Source of the DNA: Shewanella metallivivens | GTDB lineage: Bacteria; Pseudomonadota; Gammaproteobacteria; Enterobacterales; Shewanellaceae | Reading direction: 5' to 3' | Length of the DNA stretch: 64,000 bases | Assembly: GCF_028750675.1 (NCBI RefSeq) | Contig: NZ_JAQQPZ010000013.1 | Location: 639,486 to 703,485 of the forward strand | In this document: positions 1-64,000 of the stretch, one piece after another | Position numbering within the stretch: position 1 is the first letter of the stretch | Layout: every line of letters starts with the position of its first letter | Position numbers and translations under genes: made by a program | Notes under the pieces: generated by a model | Seen by the model: only the letters and a program-made list of their open reading frames with translations | Told to the model about the DNA's origin: nothing | The model's database searches: none

Positions 1-23
1 GTTTCAGTAGGTCAGGGCTGCGT

Positions 24-51
24 ATTTTACGCATTCCCTTTATGGCGTCAA
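24..51 (-). promoter_or_regulatory. promoter proximal to a leftward rRNA operon
   Basis: Read on the minus strand there is a -35 TTGACG (46-51) and a -10 TAAAAT (24-29) separated by 16 bases. A GC-rich stretch follows the -10, as in stable-RNA promoters. It reads leftward out of the window. murI lies beside an rRNA operon in many gammaproteobacteria, including E. coli (murI-rrnB), so the target is inferred to be a 16S gene beyond position 1. Confidence 0.7.
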
Positions 52-153
52 GTGTTTTTTCAAACTTCTTTTTGCCGTTATCTTCGCTACCTCAGTAGCT
101 TGATAACACTCACCGGTTTCTGCTTTCGCTGTCTGCCGTGTCAGTGGATGCGC

Positions 154-181
154 ATTATAGGCACCATAAGATTTAGTGCAA
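154..181 (-). promoter_or_regulatory. distal (P1-like) rRNA operon promoter
   Basis: On the minus strand a perfect -10 TATAAT (154-159) lies 16 bases from a -35 TTGCAC (176-181). A GC-containing discriminator follows the -10, and AT-rich DNA suited to an UP element lies further upstream (about 185-260). Together with the promoter at 24-51 it forms a tandem pair typical of rRNA operons. The rRNA gene itself is outside the window. The rest of 1-417 holds no gene that I can see. Confidence 0.7.
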
Positions 182-417
182 GCGCTTTTAATCAATAATA
201 GTTTCGAACGTTGAACTTTTGTTCAGTTCGTTTCTTTTTTGAGTTTTTTGCTTAAAGAAACACCTTTGGCGAGATCACAAAATGGTCATTTCTAATATTT
301 AAGTTAAGTTTAAGCTCAATTTTTCAACAGCAGTCTGGTTTATCTGGCAAAATTTAATTACTATGTAACGGTTTTTAACAGTTATTTATCATTTTTATAT
401 TCATTAGAGATTATTTT

Positions 418-870
418 ATGCAGAAATCATTCGTGATTGTTTTGATTGCGGCGCTTCTTGGCGCTTTTGTTTTTTCTCAGTTTGGCGGTGCATCTTCTTC
501 TGTAGCGTTTATTGCTGGTGTAGTTGTGGCAACGTTGATTTTTACCTTTGTGCCAACAAACTCAGCAAAGTCTGCTGATGAGCCTTATGTTGGTCCAACT
601 ATGACACTATATGTTGGTAACCTGCCTTACCGTGTACATGAAGGTGAAGTGAAAGCTTTATTTGGTGAGTATGGCCCAGTGAACTCGGTACGTTTAGTGC
701 GTGACCGCAAGACGGGTCGTCGTAAAGGATTTGGTTTTGTTGAAATGTCTGAAACTGGCGCTCAAAAGGCAATGACCAAACTTAATGACTACAGCTTCCA
801 AGAACGTACTTTGAAAGTAAGAGAAGCTAAATCACAAGAATCTGACTCTGATAATAGCCAGAATTCGTAA
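418..870 (+). CDS. membrane-anchored RRM (RNA recognition motif) protein
   Basis: A 150-residue protein with two hydrophobic helices at the N-terminus (about residues 4-20 and 27-46) followed by one RNA recognition motif. The RNP2 motif LYVGNL is at residues 64-69 and the RNP1 motif KGFGFVEM at 103-110, each with the expected aromatic residues. The C-terminal tail is rich in Ser, Asp and Asn. Single-RRM proteins of this type bind single-stranded RNA. The membrane helices imply that RNA is bound at the inner membrane, but the targets are unknown. It stands alone between leftward rRNA promoters and convergent murI. The RRM assignment is firm; the physiological role is not known. Confidence 0.85.
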   Translation: MQKSFVIVLIAALLGAFVFSQFGGASSSVAFIAGVVVATLIFTFVPTNSAKSADEPYVGPTMTLYVGNLPYRVHEGEVKALFGEYGPVNSVRLVRDRKTGRRKGFGFVEMSETGAQKAMTKLNDYSFQERTLKVREAKSQESDSDNSQNS

Positions 871-890
871 TAAGTGAACTAGCTATATTA

Positions 891-1682
891 TTAGTCGGTT
901 ATGGTTACCAGCGAAAAATCACTAAAACCATAATCGACTAATGCTTCTTTAAGTCCTTCACTAATTTCTGCTGTATAGCATGTTTGTAATTGCTTACTGC
1001 CGCAATGCTCTTTAGAAAGCAAAAACCTGACCCGCTTCGCTATTGCCTCACCCGAATCTAGTAATGCAACTCCTGGTCCTATGCAATCACTGATCTCAGT
1101 TGCAATCATCGGAAAGTGTGTACAACCTAATACCAATACATCTATATCGGATTCAATAATCGGCTCAAGGATAACTTTTAACTGATTTTTGTCGATAGCT
1201 TGTCGTGCCACATATTTTTCGGCTAGTAGCACTAATTCGGATGTTCCAAATAATTCTACTTGGCAATCTCCAGCAAATTGCTTGATAAGCTCTTGAGTGT
1301 AATCTCGCTTTACGGTTCCTGGTGTTGCCAACAAGCCAATGTGTTTCTTTTGCGATAACATTGCTGCGGGTTTGATTGCTGGGACAACACCAACAATTGG
1401 AATAGAAAGTAACTGGCGTAGTTGAGGCAATACGAGTGTACTTGCGGTATTGCATGCCACGACCACTATACTGGCATTTAAACGAATGGCTTGTTGGATT
1501 ATCAATGCAACACAACCACTGATCAGTTCTTGCTCTGACAGGTTACCATATGGCAAACGGGCATTATCAAACAAATAGCAATAGTCATGCTGAGGTAGTT
1601 GCTTTCTAATTTCACTCATGACCGACAGTCCGCCGATGCCAGAATCAAATACTAATATAGGTCCAGACAATATGGGCTCCAA
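891..1682 (-). CDS. murI: glutamate racemase
   Basis: This 263-residue cytoplasmic enzyme interconverts L- and D-glutamate and so supplies D-Glu for peptidoglycan. Both catalytic cysteines are visible: C77 in VVACNTAS and C187 in LGCTHFP. The N-terminal substrate loop FDSGIGGLS (residues 12-20) is also intact. Length is normal for the family. The gene is convergent with the RRM gene, 20 bases away, and divergent from trmA. Its place next to trmA and rRNA promoters matches the trmA-(btuB)-murI-rrn order of enterobacteria. Confidence 0.96.
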   Translation of the reverse strand: MEPILSGPILVFDSGIGGLSVMSEIRKQLPQHDYCYLFDNARLPYGNLSEQELISGCVALIIQQAIRLNASIVVVACNTASTLVLPQLRQLLSIPIVGVVPAIKPAAMLSQKKHIGLLATPGTVKRDYTQELIKQFAGDCQVELFGTSELVLLAEKYVARQAIDKNQLKVILEPIIESDIDVLVLGCTHFPMIATEISDCIGPGVALLDSGEAIAKRVRFLLSKEHCGSKQLQTCYTAEISEGLKEALVDYGFSDFSLVTITD

Positions 1683-1758
1683 CGATAAATCTGCTCAATA
1701 TTAATGGTGATGTTATTTTATCATGAGGCGCGTAATACTAGACATCAGCGTCATTTAG

Positions 1759-1764
1759 TATAAT
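1759..1764 (+). promoter_or_regulatory. -10 element of the trmA promoter
   Basis: A perfect TATAAT stands 36 bases before the preferred trmA ATG, in the murI-trmA divergent gap. I do not see a good -35 at standard spacing, so the -10 is the only supported element. Confidence 0.4.
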
Positions 1765-1799
1765 ATTTGCGCCCTTTTTTACAGCATTAGGTGGACGAT

Positions 1800-2897
1800 A
1801 TGAATTTAGCTGCAATGGATCCTAAAAACTACGGTGCACAATTACAACAAAAGCGCATCAAGCTTGAACAGGCCTTTGCCGATTTCAATCCACCAGCGCT
1901 AGAGATCTTTGCTTCAGAACCTATGCATTATCGTATGCGTGCCGAATTTAGAATGTGGCATGAAGGCGATGACCTATATTACTACATGTTTGATAAAGCA
2001 CTGAATGCAAAAGTGCGTTGTGACCAATATTTACCAGCAGGGTTACTGATTAATCAAATGATGGCGGCAATTATAGAAGAATTAAAGCCTAATCCAGCAT
2101 TACGTCACAAGCTATTTCAGATAGATTTTTTATCAACGTTAAGTGGTGAAATCTTAGTGTCGTTGCTTTATCATCGCCAACTTGATGATGAATGGCGCGA
2201 GCAAGCTATTCAATTAAAATCCAAGCTGGCGACACAGTTTAATGTCAATATTATTGGCCGAGCTCGCAAACAGAAAATCGACTTAGACAAAGATTTTGTG
2301 GTCGAGTCGTTAACCGTCAATCAACAAACGTTACACTACAAGCAAATCGAAAACAGCTTTACTCAACCAAACGCTAAAGTATCCGTAAAAATGCTCGAAT
2401 GGGCGATTGATGTAACTCAGCAAAGCCAAGGTGATCTGCTTGAATTGTATTGTGGCAATGGCAATTTCTCGATTGCCCTTGCACAAAATTTCAACCGTGT
2501 ACTGGCCACTGAATTAGCTAAACCGTCTGTTGATGCCGCTCAATACAATATTGATATTAACAAGGTCAATAACGTTCAAATTATTCGTATGTCGGCTGAA
2601 GACTTTAGCGATGCGATGGCCAAAAAACGTCAATATCGACGCTTAGAAGGAATTGATTTAGACAGTTATGATTGCAATACCATTTTTGTTGACCCACCAC
2701 GTGCAGGTATTGACCCAGAGACCTTAAAGTTAGTACAGGGCTATGAGCGAATTTTATATATTTCGTGTAATCCTGAAACCTTAAAAGACAACTTGCTGAC
2801 GCTAAGCGAAACCCATGAAATTAGCCGCTTTGCATTATTTGACCAATTCCCATATACCGACCATATGGAGTCCGGGGTGTTGTTAGTACGAAAGTAA
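1800..2897 (+). CDS. trmA: tRNA (uracil-5-)-methyltransferase TrmA
   Basis: The enzyme makes 5-methyluridine at position 54 of the tRNA T-loop with S-adenosylmethionine. Visible are the SAM-site segment [12 protein letters not shown], the FVDPPRAG motif, the catalytic-cysteine motif ISCNPETL (near residue 323), and the C-terminal general base glutamate in DHMESGVL. The frame opens earlier with a GTG at 1791. However, AGGTGG at 1789-1794 is a strong Shine-Dalgarno sequence five bases before the ATG at 1800, and that start gives 365 residues, close to the 366 of E. coli TrmA. The first codons of the longer version therefore are the ribosome-binding site. Confidence 0.96.
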
Positions 2898-2919
2898 CTC
2901 ACCGCGATTCGCTAGATAC

Positions 2920-2948
2920 AACAAGGGTGCATTTATTGCACCCTTGTT
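2920..2948. terminator. bidirectional hairpin between trmA and fabR
   Basis: A perfect 12-bp stem (2920-2931 with 2937-2948) encloses a 5-base loop between two convergent genes. The T-run is weak on both sides, so a terminator role is inferred from position and stem strength. Confidence 0.65.
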
Positions 2949-2969
2949 ATATTAGTAATATCAAAAACC

Positions 2970-3587
2970 TTAGGAACGATTTTCCATTTTTTGTTGTAAT
3001 GCTTCTGCACCCGTTGCCACCATGCGCAACTGCAATACAAGCTGATCAGCCAATGCTTTACGTTCACTGCGTTTTAAATCTAACGCCGATGCTCCGGCAT
3101 TAAACACTAAAATCACTAATGCTTCAGCTTGTGCTCGCGCAAGATCTGGCGTGCGGTTAGCTTGCGCTTCAGTGTAATGCGCCAATTCTGAAATAAAATG
3201 TTCAATCTCACGCTCAACGGCTGCTCTAAAAGCAGCCGACGTTCCTGAACGTTCATGCAATAAAATACGAAATACGTTTGGATTAGATTCTAATACTTCA
3301 ATAAAGGTATCAACTGAAATACGGATGACACTGCCACCTGCTTCTGCGCGTTGACGACCTTTGCGCATCATTTGCCGCAAGGTTAAACCACCTTCATCAA
3401 CCATGGTTAATCCAAGTTCGTTCATATCTTTAAAATGACGATAAAAAGAAGTGGGAGCAATACCTGCTTCGCGTGCAACTTCACGCAAACTTAAACTTGA
3501 AAAACTGCGTTCTGCACTTAATTGATTAAAAGCTGCATCCACTAATGCACGACGCGTTTTTTCCTTTTGTTGTGCTCTAACACCCAT
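2970..3587 (-). CDS. fabR: HTH-type repressor FabR of unsaturated fatty acid synthesis
   Basis: A 205-residue TetR-family protein whose N-terminal half is nearly identical to E. coli FabR as I recall it. It starts with [13 protein letters not shown] and has the helix-turn-helix [19 protein letters not shown] (about residues 34-52). The conserved effector-domain segment [17 protein letters not shown] follows. FabR senses the balance of saturated and unsaturated acyl-ACP or acyl-CoA and represses unsaturated fatty acid genes. Here it is divergent from a fatty acid desaturase, with a perfect palindrome between them. Its target is therefore very likely the desaturase and perhaps itself. Confidence 0.96.
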
Positions 3588-3690
3588 TTACTAGTCCATT
3601 CAGTCAATATTTATCAATAGATAATACCGTTTTTAAAACAGAAACACAGCCCTGTTAAACTTGACCCGTCCCTATCGACTAAGTTAAATT

Positions 3691-3708
3691 AGCGTACAAA
3701 TGTACGCT
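3691..3708. promoter_or_regulatory. FabR operator palindrome
   Basis: AGCGTACA-AA-TGTACGCT is a perfect 18-bp palindrome in the fabR-desaturase divergent gap. It has the AGCGTACA/TGTACGCT half-sites known from FabR-controlled promoters in enterobacteria. A likely desaturase -10, TATAAC, lies just downstream at 3717-3722, so a bound repressor would cover the -35 region. Confidence 0.85.
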
Positions 3709-3743
3709 CAACTTGCTATAACCTATTATTGGAATCTTATTAA

Positions 3744-4853
3744 ATGAAAAAACCTCCAATCATTTGGCTTAATACCCTGCTATTTGCCATTACCTTAATT
3801 GGCGCTGTGGTACTAATCCCTTGGCGTGGCTTCACCCATGGCTTTGACGGCATTGAATGGATTGCATTTGTTGTTTTCGCTTACGCTAGTGGTTTATCGA
3901 TTACCGCTGGCTACCATAGATTATGGTCTCATAAAGCCTATAAGGCTCACCCTGCGGTTCGTTTTTTATACGCATTAGGAGGCGCATTAGCACTACAAAA
4001 CAGCGCTTTACATTGGTGCAGCGATCACCGTATACACCACAAACATGTTGATAATAATGATAAAGATCCGTACTCAGCCAAAATGGGCTTTTGGTATAGC
4101 CACATAGGTTGGATGCTGCGTGAATATCAGGCCAGTCGTTACAGCGATTACAATAACGTACGCGACTTACAAAACGATCGTATCGTTATGTGGCAACATA
4201 AACACTACTTAGCGTTAGTCATTTTAATGAACATTGGTTTACCTGCATTTTTAGGTTGGTTAAACGGTGACATACTGTCGATGGTGTTAATGGCTGGTTT
4301 ATTACGCTTAGTCGTAGTCCATCACTGCACCTTCTTTATTAACTCTTTAGCCCATATTTGGGGTAAACAGCCGTACACAGATAAAAACACTGCTCGCGAT
4401 AATGCTTTTTTAGCCTTATTAACATATGGCGAGGGCTATCACAATTTTCACCATATTTTTGAAAACGATTATCGTAATGGCATTAAGTGGTGGGATTACG
4501 ATCCAACCAAATGGTTAATCAAAGTGATGAGCTGGGTTGGCTTAGCCAGTAACTTACGTAAAGTGCCGCAAGAACGTATCGAAAGTGCGCGTTTACAGAT
4601 GCAACTTTTACACGCACAGAATCAAGTGGCTCATTTACCTAACTGCGATGAAATTATTGAGAAGTTTCAAGCTGAATACGACTTAATGAAACAACATTTG
4701 CTTGAATACTATCAAGCAAAAAAGAGCTTAATTGAAGCTAAACGCAAGCAGTTAGCCGACCATAACCTTAAGCAGCAAGTTCAACATTTACGCAGCCAAT
4801 TTTTAGAAAGACAGCGTCAATGGAAAAGCTTAACTGCAGCTTACGTCCAGTAA
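3744..4853 (+). CDS. delta-9 acyl (acyl-CoA type) fatty acid desaturase
   Basis: An integral membrane di-iron desaturase of 369 residues. The three histidine boxes are intact: HRLWSH (58-63), HRIHHKH (95-101) and HNFHH (233-237); H204 in NSLAHIWG is a further conserved ligand. Four main hydrophobic stretches lie at about residues 8-25, 38-55, 155-172 and 176-200. The last 90 residues form a charged Gln/Lys-rich, probably coiled-coil tail beyond the catalytic core. It introduces a cis double bond into saturated acyl chains, which keeps membranes fluid in the cold. Control by FabR is indicated by the adjacent fabR gene and operator. Confidence 0.93.
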   Translation: MKKPPIIWLNTLLFAITLIGAVVLIPWRGFTHGFDGIEWIAFVVFAYASGLSITAGYHRLWSHKAYKAHPAVRFLYALGGALALQNSALHWCSDHRIHHKHVDNNDKDPYSAKMGFWYSHIGWMLREYQASRYSDYNNVRDLQNDRIVMWQHKHYLALVILMNIGLPAFLGWLNGDILSMVLMAGLLRLVVVHHCTFFINSLAHIWGKQPYTDKNTARDNAFLALLTYGEGYHNFHHIFENDYRNGIKWWDYDPTKWLIKVMSWVGLASNLRKVPQERIESARLQMQLLHAQNQVAHLPNCDEIIEKFQAEYDLMKQHLLEYYQAKKSLIEAKRKQLADHNLKQQVQHLRSQFLERQRQWKSLTAAYVQ

Positions 4854-4866
4854 GTTAAGTCACACT

Positions 4867-4904
4867 AAAAAAGCCATCTTCAATTAATCAAGATGGCCTT
4901 TTTT
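4867..4904. terminator. bidirectional terminator
   Basis: The stem GCCATCTT (4873-4880) pairs with AAGATGGC (4890-4897) around a 9-base loop. It is flanked by a run of six A on the left and six T on the right, so it can end both the desaturase and the converging MFS-acyltransferase transcript. Confidence 0.85.
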
Positions 4905-4906
4905 AT

Positions 4907-6772
4907 CTACAGGTTAATATCGAATTGTTGCGTCACTTGCTGTTGCAATGCCATGCGGTTAGTTGTCTCTCCCGCTACGGCCTCGGTGATATTCACTTTC
5001 ACTTTAGACCAAAAACGAGTCGGTTTGGTTGTCAATGCATGACCATCTTTGTGACTAAAGTACGACCCCCATAATCCCTTGAGTGCAAGCGGTATTACTG
5101 GTACCGGATCACGCTGTAATATCTTCTCTATTCCAGGTCTAAATTCACCAATTTCACCGTCTGGCGTTAACCGACCTTCAGGGAATATACACACCAGTTC
5201 ATCATTGGCTAGCGCCTTATGTATCTGCTCAAATGCATTTTGGTAAGTGACTTCACACTTTTTAGGTGAGCAAATAGGAATAACCCCAGCATGCTTAAAC
5301 AAGTACTTTAATATCGGGATTTCGCTAATCGATTTATCCATCACAAACCGAATCGGCCGCGTTGAAGCTCCCATAATGATTAATGCATCAACATAGCTCA
5401 CATGGTTACTCACTATAATCCCTGCACCTTGAGCTGGAATATGTTGTCTGCCATTCACATTAACTCGATACATCACGTGGCTGAGCAAATAACTGATAAA
5501 CCGTTGAGTGAACTCAGGTACCTGTGAGTAAACATATAACAATACCACTAAATTCATTATGCCTATCAGCATAAATAACTCAGGAATAGTCCAATTTAAT
5601 ACACCGAGTAATACAATTGAGAGTATTGCAGAGCCCACCATAAACAACGCATTAATAATATTATTAGCCGCAATGGCTTGGGCGCACTCTTGTTTTTCTG
5701 CTCGGGTTTGAATAAACGCATACAAGGGCACAATAAATACCCCACCACTCAACCCAACCAAAAACAGGTCTACCATGACTCGATAATGCTGAGCATTGCT
5801 AATAAAAGACTTAAAGCTATACACAAAACCAGGCTCAACAACCTGCACGGGTATTGCGGCAATCATATCAAAGCTAAACAAACTTAAACCTAACACTCCA
5901 AATGGCAGGATCCCTAGCTCTACATGGCCAAATGAAAAACGTTCACACACAAAAGAGCCGACGGCAATGCCCACTGAAAACAACGCCAATAATAGAGACA
6001 CCACAGTGGCATCAGCATGCAAATGCAACTTGGCAAAATGAGGAAACTGGGTCAGGTAAGTGGCACCTAAGAACCAAAACCAACTGATGGCTAAAATTGC
6101 CATCCAAATCGACTTCGTTTCACGAGCCTTATTAATACAACGTAAGGTGCCAGAAAATAATGAAAATTTATTCGGGTTGAGCTCACCTTGTGCTGGCAAA
6201 GAAGGAATTGCTCGGCTGGCAAGATAGCCCGACACAGCAAGAACCGACACAATCATGGCAGCCCAGGTTAAACCATTTTCATTCGCTACCACTAAGCCCG
6301 CACTTAATGTGCCAATAAGAATCGACAGAAAGGTACCCATTTCAACTAAGGCATTACCTTTAACTAATTCAGCCTCGCTCAATGCTTGAGGTAATAATGA
6401 ATATTTTACTGGACCAAAATAAGCAGACTGGCTACCGGTTAAAAACAACAGAAACAACATCACCATATAACTCTGGCTAATTATCGCGACTGCAGCTGTG
6501 GACATGATAATCAGCTCTAAAAGCTTTAAACGGCGGATCAATTTTGCTTTGTTCATGTTATCAGCCACGATACCCGCATGAGCTGAAAACAAGAAAAACG
6601 GCAAAATGAACACACCAGCGGCTAAATTGACAAACAAGTTAACGTCGATAGGTAATGCATTAAGCTGACTGTAGGTCACCAGTAATAACAAGACATTTTT
6701 GTAAAAGTTATCATTTAGCGCCCCTAAACATAGGGTCACAAAATAAGGTAAAAAGCGTTTAGTTAATATCAT
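4907..6772 (-). CDS. fused MFS (LplT-like) transporter and PlsC-type acyltransferase
   Basis: This 621-residue protein joins two enzymes of phospholipid recycling. Residues 1 to about 415 form a 12-helix major facilitator module resembling the lysophospholipid flippase LplT (GALNDNFYKNV near the start). Residues from about 430 to the end are a PlsC acyltransferase with the catalytic NHVSYVD (HX4D) motif and the FPEGRLTPDGEIGEFRPG substrate motif. The AMP-ligase module of the larger Aas fusions is absent. A role in importing and re-acylating lysophospholipids is inferred. Its start lies inside the upstream TetR gene (14-base overlap), so the two are co-transcribed. Confidence 0.88.
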   Translation of the reverse strand: MILTKRFLPYFVTLCLGALNDNFYKNVLLLLVTYSQLNALPIDVNLFVNLAAGVFILPFFLFSAHAGIVADNMNKAKLIRRLKLLELIIMSTAAVAIISQSYMVMLFLLFLTGSQSAYFGPVKYSLLPQALSEAELVKGNALVEMGTFLSILIGTLSAGLVVANENGLTWAAMIVSVLAVSGYLASRAIPSLPAQGELNPNKFSLFSGTLRCINKARETKSIWMAILAISWFWFLGATYLTQFPHFAKLHLHADATVVSLLLALFSVGIAVGSFVCERFSFGHVELGILPFGVLGLSLFSFDMIAAIPVQVVEPGFVYSFKSFISNAQHYRVMVDLFLVGLSGGVFIVPLYAFIQTRAEKQECAQAIAANNIINALFMVGSAILSIVLLGVLNWTIPELFMLIGIMNLVVLLYVYSQVPEFTQRFISYLLSHVMYRVNVNGRQHIPAQGAGIIVSNHVSYVDALIIMGASTRPIRFVMDKSISEIPILKYLFKHAGVIPICSPKKCEVTYQNAFEQIHKALANDELVCIFPEGRLTPDGEIGEFRPGIEKILQRDPVPVIPLALKGLWGSYFSHKDGHALTTKPTRFWSKVKVNITEAVAGETTNRMALQQQVTQQFDINL

Positions 6773-7373
6773 GCAAACTCCCTGTTTTGCTTATACCAGC
6801 AATATATCCTTGTACATGACTGCACAGCATAGTCTGTAAGTCATTGTGCGTTGCAAATAGCTTTTCATCTAAGGCTAAAGTCGTTAACCCATGAATACCG
6901 CCCCAAAGCACTCGGCTCATCAATTCTGCTTGTGGTTCATTAATGTCTGTAAAGTATCTGCGTAATTGTGACTCCACTAAAGCAAATAATGATTTAACAA
7001 TAGTGGTGTGGTTTTGCGGCAAAGGCTGATCATCTGGCATCGTTAATTCAAACACTAACCGAAAACAGCTTTTATGTTGTAGAGCAAAATCACTATAAGC
7101 CAGCGCCATATTTTGAATATTAATTATCGGAGCCTGCAGCGTTAACCCTTGCAACGCCGCAGCTAGATTAACTAAAGTCTGTTCTGATACCGCCAGTAAT
7201 AAATATTGATAACTGCCAAAAATATTGATTAAGGTACTCGGCACATAGCCGATTTGGTTAGCCACTTTTCGCAAACTCAAAGAATGAAGGTTGTCATGTT
7301 GCAAATGCATTACCACGGCTTCGATTGCCATATGTTTAATTTGCTCATGAGTGTGCTCTTTACGTCTTGCCAC
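6759..7373 (-). CDS. TetR family transcriptional regulator
   Basis: A 204-residue protein with an N-terminal helix-turn-helix (LSLRKVANQIGYVPSTLINIF, about residues 32-52). Its C-terminal half contains LWGGIHGLTTLAL, typical of the WHG-type TetR C-terminal domain. It overlaps the downstream MFS-acyltransferase gene by 14 bases, which argues that it controls that gene and itself. The ligand is unknown; a lipid or fatty acid signal is only a guess from the neighbour. Confidence 0.88.
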   Translation of the reverse strand: MARRKEHTHEQIKHMAIEAVVMHLQHDNLHSLSLRKVANQIGYVPSTLINIFGSYQYLLLAVSEQTLVNLAAALQGLTLQAPIINIQNMALAYSDFALQHKSCFRLVFELTMPDDQPLPQNHTTIVKSLFALVESQLRRYFTDINEPQAELMSRVLWGGIHGLTTLALDEKLFATHNDLQTMLCSHVQGYIAGISKTGSLHDIN

Positions 7374-7527
7374 GGTAGTTACCTAACATCAGTTGTCTTG
7401 ATGAGAGATAAGTTAACAGTAAACAAAATAAAAAAACAACGTTCATAATAATATGTTTTAGCAAACACAAAACAATGACTGAATTTTATAAATGACTAAA
7501 ACACAAGATATTCTGCCTAATAGTGAT

Positions 7528-7533
7528 TATAAT
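7528..7533 (+). promoter_or_regulatory. -10 element of the selD promoter
   Basis: A perfect TATAAT lies 35 bases before the preferred selD ATG. It overlaps the TTG that would open the longer reading frame, which argues against that start. No convincing -35 is seen. Confidence 0.4.
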
Positions 7534-7568
7534 TGCTGCTCAATACGCCGTCTAAAGATCACCCTATT

Positions 7569-8627
7569 ATGTCTGAGCAAACAGTAAAATTAACCGAATA
7601 CAGTCATGGTGCTGGTTGTGGCTGTAAAATTTCACCTAAAGTATTAAGTACCATTCTTGCCTCACAGCTCCCCGTTTTTACTGATCCTAATTTACTCGTC
7701 GGTAACCAAACCCGTGATGATGCAGCGGTATACAAGCTCAATGAACAAACAGGCATTATTAGTACTACTGACTTTTTTATGCCTATCGTTGATGACCCTT
7801 TCACTTTTGGTCGTATTGCAGCAACCAATGCAATTAGTGATATCTACGCCATGGGTGGTACGCCCATTATGGCCATTGCAATTTTAGGTTGGCCAGTCAA
7901 TGTATTATCGCCAGAAGTCGCGCAGCAAGTGGTTGATGGTGGCCGCCAAGCTTGTGCCGATGCAGGTATAATGCTTGCCGGTGGCCACAGTATTGATGCT
8001 CCAGAACCGATTTTTGGTTTGGCCGTTACAGGTCAAATCCCACTTGAATTACTTAAGCAAAATAACACAGCAAAAGCTGGCGATCGCTTGTACCTCACAA
8101 AACCAATTGGCATTGGAATTTTAACCACGGCACAAAAGCAAAAAAAATTACGTGACGAGGACAGTCACATTGCCCCGCAGGCCATGTGCCAGCTTAATAT
8201 TATCGGCACTGAAATCGCTAAAATTCAGGGTGTGAATGCGTTAACCGATGTCACAGGATTTGGTTTGGCAGGTCATTTAATTGAAGTGTGTCTGGGCGCC
8301 AAATTAACAGCTAAACTCGCATTAAATAACGTACCTTTACTGCCAAAGGTCGCTGATTACTTAGCACAAGGTTGTGTACCTGGCGGCACCCATCGTAATT
8401 TTGATAGTTATGGTGAACACTTACCGGCACTCACCGAAGAACAAAAAGCTATTTTGTGCGACCCACAAACCAGCGGAGGCTTATTAGTAGCTGTAAACGC
8501 AGAAAGCGAAACTGAGCTACAAGCATTGCTGGCGAAAAATAATATCGAAGCTATATGTATTGGTTCAATGGTCGAGTTAACGCAGGTAAATGCTGGCCAT
8601 AATACTCTCATCGAGCTCATTCAATGA
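7569..8627 (+). CDS. selD: selenide, water dikinase (selenophosphate synthetase)
   Basis: SelD makes selenophosphate from selenide and ATP, the selenium donor for selenocysteine and for 2-selenouridine in tRNA. The catalytic loop GAGCGCK with C17 and K20 matches the E. coli enzyme and uses cysteine, not selenocysteine. The metal-binding aspartate segments TRDDAAVY and STTDFFMP and the [10 protein letters not shown] motif are intact. The frame can open at a TTG (7533), but that overlaps the probable -10. The ATG at 7569 gives the MSE... start seen in E. coli and 352 residues. The last four bases overlap the next gene, so selD-selU is an operon. Confidence 0.96.
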
Positions 8628-9727
8628 ATGACATTATCCCCAGCTCTGAATATGGCCGGTTATTACTTGAAAACAGACCATTAATTGATGTGCGAGCACC
8701 AGTCGAGTTCATTAAGGGTGCTTTTCCACATTCGGTTAATTTGCCATTAATGCAAGATGATGAGCGCGCTAAAGTCGGCACCTGTTATAAGCAGCATGGT
8801 CAAGATGCCGCCATCGCATTAGGCCACAAATTAGTCACTGGGAACATAAAGCAAGCGCGAATAGAAGCCTGGCAGGCTCAATTGTCACAGCACCCTGAAA
8901 GCTATTTATATTGTTTTAGAGGCGGCTTGCGCTCAAAACTATCCCAGCAATGGATAAAAGATGCAGGCCTTAATGTGCCTTTTATCCAAGGCGGCTATAA
9001 GGCAATGCGCAGCTTTTTAATCAGTACTGTCGACAATGCACCAAAACAAACCAATATGCTGATATTAAGTGGCATTACCGGCAGCGGTAAAACAGAGTTG
9101 ATTCATCAGCGCGATGAATCGATTGATTTAGAAGGTATCGCAAACCATAAAGGATCGAGTTTTGGCAAGAATATTGACCCGCAGCCAACGCAAATCAACT
9201 TTGAAAATAACCTTGCGGTTTCATTACTCCAACATCAACAGCTGCAACATCGCCATTTGCTGCTTGAAGATGAAAGCTATCTGATTGGCCGCTCTGCTTT
9301 GCCACACGCTTTTTATCAAGCGATGCAACAAGCTGATATTGTATTACTCGATGAACCCAGAGACATTCGCCTGCCTCGTTTACTTAACGACTATGTCACC
9401 GAAAAGTTGGCTGACTATGTAGTTAAATTTGGTGAACAAGCTGGTTTTGCAACATTTAGCGACTACCTCAGTCAGAGTCTTACTGGGATACGTAAACGCT
9501 TAGGCGGTAAGCTGCATAGTGAGCTGCAACAATTGGTAGACGATGCGTTATTACAGCAGTTGAATCAAAATGATGTGAGTAAACATCTAGAGTGGATTAG
9601 TGTGTTGCTTGAGGTTTACTATGATCCTATGTATCGGTTTCAATTAGAAAAGAAACGTGATCGGGTGATATTTCAAGGTGACAGGCGAGCCATTCATCAA
9701 TGGTTAGACGCTCGTAAAACAGCCTAA
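8624..9727 (+). CDS. selU: tRNA 2-selenouridine synthase
   Basis: Also called mnmH or ybbB. This 367-residue enzyme replaces sulfur by selenium in the wobble 2-thiouridine of tRNA Lys, Glu and Gln, using selenophosphate. An N-terminal rhodanese domain carries the catalytic C97 in YCFRGGLRS. It is followed by a P-loop domain with Walker A GITGSGKT at residues 150-157. The ATGA overlap with selD couples supplier and user of selenophosphate. Confidence 0.95.
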
Positions 9728-9733
9728 AAAAAT

Positions 9734-9755
9734 AACGCCCTTTTTTAAGGGCGTT
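9734..9755. terminator. terminator after selD-selU
   Basis: A 9-bp stem AACGCCCTT/AAGGGCGTT encloses a TTTT loop. It has T-rich sequence downstream and an A-run upstream, between the convergent selU and lipoprotein genes. Confidence 0.8.
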
Positions 9756-9766
9756 TGTTTGTGGGC

Positions 9767-11095
9767 TTAATTAATATCTACTGAAATTTGCTCAATAACG
9801 TAGTTATCATAAAAGTCTGACCGTGTTTTCAAATCAGCGCGTTGTAGTTCTGCTACTTTTGTGCGGAATTGGTTATATTGGCTCGACGAGTGACTAAAGT
9901 AACCATAAATCATTACCGATAAATTCGCCTGGGTAATTTGCTCAAACGGCGTTTGTAAATTTGTCGGTAAATCCAAGTCTGGGAACGTCCCTTTTAATGG
10001 CGCTTCAATTGTCCAGTGCGCAATGCCGTTTTGACCAAAATCAACCTGAAGTAAGGTTTTACCTGTACCAATACCCGTAAGATCATAGTTACTGGCACCG
10101 TCTTCACTAAAGCTAGATAAAATGGCGTCTGTACTTTGCAGCATTTTTTGCTGGTTTTGTTGTAACTGCACTACTTGAGTATCACCTGGATCGGTTACGC
10201 GATGACGCCGACTGGTGTAATAATATACCTCGCCGTAATCATCGCCTCCTAAGTGATCAAAATGAGATGAAGTAATGAAGTTATTAGCAAATAACCCAGG
10301 GAAAACATGCGGCGACATCACCCATGGAATCCAGTTTACTCGGCCATAATCTGTTTCTGAAAATGTTCTAAAATCTGGGTATTCAATATTACTGTTGGCA
10401 CTACTTAAAACAGCATCGAGTAAAACACTTTCATTAGCGGCGTTTTCGAATATAGAGGGTTCAACATATATAGTGCGATTGGCAGCATAATTGTTAACAT
10501 CGATTTGTGCCGCATAGGATGTTAGCCCATCATCATGACTGGGAGTAAGGACTAAATTAACTGGAGGGAATTGACCATCTTGTTTACAAACGTTAGCACG
10601 TGTCGTCTTGTTGTCGCCATCAAGGTAAACGGTATAGCCATTGTAAGCGGAGTGAATATCACTCAATGAAAAATTAAAGTCACTGCAAGAGCACGCAGAG
10701 TCAAGATTACTATTACGCTCACCCACAATGCCAATATCACCCGCCACAACATTGAGCCTACTGTAAACGAATAACTCGCCATTGATTTGTTGTGCATATG
10801 AAAAGTGATAAGCATCAGATGGCCAAGCAATATCAAACTTACCTGTTGAAGGTACTTTTGATTGGCTTAAAATACTGCCATCTTTACGGTGTACAATAAT
10901 GTCAGTTCCCACTGCAGGTTGGCTGACATCACACGCTGCGGCGTAATAAACAATATCGCCAGTTAAGCGCCCATCAGGGCTTCCACCAGTGTCGGGAGAG
11001 GTATCATCACTACCGCCTCCACAACCAGTCAATCCAATCACCCCGAGGATGAATAACATCGAAGTTGAAGCGGTATACATTCCTTTGTGTCTCAT
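9767..11095 (-). CDS. putative lipoprotein of unknown function
   Basis: A 442-residue exported protein. Its signal peptide ends in the lipobox LTGC, with C25 as the lipidated residue. A Gly/Ser/Asp-rich linker follows, then a large, cysteine-poor domain with a local cysteine cluster (SACSCSDF) about 125 residues in. I recognise no catalytic motif. The frame extends upstream to a GTG at 11116. GAGAG stands eight bases before the ATG at 11095, and that start gives a normal signal peptide, so 11095 is preferred. It is monocistronic and convergent with selU. The function cannot be named. Confidence 0.8.
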   Translation of the reverse strand: MRHKGMYTASTSMLFILGVIGLTGCGGGSDDTSPDTGGSPDGRLTGDIVYYAAACDVSQPAVGTDIIVHRKDGSILSQSKVPSTGKFDIAWPSDAYHFSYAQQINGELFVYSRLNVVAGDIGIVGERNSNLDSACSCSDFNFSLSDIHSAYNGYTVYLDGDNKTTRANVCKQDGQFPPVNLVLTPSHDDGLTSYAAQIDVNNYAANRTIYVEPSIFENAANESVLLDAVLSSANSNIEYPDFRTFSETDYGRVNWIPWVMSPHVFPGLFANNFITSSHFDHLGGDDYGEVYYYTSRRHRVTDPGDTQVVQLQQNQQKMLQSTDAILSSFSEDGASNYDLTGIGTGKTLLQVDFGQNGIAHWTIEAPLKGTFPDLDLPTNLQTPFEQITQANLSVMIYGYFSHSSSQYNQFRTKVAELQRADLKTRSDFYDNYVIEQISVDIN

Positions 11096-11199
11096 GTGAT
11101 TTACTCTCAATAGCACAGATTATTAACAATTGAGATACAATATTCACACGTCAATATAAAAGCAATATGCTATAAAAATATATTTACCAAGCTATCCTC

Positions 11200-12009
11200 T
11201 TAGGTTGTAAGTAAGACATCCCACGGTAAATTGGGGCTACCTACAACGATAAAATTAGGGTTTTCCAAGCTTTCACGCTCGTTATACGTTAATGGTTGTA
11301 AGTTTATATCAATTAACGCACCGCCTGCTTCTTCAATAATAATCTGTGCAGCGCCGGTATCCCACTCCCCCGTAGGGCCTAAACGAACATAACAATCAGC
11401 ACGACCTTCAGCAACTAAACAACTTTTTAAGGCCGCACCACCCATCACTACCAACTCGCAATGATTAGGTTTATTCATGAGTTTTAATACGGATTGTGGA
11501 TCTTGCCGGCGACTTACTGCTAAGCGTATATTGCCTGTTTCGCCATTTGGTAATTGTTTGCTAATGATACGCAATTCATTTTTACCAGCACGTTTATATG
11601 CCCCAAGCCCCGCAATAGCGTAATAACACACTTGAGTCATCGGTACATACACAATACCCATTATCGGACGATTGTGTTCAACCAGCGCAATAATGACAGA
11701 AAAATCACCACTCCCCGCAATAAACTCACCAGTACCGTCAAGCGGGTCAACAAGCCAATAACGCTTCCAGGTTTCGCGGACGCTTAACGGAATGTCGGCG
11801 GCTTCTTCACTTAAAATAGGAATGTCGGGGGTTAACGCCGCAAGCTGACTACAAATAATATCGTTGGCGGCCAAGTCTGCCGATGTGACAGGTGTGTTGT
11901 CAGATTTCACTTCTCGTTTAAAGCTCCCCTCGAGGTAAATCTCACGAATTTTTATACCGGCTTCTGTCGCTATATCAATAACTTGCTCAATTAAATCTTC
12001 TGGCTTCAT
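11200..12009 (-). CDS. cysQ: 3'(2'),5'-bisphosphate nucleotidase CysQ
   Basis: A 269-residue enzyme of the inositol-monophosphatase fold that hydrolyses PAP to AMP, clearing an inhibitor produced by sulfate assimilation. The metal-binding motifs are intact: the EEA segment in ILSEEAADIP, DPLDGTGEF (about residue 90) and WDTGAAQIIIEEAGG near the C-terminus. It aligns well with E. coli CysQ. It is followed by a short gap and then the unknown lipoprotein on the same strand, with no sign of a functional link. Confidence 0.93.
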   Translation of the reverse strand: MKPEDLIEQVIDIATEAGIKIREIYLEGSFKREVKSDNTPVTSADLAANDIICSQLAALTPDIPILSEEAADIPLSVRETWKRYWLVDPLDGTGEFIAGSGDFSVIIALVEHNRPIMGIVYVPMTQVCYYAIAGLGAYKRAGKNELRIISKQLPNGETGNIRLAVSRRQDPQSVLKLMNKPNHCELVVMGGAALKSCLVAEGRADCYVRLGPTGEWDTGAAQIIIEEAGGALIDINLQPLTYNERESLENPNFIVVGSPNLPWDVLLTT

Positions 12010-12141
12010 TACTACTCCAATCGCTGATTTCGATAAGGGTGACCTTATAAGGGGGAACTATGAGTTCCTTTATGTCGCGGTTGTTTGCCTAAATTTGTGT
12101 GTACACCAATAAAATATAGCCAATGATGTCACTGCAAGCGC

Positions 12142-12705
12142 TTATTTTGTCAGCTCTGTTGACGCTAAGTATTGTTGGGTCAAAAATAATGCGCTTACGC
12201 TACGGGACTCTGAAAAATCGACATTATCAAGCAGGGCTTGGCAATCGGTTAATGGCCATGGAATGACATCGATTGGCTCAGGTTCATCCCCCTCTAACCG
12301 ACTTGGATAAAGTTGCTCAGCCACAAAGATCTGCATTTTGCTCGAAAAATAGCCTGGGGCAAGTGACAACTCTTTTAACAGTGTCAACTTATGGCTACCA
12401 AAGCCAATCTCTTCTTGTAGCTCGCGGTTGGCGGCTTCAATGGCGGTTTCACCAGGATCGATCAACCCTTTAGGAAAACCTAACTCGTAATTATCGGTGC
12501 CCGCGGCATATTCACTGGCGAGTAACAGTTTACCTTCGTGGATAGGTACAATCATAACAGCACCTCTGCTACCACCTTTCATTCTTTCATATTGGCGCTC
12601 CACGCCATTTGAAAACTTCAGATGAACCTGCTCAATTTGAAACAGTCGGCTTTTGGCAACGATCTCAGTGTGCAGGATTTCCGGCTTTTCATGCCGCTGT
12701 GTCAT
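12142..12705 (-). CDS. nudE: ADP compounds hydrolase NudE
   Basis: A 187-residue Nudix hydrolase cleaving ADP-ribose, Ap3A, NADH and related ADP compounds. The Nudix box is complete from GLIDPGE through RELQEEIGF. The LAPGYFSSKM and LEGDEPEP segments match E. coli NudE (186 aa). The frame opens with a TTG at 12744, but the ATG at 12705, preceded by a GGGG-containing ribosome site, gives the family length. It is divergent from yrfG, as nudE and yrfG are neighbours in E. coli. Confidence 0.94.
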   Translation of the reverse strand: MTQRHEKPEILHTEIVAKSRLFQIEQVHLKFSNGVERQYERMKGGSRGAVMIVPIHEGKLLLASEYAAGTDNYELGFPKGLIDPGETAIEAANRELQEEIGFGSHKLTLLKELSLAPGYFSSKMQIFVAEQLYPSRLEGDEPEPIDVIPWPLTDCQALLDNVDFSESRSVSALFLTQQYLASTELTK

Positions 12706-12782
12706 TGCAGCCCCATGTGACGAATTAATAAAGACAAGATACAATCTTACTATTCTACGTATATTCTACAACCGGAATTTAC

Positions 12783-13430
12783 ATGTTTCCTTGGCATAAG
12801 ATAGACACTGTGCTTCTTGATATGGATGGCACCCTATTAGATTTGCACTTTGATAACCACTTTTGGCTACAAATAGTACCACAGCAATTAAGCTTGCTAA
12901 GGCAGATTAGTTTAGATGATGCTAATGATTTAGTGGCTCAGGCATACCAGAATGTGGTTGGCACATTAGACTGGTATTGCTTAGATTATTGGCAACAACA
13001 TTTAGGCTTAGATATTTTGGCCTTACATCATACTGCGGTAGACAGAATCAAAATACGCCACGACAGCATGCCATTTTTACAGGCACTTGCGAGGGCAAGT
13101 AAGCAACGTATTTTATTCACTAACGCTCACCCTCACAGCTTGGCGTTAAAACTCCGTCATACTAATTTAGCAGAAGGCTTAGACGAACTATTGTCGAGCC
13201 ATGAAAGTGGCTACCCTAAAGAACACCCAAATTTTTGGTGCTATGCGTTTAATAAATTTAAACTCGACCCTGCACGGTGTTTGTTTATTGACGACAGCGA
13301 GGTGATTTTAGCAGCGTCAAAAAGAGCTGGCGTGGGTTATCAGCTAGGCATAAATAACCCTGACAGCCAAAAGCCTCACACGGTATTTAATCAATTTCCT
13401 GCGGTGAGTGACTTATTGCATTCGCTTTAA
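12783..13430 (+). CDS. yrfG: HAD family GMP/IMP nucleotidase YrfG
   Basis: A 215-residue haloacid dehalogenase-type phosphatase. Motif I is DMDGTLLDL (about residues 13-21), motif II FTNAHPHS, with the lysine of GYPKEHP and motif III FIDDSE. The E. coli homologue dephosphorylates GMP and IMP. The neighbourhood (nudE on one side, hslR-hslO-pckA beyond the gsp block) supports orthology. Confidence 0.9.
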   Translation: MFPWHKIDTVLLDMDGTLLDLHFDNHFWLQIVPQQLSLLRQISLDDANDLVAQAYQNVVGTLDWYCLDYWQQHLGLDILALHHTAVDRIKIRHDSMPFLQALARASKQRILFTNAHPHSLALKLRHTNLAEGLDELLSSHESGYPKEHPNFWCYAFNKFKLDPARCLFIDDSEVILAASKRAGVGYQLGINNPDSQKPHTVFNQFPAVSDLLHSL

Positions 13431-13443
13431 ACCGCTAAAACAA

Positions 13444-13475
13444 AAAGCGCGTTGATATTGCTATCAACGCGCTTT
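13444..13475. terminator. bidirectional terminator between yrfG and gspN
   Basis: A perfect 14-bp stem AAAGCGCGTTGATA/TATCAACGCGCTTT with a 4-base loop. It sits between the convergent yrfG gene and the end of the gsp operon. Confidence 0.85.
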
Positions 13476-13489
13476 CTATGATTTAAAAC

Positions 13490-14251
13490 TTACAGTCCAG
13501 GCACTATGTCTTGGTAATTGATGGGGTAATAGCCTTGGCTATCTTGGCGTCCCAAAAATTGCAATGACTTACGTAAATCTTGTGGTTGTGCGTCGGTAGG
13601 TTTGATTTTGGCACTGACTTTAACTAAGTTACCTTCACCTAAAATAGCGGTACCAGTTAACCCTAATGCATTTAATGTTTCATCTGTAGCAAGTTGCAAT
13701 TGGCCGTCAAGACAACTTAACCCCAATGCAATATTACCTAGCGGATAGACACCAAATTGATTTTTAACATCTGTACTATTTAAAAATAACTTGCCTTTAA
13801 GCTGTTCACACCAAGGTTTACCCTGCTCTAACACCTCAACCATTAAACTCACGTCACCATTAATTTGAGTTTTGAAAGGTAATCTAGCACCTGCTAATAA
13901 AAAACTGTCAGGGACATCAAGACGGATATTTTTACCACTTACACCTGCTAGCGACCAGGTTACACTCCCTTTACCGCTCACCGGTGTCGCACGATTACCA
14001 ATGCTAAAATCAATGTTTGCTTGCCCCAAAAACAAGCCCCAAGGGCTTAATTGCCAGGTAACATGTTCAACTTGGCGCTTATCGACGCTCACTAATGCTG
14101 CTTTACCTTGCCATAAGGTACCCTCAGCACCACCGATCAAGACATTGTTAGGTAACGGCGCAATGCTAACTAACCAGTTAGCTGGCACATAGGCAATCAT
14201 AAAAATGATATAAACCACAACACCAAACAGTATTTTAAAAAATAAACTCAC
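13490..14251 (-). CDS. gspN: type II secretion system protein N
   Basis: Last gene of the gsp operon; 253 residues with one N-terminal membrane anchor (about 5-22) and a periplasmic remainder. GspN is a pseudopilus- or assembly-associated component found in only some type II systems. The two cysteines in the periplasmic part (WCEQL and LSCLDG) fit a disulfide. The assignment rests on position after gspM, on the anchor, and on the GspN-like opening of the periplasmic part around the GAEGTLWQG segment. Confidence 0.88.
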   Translation of the reverse strand: MSLFFKILFGVVVYIIFMIAYVPANWLVSIAPLPNNVLIGGAEGTLWQGKAALVSVDKRQVEHVTWQLSPWGLFLGQANIDFSIGNRATPVSGKGSVTWSLAGVSGKNIRLDVPDSFLLAGARLPFKTQINGDVSLMVEVLEQGKPWCEQLKGKLFLNSTDVKNQFGVYPLGNIALGLSCLDGQLQLATDETLNALGLTGTAILGEGNLVKVSAKIKPTDAQPQDLRKSLQFLGRQDSQGYYPINYQDIVPGL

Positions 14252-14260
14252 AAAAAATCC

Positions 14261-14737
14261 TTACTGTGAAAGCTGAATACGTCTGACTTTTACAAAGCCA
14301 GTTACATCTGATTCGGCTAAATCTACGCTGTCTAACGTTAAGCCTTTTTGCTCAACCAATTCATGCAGATAACCCAATAATACATCAAATGGGACATCGT
14401 CCATCCATATTTGAATAGTGTCACCTTGAGGTTGCATACGGGTAATTTCTAACTGGTATTGGCCTGCCGTTTGGTTGACGATAGAGCTTAAACTACCACG
14501 GGCACTGGCTTTCGCGCCCGCCTGTTTTAAACCGGCTAATTTATTCGCTGTTTGTTTTACATAATTCAAAGTTTGTTGTGCTGCACTGTGGCTGCGTTCA
14601 GCCTCAATTTGTGCATTCGAAATCGGTGTCCATACGCCCCAATACACCAAGCCGACAACCAAAATAGCGGCACAAAAGCCAACCAGCTGTTGTTCTCGCA
14701 TCGCTAAACCTTGCCACCAAATACGTAAGTTTTCCAT
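14261..14737 (-). CDS. gspM: type II secretion system protein M
   Basis: A 158-residue inner membrane protein. It has a short cytoplasmic start (MENLRIWWQGLAMREQQL), one membrane helix (about 18-36), a coiled-coil stretch, and a ferredoxin-like periplasmic domain. GspM joins GspL, GspE, GspF and GspC in the inner-membrane platform. It is one base from the end of gspL. Confidence 0.92.
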   Translation of the reverse strand: MENLRIWWQGLAMREQQLVGFCAAILVVGLVYWGVWTPISNAQIEAERSHSAAQQTLNYVKQTANKLAGLKQAGAKASARGSLSSIVNQTAGQYQLEITRMQPQGDTIQIWMDDVPFDVLLGYLHELVEQKGLTLDSVDLAESDVTGFVKVRRIQLSQ

Positions 14738-14738
14738 A

Positions 14739-15947
14739 TTATTTGGTCCTCAAGGTTAAGGTGCTGGTGACGTTTTCATCCGTGCTATTCATTGCCCCAC
14801 CTTCTAACTGAAAATCTTTGGCGACAATTTCTTTAAACTGGTCCACCTGAGCATAATTTTGCGCGGTAATTTGCATACGCAATTCTTCACGGTTACCTTC
14901 AAAACGTAAGCTGTTAGGTTTTAAATCTGGTACTTTATTGAATGCAGGTTTAAGCCCGTCGAGCATTTCAAAAAATGCGGCGCCACCACCTTGACCTTGC
15001 ATACGGCGTAATTCACTGTCCATTTGCGAGCGAACATTAACAATACGGTTTACGCCCGGCACGGCTTGTTTAAAAATCTCTTCACTTTGTGCCCGTAATG
15101 CATCAGTGTCATTGTTGAGTTGGTGAATCGCTAACCCTTTATTGATGAGTGCCAACACAATTGCAACTACCACGATAATGGCGGCATTTTTCCACACTAT
15201 TAGGTGCTTACTGTATTCGCTCTTGGGCTTATAAATACCGCTTAATAGGTTAATTGGCGCATTTAAAATACCTTTAGCCAAGACCATCATAGGCAAGTCG
15301 AGGGGTTTATTATCAACCTCCACCCCTTCGATTGCGATATCGTCGCTGTAGCTGGCAACATTAATCGTTTGATTGTCGTTTAATGCCGTTGCATTATTGA
15401 CCAGTTGCGGTAATGCAAATGTCGACCAAGCTTTAGGTAAACTAATGCCACTGCCTTCAGATGTTCTAATTAAATATTCGTTGCCTAAACTCATTGCAGC
15501 CCAGCGGCATTGTTCTAATGGTAATGCCAAGCAGTCAGGCACAATGCGTTTTACTTTTAAGCCAGCTTCTTGCAGCCAAGCAAGCCATGCTTGCATTTGC
15601 TCATGGGCAACGGCAGCAACATTTAGCTGTTCACCTTCACGCGGGCCTATAACAAAGTGCATGTTATCGACATCTGTTGCGAGGGCCTCTTCGAGCATGT
15701 AAGGTAATGCCTTTAATGCTTGACGCTGACCTTTTTCGGGTAAAGTAATTTGAGTCAATGTCATGCTAGCAGCAGGTACCAGCACATCAACAGGACGATT
15801 ACCTGCTCGCTCAGCAAGCGTGCTGAGACTTGCTGCATCAGCTAGCTCACCCGAGGCGATAATTTCTTGCTCTTGTTCGGACCATACTAGCCATGAACAT
15901 GGGTGTTCTGATGTTTTTCCTAACCGGATAAATAGCCGTTCAGACAC
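14739..15947 (-). CDS. gspL: type II secretion system protein L
   Basis: 402 residues: an actin-like cytoplasmic domain (1 to about 245) that recruits the GspE ATPase, one membrane helix (about 250-270), and a periplasmic ferredoxin-like domain. Length and layout are normal for GspL. It is separated from gspK by about 50 bases. Confidence 0.92.
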   Translation of the reverse strand: MSERLFIRLGKTSEHPCSWLVWSEQEQEIIASGELADAASLSTLAERAGNRPVDVLVPAASMTLTQITLPEKGQRQALKALPYMLEEALATDVDNMHFVIGPREGEQLNVAAVAHEQMQAWLAWLQEAGLKVKRIVPDCLALPLEQCRWAAMSLGNEYLIRTSEGSGISLPKAWSTFALPQLVNNATALNDNQTINVASYSDDIAIEGVEVDNKPLDLPMMVLAKGILNAPINLLSGIYKPKSEYSKHLIVWKNAAIIVVVAIVLALINKGLAIHQLNNDTDALRAQSEEIFKQAVPGVNRIVNVRSQMDSELRRMQGQGGGAAFFEMLDGLKPAFNKVPDLKPNSLRFEGNREELRMQITAQNYAQVDQFKEIVAKDFQLEGGAMNSTDENVTSTLTLRTK

Positions 15948-15997
15948 TGTTATTCTCCACCACTCTCAATACGTCTTTACACGCAATGAACTTGTTA

Positions 15998-16984
15998 TTA
16001 TTGTTGGCCACCGTACTGACGGGTGAGCACTTCTAAGTTGTTACCATTGCGCTTTAGTACGCTGTCCATTCGAAATATTGCATTGTCTACTTTAGCGCCA
16101 GCGTGCAATAAAAAATACTCGCTGTCGACCACAAAACTGGACTTAAGATCGTCCTCAGCTTCAATGCTGCTGAGCGACGAGCTCTCCCAAAATTCTTCAA
16201 TCGTACCGTAACCATCTGCAGGACGTTCGTTAATAATGTTTTCAGCTTCGCTTATCGATATTTGGTTTTCTAACATGCCTGCAAGCAATGCGGCTTGCTC
16301 TACTTTAACCGTATTGACATTCAATATCTGCCGGCTGTCGCCCGGTATTGCACATACATAATCTAAAATATTTAAATATACATTTTGATTAAAGCCCAGG
16401 ACCGCTCTTAATTCGCTGCGATGTTGCATCAAAGTATTTGCCGCACGATAGGGCACATTACGAGACTCATATTCTGCATCTTCTGCCCCATATGCACTCG
16501 AGACAGAGTCGGTGTCAATATAGTCTTTTAATGTTTGTGTTAATTGTTCAGCGCCAAATTCATCAACGCCTAAACTGATCAGTAATGCCTGAAACTGCCT
16601 TGCAGCCAATGTCATTTTAGGCTGATTATTTTCAGTTTCAGTTGAGGGCTCGCCCACTGCATTTACATTAAAGCAGGCGCGCATGTCGTCTATTTCACCA
16701 ACAATTTCACCGTATTCAGCTGGAAAAACCACATTAGCCAGTGCCCAATATTGTTGTAAATGCACAGTGCCTTCGGCGTCTTCAAAATCTTGTTTAAGCA
16801 CTTTGATTGCCAATTCTTCAGCAGACATGGCATACCAATATGCTTGGTCATATTGCGCCATATTCAGTGTACGCCGCATCGAAAGTTGGTTACGACTAGT
16901 AATGTTTGTCGCAATAACAACGACCATAGCCACAATCAGCATGACCACAATGAGGGCAACTCCGCGCTGCTTTTGCCCACCCAT
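15998..16984 (-). CDS. gspK: type II secretion minor pseudopilin K
   Basis: 328 residues starting with a prepilin-like peptide QKQRGVALIVVMLIVAMVV, where cleavage after the glycine leaves a hydrophobic helix. GspK caps the pseudopilus together with GspI and GspJ, and is longer than the other pseudopilins, as here. The position-5 glutamate typical of pilins is absent, which is normal for GspK. Its start codon shares one base with the gspJ stop (TAATG). Confidence 0.93.
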   Translation of the reverse strand: MGGQKQRGVALIVVMLIVAMVVVIATNITSRNQLSMRRTLNMAQYDQAYWYAMSAEELAIKVLKQDFEDAEGTVHLQQYWALANVVFPAEYGEIVGEIDDMRACFNVNAVGEPSTETENNQPKMTLAARQFQALLISLGVDEFGAEQLTQTLKDYIDTDSVSSAYGAEDAEYESRNVPYRAANTLMQHRSELRAVLGFNQNVYLNILDYVCAIPGDSRQILNVNTVKVEQAALLAGMLENQISISEAENIINERPADGYGTIEEFWESSSLSSIEAEDDLKSSFVVDSEYFLLHAGAKVDNAIFRMDSVLKRNGNNLEVLTRQYGGQQ

Positions 16985-17661
16985 TAGGTTGACTCCTCAT
17001 CATCTGAATCATCTGAATCTTCTTTTGAATCATCGTCGGATGTTTCTGCTGGTGCACCTTTAGGCAATAAAAAGCGCCGCTGGATTTTACCTAAGCCTTC
17101 AATTTCAATTTCCATGGCAATACCTTTAGGCATTACTGTGCCATCAACTTTGGTTTGCCAGTTGTCGTCAATATAAAACGAATACTCAACCGATAACACA
17201 TGGTCAATCACTAAGCTTTTTAACGGTTCAGCACCAACAACAGGTTCAGGATACGGGAAATACCAACGCTCTAACCGCCCCGCTTGCACCACATAGGCAA
17301 CTGATTGCACGCTGCCTCTAGGTAACATACCATCAGGGTTTAACCAGCCAAGGCGATAAAACATTAACGCCTGGGTATCAGAGTCGAGAATATTATCACC
17401 CGCTTGAAAAAATTGACTGCCACGGTCGCCTTCGAACGATCTTGGGGTGCGAGCCACCATTTGGCCCAAATCTCTTTCTAATGCACCAAAGCCTTGCTGT
17501 AATGCTTTAAGCCGCACAGAAAACTCTTTGGTGACTTCATCGTTTTTCATTACTGTCGACAAGACTGAGTTGGCCGCTAGGCCCAACATGGCAAAAATCG
17601 CAATCGCGATGAGCATTTCAAGTAAGGTGAAGCCCCTGTAATTAGTCTTTGTTGTGCACAT
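16984..17661 (-). CDS. gspJ: type II secretion minor pseudopilin J
   Basis: 225 residues with the prepilin peptidase site G|FTLLEM near residue 11 and the conserved glutamate five residues after cleavage. The C-terminus ends in a strongly acidic Asp/Ser/Glu tail. GspJ is part of the pseudopilus tip. It overlaps gspI by 20 bases and gspK by one. Confidence 0.93.
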   Translation of the reverse strand: MCTTKTNYRGFTLLEMLIAIAIFAMLGLAANSVLSTVMKNDEVTKEFSVRLKALQQGFGALERDLGQMVARTPRSFEGDRGSQFFQAGDNILDSDTQALMFYRLGWLNPDGMLPRGSVQSVAYVVQAGRLERWYFPYPEPVVGAEPLKSLVIDHVLSVEYSFYIDDNWQTKVDGTVMPKGIAMEIEIEGLGKIQRRFLLPKGAPAETSDDDSKEDSDDSDDEEST

Positions 17662-18046
17662 AACTGCTTACCTGAGCCACAATACGTTGATAGCGGTTAT
17701 CGTCACTGACACTCACTTTGATCATTCTAAATTTTTCATCGGTGGTTTTTACCACTTCTCGGCGCCAAAACCATTCACGCCCTGCAAGTTCAACCTGACC
17801 TTCTTTTTTTCCTATATCGGGAAATGCATCGGTTAATCGCACTTCAACCATTTGGTTACTGGCAACCCATTGTGCCAATGTGCGCTCTTCTAAAATGGGC
17901 ATGTTAGCCATTTGTTCGCTTAAACTTTTGGTCACTGAAACGGCCGCGATTGAAAACACCGCTAAGGCGACAATGACCTCAAGTAAGGTCATGCCGAGAC
18001 TGTTAGTTAATGCTCCCTTTGGCTGACGCAAAATAGGTTTACTCAT
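17642..18046 (-). CDS. gspI: type II secretion minor pseudopilin I
   Basis: 134 residues with the prepilin site G|MTLLEV (about residue 18) followed by a hydrophobic helix. GspI nucleates the pseudopilus tip complex. It overlaps gspH by 8 bases and gspJ by 20, indicating tight translational coupling. Confidence 0.93.
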   Translation of the reverse strand: MSKPILRQPKGALTNSLGMTLLEVIVALAVFSIAAVSVTKSLSEQMANMPILEERTLAQWVASNQMVEVRLTDAFPDIGKKEGQVELAGREWFWRREVVKTTDEKFRMIKVSVSDDNRYQRIVAQVSSYVHNKD

Positions 18047-18611
18047 CGACTCGCCCTAATGTCAGCCGCCCTAATGCATCACCGACCACCAATACATTGA
18101 CCCGTTTTAGTTCGTCAGTAACAGTAGTAAAATTAAGTTCAAATGGTGTCATTTCGCCGCTAGGAAAAAGCAAAATTTGTGGTTCAGGATGCTTTTTTTT
18201 ATCGTCGTCGCTTTCTTCGTCAATAAATGGCTCATCAAACCAAGACTCGTCTTGCTCATCTTCTTGCACCAATGGCATGCCATCTATCACAACATCAAGA
18301 ACGACCCCGGGATCCATTTTTTGAGTTGCCAGTAAACGGTCTTGCTCAACCGCCACCCATTTACCTTCTCGATAAAACACAAATTGATATTGGTCTTCGT
18401 CAATCACAATACCGATAAACTGACCACTGAGCACACTTTCATCCAGTACCATTTCGGTCGCTGATATAAATCGCTGCGCTTGCTTGTTGAGAGCCTGCTC
18501 AGGTCCTGCCGCGCTCATAGAAATGGTGACAGCCGATGCCACCAATCCCATTAACAATGCGACGAGTAATACCTCTAATAAGGTAAATCCAGCATGACGA
18601 CGAAAAAGCAT
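18039..18611 (-). CDS. gspH: type II secretion minor pseudopilin H
   Basis: 190 residues beginning MLFRRHAG|FTLLEVL, a normal prepilin leader. The reading frame is open 99 bases further upstream inside gspG. The ATG at 18611 stands two bases after the gspG stop and puts the leader at the expected length, so the longer version is rejected. The middle contains an acidic stretch (EESDDDKKK). GspH sits at the base of the pseudopilus tip. Confidence 0.93.
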   Translation of the reverse strand: MLFRRHAGFTLLEVLLVALLMGLVASAVTISMSAAGPEQALNKQAQRFISATEMVLDESVLSGQFIGIVIDEDQYQFVFYREGKWVAVEQDRLLATQKMDPGVVLDVVIDGMPLVQEDEQDESWFDEPFIDEESDDDKKKHPEPQILLFPSGEMTPFELNFTTVTDELKRVNVLVVGDALGRLTLGRVDE

Positions 18612-18612
18612 A

Positions 18613-19047
18613 TTATTGGAAATCTTGTAAGTTCCAGCTGCCAATGTCATCTTCAGAGCCTGCTTGTCCGTCTGGACCGGCACTAAAAATATCAATTTTA
18701 CCGTTCTCACCTGGGCTTAATAGGTAATAGTCATTACGCCATGGATCTTGCGGTAAACGTTTAACATAACCGCCATCACGGAAATTACGCGGCTCTGGCG
18801 ATGAGCTAGGCTTAGTCACTAACGCGTCAAGCCCTTGCTCCGTTGTTGGGTAAATACTATTGTCTAGCTTATACATGTCTAAGGCATTTTCGAGCGCAAC
18901 AATGTCTGAAACCGCCTTTTGTTGGTCTGCTTTGTCTTTGTTGCCCATCAAGTTAGGCACAACCATTGACGCTAAAATACCAAGAATAACAATCACCACC
19001 ATGACTTCAAGCAAGGTGAAACCGCGTTGTTTGTTGTGTTGTTGCAT
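18613..19047 (-). CDS. gspG: type II secretion major pseudopilin G
   Basis: 144 residues with leader MQQHNKQRG|FTLLEVMVV and the classic GspG calcium-binding, glycine-rich C-terminus (SAGPDGQAGSEDDIGSW). It is the main subunit of the periplasmic pseudopilus that pushes folded substrates through the secretin. The body segment LDNSIYPTTEQGLDALV is highly conserved in the family. Confidence 0.97.
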   Translation of the reverse strand: MQQHNKQRGFTLLEVMVVIVILGILASMVVPNLMGNKDKADQQKAVSDIVALENALDMYKLDNSIYPTTEQGLDALVTKPSSSPEPRNFRDGGYVKRLPQDPWRNDYYLLSPGENGKIDIFSAGPDGQAGSEDDIGSWNLQDFQ

Positions 19048-19105
19048 TAAAGACTTCCTTCTAAAAATGACTTAAATCTTGAACTTATCGGCTTTGCTTT
19101 ATTGC

Positions 19106-20338
19106 TTAGCCACTGATTAAATTATTTAACTCTAAAATGGGCTGTAAGATTGCCATCACAATAAATAATACAACCGAAGCCATACTGACCACCAGCATTG
19201 GTTCAAACACCCCAAGTGCAATATTGACGTTAGACTCAAACTCGCGGTCTTGGTTGTCAGCCGCGCGTTCGAGCATGTTTTCTAACTGACCGCTTTTTTC
19301 ACCTGAGGCTATCATGTACAACATCATTGCTGGGAATAACTTAGTATTAGTCAACGCGGCACCCAAACTGGTTCCCTCACGTACCCGCGCAGTGGCATCA
19401 TCGACTGCAGCTCGCACTTTAACGTTTTGTAATACTTCACTGGCGATACGCATACCATCAAGCAGAGGCACAGAACTTGCTGACAAAATACTTAAGGTAC
19501 GGGCAAAACGGGCGGTATTGAGGCCCTTACTCACTTTACCGATAACGGGCATATTGAGTAACGTTGTGTCGTATTTCATTCGCATGATTGGATTGGTGAG
19601 CATACGCTGAAACAAAATCAAGCCGCCAAACATTATCAACACAACGAATAAGCCCCAGTGTTGGACAAAGTCTGACGCTAGGATCAAAAATTGGGTGGTA
19701 CCAGGAAGCTCTTGGCCCATATGTTCAAACTGACCCACAACTTTAGGCACTACAGCAGCAAGTAATACAGCGATAACACCGATGGCAACCACGGTAAGCA
19801 CTATAGGATAAATCATGGCTTGGGTGAGCTTAGATTTAAGCTGTTGACGACGTTCGGTATAGTCTGCAAGACGATTGAGCACCACTTCTAAATGGCCCGA
19901 CTTTTCGCCAGATGCGACCATTGCACGATATAAGTCATCAAACACATGAGGAAATTCAGCCATAGAGTCGGCTAGACTGTACCCTTCGACAACACGCGAA
20001 CGTACAGCCATAATCATATTGCCTAAACGGGCTTTTTCTGACTGTTGGCCAACCGCTTTTAATGCCTCCTCAATCGGTAAGCCTGCGGCAACCAACGTGG
20101 CAATTTGGCGGGTAATTAACGCCAACTCTGCAACCGAAATCCGTTTTTTGAACACATTGCTAAAGCTAAATCCGCCGCGTTGTGTGCGGGCTTCTTTTTC
20201 ATTAACAGGCTGTAATTCAAGGGGCATTAAGCGTTGCTCACGCAGCTGACTACGAGCATGACGTGCAGTGTCGGCTTCTATCACACCTTTTACTTGTTTG
20301 CCTTTATTATCAAGGGCTTTGTATTCAAACGCTGCCAT
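19106..20338 (-). CDS. gspF: type II secretion inner membrane platform protein F
   Basis: 410 residues with two repeated cytoplasmic GspF domains, each followed by membrane helices (about 172-195, 222-245 and 380-402). Conserved ASGEKSG occurs twice (about residues 137 and 342), one copy per repeat. GspF is the polytopic core that couples ATPase movement to pseudopilus assembly. It starts three bases after gspE ends. Confidence 0.96.
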   Translation of the reverse strand: MAAFEYKALDNKGKQVKGVIEADTARHARSQLREQRLMPLELQPVNEKEARTQRGGFSFSNVFKKRISVAELALITRQIATLVAAGLPIEEALKAVGQQSEKARLGNMIMAVRSRVVEGYSLADSMAEFPHVFDDLYRAMVASGEKSGHLEVVLNRLADYTERRQQLKSKLTQAMIYPIVLTVVAIGVIAVLLAAVVPKVVGQFEHMGQELPGTTQFLILASDFVQHWGLFVVLIMFGGLILFQRMLTNPIMRMKYDTTLLNMPVIGKVSKGLNTARFARTLSILSASSVPLLDGMRIASEVLQNVKVRAAVDDATARVREGTSLGAALTNTKLFPAMMLYMIASGEKSGQLENMLERAADNQDREFESNVNIALGVFEPMLVVSMASVVLFIVMAILQPILELNNLISG

Positions 20339-20341
20339 TGA

Positions 20342-21901
20342 TTATTCCTCGCGCGTCACACGTAGTACTTCTTCAAGAGTAGTGACACCCGTCAAGACTT
20401 TACTCATACCGTCATGTCTAATGCTCGGCACAGATTTACGCACGTATTTTTCGATGGCTAGTTCGCCACGGCCACCATGAATAAGCTCACGCACATTATC
20501 ATCAACTATCAATAACTCATGAATACCCGTTCGGCCACGGTAGCCATTATGGCCACAAGCTTTACATCCTTTTGCACGGTAAATAACACGCGTGTCGTTA
20601 GCAGTAACACCTAATAATTCACGTTCACGCTCGTCAGGCTCGTGAGCCTCTTTACAATGAGGGCAAAGGGTACGAATAAGGCGCTGGGCTAATACCCCAA
20701 GTAAGCTCGATGACACCAAGAACGGTTCAACACCCATATCTTGTAAACGGGTAATAGCACCAGATGCCGTGTTGGTATGTAACGTTGAAATAACCAAGTG
20801 ACCCGTTAATGAGGCTTGCACTGCAATTTGGGCAGTTTCAAGGTCACGAATTTCACCAATCATCACCACATCAGGGTCTTGACGTAAAATAGCCCGTAAA
20901 CCACGGGCAAAAGTCATGTCGACCTTGGTATTAACTTGGGTTTGACCGATACCATCTAACTCATACTCGATGGGATCCTCTACCGTTAAAATATTGGTGT
21001 CTTTGGAATTAATCTCGGTTAAGCCCGCATACAAAGTGGTACTTTTACCGGAACCGGTTGGGCCAGTAACCAAAATAATGCCGTGAGGTTTACGAATTAA
21101 TTCGTCAAACTGCTCGCGAATATTGTGGGTCATGCCTAGTTGTTGCAAGTCTAAGTTGCCAGTGTTTTTATCTAATAGACGCATGACGACACGTTCACCA
21201 TGACTCGATGGCATGGTCGACACACGCACATCAACTGCACGGCCAGCAATACGTAATGAAATACGTCCATCTTGAGGCAGACGTTTTTCTGCAATATCTA
21301 AACGCGCCATCACCTTAATACGTGACACCAATAATGATGATAACTTACGATTTGGCTTTAAGACTTCTTTTAATACACCGTCGATACGAAAACGCACTAC
21401 AAGCTGTTTTTCGTAAGTTTCAACGTGAATATCAGACGCTTCTTCTTTAATCGCTTCTGACAACAACGCATTGATCAATTTAATGATCGGTGCATCGTCA
21501 TCACCTTCAAGCAGGTCTTCAGTTTGCGGTAGCTCTTCAGCTAGGGTAAACAAGTCCATTTCGTTACCAATGTCTTCCATTAGCTGCTGAGCCTCTGAAG
21601 AGTTAGCTTGATAGGCTTGAGTTAATTTAGCTTCAAACTTAGCGACATCTAGCTTAATGACCGCTAAATCAACCCCCGCATAGCGGCGCACTTCAAGCAT
21701 TGCATTGAGCGGCGTCTTGTCAGTATAAAACAGACACAGTTGCTCATTCTCTTTGGCTAACACCAATTGAAAACGATGTGAAAACGCAAATGGCAGACGC
21801 TCTTTGCTGTTCGAGTGAAAAACCTCATCGCCTTCGACCGCTTCCATGGCGACTTCACTAGATACTTGGGCTAATGGCTCTGTCACTGCGCTATCACTCA
21901 T
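20342..21901 (-). CDS. gspE: type II secretion ATPase E
   Basis: 519 residues. Visible are Walker [16 protein letters not shown], Asp box and Walker B ([12 protein letters not shown]), the His box ([11 protein letters not shown]), and the four-cysteine zinc module CPHC...CKACG that marks GspE/PilB ATPases. The frame extends 12 codons upstream into gspD. The ATG at 21901 overlaps the gspD stop (ATGAGTGA) and starts MSDSAVT, so it is taken as the start. This is the cytoplasmic motor of the system, bound to GspL. Confidence 0.96.
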
Positions 21902-24035
21902 TCTCTTCAGCCTTTTCCTTTTGCAGACTTTCATCAATAATGCGTAACGCAGGATCAGAATCTCGCAGTTCAGTACCTAACCCTTGACGATTGTTATAAC
22001 GCTCTAGCATTTCATTGACTTCATCTGGCAAGTAAGCTTCTTGATTCCATTCTTCAAGCACCGGAATATCAGTGTTCGGCATTAAGTTAACACCACGCTC
22101 CTGTTGTTCAAGTTGTAACGCTCTGAAGTAGTTATATTTACGCCCTGCGATCCCTTCCATTGTAATGCCATCTCGTATGATGGTTGGCTTAATGAAAATC
22201 ATTAGGTTTTTCTTGGTCGTAGAGCTCGAAGATGATTTAAATAACCAGCCTAAATATGGAATGTCACCCAAAATAGGCACTTTTTGCACGCTCTCTTGCA
22301 CTTCTTCACTAATCAAACCACCTAATACCACAACCTGACCAGAATCGGCCATCACGGTCGTAGTCAAACGACGTGTCGAGAAACTGATATCGACACCCGT
22401 ATTACCATTCACACCTGAAACTTCTTGTTCAATGGTCATCTTAACCGATGAGCCTTCGTTAATTTGTGGCACCACTTTTAACTTAACACCAACCTCTTTA
22501 CGCTCAACGGTTTGGAACGGGTTATCATTACTTGAGCTCGACGTTGAACCGGTAAGAATAGGCACTTCATCACCGACAATAAATGAGGCTTCTTGGTTAT
22601 CTAAGGTAGTAATTGATGGCGTAGCTAAAATATTGGATTTGGTGTCGCTTGATACCGCTTGAATCAATGCAGCAAAATCACCCGTCGTCACGCCCCATGC
22701 CATACCACTTACACTACTTAACGCATCAGAAAGTAATGTGTAGTCACCATCTGATGTTGGGTTTGTTGTTGTGGTAGAGCCACCATCAGAGTTAGTTACA
22801 GTAACCGTGGTGCCTTCTTCTTCTTGAGCGGCTAATACACCCGCGCCAACGTCTGTAATGGTGGTGCCAATGTTACTAAATTGCGTTAAACCACCACTAG
22901 CACTCCCCATTTGTACGCCAAAACCAATGTCATCACCCTCAGAAATCTCAACAATAATCGCCTCAATCAATACTTGTGCGCGGCGAATATCTAACTGATT
23001 AATGACACTTTCAATGGTACGTAACTGATCGGGCTCTGCACTGATCACCAACGAGTTGGTGTCTGGGTGAGCCATAATATTAATGTCACTACGGCGTTTA
23101 CTACTTGCGCCTTGAGCCGATGTGCTACCGTCTTTACCTTCTTGTAGGTTTTGTGCAAAACCTGTCAGTACTTCAACTAAATCTTCTGCTTTGGCATAAC
23201 GCAAATAACGCACCTTTGTGTTACCCGTATTCGCTTGCTCGGCATCAAGGCGCTGAATAAGCTCAATGACTCGCTCACGACTTTTTTCATCACCACTGAC
23301 GATAACGGCATTGGTGCGCTCATCGGCAACCACTTTTGGAGTTTGACCCGGTAATTGAGCTTGATTGGCGCTTGAACGATACAGTGCTTCAACAATACGC
23401 ACAATTTCACCCGCTGAGGCAAAGTTAAGTGATACCACTTCAACAGCCGTGTCACCTTGCTTATCTACGCGGCGTACAATTTCAACCAACTTGTTTACCA
23501 CAGCAGCGCGGCCTGAAATCATTAGCACGTTGGCTTGGTCATAGTTGACCACATTACCACCGCCAGCATTGTCGTTTAGCTGACGTAATAACGGAGCAAG
23601 TTGCTTGGCTTCAGAGTTATACAATGGCACCACGCGGGTGACCATTTCATCACCTAAACCAGGCATCTTGTCATCGGCCACACGAATAGCTGATGTTTTC
23701 GCATCTTTGTCTTTAATGACTTTAATCACGTGGTTTTCCATCTCAACGACAGCATAACCATAGACTTGTAAGACGTTTAAAAAGAACTGGTAATATTGAT
23801 CATCATTTAACAAATCGTAACTGCGTACGTTAATTTTGCCACGTACGGTAGGGTCAACGATGATGGTTTTATTGAGGTTTTTACCGACAATATTAATAAA
23901 CTCTTGAATGTCTGTGCCTTTGAAATTAGCAGCATATTGCTCCGACCAAGCCATTGGCGCGGCCATCATCGCAGCGCCGACTAACATTCCAGCAATAATC
24001 TTATGTCGGATCCCTTTGTTATTCATTTTACTCAA
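21894..24035 (-). CDS. gspD: type II secretion outer membrane secretin D
   Basis: 713 residues with a signal peptide (cleavage near AWSEQ), the N0-N3 periplasmic domains, and a C-terminal secretin domain. The secretin signature [17 protein letters not shown] lies in the last 130 residues. A Ser/Thr/Gly-rich stretch (about residues 400-430) sits in the secretin core, where the cap-gate insertion occurs in Vibrio-type secretins. It forms the outer membrane gate. Confidence 0.96.
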
Positions 24036-24050
24036 TCCTCTAACGCCAAA

Positions 24051-24965
24051 TTATTCTGGCAAACTAAACATGATTTCGACCAACTGCCCTTCACGCTCTA
24101 CCATGACAGCCATTTCGGTGAGCTCAGGCAATTGCGCCATCACTTCTAAAGCCTGACCCATATCGGTCAGATCATACCCATTGATTGATTTTGCTAAATC
24201 GTTGGGTTGAAAGCCCGCTTGCTTAAACAACGCAGCATCCTTACCAGGATTTAAACGGTAACCAGATAGCTCCTCACCATCGCGAACAGGTGAAATTGCT
24301 AGATAATCAGTAATCTTACTTGGATCCGCCAATAACTCATCGCGAGAATTAGACAGATCCTCAGAAAAACGTTCATTTTCACGACGATCGACTCGAGTCA
24401 CCCTTTTATCGACTTTGGCTTGTTGTAGCTGCTCATTTGCTTGGCTTTCTGCACTGTATTTAAGTCCATCAAGCATCAAGGTTTCATAGCGGCCACCATT
24501 GGTGATGATAATTCTATCGGCATACACTTCTTTTAACGATGCTGACGTACCTTTAATTTTGTCGCCTAAGCTATAGGTTTCTTGCTGACCACTAGACTCA
24601 ATAACCGCCAAGCCTTGCTCTTCTGCAGTAGAAGCAACAACACCAGTCAATTGAATTGAAAGGTTGGTTTTCGGGGCATCGGTGATCTGCTCGACCACTT
24701 CAGCCTTAGGCATGTTGGCATTATCTTCAACACGACCAAACAGTAATAGGTTACGCACACCAGAAAGCTCGATACGCTTTGCAGTGCTAGCAGAAATAGG
24801 GGAAGGTTGCCAAATCGCTGATGGCGAAGACACAGGCATTAACTTCCATGTAATTTGTGCCGCAAGCAGCAACACAATGATCAATCCCAGCCAAAATACC
24901 ACGCCACTTATCGGTTTATGCGGCACAGATGCAGCCTTGTTGATCAGTTTATCTAATAAATCCAT
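24051..24965 (-). CDS. gspC: type II secretion protein C
   Basis: First gene of the gsp operon; 304 residues with one membrane helix (about 20-41), a homology region that contacts GspD, and a C-terminal PDZ domain (about 215-300, with GYRLNPGKDAALFKQAGFQPNDLAKSINGYDL-like features). GspC links the inner platform to the secretin and helps select substrates. It is divergent from hslR. The 253-base gap between them must hold both promoters, but I cannot place them confidently. Confidence 0.94.
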   Translation of the reverse strand: MDLLDKLINKAASVPHKPISGVVFWLGLIIVLLLAAQITWKLMPVSSPSAIWQPSPISASTAKRIELSGVRNLLLFGRVEDNANMPKAEVVEQITDAPKTNLSIQLTGVVASTAEEQGLAVIESSGQQETYSLGDKIKGTSASLKEVYADRIIITNGGRYETLMLDGLKYSAESQANEQLQQAKVDKRVTRVDRRENERFSEDLSNSRDELLADPSKITDYLAISPVRDGEELSGYRLNPGKDAALFKQAGFQPNDLAKSINGYDLTDMGQALEVMAQLPELTEMAVMVEREGQLVEIMFSLPE

Positions 24966-25218
24966 ATTTTTTGGGACCCTCTATACGTCTTGGTACAGGT
25001 CTCTGTTTTAATGTTTAAAATGTTATACCTATTTGCCATGCTAACCCACAGAGAATAAAGCAACAACCCTAGAGCATATCGATTGGCGAATCTACACCAA
25101 ATATGCTAAGTTTGCGCCCACAAATGAGGCTCAATTTAACCCCAAAATGCAATAATACTTGTATTGTATGGCAGTTAAGTTACTCAGTCTGTGAAATCAT
25201 CCCTGTTTTGGAGGCCAT

Positions 25219-25617
25219 TTGAATCAAATTCAGTCCGAAAAAAGCATTATTCGGTTAGATAAGTGGCTATGGGCGGCTCGATTTTATAAAACTCGCGCCA
25301 TCGCAAAAGATATGATTAACGGCGGTAAAGTACATTACAACGGTCAAAGGACTAAATCCAGTAAGAATGCGGAAGTCGGTGCAAAAATTCGTCTACGCCA
25401 AGGTAATGATGATAAAGAAGTTATCATTAAGGTGTTATCAGGCCATCGACAGGGCGCAAGTATCGCGCAAACCTTGTATGAAGAAACCCCCGAAAGCATT
25501 AGCAAACGTATCATTAACGCTGAAGCTCGGCGGCTTAATATTTTAAATAATCCGGCACCTGATCATAAACCGGATAAAAAACAACGACGACAGCTTATGC
25601 GCTTTAAAGACTTTTAA
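25219..25617 (+). CDS. hslR: ribosome-associated heat shock protein Hsp15
   Basis: 132 residues with an S4 RNA-binding fold (RLDKWLWAARFYKTRAIA) and a basic C-terminal tail. Hsp15 binds free 50S subunits carrying nascent chains and helps to recycle them. The start is a TTG: GGAG at 25210-25213 is a strong ribosome site at the right distance and there is no nearby in-frame ATG. The length agrees with E. coli Hsp15 (133). It precedes hslO by 27 bases, as in E. coli. Confidence 0.94.
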   Translation: MNQIQSEKSIIRLDKWLWAARFYKTRAIAKDMINGGKVHYNGQRTKSSKNAEVGAKIRLRQGNDDKEVIIKVLSGHRQGASIAQTLYEETPESISKRIINAEARRLNILNNPAPDHKPDKKQRRQLMRFKDF

Positions 25618-25644
25618 GCGCATAATAGAGTTAAGAGAGTAAAG

Positions 25645-26505
25645 ATGAACAACGATATTTTACACCGCTATCTATTCGACAACGCCGATGTTCGCGGTGA
25701 AATCGTACAACTTGAAAACAGCTACCAAGAAGTCCTTTCTGCCCACGACTATCCAGTAGCATTACAGCATTTGTTAGGCGAATTAATGGCAGCAACATCA
25801 CTATTAACTGCAACCATTAAGTTTACCGGTGATATTAGTGTGCAATTGCAGGGTGACGGTCCAGTATCACTTGCCGTCATTAATGGTAATAACGAGCAAG
25901 TATTACGCGGTGTATCGCGCTGGAAAGGTGAGATAGCCGACGATGCGAGTTTGCAGGAAATGCTTGGTAAAGGTTATATGGTGATTACTCTTACCCCTGA
26001 TGAGGGCGAACGTTACCAAGGTATCGTTTCATTAGATCACGTAAACTTAGCTGCCTGCTTAGAAGAATACTTTAATCAATCTGAGCAGTTACCAACCCAA
26101 ATTCAATTGTTTGCTAACGGCAAACAAGCTGCGGGTATGTTATTACAAGTGTTACCCACCAAGTCTGAGCAAAATGATGACTTTGAACACTTATCAACCT
26201 TAACCGCCACAATTAAAGCAGAAGAGCTATTTACGCTCGAAGCACCAGAAGTACTGCATCGCCTATATCATCAAGAAGAAGTGCGTTTATTTGACCCAGT
26301 TGATGTGACGTTTAAATGTACCTGTTCACGTGATCGCAGCGCCGCCGCAATTAAAACGCTTTCTCAAGCTGAAATTGAAGCAATTTTAGCAGAAGATGAC
26401 AAGATTGATATGGGTTGTGAATACTGCAACCAGGTATATACCTTTGATGCTATTGACGTTGCAGCGCTATATGCTGGTAGCCACAGTAGTGACGCAAAGC
26501 AATAA
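25645..26505 (+). CDS. hslO: redox-regulated chaperone Hsp33
   Basis: 286 residues. The C-terminal redox switch has both zinc-binding cysteine pairs, CTC in FKCTCSRD and CEYC about 32 residues later. In the cell, oxidation releases zinc and activates the holdase. The start is preceded by AGAGAG at good spacing. It is co-transcribed with hslR. Confidence 0.96.
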
Positions 26506-26540
26506 ACTCAAAAAGATCGCCACAACGTAACCAATTACAT

Positions 26541-26564
26541 AAAAAAGCGCGAAAGCGCTTTTTT
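26541..26564. terminator. terminator after hslO
   Basis: A 10-bp perfect stem AAAAAAGCGC/GCGCTTTTTT with a stable GAAA tetraloop and a T-run, 36 bases after the hslO stop. Confidence 0.88.
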
Positions 26565-26770
26565 TATGTCTAAAAAGTGTAAACAAAAGTACTAAACATT
26601 AAAAACTTTCAAAAAAATTACCAAACTGTTCGTTACCAATACCTAAACATCAGTTACAATCACCATCGTTAGCTTACAGCAACCGAGCAATAACAATAAT
26701 CGAGCTAATGCCAAGATATTAGTAGCGACTAAAAGCGAATACAGACCTAAAAGACATGGAGATCAACACT

Positions 26771-28312
26771 ATGGCGGATTTAACACACCGCGTTAACCTT
26801 AACCCTACGACAGCACAGCTTGTTGAAATAGCGCTTCTTCGTGGAGAAGGTCAGCTCACCGCCAATGGTGCATTAGTGGCAAAAACGGGCGAAAGAACAG
26901 GTCGTTCCCCTAACGACCGCTTTATTGTAAAGGATCCGAGCACTGAGGCTGATGTCGAATGGGGCAAAGTAAACCGCCCATTTGATGCTGGTAAATTTGA
27001 TGCGTTATGGAGCCGTGTTGAAACTTACCTAGCAGACAAAGAATTGTTTATGTCTGAACTCGAAGTCGGTGCCGATGATGAGCATTACATCCCAGTTCGT
27101 GTCACCACAGAATATGCATGGCATCAAATTTTCGCCCGCAACCTGTTTATCATTCCAACGGTGTTTAACCGCAACAACAAAGACACATGGCAAATTATTA
27201 ATGCGCCAGGGTTTGTGTGCGATCCTGAACGTGATGGTACGAATTCAGATGCCGCAGTGATTCTTAACTTCGCCGAACGTAAAGTGCTGCTTGCAGGCTT
27301 GAAATACGCTGGTGAAATGAAAAAGTCGATGTTCTCTGTGCAAAACTTTTTACTCCCAGCCAAAGGGGTATTACCAATGCATTGCTCAGCAAACGTTGGG
27401 CACGATGGCGATACCACGTTATTTTTTGGCTTATCGGGAACAGGCAAAACAACCCTATCGGCAGATCCTAAGCGTTTGCTCATTGGTGATGATGAACACG
27501 GTTGGGCACCCGGTGGAGTATTTAATATTGAAGGCGGTTGCTACGCCAAATGCATCGACCTAAGCCAAAAAAATGAACCGGTAATTTGGGATGCTATTCG
27601 GTTTGGTACCGTATTAGAGAACGTGGTGCTTGATGAGCAACGTGTTCCAGACTTTAACGACACCAGCTTAACTGAAAACAGCCGCGCTGCTTACCCACTT
27701 GAGCATATTGCCCAACGTAAAGAAGAAAATCGCGGTGCAGAACCGCACGCCGTTGTGTTTTTAACATGCGATGTGTCCGGTGTACTACCGCCAGTGTCAG
27801 TACTGAGCAAAGAGCAAGCAGCTTATCATTTCTTATCGGGTTACACTGCAAAAGTAGGTTCTACGGAAATGGGCTCAACCTCCGCTATTCAGTCAACTTT
27901 CTCGACTTGTTTTGGTGCGCCATTCTTCCCTCGTCCAGCGGGTGTGTACGCAGAGTTACTTATGCAACGTATTGAGTCGTTTGGTAGCCAAGTTTACTTG
28001 GTTAATACTGGGTGGACCGGCGGTCCACATGGCGTAGGTAAACGTTTTGATATTCCAACCACTCGCGCCATTGTCGACGCCATTGTCAGCGGTGAGCTCA
28101 AAGATGTTGAAACCGTCCACATTGATAAACTCAATCTAAACGTACCAGTTGCGGTAACAGGTGTAGATAGCAAGTTACTCAACCCTGTTAATACGTGGAA
28201 TAATGCAACTGAATACAACAAGTATGCACAACAATTAGCCCAAGAGTTCAGCGAAAATTTTGCTAAATATCAGGTCTCTGATGCAATTAAGCAGGCTGGT
28301 CCTAAAGTATAA
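26771..28312 (+). CDS. pckA: phosphoenolpyruvate carboxykinase (ATP)
   Basis: The first committed gluconeogenic enzyme, converting oxaloacetate and ATP to PEP, ADP and CO2 in the cytoplasm. The kinase loop [11 protein letters not shown], the metal and oxaloacetate-binding segment LIGDDEHGW, and the early substrate-binding GRSPNDRF motif are all intact. The frame opens at 26756. GGAGA at 26758-26762 is the ribosome site for the ATG at 26771, which starts MADLTHRV and gives 513 residues. A candidate -10 (TACAAT, 26655-26660) lies in the 265-base leader gap. Confidence 0.96.
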
Positions 28313-28345
28313 AATGCCACCCGGCTAAGCAGAATATAAATAACA

Positions 28346-28375
28346 AAAATCCCAATTCATTCTAGTTGGGATTTT
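28346..28375. terminator. terminator after pckA
   Basis: Stem AAAATCCCAA/TTGGGATTTT with a 10-base loop and a T-run, 33 bases after pckA. Confidence 0.85.
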
Positions 28376-28459
28376 TTATTTTGTGGCCTCATATTACTTC
28401 AGAGGTAATGCTATGATGTCATATCAATTTTGCCCTCTACATTATCACCTGAGGTCTTC

Positions 28460-30322
28460 ATGCACCGTTTTTTGCTTGCTAGTTTATGGGTCAGCCCTTT
28501 GCTATTTTGTGCCACGGCTAGTGCTACGATAGAACAAGACGCACAACCCACACAGCTCACCTACACCGCGCCAGCAAATACTTTTATTAACGACAGCATA
28601 TTACCGCCAATCCAGCCATGGTCGGGGGCGAGCGAAACCCTACTCATGTCAGCAGACCACCCCTGGGCAACGCCTTTTGAACAACAAGGTTACCTCTCCA
28701 CCCCAAACTATAACGACACCATGACATGGTTAGATAAATTAGTCGACAGTAGCGACTTATTGCACAAAGTTAGCCTAGGAAAAAGCCCTCAAGGACGCGA
28801 TATTTGGATGGTAGTCGCCTCTAGTGAAGGCGCCGAAACGGCTGCGACATTATCCAGCAATGACAAAGCAACGGTACTAGTACAAGCGGGGATCCACTCA
28901 GGTGAAATCGACGGTAAAGATGCAGGGATGATGTTGCTAAGAGACATTAGCCACGGTAACAAAAGAGCATTACTTGAAAACGTTAACTTTTTGTTTATAC
29001 CCATATTAAGCGTTGACGCCCATGAGCGAAGTAGCGAATACAATCGCGTAAATCAGCGTGGCCCAATTAATATGGGCTGGCGTACCACGGCAAATAACCT
29101 CAACTTAAATCGCGATTATGCCAAAGCCGATGCGCTAGAGATGCAACACCTGATCCGCGCCATCAATATTTGGCAACCTGATCTCTATATTGATGTACAC
29201 GTTACCGATGGTATTGACTACCAATATGATGTCACTTTTGGTTATAACGTAAAGCAAGGTTACAGCCCAAGCAGCTTTAGTTGGTTAGAAACGATTTATC
29301 GCCCTGCAATAGAAGCCGCCTTGACTGAGCAAGGTCATATTCCTGGCCCGTTAGTGTTTGCGATAGACAATGCTGACATGAGAAAAGGTGTGTCGTTATG
29401 GAACCCTAGCCCACGCTTTTCTAATGGTTATGGTGATGCTCGCCACTTGCCAACAATTTTAATCGAAAATCACAGCCTAAAACCTTATAAGCAAAGAGTA
29501 CTAGGCACTTATGTGATGCTAGAACAAACACTGAAAACGGTAGCTCAAAATAGCACCAAATTAAAATCATCCATTTACGAAGATAAATACCGTAATCCAA
29601 GCAAACTAACCCTTACTTGGCAAAGTGAATTATTGCCACAAGGTCGAGACTTTAAAGGAATTGATTATCGTATTGAAACGAGTCCGATTAGCGGTGCAGA
29701 TGTAGTGCGTTGGACAGGTGAGCCTAAGTTGTATGCCAATATTCCTGTGATGGCTAACACCAAAGCGGATATAGTGGTGTCGCGCCCTGTTGCTTATTAC
29801 ATTCCACCTCAATGGACAAAAGTCATTGAACGCTTGTCTTTGCATGGCATTCGTATGAGTAAATTAACTAAGCCCACCGCTATTGTTGCCCAACAATACC
29901 GATTTAGCGACCCGACATTTTCAAGCGCAGATTATGAAGGGCACCAAACGGTTAGCGCTAACACCAGTAGTCATAAAGTCACCACTTTATTGCCTACTGG
30001 CACAATCCGTATTGCAACCGATCAGCCTCTGGGCGATTTAGCCATTTTATTACTTGAGCCACAGGCTGAAGACTCATTATTTTATTGGGGGTTTTTCAAC
30101 ACTATTTTTACTCGAACTGAATACATCGAAGACTATGCAGTTGAACCTCTAGCGGCCAAAATGTTAGCTGAAAATCCAGCATTACAACGTGAATTTGAGC
30201 AGGCGCTAGCCGACCCAGTCTTTGCCAATGACAGCAAAGCCAGATTGAGATGGTTTTATCAGCGTAGTCCTTATTTTGATAATCAGTATCTTGTGTATCC
30301 AGTATTGCGCGCGGCAAAGTAA
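28460..30322 (+). CDS. secreted M14 family zinc carboxypeptidase
   Basis: 620 residues with a signal peptide (hydrophobic core LLASLWVSPLLF, cleavage near ASA). The M14 zinc motif HSGE appears in VQAGIHSGEIDGKDAG (about residues 143-158), followed by the third ligand histidine in LYIDVHVTDG. The conserved Asn-Arg NLNRDY lies between them. Such enzymes trim C-terminal residues from peptides in the periplasm or outside. The frame opens at a TTG (28430), but TGAGG at 28450-28454 fits the ATG at 28460, so that is used. Substrate preference cannot be read from sequence. Confidence 0.88.
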   Translation: MHRFLLASLWVSPLLFCATASATIEQDAQPTQLTYTAPANTFINDSILPPIQPWSGASETLLMSADHPWATPFEQQGYLSTPNYNDTMTWLDKLVDSSDLLHKVSLGKSPQGRDIWMVVASSEGAETAATLSSNDKATVLVQAGIHSGEIDGKDAGMMLLRDISHGNKRALLENVNFLFIPILSVDAHERSSEYNRVNQRGPINMGWRTTANNLNLNRDYAKADALEMQHLIRAINIWQPDLYIDVHVTDGIDYQYDVTFGYNVKQGYSPSSFSWLETIYRPAIEAALTEQGHIPGPLVFAIDNADMRKGVSLWNPSPRFSNGYGDARHLPTILIENHSLKPYKQRVLGTYVMLEQTLKTVAQNSTKLKSSIYEDKYRNPSKLTLTWQSELLPQGRDFKGIDYRIETSPISGADVVRWTGEPKLYANIPVMANTKADIVVSRPVAYYIPPQWTKVIERLSLHGIRMSKLTKPTAIVAQQYRFSDPTFSSADYEGHQTVSANTSSHKVTTLLPTGTIRIATDQPLGDLAILLLEPQAEDSLFYWGFFNTIFTRTEYIEDYAVEPLAAKMLAENPALQREFEQALADPVFANDSKARLRWFYQRSPYFDNQYLVYPVLRAAK

Positions 30323-30392
30323 GCCACACAACAAAAACATAACAGACACCATGGTGCAAAGCATAGCTTGTGCACCTGTTCTATGCAGGATG

Positions 30393-30440
30393 AAGCGCTA
30401 ATAGCATCGTTGATGCGAGGTGTAATGGCTATCAGCGCTT
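30393..30440. terminator. long hairpin between convergent genes
   Basis: AAGCGCTAATAGC (30393-30405) pairs with GCTATCAGCGCTT (30428-30440) with one mismatch. A small GCATC/GATGC stem is nested inside. It separates the M14 peptidase gene from the convergent GIY-YIG gene and overlaps the last base of the latter, so a bidirectional terminator is likely. Confidence 0.6.
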
Positions 30441-30721
30441 TATTCAACAGTAAATTGATCTATCAATTGCAATTTTTGTAATCGAGACATCTTTTTAACT
30501 GCTATTTCACGCTTAAGTGCCGAGCTCCGGTCAACGAGTGATTCTTGATACATTAGTGTTAGCGGGCCTTTGCCTTTTAAAAACTTAGCCGCTTTAGGTC
30601 CACCACTTTGGTGCTCAGCAAAGCGCCGAGTGACATCTGTCGTGACACCCGTGTATAAATGCGAGTTAGCACAGCGAATAATGTATAAATACCATTCGTT
30701 GACTGATTTAGTTTGTGACAT
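30440..30721 (-). CDS. GIY-YIG nuclease family protein (YhbQ-like)
   Basis: 93 residues forming a single GIY-YIG domain: YLYIIRC and YTGVTTDVTRRFAEH supply the two signature tyrosine segments and the conserved arginine. The catalytic-type glutamate lies in ALKREIAVKKM. These small stand-alone proteins (UPF0213 type) have weak or uncertain nuclease activity, and the biological role is not settled. It is divergent from moeA with a 112-base gap. Confidence 0.85.
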   Translation of the reverse strand: MSQTKSVNEWYLYIIRCANSHLYTGVTTDVTRRFAEHQSGGPKAAKFLKGKGPLTLMYQESLVDRSSALKREIAVKKMSRLQKLQLIDQFTVE

Positions 30722-30833
30722 AAACGATAAAAACCTTTTTTATGATCATAAAACTTTTTACCATCATGGCATACTAGCGAGTTAAGCTAACATCAATTTA
30801 TTTTAGGTTTAGGTATTCATTAAGGAAGTTACA

Positions 30834-32087
30834 ATGCTCAAAGATCAAGACCCTTGCGCGCAACCCAAGCTAATGCATCCAGACCAAGCCATTGAGCAAT
30901 TACTAGCACAAGTTGATGCAACCCAAGATACCGAGTTAGTGACATTAAATAATGCCATAGACCGCGTTTTAGCAGAAGATTTAGCATCAAGCATCGACTT
31001 ACCGCCGTTTGATAACTCAGCAATGGACGGTTATGCATTCCGTTTTGTCGATTTAGATCTCTCACAAGATAAAACCACGCTCACACTTATCGGAAGCTCT
31101 TTTGCAGGTCACCCTTTTAAAGGAAAAGTGCAACCTAATAGTTGTATCCGCATTATGACCGGAGCCCCTGTTCCTGCCGGATATGACACAGTACAAATGC
31201 AAGAAGAGACCCAAACTGACGGCGACAGCATCACGATTGCACATCCGCATAAACTCGGCGCCAATGTGCGTGGTCGCGGCGAAGAGCTCAAGGCAGGTAC
31301 CAAAGTGTTACACCGTGGTGTCACGATTCGCGCAGCAGAAATGGGGGTATTAGCCACCATAGGCATTAGCCAAGTACGGGTTTCTCGTAAATTAAAAGTG
31401 GCATTTTTCTCAACAGGTGACGAATTACGCCCTGTTGGCAGTGAACTTTCGCCAGGACAAATTTATGATTCAAACCGTTATTCGATTCAAGGCTTATTGA
31501 GCAAAAGTCACGTCGAATGGATTGATTTAGGCGTCATTGCCGATGATAAAGAAGCTATACGCGGCGCCTTTAAAGAAGCGGCCAGCAAAGCGGATATGGT
31601 ATTGACGTCTGGTGGTGTATCAGTAGGCGAAGCCGACTATACTAAACAAATATTATCTGAAGAAGGCAAAATCACCTTTTGGAAACTCGCCATTAAACCA
31701 GGCAAACCGTTTGCTTTCGGTAAAATAGGTAAGGCTATATTTTGTGGTTTACCAGGTAACCCTGTGTCTTCAATGGTGACATTTTATAAATTAGTGTTGC
31801 CCATTTTAAACAAAATGCAGGGTATTACACCTAAGGCACCATTATTGTGCCAAGCGACACTGCAAACCGATATCCGCAAACATCCTGGACGAGTAGAATA
31901 TCAACGTGGCATTTTAAGCCGTAATGCCTCTGGCGAACTCGAAGTGTCTATCACCGGGGGGCAAGGTTCAGGCATGTTAACGTCGATGAGCTTAGCTAAC
32001 TGCTTTGTGATTTTAGATCAATTCCAAGGCGACTTAGCCAAAGGCAATACTGTAACCGTAGAGCCTTTCAACAGCGTGCTGTGCTAG
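30834..32087 (+). CDS. moeA: molybdopterin molybdenumtransferase MoeA
   Basis: 417 residues; inserts molybdate into adenylylated molybdopterin as the last step of Moco synthesis. Conserved segments are DNSAMDGYAF (about residues 61-70), RIMTGAPVPAG, the FFSTGDEL segment, TSGGVSVGEADY and GLPGNPVSSMVTF. The start has AAGGAAG upstream. moeB begins seven bases after the stop, so moeA-moeB is an operon. Confidence 0.96.
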   Translation: MLKDQDPCAQPKLMHPDQAIEQLLAQVDATQDTELVTLNNAIDRVLAEDLASSIDLPPFDNSAMDGYAFRFVDLDLSQDKTTLTLIGSSFAGHPFKGKVQPNSCIRIMTGAPVPAGYDTVQMQEETQTDGDSITIAHPHKLGANVRGRGEELKAGTKVLHRGVTIRAAEMGVLATIGISQVRVSRKLKVAFFSTGDELRPVGSELSPGQIYDSNRYSIQGLLSKSHVEWIDLGVIADDKEAIRGAFKEAASKADMVLTSGGVSVGEADYTKQILSEEGKITFWKLAIKPGKPFAFGKIGKAIFCGLPGNPVSSMVTFYKLVLPILNKMQGITPKAPLLCQATLQTDIRKHPGRVEYQRGILSRNASGELEVSITGGQGSGMLTSMSLANCFVILDQFQGDLAKGNTVTVEPFNSVLC

Positions 32088-32094
32088 GAGAATT

Positions 32095-32874
32095 ATGCAG
32101 TCTGAAGACCAAGAAATTTTAAGCGACAATGAAATGCTCCGCTATAGCCGTCAAATCTCAATTAAAGCCATGGATATCGACGGTCAGGAAAAGCTCAAAT
32201 TAGCAAAAGTATTAATTATTGGTGCTGGCGGGTTGGGCTGTGCAGCAAGCCAATACCTGGCAGTTGCCGGTGTTGGCGAAATGACGATTGTCGACTTTGA
32301 CCGTGTTGAGCTGTCTAATCTGCAACGCCAAGTGCTTCACTTTGATGCCAATGTTGGTCAGGCAAAAGTTGATTCTGCCAAACAAACATTAGCTCAACTT
32401 AATCCGTTAATTAGCATCAACGCGATTAATAAATTACTAGACGACGATGAAATCGATCAGCTCGTTAGCCAGCATAGTTTAGTGCTCGACTGCACAGACA
32501 ATGTCTCTGTGCGCGAACAGCTAAATAAAAGTTGTTTTAGCCATAAAGTACCATTGGTTTCTGCGGCAGCAATTCGGATGGAAGGCACCGTCACAGTATT
32601 TGATTACCAAGTTGATACACCTTGTTATCAATGCTTTAGCGCGCTATTTGGTGAGCAGCAATTAACCTGTGTTGAGTCTGGCATTTTAGCGCCAGTTGTC
32701 GGAATGATTGGTTGTATTCAAGCCACTGAAGCCATTAAGGTTATCTGCAAACTAGGACAACCATTGGCAGGAAAACTGTTAATGGTTGATGCCATGACAA
32801 TGGAGTTTAGAGCGCTGAAACTGCCTAAACAGCCTCAATGTAAAGTCTGCGGTAATCCCCTGCCCAAAAGCTAA
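32095..32874 (+). CDS. moeB: molybdopterin-synthase adenylyltransferase MoeB
   Basis: 259 residues of the ThiF/E1 family. It adenylates the C-terminal glycine of MoaD before sulfuration. The ATP loop GAGGLGC (about residues 42-48), DFDRVELSNLQRQ, the catalytic aspartate in LDCTDN, and the zinc cysteine pairs CYQC and CKVC are present. AGGAG is placed just before the ATG. A ThiF role is possible by similarity, but operon pairing with moeA favours MoeB. Its partner MoaD is at 41.3-41.5 kb. Confidence 0.94.
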   Translation: MQSEDQEILSDNEMLRYSRQISIKAMDIDGQEKLKLAKVLIIGAGGLGCAASQYLAVAGVGEMTIVDFDRVELSNLQRQVLHFDANVGQAKVDSAKQTLAQLNPLISINAINKLLDDDEIDQLVSQHSLVLDCTDNVSVREQLNKSCFSHKVPLVSAAAIRMEGTVTVFDYQVDTPCYQCFSALFGEQQLTCVESGILAPVVGMIGCIQATEAIKVICKLGQPLAGKLLMVDAMTMEFRALKLPKQPQCKVCGNPLPKS

Positions 32875-32912
32875 CGAATGCCTAGCGCAGTGAGAGGACG
32901 ACAAAGCGCTAG

Positions 32913-33098
32913 CTAGGTGTCGTCCCTCTGCTGCTCTGTAGGGCTCTGATTCATGTCGCCACAAAACAATGCTTGTTGTGCTAACCTTTCACGTTCAGCT
33001 TTTGACACGTAAGCCGGTTTATTGCTGCTATGCAGTTTGGCATTGGCTTTTTTGGCTTTTGCCTTAAGGGTTTGATTAATTTTCTTTTTACGGTTCAT
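32913..33098 (-). CDS. small basic DUF2986-type protein
   Basis: 61 residues, very rich in Lys at the N-terminus (MNRKKKINQTLKAKAKKA) with the conserved NKPAYVSKAERERLA core. This matches the DUF2986 family of small gammaproteobacterial proteins of unknown function. A GTG three codons earlier is possible; the ATG at 33098 is preferred because family members begin MNRKKK. Nucleic acid binding is only a guess from charge. Confidence 0.75.
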   Translation of the reverse strand: MNRKKKINQTLKAKAKKANAKLHSSNKPAYVSKAERERLAQQALFCGDMNQSPTEQQRDDT

Positions 33099-33215
33099 GT
33101 TAACCACATCATCGACTCGATAAGCGGCTATTATAACGTTTAAGCCGTATAACCTCTAATGGGATTGAGTGATTGCGGTTACTCACCTTGCTGAACCATC
33201 ATCAATCTGAGAGGG

Positions 33216-33389
33216 TTATAGATCTTCTTGTAGCACAACCCAAAGCGCATGGATTAAACCGGGAATAAAAAAGAAAAAACACAATAACACATTGATCAAT
33301 AGATCTTTACCTAAGCCTTTTTTCAAAAACACGGCCAGCGGGGGTAGCAAGATTGCGATAATTACCAGTAATAACTTATTTGTGTCCAT
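33216..33389 (-). CDS. YqaE/Pmp3 family small membrane protein
   Basis: A 57-residue protein found by translating the minus strand. It starts MDTNKLLLVIIAILLPPLAV and ends WVVLQEDL. The two hydrophobic helices (about 5-22 and 31-52), the LPPLAVFL motif and the KDLLINVLL...FFIPGLIHALWV pattern are those of the Pmp3/YqaE family. Family members are stress-linked membrane proteins. AAGGAT lies seven bases before the ATG. It is unpaired, between the DUF2986 gene and a diguanylate cyclase. Confidence 0.88.
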   Translation of the reverse strand: MDTNKLLLVIIAILLPPLAVFLKKGLGKDLLINVLLCFFFFIPGLIHALWVVLQEDL

Positions 33390-33565
33390 TTATCATCCTT
33401 AATTGTTTGCTTAATTCAATAATTGCAATTATAAAAATAGTAACTGACATCATTTGTTTATGATGTGAATTTACCCTAACATTTTGTTATCTAGTTCACA
33501 AAATATCTATTGTCCAAAACGATAGTAGTCTATCCACAATACGTGTTTAAATACGCATAGGTCAT

Positions 33566-34765
33566 ATGGAACATAACCAAAGTATTATTTTTGTGCAGTT
33601 TTTTTTCTTAATTGGCGCTAGCTGTACCATTGCCTGGGCCATCTATGCTGGCGTATTTCGTATTGCCCCCAAAGCAAGTTGGCGCTTTGCTTTTGCCAAC
33701 TTACTGACCATCATAGGCATTTTGCTCTATACCCAACGCACCACAGAAGTTAACTATTTATATTGGTTCTGTGCCGATATGACTATTTTGCTAGGATTTG
33801 CCTTCATGCGATGGGGTTGCCAATACTTATTTAAACAGCCCGTGTCTTATCTCTTCGACTTAGTCGCTCTGGCAACGTGTGGCCTATTGATGCTATTGGT
33901 GCCACCGTCACTTAGTTACGCTGTCTATTTAGTGATTTTAATGAGCATCACCGCTGCAGTATTGCTCTCTTTAACGGGAATAGATAACGTTAAAGCAGCC
34001 AGAAAGCATCTCTCTATCTACTATGCCGCACTGATAAACGTACCGTTTTTTTTGATGGCATCGTTATTTTTAATTCGCGCTCTTGCTCTATTTATTTACC
34101 CTGAAAAGTTAGCTAATTTATCTGCGGGAGATAAATTAAACTCCCCTTTGGTGATGTGGAGTTACATCATTTTGTTGCTGATAAGTAACCTCGTTTTGTA
34201 TGGCAATGCATTAACTCGCTTAGTCTTTAAAGTAGCGAGTTTGGCCAATAAAGACCAACTGACAGGACTGTGGAATCGCCATGCATTACTGAAAAAATTA
34301 GAAGAAGTTGACGCCCTATGGCAACGTAATGGATTAGCCTATAGCATCCTCGTGCTCGACCTAGACCACTTTAAACAAATTAATGATACCTATGGCCATT
34401 TGGCTGGCGACCTTATCATCAAAAATACTGCAAAAGTGTTGCAACAATCGTTACGCAAGATTGATTTTATTTGTCGTTATGGTGGTGAAGAGTTTTTAAT
34501 TATTTTGCCATTAACGTCAGATAAAGATGCACTTGTTGTAGCGCAAAAGATTCAAACTAAAATTAATAACAGCTCTATTTTGTGGCAAAAAAACACTGTC
34601 TCGGTGTCATTGAGTATCGGTTATGTCACCAGTAAACCGCATCTCAGTGTAGAGCAATTATTGCAATTAGCTGATGATGCTATGTATATCGCCAAAAACA
34701 ATGGCCGTAACACGATTAGTACCAAGCAATCAGCACCATCTGATAGCGTGGAGCCAAGCCATTAA
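33566..34765 (+). CDS. membrane diguanylate cyclase (GGDEF)
   Basis: 399 residues. Six or seven membrane helices fill residues 7 to about 215, then a GGDEF domain follows with DQLTGLWNRHAL, LDLDHFKQIND and the active site GGEEF. The inhibitory I-site RKID lies exactly five residues before GGEEF, so product feedback by c-di-GMP is expected. It makes c-di-GMP from two GTP. The membrane part is not one I can name and may be the sensor. Confidence 0.92.
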   Translation: MEHNQSIIFVQFFFLIGASCTIAWAIYAGVFRIAPKASWRFAFANLLTIIGILLYTQRTTEVNYLYWFCADMTILLGFAFMRWGCQYLFKQPVSYLFDLVALATCGLLMLLVPPSLSYAVYLVILMSITAAVLLSLTGIDNVKAARKHLSIYYAALINVPFFLMASLFLIRALALFIYPEKLANLSAGDKLNSPLVMWSYIILLLISNLVLYGNALTRLVFKVASLANKDQLTGLWNRHALLKKLEEVDALWQRNGLAYSILVLDLDHFKQINDTYGHLAGDLIIKNTAKVLQQSLRKIDFICRYGGEEFLIILPLTSDKDALVVAQKIQTKINNSSILWQKNTVSVSLSIGYVTSKPHLSVEQLLQLADDAMYIAKNNGRNTISTKQSAPSDSVEPSH

Positions 34766-34792
34766 TATCATTAATAAGGATCTCGCAGTAAG

Positions 34793-35470
34793 TTAACGTT
34801 TGCTTGGCCAGGGTAATAGCTCGGGCTTAACCCAATGCGCGTTAACTAATTGAACAAACGACTCATCAACAAAATGCTCACCTTTAAGCGGTAATTGTTC
34901 AAATGCATATTGTTGGCCTAAATAGTCAAAGTGCAAACAATACGCATGCAAGTAACAGCGATCACTGTCATCTTTGCCGTAAAGCGTATCGCCTAAAATA
35001 GGCACGCCAATGCTCGCGAGTGCAACGCGCAATTGATGGGTTTTGCCACTTAATGGTTTGAGTAAATAGCCTCGCTTACCCTCACAGACACTGGCACAAA
35101 AAAACTGTGTCATTGCAGGGTTTTCTGTAGTGCGAAGCAACTTGTACATGCTTCGGCGAGATTTGGCCATGTCTCCGACTATCCAACCTTGTTTCTTTTT
35201 GGGCTTACCTAACGCGATGGCTAAGTAGTATTTTTGTACCTGATGAGCCGTGAACATTTGCGTAAATACATTGGCCGCTTGTGAGGTTCTGGCCACAATA
35301 AGTAAGCCAGAAGTGGGTGTGTCTAGGCGATGAACCGGATACAACTTATACCCCAGATCCGCTTCTGCTTGAGCGATAACCCCTGCAGCGCCATCTTGGC
35401 TATGAAAATGCACATTAGGATCTTTATTGATCACAATAAAGTCAGCTTGCTCACTCAGCAGTTGATACAT
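34793..35470 (-). CDS. RluA family pseudouridine synthase
   Basis: 225 residues with the catalytic motif HRLDTPTSGLL (aspartate about residue 50), KYYLAIALG and the GKTHQLRVAL segment of RluA-type synthases. No S4 domain is present. The frame opens with a TTG at 35482, but the ATG at 35470 is preceded by GGAT and is preferred. The RNA target (rRNA or tRNA) cannot be told from sequence. Confidence 0.88.
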   Translation of the reverse strand: MYQLLSEQADFIVINKDPNVHFHSQDGAAGVIAQAEADLGYKLYPVHRLDTPTSGLLIVARTSQAANVFTQMFTAHQVQKYYLAIALGKPKKKQGWIVGDMAKSRRSMYKLLRTTENPAMTQFFCASVCEGKRGYLLKPLSGKTHQLRVALASIGVPILGDTLYGKDDSDRCYLHAYCLHFDYLGQQYAFEQLPLKGEHFVDESFVQLVNAHWVKPELLPWPSKR

Positions 35471-35512
35471 GGATGGATCCAACTCAATGAAAGCCAGAGA
35501 CGAAGCCGCTGA

Positions 35513-36853
35513 CTATTTAAAATGAATATTAACTAACAACCCAGGGTTATTGTCGTGTAATGAAATAGTGGCTTTATGACGCGACAGAATCGCTTTTACC
35601 ATCGATAAACCTAACCCTGTCCCTTTGTAGTGACGGCTTGGGTCTAAACGGACAAGACGGTCAAATACCCGCTCTTTATCTTCATCAACAATCCCAGGGC
35701 CATTATCACTAATTTGGATATGTTTGCCACACTGTTTAATACAGATGGATGCGCCGACGGGTGAATACTTAATCGCATTATCGACTAGATTGAATAGCGC
35801 TTGAAATAACAAGTATTTATCACCATTAATCTGCACGTCATTTTCCAGTGAAATGTCTAACACTTGGTCGCGAGATTCAGCAATCACTTCAGCCATTTCA
35901 AATAAGTCTTGGCATATTTGTTGTAAACTCACTGGCTGCAAATCGAGTGTTTGTTGGCCTTCTTCTATTCGAGTTAATGACAACATTGCATCAAAGGTAC
36001 CTAAGCAATGGTCTAACTCTTCAAGTAACTCTGCGCTGGCATCGGCCAGTTCGTTCGTTGGTTTGTCTGCGAGCTGTTCAATACCAATTCGCAAATGCGA
36101 TAGCGGCGTACGAAGATCGTGCGCAATATTATCTGTCACGCCCCGTACTGCACGTAAGTTTTGCTCTAGAGTATCTAATACTAAATTAAATTGCCGCGCT
36201 AACATATCAAACTCATCTTGGCTGTCGCTCACAGGCAAGCGGGTTTCGTAATGTCCAGCCTCAATTTGCTCACTCAAACGATTGTATTCGACCAGTCGTC
36301 TAAGAATAGCTTTAGAGAAAATATAGCCTAACGCTAATGTTAAACCTAACGTGAAGGCTACCGCCCAAAATGCTGCATTGATAAATTTTTCAATAAGGGT
36401 GGCTAAATGGTCGGTTCGAGTAGCAATTAATACCGGGCCATAACGAGTCATCACTAGCCCGCCGGTCAAAATATGTAATTTATCAGGGCCACCGGTAAAA
36501 ATAGGAAAGTCTTTGGTTTCGGGAAGCTGCGGCATATTTTCAGGCAAAAAAGTTAATGCCCCAACCATGTCGACACTATTACGCCAAGCAATTAATGCTG
36601 TTTTAGGATCGGCTGCGCGAATTTGCGCCGCAAAGCTGCGGCGATTCACGGTTAAGGCTAACTGCTGATATCGCTGCATTTCGGCGGCGAGGTGCTTATC
36701 CACTTGGTTTTGCTGTTCAATGACTAACTGTCGATAAAGGCTTAACACCAACATCACAATCAAGATGGTCACTAACGTCGAGAAGATAAGCGTGATGCGC
36801 CACGCACTACTTTGGTAAGGCTTAATGGCCTTTGCAGAGGCGATAACCCGCAC
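35513..36853 (-). CDS. two-component sensor histidine kinase
   Basis: 446 residues: a membrane helix (about 22-42), a periplasmic segment of about 110 residues, a second helix (about 155-175), HAMP, a HisKA domain with phospho-acceptor motif AHDLRTPLSHLR, and the HATPase with N box (LVDNAIKYSP), DNGPGI and GTGLGLS. It is in an operon with the response regulator and overlaps it by 32 bases. The start is a GTG and is not certain; no better ribosome site is visible nearby. The signal is unknown. Confidence 0.9.
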   Translation of the reverse strand: MRVIASAKAIKPYQSSAWRITLIFSTLVTILIVMLVLSLYRQLVIEQQNQVDKHLAAEMQRYQQLALTVNRRSFAAQIRAADPKTALIAWRNSVDMVGALTFLPENMPQLPETKDFPIFTGGPDKLHILTGGLVMTRYGPVLIATRTDHLATLIEKFINAAFWAVAFTLGLTLALGYIFSKAILRRLVEYNRLSEQIEAGHYETRLPVSDSQDEFDMLARQFNLVLDTLEQNLRAVRGVTDNIAHDLRTPLSHLRIGIEQLADKPTNELADASAELLEELDHCLGTFDAMLSLTRIEEGQQTLDLQPVSLQQICQDLFEMAEVIAESRDQVLDISLENDVQINGDKYLLFQALFNLVDNAIKYSPVGASICIKQCGKHIQISDNGPGIVDEDKERVFDRLVRLDPSRHYKGTGLGLSMVKAILSRHKATISLHDNNPGLLVNIHFK

Positions 36854-37505
36854 CCCTTACTGTTTCAATTAACTCACCGTGTCCAAGCTCTTCAAACTTA
36901 CGACGCAGTTTGGCAATATGCACATCAATTACATTGGTGCGAGGGTCAAAGTGATAATCCCACACGGCTTCAAATAACAGTGTACGGCTGATCACTTGAT
37001 TAGGATGTTCCATAAGGTATTTGAGCAACTGAAACTCTTTAGGTTGCAGCATTAACTCGTTGTCATCGAGGGTCACTTTACGCGTGAGCAGCTCCATTTT
37101 TAGGCCGCCAACTTCGATATCAGTGGCCGCTGGCTCGATAATGTTACGTTGGACGAGTTTCTCTGCACGCACCAATAACTCAGCAAATGCAAACGGCTTG
37201 GTCATGTAGTCATCACCGCCGGCACGCAAGCCTTTTACCCGCTCATCCACATGGCTTAATGCAGATAAAATGAGTACCGGTGTTTTGTTACCGCTGGTGC
37301 GTAATGCGGACAATAACGTCAGACCATCAAGCTTAGGTAACATACGGTCTAAAATGAGTAAGTCGTACTGATTGTGCTTGGCTAATGTTAAACCTTCTTG
37401 TCCATCTGTAGCACTGTCTACTTGGTACTTTTGAGCCGTAAATCCGTCGGCCACATATTTTAACGTCGTGGCATCATCTTCAACCAATAAAATACGCTTA
37501 GTCAT
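36822..37505 (-). CDS. OmpR family response regulator
   Basis: 227 residues: a receiver domain with phospho-acceptor D53 (LLILDRMLP) and the conserved lysine in DYMTKPFA, followed by a winged-helix DNA-binding domain (VWDYHFDPRTNVIDVHIAKLRRK). The open frame continues 20 codons upstream, but MTKRILLVEDD at 37505 is the canonical receiver start. It lies between a PepSY-like exported protein and its kinase. Confidence 0.93.
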   Translation of the reverse strand: MTKRILLVEDDATTLKYVADGFTAQKYQVDSATDGQEGLTLAKHNQYDLLILDRMLPKLDGLTLLSALRTSGNKTPVLILSALSHVDERVKGLRAGGDDYMTKPFAFAELLVRAEKLVQRNIIEPAATDIEVGGLKMELLTRKVTLDDNELMLQPKEFQLLKYLMEHPNQVISRTLLFEAVWDYHFDPRTNVIDVHIAKLRRKFEELGHGELIETVRGAGYRLCKGH

Positions 37506-37512
37506 AGAGTCT

Positions 37513-38037
37513 TTAATCCCATTTGAGCAGTGGAAGTGGACGCAGAGTTTCAATGTCGAAAGCAATGGTATTTTTACTATCTTGATTGAGTAATTTTAGT
37601 TCTAGATAACTAATAGATAAGTCGTGGTCCAATTCCGCTTGCGTTAAGTATCCTTGTTGATCTTCAATCGCTAAAGCGACCAGCGCAGAAAATGTCATGT
37701 GCTTAGCTTGCAGCATTTTGGCTGCATTCACAGAGCCGATATCGTCAGAACTATAAGCAGATGATTTTTCGTTTAACAGAACACCATCTAACGCTCGGTA
37801 TTGGTATTTACTGATTTCACGCGCTTCTACGTTGACCATAGAAATTCTGTACACCAGTAATCCTTCTTCCACATCAACGTCAAAGTCACAAATAGTGCCT
37901 TTGTCTTGTTGTTCTAACTGCTTCATCACCACAATGGGCTTTAGAAACTCACCATTGATCAATAAAGTGTGCATCGACGGCGTTGCCATCACGGCACAAG
38001 GAAGAAAGCATATTGCTAATAGCAACCGAACCATCAC
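37513..38037 (-). CDS. exported PepSY-like protein, first gene of the two-component operon
   Basis: 174 residues with a signal peptide (LLLAICFLPCAVMA). The C-terminal part (ISYLELKLLNQDSKNTIAFDIETLRPLP) has the strand pattern of PepSY domains. An earlier stretch (LVYRISMVNVEAREISKYQYRALDGVLL) may be a second, degenerate copy. It ends seven bases before the response regulator start, so it is probably a periplasmic accessory or target of the system. PepSY assignment is by pattern only; the molecular role is unknown. Confidence 0.65.
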   Translation of the reverse strand: MMVRLLLAICFLPCAVMATPSMHTLLINGEFLKPIVVMKQLEQQDKGTICDFDVDVEEGLLVYRISMVNVEAREISKYQYRALDGVLLNEKSSAYSSDDIGSVNAAKMLQAKHMTFSALVALAIEDQQGYLTQAELDHDLSISYLELKLLNQDSKNTIAFDIETLRPLPLLKWD

Positions 38038-38169
38038 TAGCCTCTATATGATTGAAAATTTTATTACAGCACTACTCTACCTAAGAGCGGCCAAAGTCCC
38101 AAGAAATCTAAGATTAATAATTGATCATAAATACCATAAAACAAGGCCTTCTAGCTTATTCAGCTTGAA

Positions 38170-39276
38170 TTAAGGGGTATTTAAGATATGAATTTGCTCA
38201 GACTTTAACGCTATGGTGGTTTGCATTCCGGTTTGTAATGCTAACTTTTCGACTAAGTGAGTTGGGACATCAGCATTAAGCACTGAACCAATACCGATAA
38301 CAGATGCTATAACGCGTGACGATTCCCCCATAACCAATACTGACTCAATCATGACATCCAGTTTATTGATGCTTTTACATAAACGGCCACTGCTGATGGC
38401 ATTAAAACGAATCCCCTGGTTGGGGATAACCCAACGGATCGCTTGCCCCTTTGCGAGAGGCGGGGCACTGTCGCTGATAATGAGTTCTTCGCCGAGCTTA
38501 AACCAAGTCATGTTACGTTCAATGTCTTGCTCGACGACTTCACCATCAAAAATATTACGCAAGCCCATTTGACGAGCCACAGCTTCATCATAAGGGTGTG
38601 ACAGCACTTCAAAAGGTTGACCTTGCTGGAGCATTTTCCCTTGGCTTATTAGCATCATTTTATCAGCGAGTAATAATGCCTCATGAATGTCGTGAGTCAC
38701 CATAACCACTGGAATTGACAGTTGTTGCTTTAATCGTGCGAGCTCAATGTACAAGCGCTCGCGGGTTTCACGGTCAACCGCCGAAAAAGGCTCGTCGAGT
38801 AATAAAATGGCAGGCTCGCGAGCCAATGCTCGTGCTAATGCAACACGTTGACGCTGTCCCCCAGAGAGTTGCGCAGGCAAACGGTTAGGCAAACCATGTA
38901 AATTAACACGTTCAAGCCAGTCTAAAGCACGCTGCTTACGTTCTGATTTTGGCACATGGTCGAGCCCTGCTATCACATTGTCTAAAGCCGACAAGTGCGG
39001 AAATAGACCAAAATGTTGTGGCATATAGCCAATATGACGTTGCTGGGGTGTTAGTGACACTTGCGTTGAAGAGTCAAACCATAAAACGTCACCACATTGA
39101 ATATGGCCTTGCTTAGGAATTGTCAGCCCAGCAATCATTCTTAACAACGTCGTTTTACCACCGCCAGAAGGCCCCACTACCGCTAACACTTCACCGGCTT
39201 TGCAAGTAAAGTTAGCGGCCAATGGAATGGGTAACGTCTGGCCAATATGACAAACGAGATCAGCGCTGTGTGGCAT
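38170..39276 (-). CDS. modC: molybdate ABC transporter ATP-binding protein ModC
   Basis: 368 residues with Walker A GPSGGGKTT (about residues 34-42), signature LSGGQRQRVALARAL, Walker B ILLLDEPFSAVD and the H-loop VTHD. A C-terminal Mop/TOBE region (about 295-365) binds oxyanion and marks molybdate transporters. The start lies inside modB (17-base overlap). It powers molybdate import and ends the moa-mod run. Confidence 0.94.
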   Translation of the reverse strand: MPHSADLVCHIGQTLPIPLAANFTCKAGEVLAVVGPSGGGKTTLLRMIAGLTIPKQGHIQCGDVLWFDSSTQVSLTPQQRHIGYMPQHFGLFPHLSALDNVIAGLDHVPKSERKQRALDWLERVNLHGLPNRLPAQLSGGQRQRVALARALAREPAILLLDEPFSAVDRETRERLYIELARLKQQLSIPVVMVTHDIHEALLLADKMMLISQGKMLQQGQPFEVLSHPYDEAVARQMGLRNIFDGEVVEQDIERNMTWFKLGEELIISDSAPPLAKGQAIRWVIPNQGIRFNAISSGRLCKSINKLDVMIESVLVMGESSRVIASVIGIGSVLNADVPTHLVEKLALQTGMQTTIALKSEQIHILNTP

Positions 39277-39937
39277 TATGGCCTCCTAAACGCCGCGACA
39301 GACTGGTCGTTAATGCCAGAGCACTCACAGCAAATAGTAACAACACCAATGACATCATGCCTGCGGAGTCAAAGTCGAAGGCTTGTACGCTGTCATAAAT
39401 GGCGATTGAAATCGTTTTGGTTTCGCCAGCGATATTGCCACCGAGCATCAATACCACTCCAAATTCACCTAATACATGAGAGAAGCACAGCACTAGTGCA
39501 GTCAATACACCTGGCCATACCATAGGTAACTCGACTTTAAGGAAAATCCGCATACGGCTCATACCACAGCAAGCAGCGGCGTCACGAATATCAATTGGAA
39601 TGGTTTCATAAGCGCGCTGTATGGGCTGCACAGCAAAGGGAATATTGACGATAATGGAAGCAATCACGAGTCCAGAGAAATTAAACACCAGTTGTTGACC
39701 AAATAGCTGCTCAGCAAGGCCACCAATGAAGCTTTGATTGCCTAATCCCACCAACAAGTAATAACCAATCACAGTTGGCGGTAAAACTAAGGGCACTAAA
39801 ATTAATGCTTCTAACCATGATTTACCGTGAAATTGATAATAAGCTAAGCCCCGGCCTAAGAAGATCGCCAACGGAATTAACAACAACACAGTAAAGCTAC
39901 TGAGTTTGACTGACAGCAACAGCGCTTGCCAATCCAT
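39260..39937 (-). CDS. modB: molybdate ABC transporter permease ModB
   Basis: 225 residues with five or six membrane helices and the conserved EAA loop coupling to ModC (ETIPIDIRDAAACCGMSRMRIF). Sequence such as LPLVLPPTVIGYYLL is typical of ModB. The start codon shares a base with the modA stop (TAATG). Confidence 0.95.
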   Translation of the reverse strand: MDWQALLLSVKLSSFTVLLLIPLAIFLGRGLAYYQFHGKSWLEALILVPLVLPPTVIGYYLLVGLGNQSFIGGLAEQLFGQQLVFNFSGLVIASIIVNIPFAVQPIQRAYETIPIDIRDAAACCGMSRMRIFLKVELPMVWPGVLTALVLCFSHVLGEFGVVLMLGGNIAGETKTISIAIYDSVQAFDFDSAGMMSLVLLLFAVSALALTTSLSRRLGGHNATQR

Positions 39938-40785
39938 TAGTCTAGCGTCTCTGTTACTTGCGGTAAGTTAAAGCCAAACTCACTTAATACTTTTTGCGCT
40001 TGTGGGCTTTGCATGTATTGATAAAAACGCATAGCGGTTTCAGAGGCATTTGGCATTAATGCCATACGTTGATTAAGCGGTTCGTATAAATGATCAGGAA
40101 TAACCACATGGTTAGCTAGCTGAGTAAATTGCGGCGCAAGTACCAATGACAAGGGTACGATGCCACCTTGAGTCGAACCACTGATGGTAAATTGGGCGGC
40201 TTGTGATGCGTTTTCCCCCAGGATCAGCTTAGGTTGCACAGCATCCCATAACCCTTTGGATTTTAGCACCTCTCGGGCACGTTCACCGTAGGGAGCATGA
40301 TCGGGATTGGCTATCGCAAAGCGCTTAAGCTTGCCGTCGGTAATAAATTGCCCTAACCCGACTAACTCAGAGTCAAGAATTAACTCAGATTGCTTTGGCG
40401 CAGCAAGCGCTAATCGACCGATAGCATAAATAACCCCAGCATCTTGGGTGTAACCTGCCTTATGCAACTGCTCAATATAAAACTCATCGGCACTGAGCAT
40501 CATTTCAAATGGGGCACCGTGTTGAATTTGAGTAACAAAATTGCCAGATGAGCCATAACTGATACGAACTGCTAACCCGGTTTGTTGTTTGAAATTCATA
40601 GCGATATCATCGAGCGCAAACTTAATGTTTGCCGCGGCAGCTATGGCTGGCACTTCGGCAGCCTGCACCAAATGATTAGGCAAGGTAACCCCAAAAAAAA
40701 CAAGCATTAATGTCGCGATAATCGCACGATATTGTTTATTGAAACGCTCGCCTTGCGTAAAAATAGATAACCGAGAAAAAAACAT
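39937..40785 (-). CDS. modA: periplasmic molybdate-binding protein ModA
   Basis: 282 residues with an unusually long N-terminal region before the signal helix (ATLMLVFFGVTLPNHLVQAAE). The mature part begins IAAAANIKFALDDIA. Conserved oxyanion-site features are AAANIKFA, SYGSSGNF and the C-terminal FYQYMQSPQAQKVLSEFGF. It delivers molybdate to ModB. It begins 50 bases after moaE, with no terminator in between, so transcription from moaA may continue into it. Confidence 0.94.
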   Translation of the reverse strand: MFFSRLSIFTQGERFNKQYRAIIATLMLVFFGVTLPNHLVQAAEVPAIAAAANIKFALDDIAMNFKQQTGLAVRISYGSSGNFVTQIQHGAPFEMMLSADEFYIEQLHKAGYTQDAGVIYAIGRLALAAPKQSELILDSELVGLGQFITDGKLKRFAIANPDHAPYGERAREVLKSKGLWDAVQPKLILGENASQAAQFTISGSTQGGIVPLSLVLAPQFTQLANHVVIPDHLYEPLNQRMALMPNASETAMRFYQYMQSPQAQKVLSEFGFNLPQVTETLD

Positions 40786-40835
40786 TAATCACTGACCTTA
40801 TTGGTTGAGCAAACAACGGCAGAATATTGGTTAGA

Positions 40836-41297
40836 TTATTTTTGCCACATTTTAGCCGCTTGCTCATCACTATCACGGGCTTCGACCCATTTGCTGCCAG
40901 TATCGTTGGCTTCGAGCTTCCAAAATGGTGCTTTGGTCTTTAAAAAATCGATTAAAAACTCACATGCAGCAAAGGCAGCCTTACGATGGGCACTGGTTAC
41001 GCCGATAAACACAATCTGCTCACCTAGCGCCATCGTGCCGACACGGTGAATAATCGTCACCTTGTTTAATGGCCAGCGCTCGCGTGCTTGTTGGCAAATT
41101 TGATCTAATACCGACTCAGTCATACCAGGGTAATGCTCTAGCGTTAAATCAGTCACAGCACTGCCATCATTAAAATCGCGCACTTTACCAATAAAATTAA
41201 CCACCGCACCGTCTTGGTTATCATTGGCCAATAATGCATATTCGTCGGCAACACTAAAATCCTGGGTTTGCACTCGAACAGTAGTCAATGTTGTCAT
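40836..41297 (-). CDS. moaE: molybdopterin synthase catalytic subunit MoaE
   Basis: 153 residues; with MoaD it converts cyclic pyranopterin to molybdopterin. Conserved features are VVNFIGKVRD, LTLEHYPGMTE, HRVGTMALGE, the HRKAAFAACEFLID helix and the catalytic-type lysines in FLKTKAPFWKLE. It starts two bases after moaD ends. Confidence 0.96.
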   Translation of the reverse strand: MTTLTTVRVQTQDFSVADEYALLANDNQDGAVVNFIGKVRDFNDGSAVTDLTLEHYPGMTESVLDQICQQARERWPLNKVTIIHRVGTMALGEQIVFIGVTSAHRKAAFAACEFLIDFLKTKAPFWKLEANDTGSKWVEARDSDEQAAKMWQK

Positions 41298-41299
41298 AC

Positions 41300-41548
41300 T
41301 TAACCTCCTGTTACAGGAGGGAAAAAGGCAACTTCGTCACCAGCCTTTATCTGAGTGTCCCATTGACTTATCGTTTGATTAACTGCAACAAGTAGCTTAT
41401 CTGAAGTGAGCACTTTAGCCCATTTATCATCGGTTGCAGCCAATGCAGCACGTAACTCTTCTGCGGTACGAATATTGGCGCTACTGTGCTCCACTTTCGC
41501 AGTACCGAGTAACTCGCGGACTTGCGCAAAAAATAATACTTGGATCAT
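41300..41548 (-). CDS. moaD: molybdopterin synthase sulfur carrier MoaD
   Basis: 82 residues of ubiquitin-like fold ending in FFPPVTGG. The C-terminal Gly-Gly is adenylated by MoeB and becomes the thiocarboxylate. Size and ending are diagnostic. Confidence 0.95.
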   Translation of the reverse strand: MIQVLFFAQVRELLGTAKVEHSSANIRTAEELRAALAATDDKWAKVLTSDKLLVAVNQTISQWDTQIKAGDEVAFFPPVTGG

Positions 41549-41598
41549 AGTGGTCTCTCAATACATAAATTTGATGACAATAAATTAACTAGCCAATG

Positions 41599-42075
41599 TT
41601 AAGCAGTAAAGTGGCCAGATTTCCCGCCGCGTTTCTCAAGCAATCTCACCTGCGAGATAACCATGTCTTTTTGCACGGCTTTACACATATCATAAATGGT
41701 TAACGCAGCCACAGACGTCGCGGTTAATGCTTCCATTTCAACACCGGTTTTACCTGACAATTTACACAGGCTAGTGATACGCACACGGTTATGCTCAGGC
41801 TGAGCCTCAAGCTCGACTTCCACTTTGGTTAACATTAAAGGATGACATAACGGAATAAGGTCTGAGGTCTTTTTAGCGGCTTGAATACCGGCAATACGGG
41901 CTGTAGCAAACACATCACCTTTATGGTGGCTACCGCTCATTATCATCGATAATGTGTCAGCGGCCATGTCGATATACGCTTCAGCTCTGGCTTCGCGTTC
42001 AGTCACAGCTTTTTCAGTGACATCAACCATATGAGCATTGCCATCGGCATTAATGTGGGTGAAACGATTACTCAT
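41599..42075 (-). CDS. moaC: cyclic pyranopterin monophosphate synthase MoaC
   Basis: 158 residues with the family motifs [13 protein letters not shown] (about residues 65-77), [10 protein letters not shown] and [11 protein letters not shown]. It acts after MoaA to make cyclic pyranopterin monophosphate from the rearranged GTP product. It lies 70 bases after moaA and 50 bases before moaD, same strand. Confidence 0.96.
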
Positions 42076-42145
42076 GTTATGAATACCTTATCAAATAGAA
42101 TTTGTAGGTTAGCGGCACTTATATTTGAGCTAAGCCAGCTGGCGG

Positions 42146-43126
42146 CTAACCACCAATAGAGGCGAGATGCTTAGTCACACCAGTAATGCCTTGATGCAGA
42201 AAGTGAGTTTCTTTCTTTTGCTCTAATTGGCCATGCAAGCGAGTGATTAATTCATCACGTTGCGATGAATCTTGCAGTAAATCTCGTAAATCAACGCCAT
42301 TTTCAGTAAATAAGCATAAGTGCAATTTACCTTTGGCAGAGACTCTTAAACGATTACAACTAGCGCAAAAGTTTTTGGCGTACGGCATAATTAAACCGAT
42401 ACGGCCTTGATAGTCACTGTGACTGAAGTTTTGTGCAGGGCCATCATCGGCACTCGGTAGATCGTATAACCAGCCTTCTTGCTCAAGCTGTTTTTTAATG
42501 TCGATACCGGCTAAATGATGGGCATTGAAATATTCACGACCAAGTCCTGTCTCCATCAGTTCAATGAAGCGCAAATCAATAGGGGTGTGTTTAATCCAAT
42601 GTAAAAAACGCGGTAAATCTTTGTCGTTTAACCCTTTCAATAACACCGCATTAATTTTGACTCGTTCAAATCCCGCCTCAAGTGCGGCATCAATACCACG
42701 CATCACTTGGTCGAATTTATTTTCACCGGTAATTTGGTAAAACATTTTGGGGTCTAAACTGTCTACTGAGACGTTAATACGTCGCAAACCTGCGTCATAC
42801 CATTCTTGTGCATGTTGCTGTAAACGATAACCATTAGTGGTCATGGCTACGGTATTAACATTAGGGTTATCTGCAACGATGCGCACGATATCAGTAAAGT
42901 CTTTGCGAAGGGTCGGCTCGCCACCTGTGATACGAATTTTTTGTGTACCCACAGCAGCAAAACCTGCAACGAGATTTTCAATTTCGTTAAGCGTTAAAAA
43001 ACTAGGTTTGCCATCAGGGCGATAACCATCGGGCAGGCAATAGCTGCATTTGAAATTACAAACGTCAGTGACTGACATCCGTAAATAATGAAATTTTCGT
43101 CCAAAATTGTCTTGTAACTGGGACAT
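42146..43126 (-). CDS. moaA: GTP 3',8-cyclase MoaA
   Basis: 326 residues; a radical SAM enzyme that cyclises GTP in the first step of Moco synthesis. The N-terminal cluster motif CNFKCSYC, the GGEPTLR segment and the C-terminal cluster cysteines CASCNRLR...C are all intact. The open frame continues 28 codons upstream into the riboswitch. The ATG at 43126 is preceded by GGAAAGG at good spacing, starts MSQLQDNFGR, and gives normal length. Confidence 0.96.
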   Translation of the reverse strand: MSQLQDNFGRKFHYLRMSVTDVCNFKCSYCLPDGYRPDGKPSFLTLNEIENLVAGFAAVGTQKIRITGGEPTLRKDFTDIVRIVADNPNVNTVAMTTNGYRLQQHAQEWYDAGLRRINVSVDSLDPKMFYQITGENKFDQVMRGIDAALEAGFERVKINAVLLKGLNDKDLPRFLHWIKHTPIDLRFIELMETGLGREYFNAHHLAGIDIKKQLEQEGWLYDLPSADDGPAQNFSHSDYQGRIGLIMPYAKNFCASCNRLRVSAKGKLHLCLFTENGVDLRDLLQDSSQRDELITRLHGQLEQKKETHFLHQGITGVTKHLASIGG

Positions 43127-43129
43127 GTT

Positions 43130-43240
43130 AACCTTTCCAAGTGTGGGAGGTAAGTGCATTTCTTTACTCACCCCGGTGGCAAAATTACCACGGCAAAATG
43201 CCCATATCATTGACGTAGGGCAAAAAGCTCGGAGAACCGT
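43130..43240 (-). promoter_or_regulatory. Moco riboswitch in the moaA leader
   Basis: The moaA leader matches the molybdenum-cofactor RNA motif as seen before E. coli moaA. In order on the minus strand are a GCCGTGG block (43187-43193), GCCACCGGGGTGAG (43167-43180), AAATGCACTTACCTCCC (43145-43161) and TTGGAAAGGTTAACATG, which holds the ribosome site. GTGAGT and ACTTAC form a hairpin arm. Such RNAs bind Moco and close the ribosome site or stop transcription. Outer borders are approximate. Confidence 0.88.
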
Positions 43241-43248
43241 CAGATCTA

Positions 43249-43276
43249 ATTATAGGCCTATTTGCGGGTTTACAAA
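43249..43276 (-). promoter_or_regulatory. moaA promoter
   Basis: On the minus strand a perfect -10 TATAAT (43249-43254) has TTTGTA 16 bases upstream as a fair -35. The predicted start of transcription, near 43242, coincides with the 5' edge of the riboswitch, which supports both calls. Confidence 0.7.
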
Positions 43277-43326
43277 TACCCCTTTAGATGAATATCTTAT
43301 TCAAAATGACAAGATCGTTAACTATT

Positions 43327-43342
43327 TGTGACTCGACTCACG
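43327..43342. promoter_or_regulatory. CRP-like binding site in the moaA/ETF-QO gap
   Basis: TGTGA-N6-TCACG differs from the CRP consensus TGTGA-N6-TCACA at one base. Its centre lies about 92 bases upstream of the predicted moaA transcription start, an ordinary distance for class I activation. It could also act on the divergent gene. The rest of this 353-base gap holds the riboswitch and promoter already listed. Confidence 0.5.
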
Positions 43343-43479
43343 CTGATAAGATTGCGTTTTCCCCTGTGACAAAAGCAAATTTTGCGGTAAGGTGAGTAAA
43401 AGGATAAACGATCGTTTAACTATCGTGATAAAAAAACAATAAACCCGCACGTTAACGGGAAACTTTTAAAGGTGAGAAC

Positions 43480-45129
43480 ATGGAACGCGAGTCAATGGAG
43501 TTCGACGTTGTAATTGTCGGTGCAGGCCCAGCAGGTTTAGCAACGGCTTGTCGTTTAATGCAGATATCAAAAGATGCCGATAAAGAAATCACAGTATGTG
43601 TGGTCGAAAAAGGCTCTGAAGTGGGCGCCCACATATTGTCTGGCGCGGTATTTCAACCCGATGTACTAGACGAACTATTCAACGACTGGCGTGACTCTGA
43701 TATCCCCCTCAACACCAAAGTCAGTCACGACGAAATTTATTTACTCAACTCTGAGTCAAAATCACGCTTAATGCCAAACAGTTTAGTGCCTAAAACCATG
43801 CACAATGAAGGCAACTACATTATCAGCGTGGGCAACCTTGCCCGTTGGTTAGCCAACCGTGCCGAAGCCATGGGGGTTGAGATTTTTCCAGGCTTCGCCG
43901 CCAGCGAACTGCTGTTTAATGAAGATAACAGTGTGAAAGGTATTCTCATCGGTGATATGGGCGTAGGTGAAGATGGCCAGCCTAAAGACAGCTATATGCC
44001 TGGCATGGAATTACACGCTAAATATACTGTATTTTCAGAAGGCTGCCGAGGGCATCTTGGTAAGCAACTTATTCAGAAATACCACTTAGATAATGGCAAA
44101 ACCCCGCAACATTATGGTTTAGGATTCAAAGAAATTTGGAAGATCCCTGCTGAGCAACACCAACAAGGTAAAGTGGTTCACACTGGTGGTTGGCCATTGG
44201 TAAATGGTTCGTCTGGCGGTGGCTTTTTATATCACATGGAAGACAACCAAGTCGCTGTGGGATTAATTATTGACTTAAACTATAAAAACCCACACTTAAG
44301 CCCATTTGACGAATTTCAACGCTATAAAACGCACCCGGTCATTGCCCAAACATTGACCGGTGGTGAGCGCCTAACTTATGGTGCCAGAGCCATCGCTAAA
44401 GGCGGTTTAAATTCATTACCTAAAATGAGTTTTCCAGGCGGGTTAATCATTGGCTGTAATGCAGGCACTCTTAACTTTGCCAAAATTAAAGGTACTCACA
44501 CCGCAATAAAAAGCGGGATAATTGCTGCAACAACGCTAGGTGAAGGGTTAATAGCCGGATTAGACGGTGGTAAAGATCTAGACTGCTTCCAGCAACGTTT
44601 TGAAGAAAGCTGGCTTTATGACGAATTGCACCAATCACGTAACTTTGGCCCTGCGCTGCATAAATTTGGCACTTTAATGGGTGGTGCATTTAACTTCATA
44701 GACCAAAACTGGTTTGGTGGTAAATTCCCTGTGACCTTCCGCGATACTACGCCTGATTATGCTTCAATGGGATTGGCCAGCGAGTACAGCAAAATTGATT
44801 ACCCAAAACCAGATGGCAAGCTCAGTTTTGACAAGTTATCGTCAGTGTATTTGTCCAACACCTACCATGAGGAAGGTCAACGTTGCCATTTACACTTAAA
44901 AGACCAAAGCATTCCGATTTCGGTCAACTTAGTCAAATTTGACGAACCTGCGCAACGTTATTGCCCTGCAGGCGTGTATGAAGTTGTGGAAGATGCTGGC
45001 GAGAAAAAGTTTGTTATTAATGGCCAAAACTGTATTCACTGTAAAACCTGTGACATTAAAGATCCAAGCCAGAATATCACCTGGGTCACCCCTGAGGGCG
45101 GCGGTGGACCAAACTATCCAAACATGTAA
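43480..45129 (+). CDS. electron transfer flavoprotein-ubiquinone oxidoreductase
   Basis: 549 residues. An N-terminal FAD-binding Rossmann motif DVVIVGAGPAGLATACRL and a C-terminal 4Fe-4S site (CPAGVYE then CIHCKTCDIK) ending in GGGGPNYPNM define ETF-QO. The enzyme is a monotopic inner membrane protein that passes electrons from ETF (fatty acid and amino acid oxidation) to the quinone pool. AAAGGTGAG provides the ribosome site. The ETF subunits are not in this window. Confidence 0.96.
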   Translation: MERESMEFDVVIVGAGPAGLATACRLMQISKDADKEITVCVVEKGSEVGAHILSGAVFQPDVLDELFNDWRDSDIPLNTKVSHDEIYLLNSESKSRLMPNSLVPKTMHNEGNYIISVGNLARWLANRAEAMGVEIFPGFAASELLFNEDNSVKGILIGDMGVGEDGQPKDSYMPGMELHAKYTVFSEGCRGHLGKQLIQKYHLDNGKTPQHYGLGFKEIWKIPAEQHQQGKVVHTGGWPLVNGSSGGGFLYHMEDNQVAVGLIIDLNYKNPHLSPFDEFQRYKTHPVIAQTLTGGERLTYGARAIAKGGLNSLPKMSFPGGLIIGCNAGTLNFAKIKGTHTAIKSGIIAATTLGEGLIAGLDGGKDLDCFQQRFEESWLYDELHQSRNFGPALHKFGTLMGGAFNFIDQNWFGGKFPVTFRDTTPDYASMGLASEYSKIDYPKPDGKLSFDKLSSVYLSNTYHEEGQRCHLHLKDQSIPISVNLVKFDEPAQRYCPAGVYEVVEDAGEKKFVINGQNCIHCKTCDIKDPSQNITWVTPEGGGGPNYPNM

Positions 45130-45195
45130 ACCACAAGTTACCTTTATTAGCAATTAACTCGTTGTTCACCCATTGTTAATTTATTGGCTACTGTC

Positions 45196-45229
45196 AAAAA
45201 AACGCACTTAAAAATAGGTGCGTTTTTTT
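45196..45229 (+). terminator. terminator after ETF-QO gene
   Basis: AAAAAAACGCAC (45196-45207) pairs with GTGCGTTTTTTT (45218-45229) around a 10-base loop, with a T-run. It is 67 bases after the stop. Confidence 0.85.
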
Positions 45230-45317
45230 CATTTTTTCGACTATCATTAGCCCCATAACATCACAAAGACCTACACCATTAACCGTTTTGTCATTATTGA
45301 TTAATACAAAATTCTTA

Positions 45318-45344
45318 TCAATTTATTGCCATTGTGTCCGATAT
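45318..45344 (+). promoter_or_regulatory. probable sigma-28 (FliA) promoter of the chemoreceptor gene
   Basis: TCAATTTA-N11-TCCGATAT compares with the FliA consensus TAAAGTTT-N11-GCCGATAA. Spacing is exact and the core CCGATA of the -10 is intact. It ends 32 bases before the chemoreceptor start codon, as expected for a flagellar-class gene. Confidence 0.55.
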
Positions 45345-45375
45345 AACAAAGAGATACTTTTTGAGGCCGTTGTAG

Positions 45376-47295
45376 ATGAATACATTTAACACCCTTACCA
45401 TTAAACAAAAAATCCTGCTCACGGTAGCTTTTGCCGTGCTGCTTTCAACCATGTTAGTCGGAATACTGAGTCAGCGCAGTGCCAAACAAGTGGTTGAACA
45501 ACGCATGCTTGAATCAGAAATGCCCAGTTTAGTCCTGCAAATTCGCAATGACATCGACCTACAAATAAGTAGCTTAATTAATGCTGCTGAACAGCTCGCG
45601 AATAGCCGAATGTTAGGAGCATGGCTTGAAGAAGGCCGCCCTGAAAGCCAAGAAACTTTAGTGATAGCTCAGCTCAAAGACATGCAAAATCAATTCGATT
45701 TAGTGCAAGCCTCTTATGCCGATCGCGACACTGGCGCTTACTACACCCAAGATGGATTTTTACGCATATTAAACCAACAGCAAGACGCATGGTTTTTTGA
45801 CTATCGTGCGAGTAAAAAAGAGCGCATGTTAAGCGTTTACACTGAAGCGACCGGTGAGGTAAAACTGTTCATTAGCCACCAGCAACCTAATGGCCGAGGG
45901 ATGGTTAGCCTAGCCAAGTCGCTAGATGATATGGTGAATTTACTGTCGTCATTTAAAATCGAAGATACCGGTTTTGTGTATCTTATTGATGCTAGTGGTA
46001 AAGTTCAATTACATCAAGATACGCAAAAAGTCGGTAAGGCAACGTTAGCTAATTTATACCCTAATGCTAATACTAACGGCTTACTCAACAAAAATGATTT
46101 CAACCTCGTTAAAGCCAATGTTAACGGCGAAGACATGTTAATCGCCAGTAGCTACATTAAGTCTATGGATTGGTATCTTGTTGCTCAAGTCCCTGAAGCA
46201 GAAGTGTTTGCCTTACTTGAAGAGTCCGCTTACCAAATCCTGCTATGGACAGTATTGATTGCAGTGGTATTCATTGTGATTGCCATTTCAGTTGCTGGCT
46301 CAGTAAGCCGCCCTATTGCACAAGTTGCTGAAATGTTCAGAAACATCGGTGAAGGCGAAGGTGATTTACGTCAACGACTCCCAGTAAATGGCGAAGATGA
46401 AATCGCGCAATTAGCGCGCGGATTCAATAGCTTTATTAGCAAAATCCAAGAAACCGTTGTTGAAGTAGCAGACACTAGCCAACAACTTGGTCTATCTGCA
46501 GTGGATGTGTCTAATCAAGCACACCAAACCTTAGACGACAGTCATTTACAAAAAGACCGCACCATGATGGTTGTTGCGGCCATTAATGAAATGGGCGCCA
46601 CCGTTAACGAAATTGCTGCTAATGCCGCCCAAGCTGCAGTAACCGCTCGCGATGCTGATACCGAATCCGTTGATGGCCAAAAAGTGGTCACACGCGCTCG
46701 CTCAACCATTAATCAACTGTCTAAAGATGTTGCTCAAGTGGGTGAAGTGATTGAGTCACTGGCGACTCACACTAAATCAATTGGCAGTATTTTAGATGTT
46801 ATCCGCGCGATTTCAGAGCAAACCAACTTGCTGGCACTCAACGCTGCCATTGAAGCTGCCCGCGCCGGAGAAGCCGGTCGAGGCTTCGCTGTTGTTGCAG
46901 ACGAGGTTCGTAACCTTGCCTCACGTACTGCAGCATCAACCAATGAAGTGCAAACCATGATTGATAAGCTGCAATCAGAAGCCAGCCGTGCGGTGAGCGC
47001 CATGGCACAATCGAGTAGTCGCTCAAAAGAAGGGGTAACCGCGGTAGATGAAGCCAGCCAATCACTCAGTGGCATTAGTGAACGTATAGCTCAAATTAGC
47101 GATATGAATATCCAAGTCGCAGCCGCAACAGAAGAGCAATCGACTGTGGTGGAAGATATTAACCGTAACGTGACTGAGATTAACGATATCACTCAACGCA
47201 CATCTGACACCGCACAAGCTGCTGCTGAAGCAAGTAAAGCCTTGAACCAACTTGCAAGCCGATTAGATGTGTTGGTGGCTCGCTTTAAGGTGTAA
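45376..47295 (+). CDS. methyl-accepting chemotaxis protein
   Basis: 639 residues: a first membrane helix (about 12-30), a large periplasmic sensor region (about 35-280, double-Cache-like with [16 protein letters not shown]), a second helix (about 288-310), HAMP, then a long cytoplasmic signalling coil. The conserved hairpin tip is [19 protein letters not shown] and [15 protein letters not shown]. It signals through CheW/CheA to the flagellar motor. No C-terminal CheR-docking pentapeptide is seen. The ligand is unknown. Confidence 0.93.
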
Positions 47296-47303
47296 TCCCA
47301 CTC

Positions 47304-47328
47304 GAGTGTTTGCAACTAGCAAACACTC
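47304..47328. terminator. hairpin after chemoreceptor gene
   Basis: A perfect 10-bp stem GAGTGTTTGC/GCAAACACTC with loop AACTA directly after the stop codon. It has no T-run, and a second, stronger hairpin follows. Confidence 0.5.
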
Positions 47329-47342
47329 TACAACTGGTAAAT

Positions 47343-47375
47343 AAAATAATGCCACTCATTGAGTGGCATTATTTT
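47343..47375. terminator. bidirectional terminator
   Basis: A 15-bp perfect stem AAAATAATGCCACTC/GAGTGGCATTATTTT with loop ATT and a T-run, between the convergent chemoreceptor and DUF4870 genes. Confidence 0.85.
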
Positions 47376-47390
47376 TATCATCTTAAGGTG

Positions 47391-47750
47391 TTATTTCAGA
47401 AACTTAATCGACAGCGGATATTGATAAGCGATACCGTCACTGGCTTTGACTATCGCGATAATAGTACAAATAATATCTAATAATGCTAACGCAGCTAGCA
47501 GTAACACGCCAACGCCCACCAAAATCAAAACTGCCGAAATCATCGCATAAATCATTAAACTCAATTTGAAGTTAAGGCAATTTTTACCACACTGATTAGC
47601 AAACTCATACTCGTCACGCTTCATCAACCACACAATCAACGGACCTAATACGCTACCAAATGGAAAAGTATACCCAGCAAAACTGGCGGCGTGGATCAAT
47701 AAGCCCATGTCTTTTGCTTGCTTACTTACTTCACCTGTCGGTTCAGACAT
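47391..47750 (-). CDS. DUF4870-type small membrane protein
   Basis: 119 residues with three or four membrane helices. The pattern FGSVLGPLIVWLMKRDEYEFANQCGKNCLNFKL is typical of DUF4870 proteins, which occur widely and have no assigned function. It has its own short intergenic gap to yiiM and shares the strand with it. Confidence 0.8.
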   Translation of the reverse strand: MSEPTGEVSKQAKDMGLLIHAASFAGYTFPFGSVLGPLIVWLMKRDEYEFANQCGKNCLNFKLSLMIYAMISAVLILVGVGVLLLAALALLDIICTIIAIVKASDGIAYQYPLSIKFLK

Positions 47751-47806
47751 TCGATGTTCCTTATCATGCTGTTATTGTGTATTCGTTATTATTTAGCGGT
47801 ATTTAA

Positions 47807-48499
47807 TTAACTGGCTTTACCATACAAACGCATTGCCCAGTCTTCAATACTTTGTTGTGCCAAGCGGCGTTGCAATGATTCGACCCAGCTTTGTGCTAAA
47901 CCTTCACAAGCAAGTAAAATTTGATACTGCTCGGCATCAAACTCAGGTAAAAAGTAAATTTGCATCGCCTTAGCAATACTAATGTCAGTTTTACGCTCAA
48001 TTAAACAAATGCTATCGCTTGGGCGAATAACCCCTTCAGACAATACCCGATAAAACCAACCACACATGCGGCTTTCTTGCATCGCGAGGGCAAATTTGGG
48101 TTGGTCAAATTGTACATTGAGCTTAAAACAAGGTGAGCGTGGTTGGGTAACTTGCAAAGTGACATCGCCAATTTGAACAATATCACCAATATTGACGAGG
48201 GCTTCATTCACACCGACAGTGCTGATATTTTCACCCATTGATGGCGCATCTTTAAAGCTAGACATTAAGTCCCAGCGGCGGTATTGGCCATAATGTTCGC
48301 GGGGAAAATGATGCAATACTCGATCTAAACCGCCATGATGCTTAGGATCAGCCTCACTATTGCCCACCACGCTATCAAACTGCACCGTCAGTTGTGTTGC
48401 GGCATGCTTTTGGTTAATACCACTGGCAACACCATTGTGCATTTGCACTTGGTCGCCTAGATACAACCCCGAAATACGATTAACCCACGTTTTATTCAT
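47807..48499 (-). CDS. yiiM: MOSC domain protein, YiiM-like
   Basis: 230 residues with a MOSC domain. Conserved features are the HHGGLDRVLHHFPREHY segment, MGENISTVG, and the ligand cysteine in QPRSPCFKLN. A YiiM-type C-terminal helical part follows. MOSC proteins bind the molybdenum cofactor, and E. coli YiiM reduces N-hydroxylated bases such as 6-hydroxylaminopurine. It is therefore a likely user of the Moco made by the moa/moe genes in this window. Confidence 0.88.
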   Translation of the reverse strand: MNKTWVNRISGLYLGDQVQMHNGVASGINQKHAATQLTVQFDSVVGNSEADPKHHGGLDRVLHHFPREHYGQYRRWDLMSSFKDAPSMGENISTVGVNEALVNIGDIVQIGDVTLQVTQPRSPCFKLNVQFDQPKFALAMQESRMCGWFYRVLSEGVIRPSDSICLIERKTDISIAKAMQIYFLPEFDAEQYQILLACEGLAQSWVESLQRRLAQQSIEDWAMRLYGKAS

Positions 48500-48548
48500 C
48501 CTGCTTTCCCCACATATCTTGTAGAATCAATATACTCAAATTTCAGGC

Positions 48549-48579
48549 AAAAAAAAGCCTTACAGGGGAATAGTAAGGC
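48549..48579 (-). terminator. terminator after the PfkB kinase gene
   Basis: On the minus strand a GCCTTAC/GTAAGGC stem (9-base loop) is followed by eight T. It lies 140 bases beyond the kinase stop and before yiiM on the same strand, so it isolates the two genes. Confidence 0.85.
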
Positions 48580-48718
48580 AATAAAAAATATGGGAGTTAA
48601 TACCGCAAAATACCCATTACATAGACGTATTTACGCTTAAATATGAGTATAAGTTGATTAGACCGGCACAGAATAATGCTCAAAGATGACATAAAAATGA
48701 CAGCTGCAAAGATTTTAA

Positions 48719-49570
48719 TTAACTTGATGTTAGATGCTTTTTAAGCGCTTCTCCAGGGATAGAGCTCGGGGTTGCAACAGCAAATGAGGCCCATAACGCC
48801 CCCTGATGCATTGCTTCAAAAATAGGCATATTTTGGCATAGTCCATGGATAACACCCGCTGCATACGCATCGCCCGCACCCGTGGTATCAACAACCTCAG
48901 CCATCACCGCGGGAACATGTTGTTCGCCTTCAGCGCTGTAGGCTATCGCACCTTTATCACCATCGGTAACAATAAAATACTGTAATGCATCACCAGCAAT
49001 AGATTGAGCAAACGACCACGGCGCTTGATTGCAACGTCCTTGCATATCGGTAATCGAGGCAATCAACACATGACAAGGACGCTTGCGCTGATCTTTAGCC
49101 AATTGAGCAATTACTTTGCAACGAGGATTACTGTCGATAGCATCTTGCGCCCATATATCAGCACCATTTGCAGATGAATTGATATAAAACGCGTCCCATT
49201 GTTGCCAATTGGGAGCATGAGATAACTCGAATATCGGCCGCTGCGGTCGAATAATGGTGCGCTCGCCATCAGGAGTCATCACCAACAGCATCTCACAAGT
49301 GTTACCGCTAAAACGATGAACTAAACGACAATCTAATCCAAGGGTGCTTGCTTTCGCTAAAATCCAATCTCCAATGTCGTCACTGCCCACTTCGCTAACT
49401 AACGACACATTATGTTTAGCCCACACCAACCCTAAGCCGGTATTTGCACCACCACCGCCTAAACGTAAACCACCATCTTGATAATGAAACCGCCCGCCAG
49501 TTTGCAATGGTTTGTCTAACCGTAAAATTCGGTCACAATTGATATTAGCGAGCAGTAAAATGTTGGCCAT
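48719..49570 (-). CDS. PfkB family carbohydrate kinase
   Basis: 283 residues with the early GGRFHYQDGGLRLGGGGANT signature region of PfkB/ribokinase proteins and the C-terminal catalytic motif DTTGAGDAYAAG (about residues 229-240, aspartate as base). The family phosphorylates sugars or nucleosides with ATP. The substrate cannot be read from sequence, and the neighbour genes give no hint. Confidence 0.88.
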   Translation of the reverse strand: MANILLLANINCDRILRLDKPLQTGGRFHYQDGGLRLGGGGANTGLGLVWAKHNVSLVSEVGSDDIGDWILAKASTLGLDCRLVHRFSGNTCEMLLVMTPDGERTIIRPQRPIFELSHAPNWQQWDAFYINSSANGADIWAQDAIDSNPRCKVIAQLAKDQRKRPCHVLIASITDMQGRCNQAPWSFAQSIAGDALQYFIVTDGDKGAIAYSAEGEQHVPAVMAEVVDTTGAGDAYAAGVIHGLCQNMPIFEAMHQGALWASFAVATPSSIPGEALKKHLTSS

Positions 49571-49648
49571 AGCGATACCTAGAATAACCCCGACGAAAGA
49601 GTGTTGAGTATAACAAAATCGGCGTAGATCACACGGCTATCGACATAA

Positions 49649-50986
49649 TTACATATCAGTCTCAGCAAGCGGTTGACGCAGCTGGGCTCGCACATTGTCC
49701 ATACCAGAGTAAAACTCTTTCATCATTAAGAGGCCCAACATTTTTCCGTTGTCGGTCACAATCAATTCATCAGGGTTAACCGGATCATTTTTTATCGCGC
49801 CCATGGCTTTCATTGACGCCATTTCTTTAAATAAGGCAGTGTCTAAATTGACATTAAAGTTATCGCGGAAATACTGACGAGATAAACGTCCAGAGAACAT
49901 ACCCAGTAAGAAACGATATTGCATGACTTCTTTTAATTGGTATTTTTTCTGTTGCTCAACCGCCATGCGACCCTGCGCAATGCGTTGCTGGTATTTTTTC
50001 AGTGAAAAGGTATTTACATACAAAGTATCATTTAAAAAACTAAATGAACCCGACCCCACACCTAGGTACTCATCATAATCAATTACGTACTCATCAAAAC
50101 CTTCATTATCGGTTTTACCAAATGCCCAAGCAGAAAGTTGGTTATACTGACCCGTTAAGCTATTCAAAATCTGGCGATACTGGTTAACCATTTCACCATG
50201 AGGAGCAGCGAGTTGGCCTTTAACGCTTTTACGAGTTTGGTGAGTAATCATTAACGGATAAGTAGTAATTTGGCGCGGGTCCAGCTTAGATGCCATGTCG
50301 AGATCTGATTGGATAATCTCGTCGGTTTGACCTCTAAAACCAAAAATTAAATCAACGTTGATAATCGGGAATAACTCTTTTGCCGCCATAATGCGGTCAA
50401 AAGTTTCTTGTCCAGAACCAAACTTATCTAAACGGTCGGTCATTTTTAAAATACCGTCATCAAAGCTTTGCACCCCAATCGACATTCTGTCGACCAAACC
50501 TTTAAGTTGTTTAAACTCAGGGCTGGCTAAATGCTGTGGATCTGACTCACAAGACACCTCTTTAATGCCCGGGAATAATGTTTTTGCGTGTTCAATGGTA
50601 CGAGCTAATTCATCTTCTAATACCGTGGTAGTGCCGCCACCAATGTACATTGACTCAAATTCATAACCTAAGTCTTTCGCCATCTGCATTTCTTTGCGTA
50701 GTGCAATAAAGTACTCACGCGCCTTGTCTTCACGGAATAAAAAACGGTGAAAAGTACAAAACGAGCACAAGGTATGACAAAAGGGAATGTGGGCGTACAA
50801 CATGTACTTTTTGCCTTCAACAGGCTTAGGCATGCGATCCGTTGAAATCGTGTCAAGACGCAGATTTTTGTCGACATAATACTGCATAACCCGTTCCATC
50901 GAACTTATCATCCAGTTAGGCACGGTAATATTGGCTTGGTAAGGTTTAATCAACTCTTGGCTGGCTGATTGAATGATTGAAGACAT
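49649..50986 (-). CDS. HemN-like radical SAM protein
   Basis: 445 residues. The radical SAM motif CHTLCSFC is in HIPFCHTLCSFCTFHRF, followed by GGGTTTVLEDEL and INVDLIFGFRGQT as in coproporphyrinogen III dehydrogenase relatives. The fourth cysteine that follows directly in HemN (CXXXCXXCXC) is replaced here. It is therefore HemN/HemW-like, not certainly HemN. The open frame starts at 51061, but the ATG at 50986 (MSSIIQSA) has AGGAT before it and is preferred. A heme-related or methyltransferase role remains open. Confidence 0.85.
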   Translation of the reverse strand: MSSIIQSASQELIKPYQANITVPNWMISSMERVMQYYVDKNLRLDTISTDRMPKPVEGKKYMLYAHIPFCHTLCSFCTFHRFLFREDKAREYFIALRKEMQMAKDLGYEFESMYIGGGTTTVLEDELARTIEHAKTLFPGIKEVSCESDPQHLASPEFKQLKGLVDRMSIGVQSFDDGILKMTDRLDKFGSGQETFDRIMAAKELFPIINVDLIFGFRGQTDEIIQSDLDMASKLDPRQITTYPLMITHQTRKSVKGQLAAPHGEMVNQYRQILNSLTGQYNQLSAWAFGKTDNEGFDEYVIDYDEYLGVGSGSFSFLNDTLYVNTFSLKKYQQRIAQGRMAVEQQKKYQLKEVMQYRFLLGMFSGRLSRQYFRDNFNVNLDTALFKEMASMKAMGAIKNDPVNPDELIVTDNGKMLGLLMMKEFYSGMDNVRAQLRQPLAETDM

Positions 50987-51235
50987 AGAAAATCCTAATT
51001 GAATGAAGCCCTGAGAGCAAAACCATTGATAGCAAAGTGTCAATATACAAATATGCCACACGCAGAAAGCAAAACTATCACTTTAGCGGTAGCTAAAATG
51101 TGAAGTAACTAATAGATATGCAAACTAACATGGTTAAAGAAGATCATTTGTTAAGCAGATCATGTTTTAGGTACTGCTGTTGCCAACCGTGTCTAAAACG
51201 AGGTATGGCACTTGAGGTCACTGATTGATAGGCAA

Positions 51236-51577
51236 TTAATTCGAACTAACTTTCGAGTCAACAAGCGCAAAAGAGATCATAAATAGACGTTGTTGGTCAG
51301 GGTAAACCTGTTGGATAAGGTGTTTAAGCTCATCTAAAGGTAAGCCTTCTTGGTCGGCATGCAATTCATTGATGTCGTCAAAGGCTAATGGCTCAACGGC
51401 CAAAATAACAATGTCACAAACCTTAGTATGGCTTTCAAGGGTGTAGACCTCAACTTGAGTACCTGGTTGGTAATGACTTTCGCTAAAATCACGGATGGTA
51501 ATCGTCTTTTGGCCCGACGCCACTAATGGCGTTAAAAACTCAAAAAAAGTTATTTGTGTTGGTGCAATTGCAGACAT
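51236..51577 (-). CDS. yqfB: ASCH domain N4-acetylcytidine amidohydrolase
   Basis: 113 residues matching E. coli YqfB. The proposed catalytic residues are conserved: K24 and T27 in SGQKTITIRD and E77 in HADQEG. YqfB hydrolyses N4-acetylcytidine, which can arise from RNA turnover. It is separate from its neighbours; the 249-base gap to the HemN-like gene shows nothing I can name. Confidence 0.88.
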   Translation of the reverse strand: MSAIAPTQITFFEFLTPLVASGQKTITIRDFSESHYQPGTQVEVYTLESHTKVCDIVILAVEPLAFDDINELHADQEGLPLDELKHLIQQVYPDQQRLFMISFALVDSKVSSN

Positions 51578-51619
51578 ATTAAACTCTTAACCAATGAAAT
51601 AACCCAATGTAAACGCGTA

Positions 51620-52489
51620 TTATAACCGAGCAAACTCACCCGGGCTTTGATCAAAGTAGCGTTTAAATTCACGGCTAAATTGTGCGGTACTTTCATAGCC
51701 CACCTGGGTAGATACCTCTTTCACTTTCAGCCGTTGTAATTGCAATAACTCTCTGGCTTTATTTAAGCGGATTTTCTTTAAATATTGAATCGGCGAAGAC
51801 GTTGTAACCTCTTTAAAACAACGATGAAATGCTGACGGGCTCATGTTAACCAAACTCGCTAACGTATCCACCTCAACCGACTCGCCGTAATGCTTATGGA
51901 TATAACTCAAGGCTTTTTCAACCCGAGATAAACGAGTGTGGGTTAACGACAAAGCATATAGCGGCGCGGAATTTGGCGCATCTAATAAGCGATATAACAG
52001 TTCGAGTACTAACGCCTCGCCCATCACTTTAGCCTCTAACGGCGACTGCAAAGCCTGTAATAAGCGAATAACACTGCAATCCATGTCTTCAGTGCTGTTG
52101 GCAATAAAAAAACCACTTTGGCGCGACTCATTTAAATCTTTTGGGATCTGATGGTGCTCGTCCATTAACCTAACGATGTAATTTAACTGCACTAAGTTAA
52201 TATCAACCATCAACACTAATACTGGCTCTTCAATACTGGCAAAGGTTTCGCATTCAACCGGCAGCGGTACCGTCATCACTAAAGAATGTTGGCGGTCATA
52301 ATCGAAGGTTTGATCCTCAATATAAACACGCTTTTTACCCTGGCCAACGATCAATACACCTTGCGAGTAGCACAATGGACCTCGAGAAGCATATTGTGAG
52401 CCACGAAACACTCGCACCCCGGCTAAATGAGTATCATTAATTCCTTCCTTTGGCGCCAATTGTGCCATTAAATTTGCTATCTCACTCAT
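51620..52489 (-). CDS. yqhC: AraC family regulator YqhC
   Basis: 289 residues: an N-terminal cupin-like effector region and a C-terminal AraC DNA-binding domain with two helix-turn-helix motifs (VDTLASLVNMSPSAFHRCFKEV and KVKEVSTQVGYESTAQFSREF). It is divergent from a YqhD-type aldehyde reductase, exactly the yqhC-yqhD pairing of E. coli, where YqhC activates yqhD in response to aldehydes such as glyoxal. Identity is supported mainly by this context. Confidence 0.87.
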   Translation of the reverse strand: MSEIANLMAQLAPKEGINDTHLAGVRVFRGSQYASRGPLCYSQGVLIVGQGKKRVYIEDQTFDYDRQHSLVMTVPLPVECETFASIEEPVLVLMVDINLVQLNYIVRLMDEHHQIPKDLNESRQSGFFIANSTEDMDCSVIRLLQALQSPLEAKVMGEALVLELLYRLLDAPNSAPLYALSLTHTRLSRVEKALSYIHKHYGESVEVDTLASLVNMSPSAFHRCFKEVTTSSPIQYLKKIRLNKARELLQLQRLKVKEVSTQVGYESTAQFSREFKRYFDQSPGEFARL

Positions 52490-52573
52490 GCTACCGCCTT
52501 GATAAAATTAACTGCACCGCTGCCAAGTTGAGATCGATCTTATCAAAAAAGTAGAAAAAGGTATGGTATTTAT

Positions 52574-52592
52574 CAAATAAACCTCTTATTTG
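52574..52592. promoter_or_regulatory. inverted repeat in the yqhC-yqhD gap
   Basis: CAAATAA-N5-TTATTTG is a perfect 7-bp inverted repeat, 82 bases from the yqhC start. It may be an operator or a promoter-proximal hairpin. No protein can be assigned with certainty. Confidence 0.35.
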
Positions 52593-52630
52593 AACAAAAA
52601 AAGTAGGAATGAGCATAATCACAATAGTTC

Positions 52631-52671
52631 TGTGTCTGTTTATTTTGACTAAGAAGACTATTATAGACACA
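52631..52671. promoter_or_regulatory. spaced inverted repeat upstream of yqhD
   Basis: TGTGTCT (52631-52637) and AGACACA (52665-52671) are perfect inverted copies separated by 27 bases, about 106 bases before the yqhD start. This spacing could place two regulator subunits around a promoter. It is a candidate YqhC site only. Confidence 0.35.
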
Positions 52672-52776
52672 TGATTTCTGGTTGTTGTTTACACCATCCT
52701 TAAAACCTGATGCTTAAGCTCATGGCTAAACAGCAACATACTTATTGTTTTATCGCTAAACCAAAAGGCGTCAATT

Positions 52777-53940
52777 ATGCTTAATTTTAATTATCGTAAC
52801 CCTACTCATGTTGTTTTCGGCAAAGACCGTATCGCAGAGTTAGATCAACTTATACCAGCCAATGCCAGAGTCTTAATCACTTACGGTGGTGGTAGCGTAA
52901 AACGTTTCGGCACGCTTGATAAAGTCAAAGCCGCTTTGGGTGATCGTACTGTATTTGAATTTGGTGGTATTGAAGCCAACCCCAAATACGACACTCTTCT
53001 AAAAGCAGTAGAAGTGGCTCGCAATGAAAAAATCGACTTTCTATTAGCTGTGGGTGGTGGTTCAGTCATGGACGGCACCAAATTTATCGCACTCGCCACT
53101 CAGTTTGAAGGCGACACTGCCAGCTTGCTACAGCACGGGTTTAACCCTGTGCCAGTGGCTGATGACAAAGTGATTCCACTCGGTGTGATTGCTACCCTGC
53201 CGGCTACGGGCTCTGAAATGAACGCCTTTGCAGTCGTAAGCTATCAAGGCGGTAAGTTCCCAGTAAACCACCCATGTGCTTACCCAACATTTGCCATGTT
53301 AGATCCAGAATTAACCTTCAGCTTGCCAAAAATTCAGGTTGCTAACGGTGTGGTTGATGCATTTGTGCATGTACTTGAACAATATGCCACTTACCCTGTT
53401 GATGCTCGTGTACAAGACCGCATGGCAGAAGGTATTTTACGTACTCTAATAGAAGTGGGTCCTATCACCGTTGAAGAGCCTACCAACTACGATGCCCGTG
53501 CAAACTTAATGTGGAGTGCAACATCGGCCCTAAATGGCATGATTGGCACAGGTGTACCGTTAGATTGGTCGACTCACATGATTGGCCACGAGTTAACAGC
53601 ACTGTTTGATATTGACCATGCACAAACGCTCGCCGTGATATTGCCATCACTATGGCGCGTGCTTAAAGAACAAAAACACGCTAAATTAGTCCAATACGCT
53701 ACACGCGTTTGGGATATTACAGAAGGTGACGAAGCAAGCCGTGTAGATCAGGCTATCGATAAAACCGAAGCTTTCTTCAAGCAAGTGGGTTTACCAGTGC
53801 GTTTACGCGACCATGGTGTAACGCAAGAGCAACTATCACAAGTTGTTGACGCGTTAGAAGCTCACGGCATGACAGCATTATCAGAAAGCGGTAAAGTTGA
53901 TTTAGCCACCAGCCGTCAAATTTTAGATATGGCGTGGTAG
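52777..53940 (+). CDS. yqhD: NADPH-dependent aldehyde reductase YqhD
   Basis: 387 residues of the iron-containing alcohol dehydrogenase family, close to E. coli YqhD (same length; shared ARVLITYGGGSVK, LLAVGGGSVMDGTKFIA and NGVVDAFVHVLEQY). The metal ligands Asp and His of VVDAFVH and the His residues of HMIGHELTA and DIDHAQTL are present. YqhD reduces short-chain and toxic aldehydes with NADPH. Divergent yqhC is its probable activator. Confidence 0.94.
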   Translation: MLNFNYRNPTHVVFGKDRIAELDQLIPANARVLITYGGGSVKRFGTLDKVKAALGDRTVFEFGGIEANPKYDTLLKAVEVARNEKIDFLLAVGGGSVMDGTKFIALATQFEGDTASLLQHGFNPVPVADDKVIPLGVIATLPATGSEMNAFAVVSYQGGKFPVNHPCAYPTFAMLDPELTFSLPKIQVANGVVDAFVHVLEQYATYPVDARVQDRMAEGILRTLIEVGPITVEEPTNYDARANLMWSATSALNGMIGTGVPLDWSTHMIGHELTALFDIDHAQTLAVILPSLWRVLKEQKHAKLVQYATRVWDITEGDEASRVDQAIDKTEAFFKQVGLPVRLRDHGVTQEQLSQVVDALEAHGMTALSESGKVDLATSRQILDMAW

Positions 53941-53990
53941 TCAGCATTTAATCGAAACGACATTAAGTTCGCTTCGAGTTGTTCAAAACT

Positions 53991-54031
53991 AAAAAGGGCT
54001 TAACAATGGCATGCATTGTTAAGCCCTTTTT
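53991..54031. terminator. bidirectional terminator between yqhD and emrE
   Basis: A perfect 18-bp stem (53991-54008 with 54014-54031) and a 5-base loop, with five A at one end and five T at the other. It lies between convergent genes. Confidence 0.92.
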
Positions 54032-54050
54032 GTTGTTATTCTTTAAAAGA

Positions 54051-54383
54051 CTAATGCGGCGTCACATTTGAAAATAAATTCATGATTACCACACCAATCA
54101 GAATAAATCCCATGCCCACTAGTGCGCCTAAATCTAATTTTTGACCGTACAACACCCACGCAATCAGGGTGATTAATACAATCCCCAGGCCTGCCCATGT
54201 AGCATAAGCGACGCCGACCGGGATCCCTTTTAACGCAAGAGAAAGAAAGTAAAAAGACAACACATAGCCAACAATAACCAAAACTGAAGGCACAATTTTA
54301 GTAAACCCATCACTGGCTTTAAGCGCAGATGTCGCCACCACTTCCGTTAAAATCGCCACACTTAATAATAACCAACTTTTCAT
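54051..54383 (-). CDS. emrE: small multidrug resistance transporter EmrE
   Basis: 110 residues, the length of E. coli EmrE. It has four membrane helices, the essential E14 in AILTEVV, the conserved [19 protein letters not shown] stretch, and the same last three residues, TPH. It exports lipophilic cations in exchange for protons as a dimer. The frame continues 28 codons upstream, but the ATG at 54383 gives the family start; only a weak ribosome site is seen. Confidence 0.92.
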
Positions 54384-54728
54384 TTTACTTTCTACCCAGA
54401 AAAACAGGCGAGCAGTATAAAGATTAATCACTACAAAATCAGCTTTCGAATGCTTATCAATATCCATAAATTAACTCACCCGATTTAATCTATCTATGTC
54501 ATCACACAGCTTTACTTTGCTGTTATCGAATCAATTTCATATTTCACATTAAACGCCCCCAAAAAGTGTAAATAGGCTGATGCCGTTATTTTGTACCTCA
54601 AACAATCAATCAAGACTATTACTTGTATTTACATTCACTATCGGTTTATGTTGTCAATATGTTAAATGATTAACTCGAATCTCACGGCGCTACGGCCCTC
54701 AAAAATTAGGTATTGAATTGGTGATAAC

Positions 54729-56579
54729 GTGAAGGGATTTTCAACAACTTCTTTATCTATGTTTTTACTGTGTATTTACTGCCTTAGTGCCGCTGCAAAC
54801 GTTACGGTAACGAAAGAGATAAATAGTGACGCTAACGTTGTACTTGAGCAATGTAAAACTCGTATAAAACAAGTCTCTCCCAAAACGAGCCTCAGTTTTT
54901 GTCACCAACAGTTCACGGCATTAGACAAAGAAAACCATCCGATCACTGCCGCTAAATTACAATTGACGTTATACGATCTTTACCTTGAGTTAGGCAATGC
55001 TGCGGCTGCTGAACAACAACTCATCAGCGTAAAGAATAGCGCCGGATTTAAACAAAATGCCGAAATCCAATACCTTTGGTTTCGCAAAAGTGCAGCAGAA
55101 AAACTCTATAAAAAAGACTATGTAGAAGCCAGAGACCTATTCGAAAACGCATTCAATATTGCGCAAACAGCACAATCAGATCTTTGGCTAGCCAAAAGCT
55201 ACAACGACTTAGCATTAACAGAACAGTATTTAAACCACTATGCTAAGGCCTTAAGCTATTACCAAAAAAGTTTGGCCATAAAAGAAGCGATAGGCAATGA
55301 TTTTTATACCGCGATTACCTTGAATAACCTGGGGCTTATTTATAAAAAGCTCGAAAAATATACCGAGTCTCAACGCTATTTTGAATTGTCTCTTGAGCAC
55401 TATTTACGCTACACAAGTGGCAATGCTGATATAGATGCCATTAGTTATATGTCGCATCTCTACGGAAACCTTGCGGAGATATACAATATAAACAACGAGT
55501 TCAATAAAAAGCACTTTTATAGTGATAAGGTGATATCGGCTTATAACGACAATTTAACAGGTAACGATAAACTTTCGGCTTTAATCAATTTGGCCACAAT
55601 CCATATCAATGCAAATGAATTTGTTCCAGCTCAAGCTGTTGCAGAGAGTTTATCCATGTATTTACCTCGTCAAGATCACTCATTCCATGATGTTATTTAC
55701 TATTTAAAAGCACAAATAGCCAATCATCAAAAAGATGTCACACAAGCAATTACATTGATTGAAAGCGCTATGGATTATAGCGACGCCAAGCAAGACTCAT
55801 TACAGAAAATGAGTATCTATCAATATGCAAGTGAGCTCTATTATGACAATGGACGCCCTTATGAATCCTTAGTGTATTTAAAACGTTATCAAGTATTACA
55901 TGAAGCTTTACTTGAGAAAAAATACAATGAAAACATTAAAGTAATCCAAAGTGATATTGAGAATGAACGCGTACAAAGAGCATTAGCTGAAGAGCAAATC
56001 ATCAATCAACAGAAAAGCCAAGAAATTGATAAACTACTTAACTTAATTTTGGGAATCACTAGTATTAGTTTGCTTATCGGTTTTGTGGTGAGTTTTTATA
56101 TTTATCGAAAACGTAAAGCTCAACAGCATTTAATGACCATTATTGAGTCACATAAGCAGCAGTTATTTTTATTGTCTAATGATGACTCAGCAGATCAGGA
56201 AGAGAACGAACAACAACCAGACACCTCACCACAATCACCAAGCGAATTAACAGCCTCGTTTGCAGAATTGCTGGTCACGACCATGCTTGATTGCATTAAT
56301 ATTTGGGAAAAAAGCACTAAAACTAATAAAGTAGAATTAGCCGACAGAAGCCAAATTTGGACGATATCTATCGACTCTGGTCGTCTAAGAACACGCTCTT
56401 TAGATAAATACCTACACGTAAAAAAATTACCTGATAATCCACGTTGGCGTAATGTGGTTAAAACATGTCACTTCATCTTATCTGAGTGCAATTTGTCTAA
56501 CGATGATAGAACATTACTGACCTCGCACCTTGACCGAATTATGCAAGTGATCAAGAGCGAGTCTTTAGGCGCAACGTAA
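54729..56579 (+). CDS. TPR-repeat transmembrane protein with an unnamed C-terminal domain
   Basis: 616 residues starting with GTG. It has a signal peptide or anchor (about 8-22) and tetratricopeptide-like repeats through residues 60-400; clear ones are AKSYNDLALTEQYLNHYAKA and ALSYYQKSLAIKEAIGN. A coiled coil (about 405-432) and one membrane helix (about 436-458) follow. A low-complexity acidic linker leads to a C-terminal domain (about 515-610) with IWEKSTKTNKVELADRSQIW and DNPRWRNVVKTCHFIL. The layout, periplasmic TPR plus cytoplasmic output, resembles TPR sensor proteins, but no kinase, GGDEF or classical HTH is present. Function is unknown. Confidence 0.8.
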   Translation: MKGFSTTSLSMFLLCIYCLSAAANVTVTKEINSDANVVLEQCKTRIKQVSPKTSLSFCHQQFTALDKENHPITAAKLQLTLYDLYLELGNAAAAEQQLISVKNSAGFKQNAEIQYLWFRKSAAEKLYKKDYVEARDLFENAFNIAQTAQSDLWLAKSYNDLALTEQYLNHYAKALSYYQKSLAIKEAIGNDFYTAITLNNLGLIYKKLEKYTESQRYFELSLEHYLRYTSGNADIDAISYMSHLYGNLAEIYNINNEFNKKHFYSDKVISAYNDNLTGNDKLSALINLATIHINANEFVPAQAVAESLSMYLPRQDHSFHDVIYYLKAQIANHQKDVTQAITLIESAMDYSDAKQDSLQKMSIYQYASELYYDNGRPYESLVYLKRYQVLHEALLEKKYNENIKVIQSDIENERVQRALAEEQIINQQKSQEIDKLLNLILGITSISLLIGFVVSFYIYRKRKAQQHLMTIIESHKQQLFLLSNDDSADQEENEQQPDTSPQSPSELTASFAELLVTTMLDCINIWEKSTKTNKVELADRSQIWTISIDSGRLRTRSLDKYLHVKKLPDNPRWRNVVKTCHFILSECNLSNDDRTLLTSHLDRIMQVIKSESLGAT

Positions 56580-56596
56580 TCGATTAATTTTGCGGC

Positions 56597-57244
56597 TTAC
56601 CCACCTTTTTTGAGTAATGGTTGCTGCAGTTTAATCTCGCGAACACTGTCTCTAACTACTGGCTTAAGTACATTTTTATACACACAACTAAACGTTAATC
56701 CTTCGGCCAATCGATAATCACTTTGTTGTGCTGTCGCTGGATTTATCCCCACTAAAAAGCTATTAGGTGCAATAAACTTAGGCATTAGATTATTATTTTG
56801 ATCTTTGATATTAATCGAAGCATAAGCATTACACATCGACACAGCCACAAGCCCTGCAATATTGATTCGATTAGTTACGCTATTAAGATCGGGTGAAATA
56901 ACATTATTGTCTTGTAGCTTGGTGAATGGGTCTATCACACCATGAAACCCACCTAATTCATCTATTTCAGTTTCTGGTTGCTGCATCTGTCGAGTGTTCA
57001 TCGATTGTGACGCTGCAACATGATCATTATGTAATGTCAGCTGTTTACTCATCATCCATTTTTCAATATCAAAGTACTGAGCACGGTAATGATACTGTTT
57101 AATCATATCCATCTCGCTCAGTTCAAAAGTGATTTCGGTTTTAATCGCAGCACTGACAGGCGTGAGTTCATTAAATGTAAGTTGGTGCGCAGATGCGCTA
57201 CCAGCACAACTAAGCAGAGTGACTAAGGGCAATATGTATTTCAT
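56597..57244 (-). CDS. exported protein of unknown function
   Basis: 215 residues with a clear signal peptide (cleavage near SASAHQL). Two cysteines (MCNAYA and FSCVYK, about 45 residues apart) could form a disulfide. The C-terminus is basic. I recognise no family. It is convergent with the TPR gene (17 bases apart) and divergent from another exported unknown, so the three may form a functional patch, but the sequence does not prove it. Confidence 0.65.
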   Translation of the reverse strand: MKYILPLVTLLSCAGSASAHQLTFNELTPVSAAIKTEITFELSEMDMIKQYHYRAQYFDIEKWMMSKQLTLHNDHVAASQSMNTRQMQQPETEIDELGGFHGVIDPFTKLQDNNVISPDLNSVTNRINIAGLVAVSMCNAYASINIKDQNNNLMPKFIAPNSFLVGINPATAQQSDYRLAEGLTFSCVYKNVLKPVVRDSVREIKLQQPLLKKGG

Positions 57245-57461
57245 AAAATATCCTTTTTAGAATGAATGCATCAACTTAGACGCTATGCATTTCCATTTTT
57301 ATAGTCCACTAAATACTAGGGTAAATTTGGGTAAAACACAAAACACCCCCTTTTTAACCCTCTAACTTTACTGACTTTTTTTCCTTAACTGTTAGTTTTG
57401 AATCAGCTTAAGTCATTAAGCATGCTTCAACATTTTACTAACCAGAATAAGGAAGGTCAGG

Positions 57462-58502
57462 ATGAGTATATTCAAAAAAACATTAATCAGTATGTGTCTA
57501 ATGAGTGCATCAACGATGGTTTGTGCAACCCCAATAACCGCTAACGTCACAGCAGATAACGATTTCATTGTGGTACATTCACCAGGTAATGGTAGTACAC
57601 CTACGGTGGTTTACCGTGGGGTCAATGGCAGTAATTGGCAAAAAATCGAATCATTCAAATTTGATATCGACAACTCAGCACAATCACTAGAAACCTGTTC
57701 AGTCAGTGTTATTGCATGGGGGGATGGTAAGGTTTCACAAGGCATGGCAGCTATTTTTAAAGGCGATAGCACGATTTATACCGGCTCAGGGCATTTTAAA
57801 GCGCACCAATCAACGACGCCATCGTCCGGTTGGGCACAAACAGGCGGACCTAATGCGAGCCAAATTAATACCTTAATTGCAGATACCTTGTCTAATGGTC
57901 AACCACCTTATCTATTGCCAGGCTCTGTCGCGGGAGGCACCTCACCCTGGGGAACAATGAACTTCCCTCTCGCCAGTAATGTGAATGCGAATAATTTCCG
58001 CTGGGCTTGGTCGACAAGTCATTTAGCCCCAAAAACCTATTCTGTATTCACCGCTGCCTGTGGGGATATCGTTGACTCGGCACAAGTTGCTGTCCATATG
58101 CCTGGAGAACACTTCCAATGTTATGGTGTGCAGAAAGGAGATGCTCTTCGTGAAGAAACCATCATGATTGAGGATCAGTTTGGTAAAACGCGTGCCGTTT
58201 TGGGTAAGCCAGTATTGTTATGTAACCCTTCAAGCAAGATCCACAACGACAAGATGTATAAAATGCGAAATGAAAAGCGTCATATGGTTTGTTATGACTT
58301 AATCAAGCAAAACAAAGTGAGAAACCACAATCTTGAAATCAATAACCAATTTGCTCCTGATCAGATAGTCAATGATCAACGAGAGCTTTTCTGTGTACCG
58401 TCGAGTAAAAAACACTTAAAGCCTGTCAAGCCTAATACACCCGGTAAGCCGATCCCAAGAGAAATGAAAAGAGCAGAAATAAAACCATTAAAGCAACGAT
58501 AA
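57462..58502 (+). CDS. exported protein with duplicated cysteine module
   Basis: 346 residues with a signal peptide (cleavage near CAT/PIT). An N-terminal domain (about 25-212, two cysteines) is followed by two copies of one module. Copy 1 has C220-Y, QF at 239-240 and LLCNPSSK at 252-259. Copy 2 has C277-Y, QF at 296-297 and LFCVPSSK at 309-316. The spacing between these marks is identical in both copies. The tail is Lys/Pro-rich. The module resembles a DUF7450-like family that I recall from environmental bacteria; its function is unknown. AAGGTCAGG supplies the ribosome site. Confidence 0.75.
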   Translation: MSIFKKTLISMCLMSASTMVCATPITANVTADNDFIVVHSPGNGSTPTVVYRGVNGSNWQKIESFKFDIDNSAQSLETCSVSVIAWGDGKVSQGMAAIFKGDSTIYTGSGHFKAHQSTTPSSGWAQTGGPNASQINTLIADTLSNGQPPYLLPGSVAGGTSPWGTMNFPLASNVNANNFRWAWSTSHLAPKTYSVFTAACGDIVDSAQVAVHMPGEHFQCYGVQKGDALREETIMIEDQFGKTRAVLGKPVLLCNPSSKIHNDKMYKMRNEKRHMVCYDLIKQNKVRNHNLEINNQFAPDQIVNDQRELFCVPSSKKHLKPVKPNTPGKPIPREMKRAEIKPLKQR

Positions 58503-58530
58503 ACTTACATTGAGAAATGGTTATGTATAG

Positions 58531-58552
58531 TCAGTGAGCCCCCTCACTGACT
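58531..58552 (+). terminator. terminator
   Basis: A 9-bp perfect stem GTCAGTGAG/CTCACTGAC around a CCCC loop, followed by a T-rich tail, 28 bases after the exported-protein stop. Confidence 0.82.
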
Positions 58553-58599
58553 CTTTTTATTGGAGAAAAATGACAAAATACATTCTCGCGCATAGAAAT

Positions 58600-59469
58600 C
58601 TACACACCCATCTCAACCGCTTTTTTAGGGGTAAAACTACTGCCTATTGACGCAATAATCACTAAACCAATTGCCAGCCACTGTAATAAAGATAATTGTT
58701 CACTCAAAATAACAAAACCAGCCAAGGCTGCGATAGCAGGCTCTAAACTCATGAGGACACTAAACGCTTGAGTCGGCATATTACGCAGCGCCACCATTTC
58801 TAATGAATAGGGTAAAGCACTTGATAATACAGCCACCAACAATCCAAGTGGTAATACTTCCCAGCTAATTAACGCTACCCCTTGGGTAACAACACCAACG
58901 GGGACTAAAACGATCGCCGCTACCGTCATACCAAAGGCCACCGTTATGCCGCCCGATGCTTGCTTGCCAGTACGAGTGCCAAATAAAATATACCCAGCCC
59001 AACAAGCTCCGGCGCCAAGTGCCATCAATGCCCCTGCGATATCAAGCCCTTGAGCGCTCGACAAACTTGGCATGAGTAATAAAATTCCCGCTATGGCGCA
59101 GGCCACCCAAAACAAATCACTTTTGCGCTTTGAGCTAAATAAGGCTACTGCAAGAGGGCCGGTAAATTCTAGTGCAACGGCAATCCCAAGGGGAATACGT
59201 TCGATTGAGAGATAGAATAAGATATTCATCCCACCCAGGCACAAACCATAAATAATAATGCTTTGCCACTCTCGGCCCTGAGGCAGTGCTCGCCAAGGGC
59301 GGAACACTAACCACAAAACGGCTGCGGCAAAACCTAAACGCAAAGCCGTGGTGCCTTCTGGGCCAATAATAGGGAAAAGCTGTTTAGCCAAAGATGCACC
59401 CGATTGAATCGTCACCATTGCCAACAACACACTACCGACAGCAGTAAGAAGTACACGATTGATTTTCAT
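58600..59469 (-). CDS. rhtA: threonine/homoserine exporter RhtA
   Basis: 289 residues of the EamA (DMT) family with ten membrane helices. It aligns with E. coli RhtA, sharing IQSGASLAKQLFP, GGMNILFYLSI, PLGIAVALEFTGPLAVALFSS and ALPYSLEMVAL. It exports threonine, homoserine and related amino acids. The frame opens with a TTG at 59481, but the ATG at 59469 is preferred. Confidence 0.92.
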   Translation of the reverse strand: MKINRVLLTAVGSVLLAMVTIQSGASLAKQLFPIIGPEGTTALRLGFAAAVLWLVFRPWRALPQGREWQSIIIYGLCLGGMNILFYLSIERIPLGIAVALEFTGPLAVALFSSKRKSDLFWVACAIAGILLLMPSLSSAQGLDIAGALMALGAGACWAGYILFGTRTGKQASGGITVAFGMTVAAIVLVPVGVVTQGVALISWEVLPLGLLVAVLSSALPYSLEMVALRNMPTQAFSVLMSLEPAIAALAGFVILSEQLSLLQWLAIGLVIIASIGSSFTPKKAVEMGV

Positions 59470-59580
59470 AGAAAAATCCAAGCATTAACAAAACAATAAC
59501 GGCATTCTACATGAGCAAGTGAAAACCGAGCAGTATTAAATATCAACATCCACAGAAGTCATACCATTACGCGATTAATA

Positions 59581-60024
59581 TTATGTCTGTGCGATGTTTT
59601 TTATAAAGGTGATTTTGCTGTTCGTTGTTGAACCATTATTATCATAACCACAGATATGATAACCACTGGTAATAAGCATATGTAACATGTTTGGAAACTG
59701 ATTCATGGACTTAACCCTAATCGCTTTAAATCCATGCCTCATCGCCCAAGACTCTTGCAACTGACGTAATTGAGAAGCGACTTTCATTTCTCTGTGCTGT
59801 GGCGCAACACCGCCAAGCCAACTGTAAAACTCATCATGATTGAGCGCATAGCCCACTTTAAAACCAATGGGCGTTGAATCGTACTTAGCCACTAAAATTA
59901 ACGATCTTTTACCCGCAAGACGCTCGGCTATTGTGGTTGCCGTGATGCTATTGCCAAACTCAGGTACAACTGCAAGTACCGCGACAATATCGTCTACCGT
60001 ACCTTCAACAAACTGGTAAGTCAT
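59581..60024 (-). CDS. GNAT family N-acetyltransferase
   Basis: 147 residues of GNAT layout. LILVAKYDSTPIGFKVGYAL forms the central strands, followed by YSWLGGVAPQHREMKVASQLRQ, where the acetyl-CoA loop would lie (R/Q-x-x-G/A type, here degenerate). The C-terminus covers the last strands. The substrate is unknown. It lies 12 bases from the next gene, same strand, so the two are co-transcribed. Confidence 0.75.
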   Translation of the reverse strand: MTYQFVEGTVDDIVAVLAVVPEFGNSITATTIAERLAGKRSLILVAKYDSTPIGFKVGYALNHDEFYSWLGGVAPQHREMKVASQLRQLQESWAMRHGFKAIRVKSMNQFPNMLHMLITSGYHICGYDNNGSTTNSKITFIKNIAQT

Positions 60025-60036
60025 AATGCCCTCTCT

Positions 60037-60423
60037 TTATCCCACTACCCAACGATATAATAACCGACCCGGCATAACCGCAAATGTGCCCGCAACAATT
60101 AACCCACCGCAATACAACACAATCATGCTGCGTTTATGGCCATTAACATGACCTTTTTTAATATAAAAATACCCCGCAGGTACCGCATACAATGTCAGTA
60201 AACTTAACAAATGAATATAGCCAAAATGATTAAAAAATAGCGGGCCTAATTGCGCAGGCATAAACAATGACACTGTGGCAGTAAACAACATCAACAGCAT
60301 ATAAACTTTACCTAATGCTTTGTGTTTAGGTGTCCCTTTTTTGACGAGCAGTAAATAGGTGCCAATCAAAAAAGCAGGCACCACTGTGGCTAAATGCAGA
60401 TACGCTAAATGAACATAATCCAT
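60037..60423 (-). CDS. DUF2306-type membrane protein
   Basis: 128 residues with four membrane helices and the conserved KKGTPKHKALGKVYML and HVNGHKRSMIVLYCG segments, which contain the His residues typical of DUF2306 proteins. The family has no proven function. It is upstream of and probably co-transcribed with the GNAT gene. Confidence 0.8.
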   Translation of the reverse strand: MDYVHLAYLHLATVVPAFLIGTYLLLVKKGTPKHKALGKVYMLLMLFTATVSLFMPAQLGPLFFNHFGYIHLLSLLTLYAVPAGYFYIKKGHVNGHKRSMIVLYCGGLIVAGTFAVMPGRLLYRWVVG

Positions 60424-60546
60424 ATGCTTACTTCTCCCTTAAAAATATCGCTTATCAGGAAAGTTAACCATTTTTGCGATATTTAGCGGCTCAAGATAAT
60501 GCATTAAGCCATGATTAATCAATAAGCCTCTTTTTGAGGCAGAAAA

Positions 60547-60578
60547 AAACACCTTATCAGTTGCCCAATAAGGTGTTT
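60547..60578 (-). terminator. terminator of the formate dehydrogenase operon
   Basis: An 11-bp perfect stem AAACACCTTAT/ATAAGGTGTTT with a 10-base loop. On the minus strand it is followed by a run of T, 22 bases after the fdhC stop. Confidence 0.88.
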
Positions 60579-60599
60579 AGCAGATGACACGCCATTAAT

Positions 60600-61571
60600 T
60601 TACTTTTTGTAAGTTAAAGTGCCATTTTGTTTGATCTCATCAAACCACAAGTTGTGATGTTGAGTTGCCCAGTTTTCGTCACAGTAGCCAGATACCATAC
60701 ACTCCATACCACCTTCAGACATGACTGTCGCCATAAAGATATGCACGATAGAAAACGCGGTAATAATAATGGCGCTCACCGAGTGAAGTACTAAAGCGAT
60801 TAAGCTTAGAGTACGGCTTGGTTCAAATACATTTGGGAACAGTAACAACATGCCTGAGGCACAAATGACTAACCCGAACAATGCAAAGGTCCAAAACCAT
60901 AATTTTTCACCGGCGTTAGCAAAACCTGCATCAGGGTGCTTACCTTTAAATGGACCAAAATTAATATAACCACCAACATAGAGCATCCACTTGATGTCGT
61001 ACATTTTTGGCATTTGATTTTTAGCCCACAGTACGGTCATGAGTAGCCAACCGAACATAAATGGAATGGCCATGTAATCATGCACTAACTTGGCGGCATT
61101 AATTAATCCAGCCCATAAGCCTTCACTCAAATATGGATGGAAAAAGAAACGACCCGCTAACAGCGTTAACCCAGTTAAAATCAGCAACAAGCAAGGAATC
61201 GCCCCCAGCCAGTGAATACTGACATCAAACTTTGACCAGCGGTGAACCATTTTGCCAGAAAAACCACCGTGTAATTTTGAAATGCCGTTTACTTTAATAA
61301 ACAACACAAACACGATAATCATGCCAAACAACGCAGCCATAATGGCTGGTGCTAATAAGTCACTACGTAGCTGAAACACACGCATGTCGTAGGTATTAAT
61401 GAGCTGGTTATGAGCCTGACCTTTAGACGTGGTAACGCCTTGAGCACCGTCTTTTACTTGAGTCCACATTAGCTCGTTGGCTGAACTCGGCTCTTCTGCG
61501 GTATTTGCCATTGCAAAACCACAAAAAAGTAAATTCAGCGCCACAGATAACGCGATTAGTATATTTTTCAT
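60600..61571 (-). CDS. fdhC: formate dehydrogenase cytochrome b subunit
   Basis: 323 residues: a signal peptide-like start (LLFCGFAMANTAE), one helix at about 70-90, then a four-helix diheme cytochrome b core with helices near 118-140, 165-185, 225-245 and 255-280. It includes the conserved histidines of HRWSKFDVSIHWLG and HDYMAIPF. It anchors the complex in the inner membrane and passes electrons from FdhB to menaquinone. It lies 79 bases after fdhB. Confidence 0.92.
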   Translation of the reverse strand: MKNILIALSVALNLLFCGFAMANTAEEPSSANELMWTQVKDGAQGVTTSKGQAHNQLINTYDMRVFQLRSDLLAPAIMAALFGMIIVFVLFIKVNGISKLHGGFSGKMVHRWSKFDVSIHWLGAIPCLLLILTGLTLLAGRFFFHPYLSEGLWAGLINAAKLVHDYMAIPFMFGWLLMTVLWAKNQMPKMYDIKWMLYVGGYINFGPFKGKHPDAGFANAGEKLWFWTFALFGLVICASGMLLLFPNVFEPSRTLSLIALVLHSVSAIIITAFSIVHIFMATVMSEGGMECMVSGYCDENWATQHHNLWFDEIKQNGTLTYKK

Positions 61572-61650
61572 GTTACATCCTTTTGAGTTGCTAGGTGCTC
61601 AATCTCTTGAATACCTAGCAACACTTGGAGACTAACTTAACAACGGAGAA

Positions 61651-62220
61651 TTAACCCCAAATTGCCTTGTTAGAACCACGAGAAGCAACACGCTCACGGT
61701 AGATATTTGATACCACACCGGCATCACCCGCAAGCAACGATTTAGTTGCACATAACTCAGCACACATTGGCAACTTACCTTCAGCAATACGGTTAGAACC
61801 GTATTTGAGGCGCTCTGCTTCAGAATGATCTTCTTCAGGGCCGCCAGCACAGAAAGTACATTTGTCCATTTTGCCACGGCCGCCGAAAGTCGACTTTTGT
61901 GGGAACTGAGGTGCACCAAAAGGACACGCATAGAAACAGTAGCCACAACCGATACAGGTATCTTTGTTGTGTAGCACTATGCCGTCTTCGGTACGATAGA
62001 AACAATCGGTTGGGCATACCGCCATACAAGGTGCATCAGTACAGTGCATACAGGCAACTGAGATTGAAGCTTCACCGGGTTCACCGTCTTTAAGTGTCAC
62101 CACGCGGCGACGTTGAATACCCCACTCTAAAGCAGAGTCGTTTTCGTTTTTACATGCAGTGACACAGCCATTACATTCAATGCAGCGCTTGGTATCACAT
62201 AAAAATTTCATTGTAGCCAT
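61651..62220 (-). CDS. fdhB: formate dehydrogenase iron-sulfur subunit
   Basis: 189 residues with four ferredoxin-type 4Fe-4S cysteine sets: CIECNGCVTACKNE, CMHCTDAPCMAVCPTDC, CIGCGYCFYACPFGAP, and the CTFC near residue 120 with CAELCATKSL. It is short compared with FdnH because it lacks the C-terminal membrane helix, as in Wolinella-type FdhB. It carries electrons from FdhA to FdhC. AGGAG is present ahead of the ATG, and fdhA ends 28 bases upstream. Confidence 0.94.
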   Translation of the reverse strand: MATMKFLCDTKRCIECNGCVTACKNENDSALEWGIQRRRVVTLKDGEPGEASISVACMHCTDAPCMAVCPTDCFYRTEDGIVLHNKDTCIGCGYCFYACPFGAPQFPQKSTFGGRGKMDKCTFCAGGPEEDHSEAERLKYGSNRIAEGKLPMCAELCATKSLLAGDAGVVSNIYRERVASRGSNKAIWG

Positions 62221-62248
62221 ATTGGCAATTCTCCTAGCTTAGCTGCAA

Positions 62249-64000
62249 TTACGCTTTTACAATCTGACAAAGTGACGCTTTGGTTTCCTGCATTTGAGTC
62301 ACAGGATCATAACCATAAGTCAATGCAGTGTTAGCCGATTCACCGATAACGTAAGGCACTGTGCCTTCTGGATAGTTATCTGCCAAACTCTCGCCGTGCA
62401 TCACACCAGCAAAGTGGTATGGCATCCAAGTGACACCTGGCTTAACGCGTGGAGTCACCATAGCTTTAATCTTAATTCGGCCACCTTCAGCACCTTCAAG
62501 CCATACTGTATCGCCATCACGCAGGCCACGGTCGGCAGCGTCTGCTGGGTTAATTTCAACAAACATTTGTTGTTGAAGCTCTGCAAGCCAAGGATTAGAG
62601 CGTGACTCTTCACCGCCACCTTCATATTCAACTAAACGACCCGAAGTCAGTGTTAGTGGATATTTAACTGAGCTGTCATGTTCTTGAATTGATTTATACA
62701 AGGTCGGTAAACGGTGAACTTGCATATCATTGTAAGTAGGATACTTAGCCACAAGATCGCGACGCGGTGTATAAAGCGGCTCACGGTGAACAGGTACTTG
62801 GTCAGGGAAGTTCCAAACAATACAACGCGCTTTAGCGTTACCATAAGGAATACAACCATGCTTCATTGCCACGCGCTGGATACCACCTGAAATATCAGTT
62901 TTCCAGTTGTGACCGTCTGCATGTTGCTTTTCTTCTGCAGTCAAATCATCCCACCAGCCAAGCTGTTTAAGCATGTCTGCGGTAAACTCTGGGTAACCGT
63001 CTTCAATTTCAGAACCAACAGAGAAACTGCCTTCAGCAAGTAAGTTTTTACCCTCGTATTCAACACCATAACGTGCACGGAAGTTACCACCGCCCTGTAA
63101 TACATGTTTATTTGTGTTGTACAAAATTTGAGTGCCAGGGTGTTTCTGCTCTGGTGTGCCCCAACATGGCCAAGGTAGACCATAGGTTTCACCTTTCACT
63201 TCGCCGCCAAGCGCTTCTAGAGTCTTATTGCTAAACAAGCCCCAGTTTTGAGTATGCTGCTTAAGACGCTCTGGGCTTTGGCCTGACATACCAATAGTCC
63301 ACATACCGCGGTTAATTTCGCGAGTAATGTCTTCAATCACTAACAGATCGTTAGCATCTTTGGCGATACGCTTAGTGTATTCTTTATCGATGCCCAGCTT
63401 TTGCGATAAGCGGTACATGATTTCAAGGTCTGTTTTCGACTCAAATAATGGCTCGATAACTTTTTCACGCCATTGCTGACTACGGCCTGAGTTTGACACA
63501 GAACCTTCCGTTTCAAACTGAGTCGCGGCAGGTAACAAGTACACACCATCTTGGCGACGATGCATTACCCCCGCCATGGTTGGGAATGGATCCACAACAA
63601 CGACGGTTTCCATTTTGTCTAGTGCATCACGTACATCAGACTGACGAGTTTCAGTGTTAACTGACTGACCCCAGAAGAATCCCATACGAACACGGTCTTT
63701 TTGAGCAAGTTTTTCTGGCGTTTCTAACACACCATCGTGCCAGCGAGAACATGGAATACCAGGCGTATTCATAGGCACACGGCCTAAGTATTCATTTTGG
63801 TCAAAACGTGATTTAACCCAATCTAAATCTAAACTCCAAACGTTGCTCCAATGTTCCCAAGCACCTGAAGTTAAACCGTAATAACCTGGTAAGGTATCAA
63901 ATAACAGACCTAAGTCTGTTGCACCTTGCACGTTATCGTGACCACGGAAGATGTTAGTACCGCCGCCTTGAATACCCATGTTGCCTAGTGCAAGCTGTAA
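62249..64000 (-). CDS. fdhA: formate dehydrogenase catalytic subunit, C-terminal part
   Basis: The gene runs off the window end; 583 residues plus the stop are visible. They contain the molybdopterin-binding C-terminal domain (PLTLTSGRLVEYEGGGEESRSNPWLAELQ and VEINPADAADRGLRDGDTVWLEG) and the GNMGIQGGGTN segment of the catalytic domain, which begins in the last 21 bases. The Moco-ligating Sec or Cys residue, the 4Fe-4S site and any Tat signal lie beyond position 64000. It oxidises formate to CO2 in the periplasm, with electrons to FdhB. Confidence 0.94.
   Translation of the reverse strand, partial: LQLALGNMGIQGGGTNIFRGHDNVQGATDLGLLFDTLPGYYGLTSGAWEHWSNVWSLDLDWVKSRFDQNEYLGRVPMNTPGIPCSRWHDGVLETPEKLAQKDRVRMGFFWGQSVNTETRQSDVRDALDKMETVVVVDPFPTMAGVMHRRQDGVYLLPAATQFETEGSVSNSGRSQQWREKVIEPLFESKTDLEIMYRLSQKLGIDKEYTKRIAKDANDLLVIEDITREINRGMWTIGMSGQSPERLKQHTQNWGLFSNKTLEALGGEVKGETYGLPWPCWGTPEQKHPGTQILYNTNKHVLQGGGNFRARYGVEYEGKNLLAEGSFSVGSEIEDGYPEFTADMLKQLGWWDDLTAEEKQHADGHNWKTDISGGIQRVAMKHGCIPYGNAKARCIVWNFPDQVPVHREPLYTPRRDLVAKYPTYNDMQVHRLPTLYKSIQEHDSSVKYPLTLTSGRLVEYEGGGEESRSNPWLAELQQQMFVEINPADAADRGLRDGDTVWLEGAEGGRIKIKAMVTPRVKPGVTWMPYHFAGVMHGESLADNYPEGTVPYVIGESANTALTYGYDPVTQMQETKASLCQIVKA

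Follow-up and report, generated by a model that had tools for sequence, protein, structure and literature searches.

A Moco riboswitch heads a conserved moaACDE-modABC run in Shewanella and may extend cofactor feedback to molybdate import

RESULTS

The locus and its Moco RNA

The window, a 64,000-nt stretch of Shewanella metallivivens (GCF_028750675.1, NZ_JAQQPZ010000013.1), carries moaA, moaC, moaD, moaE, modA, modB and a modC-like ATPase gene behind a Moco riboswitch aptamer (Table 1). The first six genes passed the curated NCBIfam cut-off for each name. The ATPase fell short of TIGR02142, and its best match, PhnT2, is likewise under its own cut-off, so that the name modC rests on position. 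Only one modA match was found in the genome. Gaps of 70 (moaA-moaC), 50 (moaC-moaD), 2 (moaD-moaE) and 50 nt (moaE-modA) and overlaps of 1 (modA/modB) and 17 nt (modB/modC) confirmed the initial annotation, which had described seven genes on one strand with two overlaps and no gap above 70 nt. The longest moaA open reading frame, from 43210, starts within the aptamer; the assigned start is 43126.

Table 1. Coordinates of genes, RNA elements and predicted signals at the moa-mod locus.
Feature	Position	Strand	Evidence or remark
Weak -35-like element TTGTAA, leader	43275-43270	(-)	spacer 15 to TATAAT
Predicted leader -10 box TATAAT	43254-43249	(-)	read from sequence
Moco riboswitch aptamer (RF01055), P3 stem present	43246-43114	(-)	cmscan
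Extended P1, 5' strand GACGGTTCTCC	43241-43231	(-)	paired in predicted fold
moaA Shine-Dalgarno GGAAAGG	43138-43132	(-)	at -12 to ATG
Extended P1, 3' strand GGTTAACATGTC	43133-43122	(-)	contains part of Shine-Dalgarno and moaA ATG
moaA ATG	43126-43124	(-)	within P1 3' strand
moaA, GTP 3',8-cyclase	43126-42146	(-)	TIGR02666 352.2 bits, cut-off 284.05
moaC, cyclic pyranopterin monophosphate synthase	42075-41599	(-)	TIGR00581 231.5 bits, cut-off 141.5
moaD, molybdopterin synthase sulfur carrier	41548-41300	(-)	NF008347 112.4 bits, cut-off 94
moaE, molybdopterin synthase catalytic subunit	41297-40836	(-)	NF007959 220.9 bits, cut-off 175
Weak -10-like TAAAAT with GTGATA	40876-40849	(-)	within moaE 3' end
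moaE-modA gap, 50 nt	40835-40786	(-)	Shine-Dalgarno-like AATAAGGT before modA
modA, molybdate-binding protein	40785-39937	(-)	TIGR01256 175.5 bits, cut-off 62.5
modB, molybdate permease	39937-39260	(-)	TIGR02141 243 bits, cut-off 182.6
modC-like ABC ATPase	39276-38170	(-)	TIGR02142 219.9 bits, below cut-off 285.05

The Moco RNA that the same annotation had placed ahead of moaA was borne out by a covariance-model check. RF01055 aligned over its full length (model positions 1-135, cmscan) at 83.2 bits against a cut-off of 36 (E 1e-18 for the window). No other Rfam match reached gathering score within the 64-kb window, and one Moco RNA was found across the whole genome. According to the accessible text of Regulski 2008 (PMC2408646), a P3 stem separates the Moco type from the Tuco type. 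The P3 of the window aptamer is aligned and paired as GCCGUGG...CCACC, and is also paired in the predicted fold, which places this RNA in the Moco type. The fold is conserved over relatives: the RNAalifold energy of four aptamers gave a z of -4.26 against column shuffles, with 0 of 300 shuffles as low.

Conservation of the arrangement

The Moco RNA is present in 123 of 129 Shewanella genomes. Among 124 RNA-bearing Shewanella loci, 123 have the seven genes in order after the RNA, colinear, close and conserved together as expected of a single operon; the remaining locus ends at a contig edge. One part of this operon-order count covers 115 of 117 rows (116 plus the window); L047, which lacks moa genes, and L150, at a contig end, were dropped. 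The moaE-modA gap has a median of 31 nt and reaches 235 nt in L121 and L123. The arrangement is a Shewanella trait, common to nearly the whole genus. Outside it, RNA-moa-mod runs occurred at 6 of 40 loci from across the order, in three other families; these 40 were chosen to spread over families, and 19 of them stayed unclassed because the run was cut or interrupted or moaE was absent within 8 kb.

A predicted translational platform at the moaA start

The 3' end of the aptamer overlaps the first moaA codons. The 5' strand of the extended P1 is identical in all 111 aligned Moco-RNA loci, and its 3' strand takes two main forms, GGTGATCATGTC in 82 loci and GGTTAACATGTC in 27 (others, 2). P1 formed in the predicted fold of three of the four aptamers folded, that of the window among them, with mismatches in the window's P1 in the aptamer alignment; the minimum-energy fold of the fourth (L101) is without P1. 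The expression platform is predicted to be translational, with P1 covering the moaA ribosome site and start codon.

A translational platform is also what would be expected if the riboswitch controlled translation of moaA only (perhaps with moaC-E) and modABC, on the same mRNA, were translated steadily from its own site. modA lies four cistrons downstream of moaA, and the 50-nt gap before it argues against stop-start coupling. Because modA has its own Shine-Dalgarno-like site, with a duplex (-4.0 kcal/mol) comparable to that of moaA (-4.5 kcal/mol), its translation could escape a block on that of moaA. However, Rho termination often accompanies riboswitches that act on translation, as has been reported for the E. 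coli moaA leader: the available part of PMC7815308 describes Rho termination for moaA and a leader fusion whose signal more than doubled when rho was mutated. Colinearity of moa and mod in 123 of 124 loci further suggests that joint control has been kept. We consider control confined to the moa genes unlikely.

Promoter and terminator signals

In the 80 nt before the aptamer, a perfect TATAAT was found in 107 of 115 loci and a match of at least 5/6 in all 115. This box ends 7-9 nt before GACGG, in the first helix of the aptamer, in all 111 measurable loci. In the moaE-modA gap of the window, by contrast, a scan of the (-) strand for promoter or terminator signals found none. Across 115 loci, a -10 box before modA was perfect in 0 and matched at 5/6 in 37, showing no excess over three in-gene controls (35, 30 and 0 at 5/6). 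Of the separate modA promoter that the initial annotation had named among the findings that would refute its reading, there was no sign beyond these controls.

These counts bear on a second alternative, in which modABC is transcribed mainly from a promoter inside the run, located within the moaE-modA gap or ahead of it, under an unseen regulator of its own. The weak -10-like element at the end of moaE and the gaps of up to 235 nt would provide a place for it. Its standing is lowered by the lack of excess over the in-gene controls, by the median gap of 31 nt and by the finding of no ModE box within the gap, and we judge it improbable, the more so of the two alternatives. The initial annotation had also seen no terminator between moaE and modA. 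The window scan agreed, and of 115 loci only one, not that of the window, was positive between these genes; scan silence means little here, because after modC, too, only 2 of 115 loci were positive.

Absence of ModE control

A ModE-controlled modABC would be marked by a ModE gene together with its palindrome, and neither was found here. The best TIGR00637 match in the genome reached 30 bits against a cut-off of 98.5. Upstream of moaA in the window, the best palindrome had 8/18 mismatches, inside the shuffled range of 5-9, in line with the earlier report of no ModE-like palindrome. Real ModE loci served as a positive control, and all 10 tested, of the 25 in the genus, gave 0-3 mismatches of 18. 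A ModE box at the operon was rejected: none of 115 upstream regions had a site with 4/18 mismatches or fewer. Sites with five mismatches occurred in 17 of 115 regions vs 6 of 115 shuffled ones. The 17 loci are relatives of one another, and of the 25 genomes that bear ModE only 2 are represented among them.

ModE over cut-off was observed in 25 of 117 Shewanella genomes, each divergent from a second modA; where present, it adjoins a second modABC. The search outside Shewanella took in 21 of the 40 genomes. ModE over cut-off was found in 0 of 6 genomes with the RNA-moa-mod run vs 8 of 15 without modABC after moaE, a small comparison in which four of the six are of one family.

Loss of the aptamer

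Five species keep the moa genes with a decayed aptamer. Four of them (G018, G057, G066 and G089) retain the operon and have no aptamer; in G007 the aptamer is decayed and modABC is absent beside moaE. That the four leaders lacking the aptamer (L043-L046) carry a variant riboswitch was considered and rejected as unproven, decay being simpler. RNAalifold drew a helix that closes over the ribosome site, with 93.3% of cells paired vs 53.5-68.3% when slid and a covariation score of 0.340 (0 of 500 shuffles as high), both figures coming from a structure derived from the same four rows. The alignment energy did not beat that of column shuffles, 76 of 300 of which were as low (z -0.62), unlike the energy of the four aptamers, and single-strand z-scores ran from -0.43 to 0.53.

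DISCUSSION

We propose that moaACDE-modABC is probably a single unit under a Moco OFF riboswitch, which provides end-product feedback on both synthesis and ModABC import. Transcription would start from the promoter just before the riboswitch. With plentiful free Moco, the aptamer would close P1 over the moaA Shine-Dalgarno and start codon, leaving moaA untranslated; the geometry of this step comes from sequence and fold, and the ligand response from E. coli. The untranslated leader may then be subject to early Rho termination or mRNA decay, and moaCDE and modABC would fall as a consequence. Control of import needs co-transcription plus Rho polarity or mRNA decay, because the switch sits at moaA and modA has its own ribosome site. 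The outcome would be feedback by finished cofactor on synthesis and on molybdate import through ModABC, in a genome without ModE over cut-off.

The initial annotation had suggested that one switch merges cofactor sensing with metal uptake. What stands of this is a genuine Moco RNA, a conserved operon-like run, no ModE gene over cut-off, no ModE box and no sign of a modA promoter above in-gene controls. Its reach is narrower than implied, as a TupABC-like transporter lies with mobA elsewhere in the genome, outside the operon; this importer is not under the Moco RNA, and ModABC is not the only import route. A wider scheme for the genus, to which we give somewhat less than even weight, is the following: 1) in Shewanella without ModE, ModABC import is set by finished cofactor, not metal, via one Moco RNA and Rho polarity; 2) ModE is an added module that comes with a second modABC; and 3) the scheme broke down on two or more occasions, in G007 and in the clade of G018, G057, G066 and G089.

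In the main, these findings refine what has been published. The idea of a Moco RNA linked to uptake genes is already in print, in the accessible text of PMC2408646 and, for Shewanella, of PMC3223726. The latter (Rodionov 2011) describes Moco riboswitches controlling synthesis and/or uptake genes in 16 Shewanella genomes, and the available part of Sun 2013 (PMC3766115) treats MOCO regulons of 255 genomes. We infer that the Shewanella Moco regulon of these two papers, as far as their accessible portions describe it, is almost surely the same operon. In a genus that serves for studies of anaerobic respiration, they point to feedback by the end product, rather than by the metal, as what likely controls the uptake of molybdate. 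Natural comparisons are offered by genomes that have ModE and genomes that lack it, and by the five species with a decayed aptamer and retained moa genes.

The closest known system is the Moco RNA of E. coli moaABCDE. As given in the accessible text of Regulski 2008 (PMC2408646), it shares with the Shewanella RNA the aptamer family with P3, the place before moaA, a ribosome site in P1 and a predicted OFF switch. E. coli moa is also acted on by ModE and FNR, and its modABC forms a unit of its own with ModE, whereas at the present locus modABC follows moaE and the genome has no ModE over cut-off. The same text, the main part of which has 0 occurrences of Shewanella, reports that Moco RNAs precede modABC in some bacteria, and that they stand ahead of varying combinations of synthesis and transport genes. 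Its example from Syntrophomonas wolfei is a seven-gene synthesis and transport operon behind three P3-less RNAs; the Shewanella run, by contrast, stands behind a single P3-bearing one.

The moaACDE-modABC operon and its riboswitch

Gene coordinates bear out the one-strand run of seven genes, with gaps of at most 70 nt and two overlaps, described in the initial annotation. On the minus strand, moaA, moaC, moaD, moaE, modA, modB and a modC-like ATPase gene follow one another with gaps of 70, 50, 2 and 50 nt before the two overlaps. The Moco RNA claimed ahead of them was recovered by a covariance-model search, as a full-length match to the Rfam model RF01055 (83.2 bits; cut-off, 36). Genome searches found a single copy each of the Moco RNA and of modA. 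Close ModA proteins among named records came from Shewanella in all six loci (S. saliphila, S. algicola, S. basaltis, S. ulleungensis, S. inventionis and Shewanella sp. KJ10-1). The ORF after modC, of 174 amino acids, had no NCBIfam match and is followed by two further ORFs, one a response regulator and the other histidine-kinase-like.

We then compared 129 Shewanella genomes, 117 searched whole and 12 at the moaA locus. The Moco RNA is present in 123, since it was found in 111 of the former and all 12 of the latter. It is missing in G007, G018, G057, G066, G089 and G102, the last an assembly only 52% complete. All seven genes keep their order on a single strand in 115/115 testable loci (the window, 110 fetched loci with the Moco RNA and four aptamer-less loci) and in 12/12 further loci; among Moco-RNA loci alone the count is 123/124, the exception (L150) stopping at a contig edge. 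With modA taken from its most upstream start codon, the spacing between moaE and modA varies from −38 to 235 nt around a median of 31 nt. Many relatives carry an additional ORF between moaA and moaC, absent from the window, which by likeness we take to be MoaB/Mog-like. The Moco riboswitch and the well-conserved, operon-like run behind it are real.

Three assemblies showed irregularities. G068 holds two different moa-mod operons (L049 and L050), each with a Moco RNA, and may be mixed; moaA has an in-frame stop in L075 (G009) and lies in two pieces in L058 (G049), through sequencing error or decay.

Coordinates of features in the window, in its genome (G000) and in fetched loci (L numbers) of comparison genomes (other G numbers)
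Feature	Location	Strand	Remark
Moco riboswitch	window 43246-43114	-	
moaA start, most likely	window 43126	-	within aptamer's end
Longer moaA ORF, start	window 43210	-	within aptamer
ORF after modC	window 38037-37513	-	
Aptamer-less leader	L043:2261-2440		G018
Aptamer-less leader	L044:7290-7418		G057
Aptamer-less leader	L045:7607-7734		G066
Aptamer-less leader	L046:2260-2389		G089
Aptamer remnant	L236:6489-6618	-	G007
tupA, tupB, tupC, mobA run, names by likeness	L238:146-3656; G000:C5 around 930750		divergent response regulator
RNA/moaA split from moaB	L166, L167, L179, L180, L183, L184, L186, L195, L202		

Promoter signals and the switch at moaA

Promoters were sought by a consensus scan, which is not a transcript map. 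Within 80 nt upstream of the aptamer, a perfect TATAAT occurs in 107/115 loci and at least five of its six letters in all 115; its end lies 7, 8 or 9 nt ahead of the invariant GACGG in 73, 34 and 4 of 111 loci. Upstream of modA, the same distance held no perfect TATAAT in any of the 115 loci. Five-letter matches there (37/115) compare with those inside moaC, moaE and modB (35, 30 and 0 of 115), and the window has a weak −10-like match inside the end of moaE. These counts place the putative leader promoter directly at the aptamer. A separate modA promoter in the moaE-modA gap, the alternative raised in the initial annotation, gave no signal above this gene-internal background.

The 5' strand of P1, the closing helix of the aptamer, is GACGGTTCTCC in 111/111 loci; on the 3' side, 82 loci have GGTGATCATGTC, 27 have GGTTAACATGTC and 2 have other sequences. 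This 3' strand holds the ATG and the end of the GGAAAGG Shine-Dalgarno sequence. In the fold predicted for the window, GACGGUU and CC pair with it and the A of AUG is bulged; P1 formed in three of four aptamers, the minimum-energy fold of L101 being without it. The E. coli Moco riboswitch follows the same logic: excerpts of Regulski 2008 (PMC2408646) describe a ribosome site within P1, ligand predicted to turn off expression, and a more than threefold rise of a translational fusion at low Moco. By this likeness, there is good support for Moco repressing the translation of moaA.

From moaA to molybdate import

The initial annotation's further step, from moaA control to limiting molybdate import, does not follow by itself. 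The 50-nt gap before modA contains a separate Shine-Dalgarno-like site, with a duplex energy of −4.0 kcal/mol (moaA, −4.5; moaC, −4.0; moaE, −10.9; modC, −10.2). A plausible link between the moaA block and modABC is Rho: Moco would end transcription upstream of modABC, provided that E. coli moaA behaviour applies here. Adams and colleagues include moaA in a set of genes that have a known riboswitch followed by Rho-dependent 3' ends, and report a more than 2-fold rise of a moaA fusion in a rho mutant (PMC7815308). Cofactor-only control of import in Shewanella is plausible and would be cheap to test experimentally.

The window's own genome has no ModE over the cut-off; its best match (30 bits against 98.5) is probably a LysR-type regulator. 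ModE exceeds the cut-off in 25/117 Shewanella genomes, in all 25 divergent from a second, high-scoring modA 300-400 nt away (search listings compared by eye), as is a partial ModE of 69.5 bits in G001. As a positive control, the ModE palindrome was found with 0-3 mismatches of 18 at 10/10 fetched loci of these 25. Upstream of moaA it occurred with up to four mismatches in 0/115 loci, and so in none of the 25 from ModE-bearing genomes, in line with the initial annotation for the window; five-mismatch sites occurred in 17/115 against 6/115 shuffled copies, and the moaE-modA gap resembles shuffles. The ModE-modA pairing and the palindrome's absence at moa argue that, within Shewanella, ModE serves its own transporter and leaves moaACDE-modABC alone.

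The window's genome also encodes a TupB-like permease (175.5 bits, below the cut-off of 320) in a TupABC-like run with a mobA-like gene, a candidate second oxyanion importer, so ModABC may not be the sole molybdate or tungstate importer. S. oneidensis SO4718 is listed, in the part of PMC2667191 concerned, as a sigma54 two-component regulator of tungstate (molybdate) transport.

Aptamer losses

G018, G057, G066 and G089 form one clade (four-protein tree, SH-aLRT 100) and retain the operon, the upstream ETF-QO-like gene and the −10 box. Their leaders are similar in length to aptamer-bearing ones, lacked any RF01055 match with the threshold relaxed to E 1, and resemble the aptamer only towards their end, in the region of CCTCC and GGAA. 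A replacement fold in these leaders was not supported. G007 keeps a remnant in the expected place (23 bits; cut-off, 36) with moaACDE behind it; modABC is absent from about 4 kb downstream of moaE, and another locus (L047) holds a distant modABC of 30-36% identity. These look like two separate decays, and because the aptamer is present in 123 relatives and other families, we infer that it was ancestral to the decayed leaders.

Comparison with other systems

Across the order, 133/197 genomes have a Moco RNA match. Among 40 loci outside the genus, chosen by us to spread across families, six have the order RNA-moa-modABC (L170-L173, of one family, L182 and L191), 15 carry the moa genes up to moaE with no modABC, and 19 were not assigned to a class. 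ModE exceeds the cut-off in 0/6 of the first group against 8/15 of the second, where by eye in search listings it is divergent from a modA; a ninth candidate (G272) scored 96.1 bits against 98.5. The chance of 0/6 given 8/21 is 0.03 by hand calculation. That such runs go with ModE absence is a hint only, because four of the six belong to one family. Outside Shewanella, other genes spanning about 4.5-6 kb often separate the RNA and moaA from moaB, and the runs headed by the switch may there be longer or broken. At L190 (G174), tblastn detected no moaA behind the Moco RNA match; this RNA may head another kind of gene.

Searches of the open-access literature turned up neither an experiment on moaACDE-modABC in Shewanella nor a description of the two decays. 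Sections of Sun 2013 (PMC3766115) extend Moco regulons and name RNA motif loss in some lineages as one cause of patchy distribution. Parts of Regulski 2008 (PMC2408646) report that some bacteria carry Moco RNAs upstream of modABC, and that such RNAs also stand ahead of gene sets mixing synthesis and transport, and a passage of Rodionov 2011 (PMC3223726) on 16 Shewanella genomes has the molybdenum cofactor riboswitch, among others, controlling respective pathway genes and/or uptake transporters. The link of Moco RNAs to synthesis and uptake genes is thus already published, and the Shewanella operon is a further instance of it.
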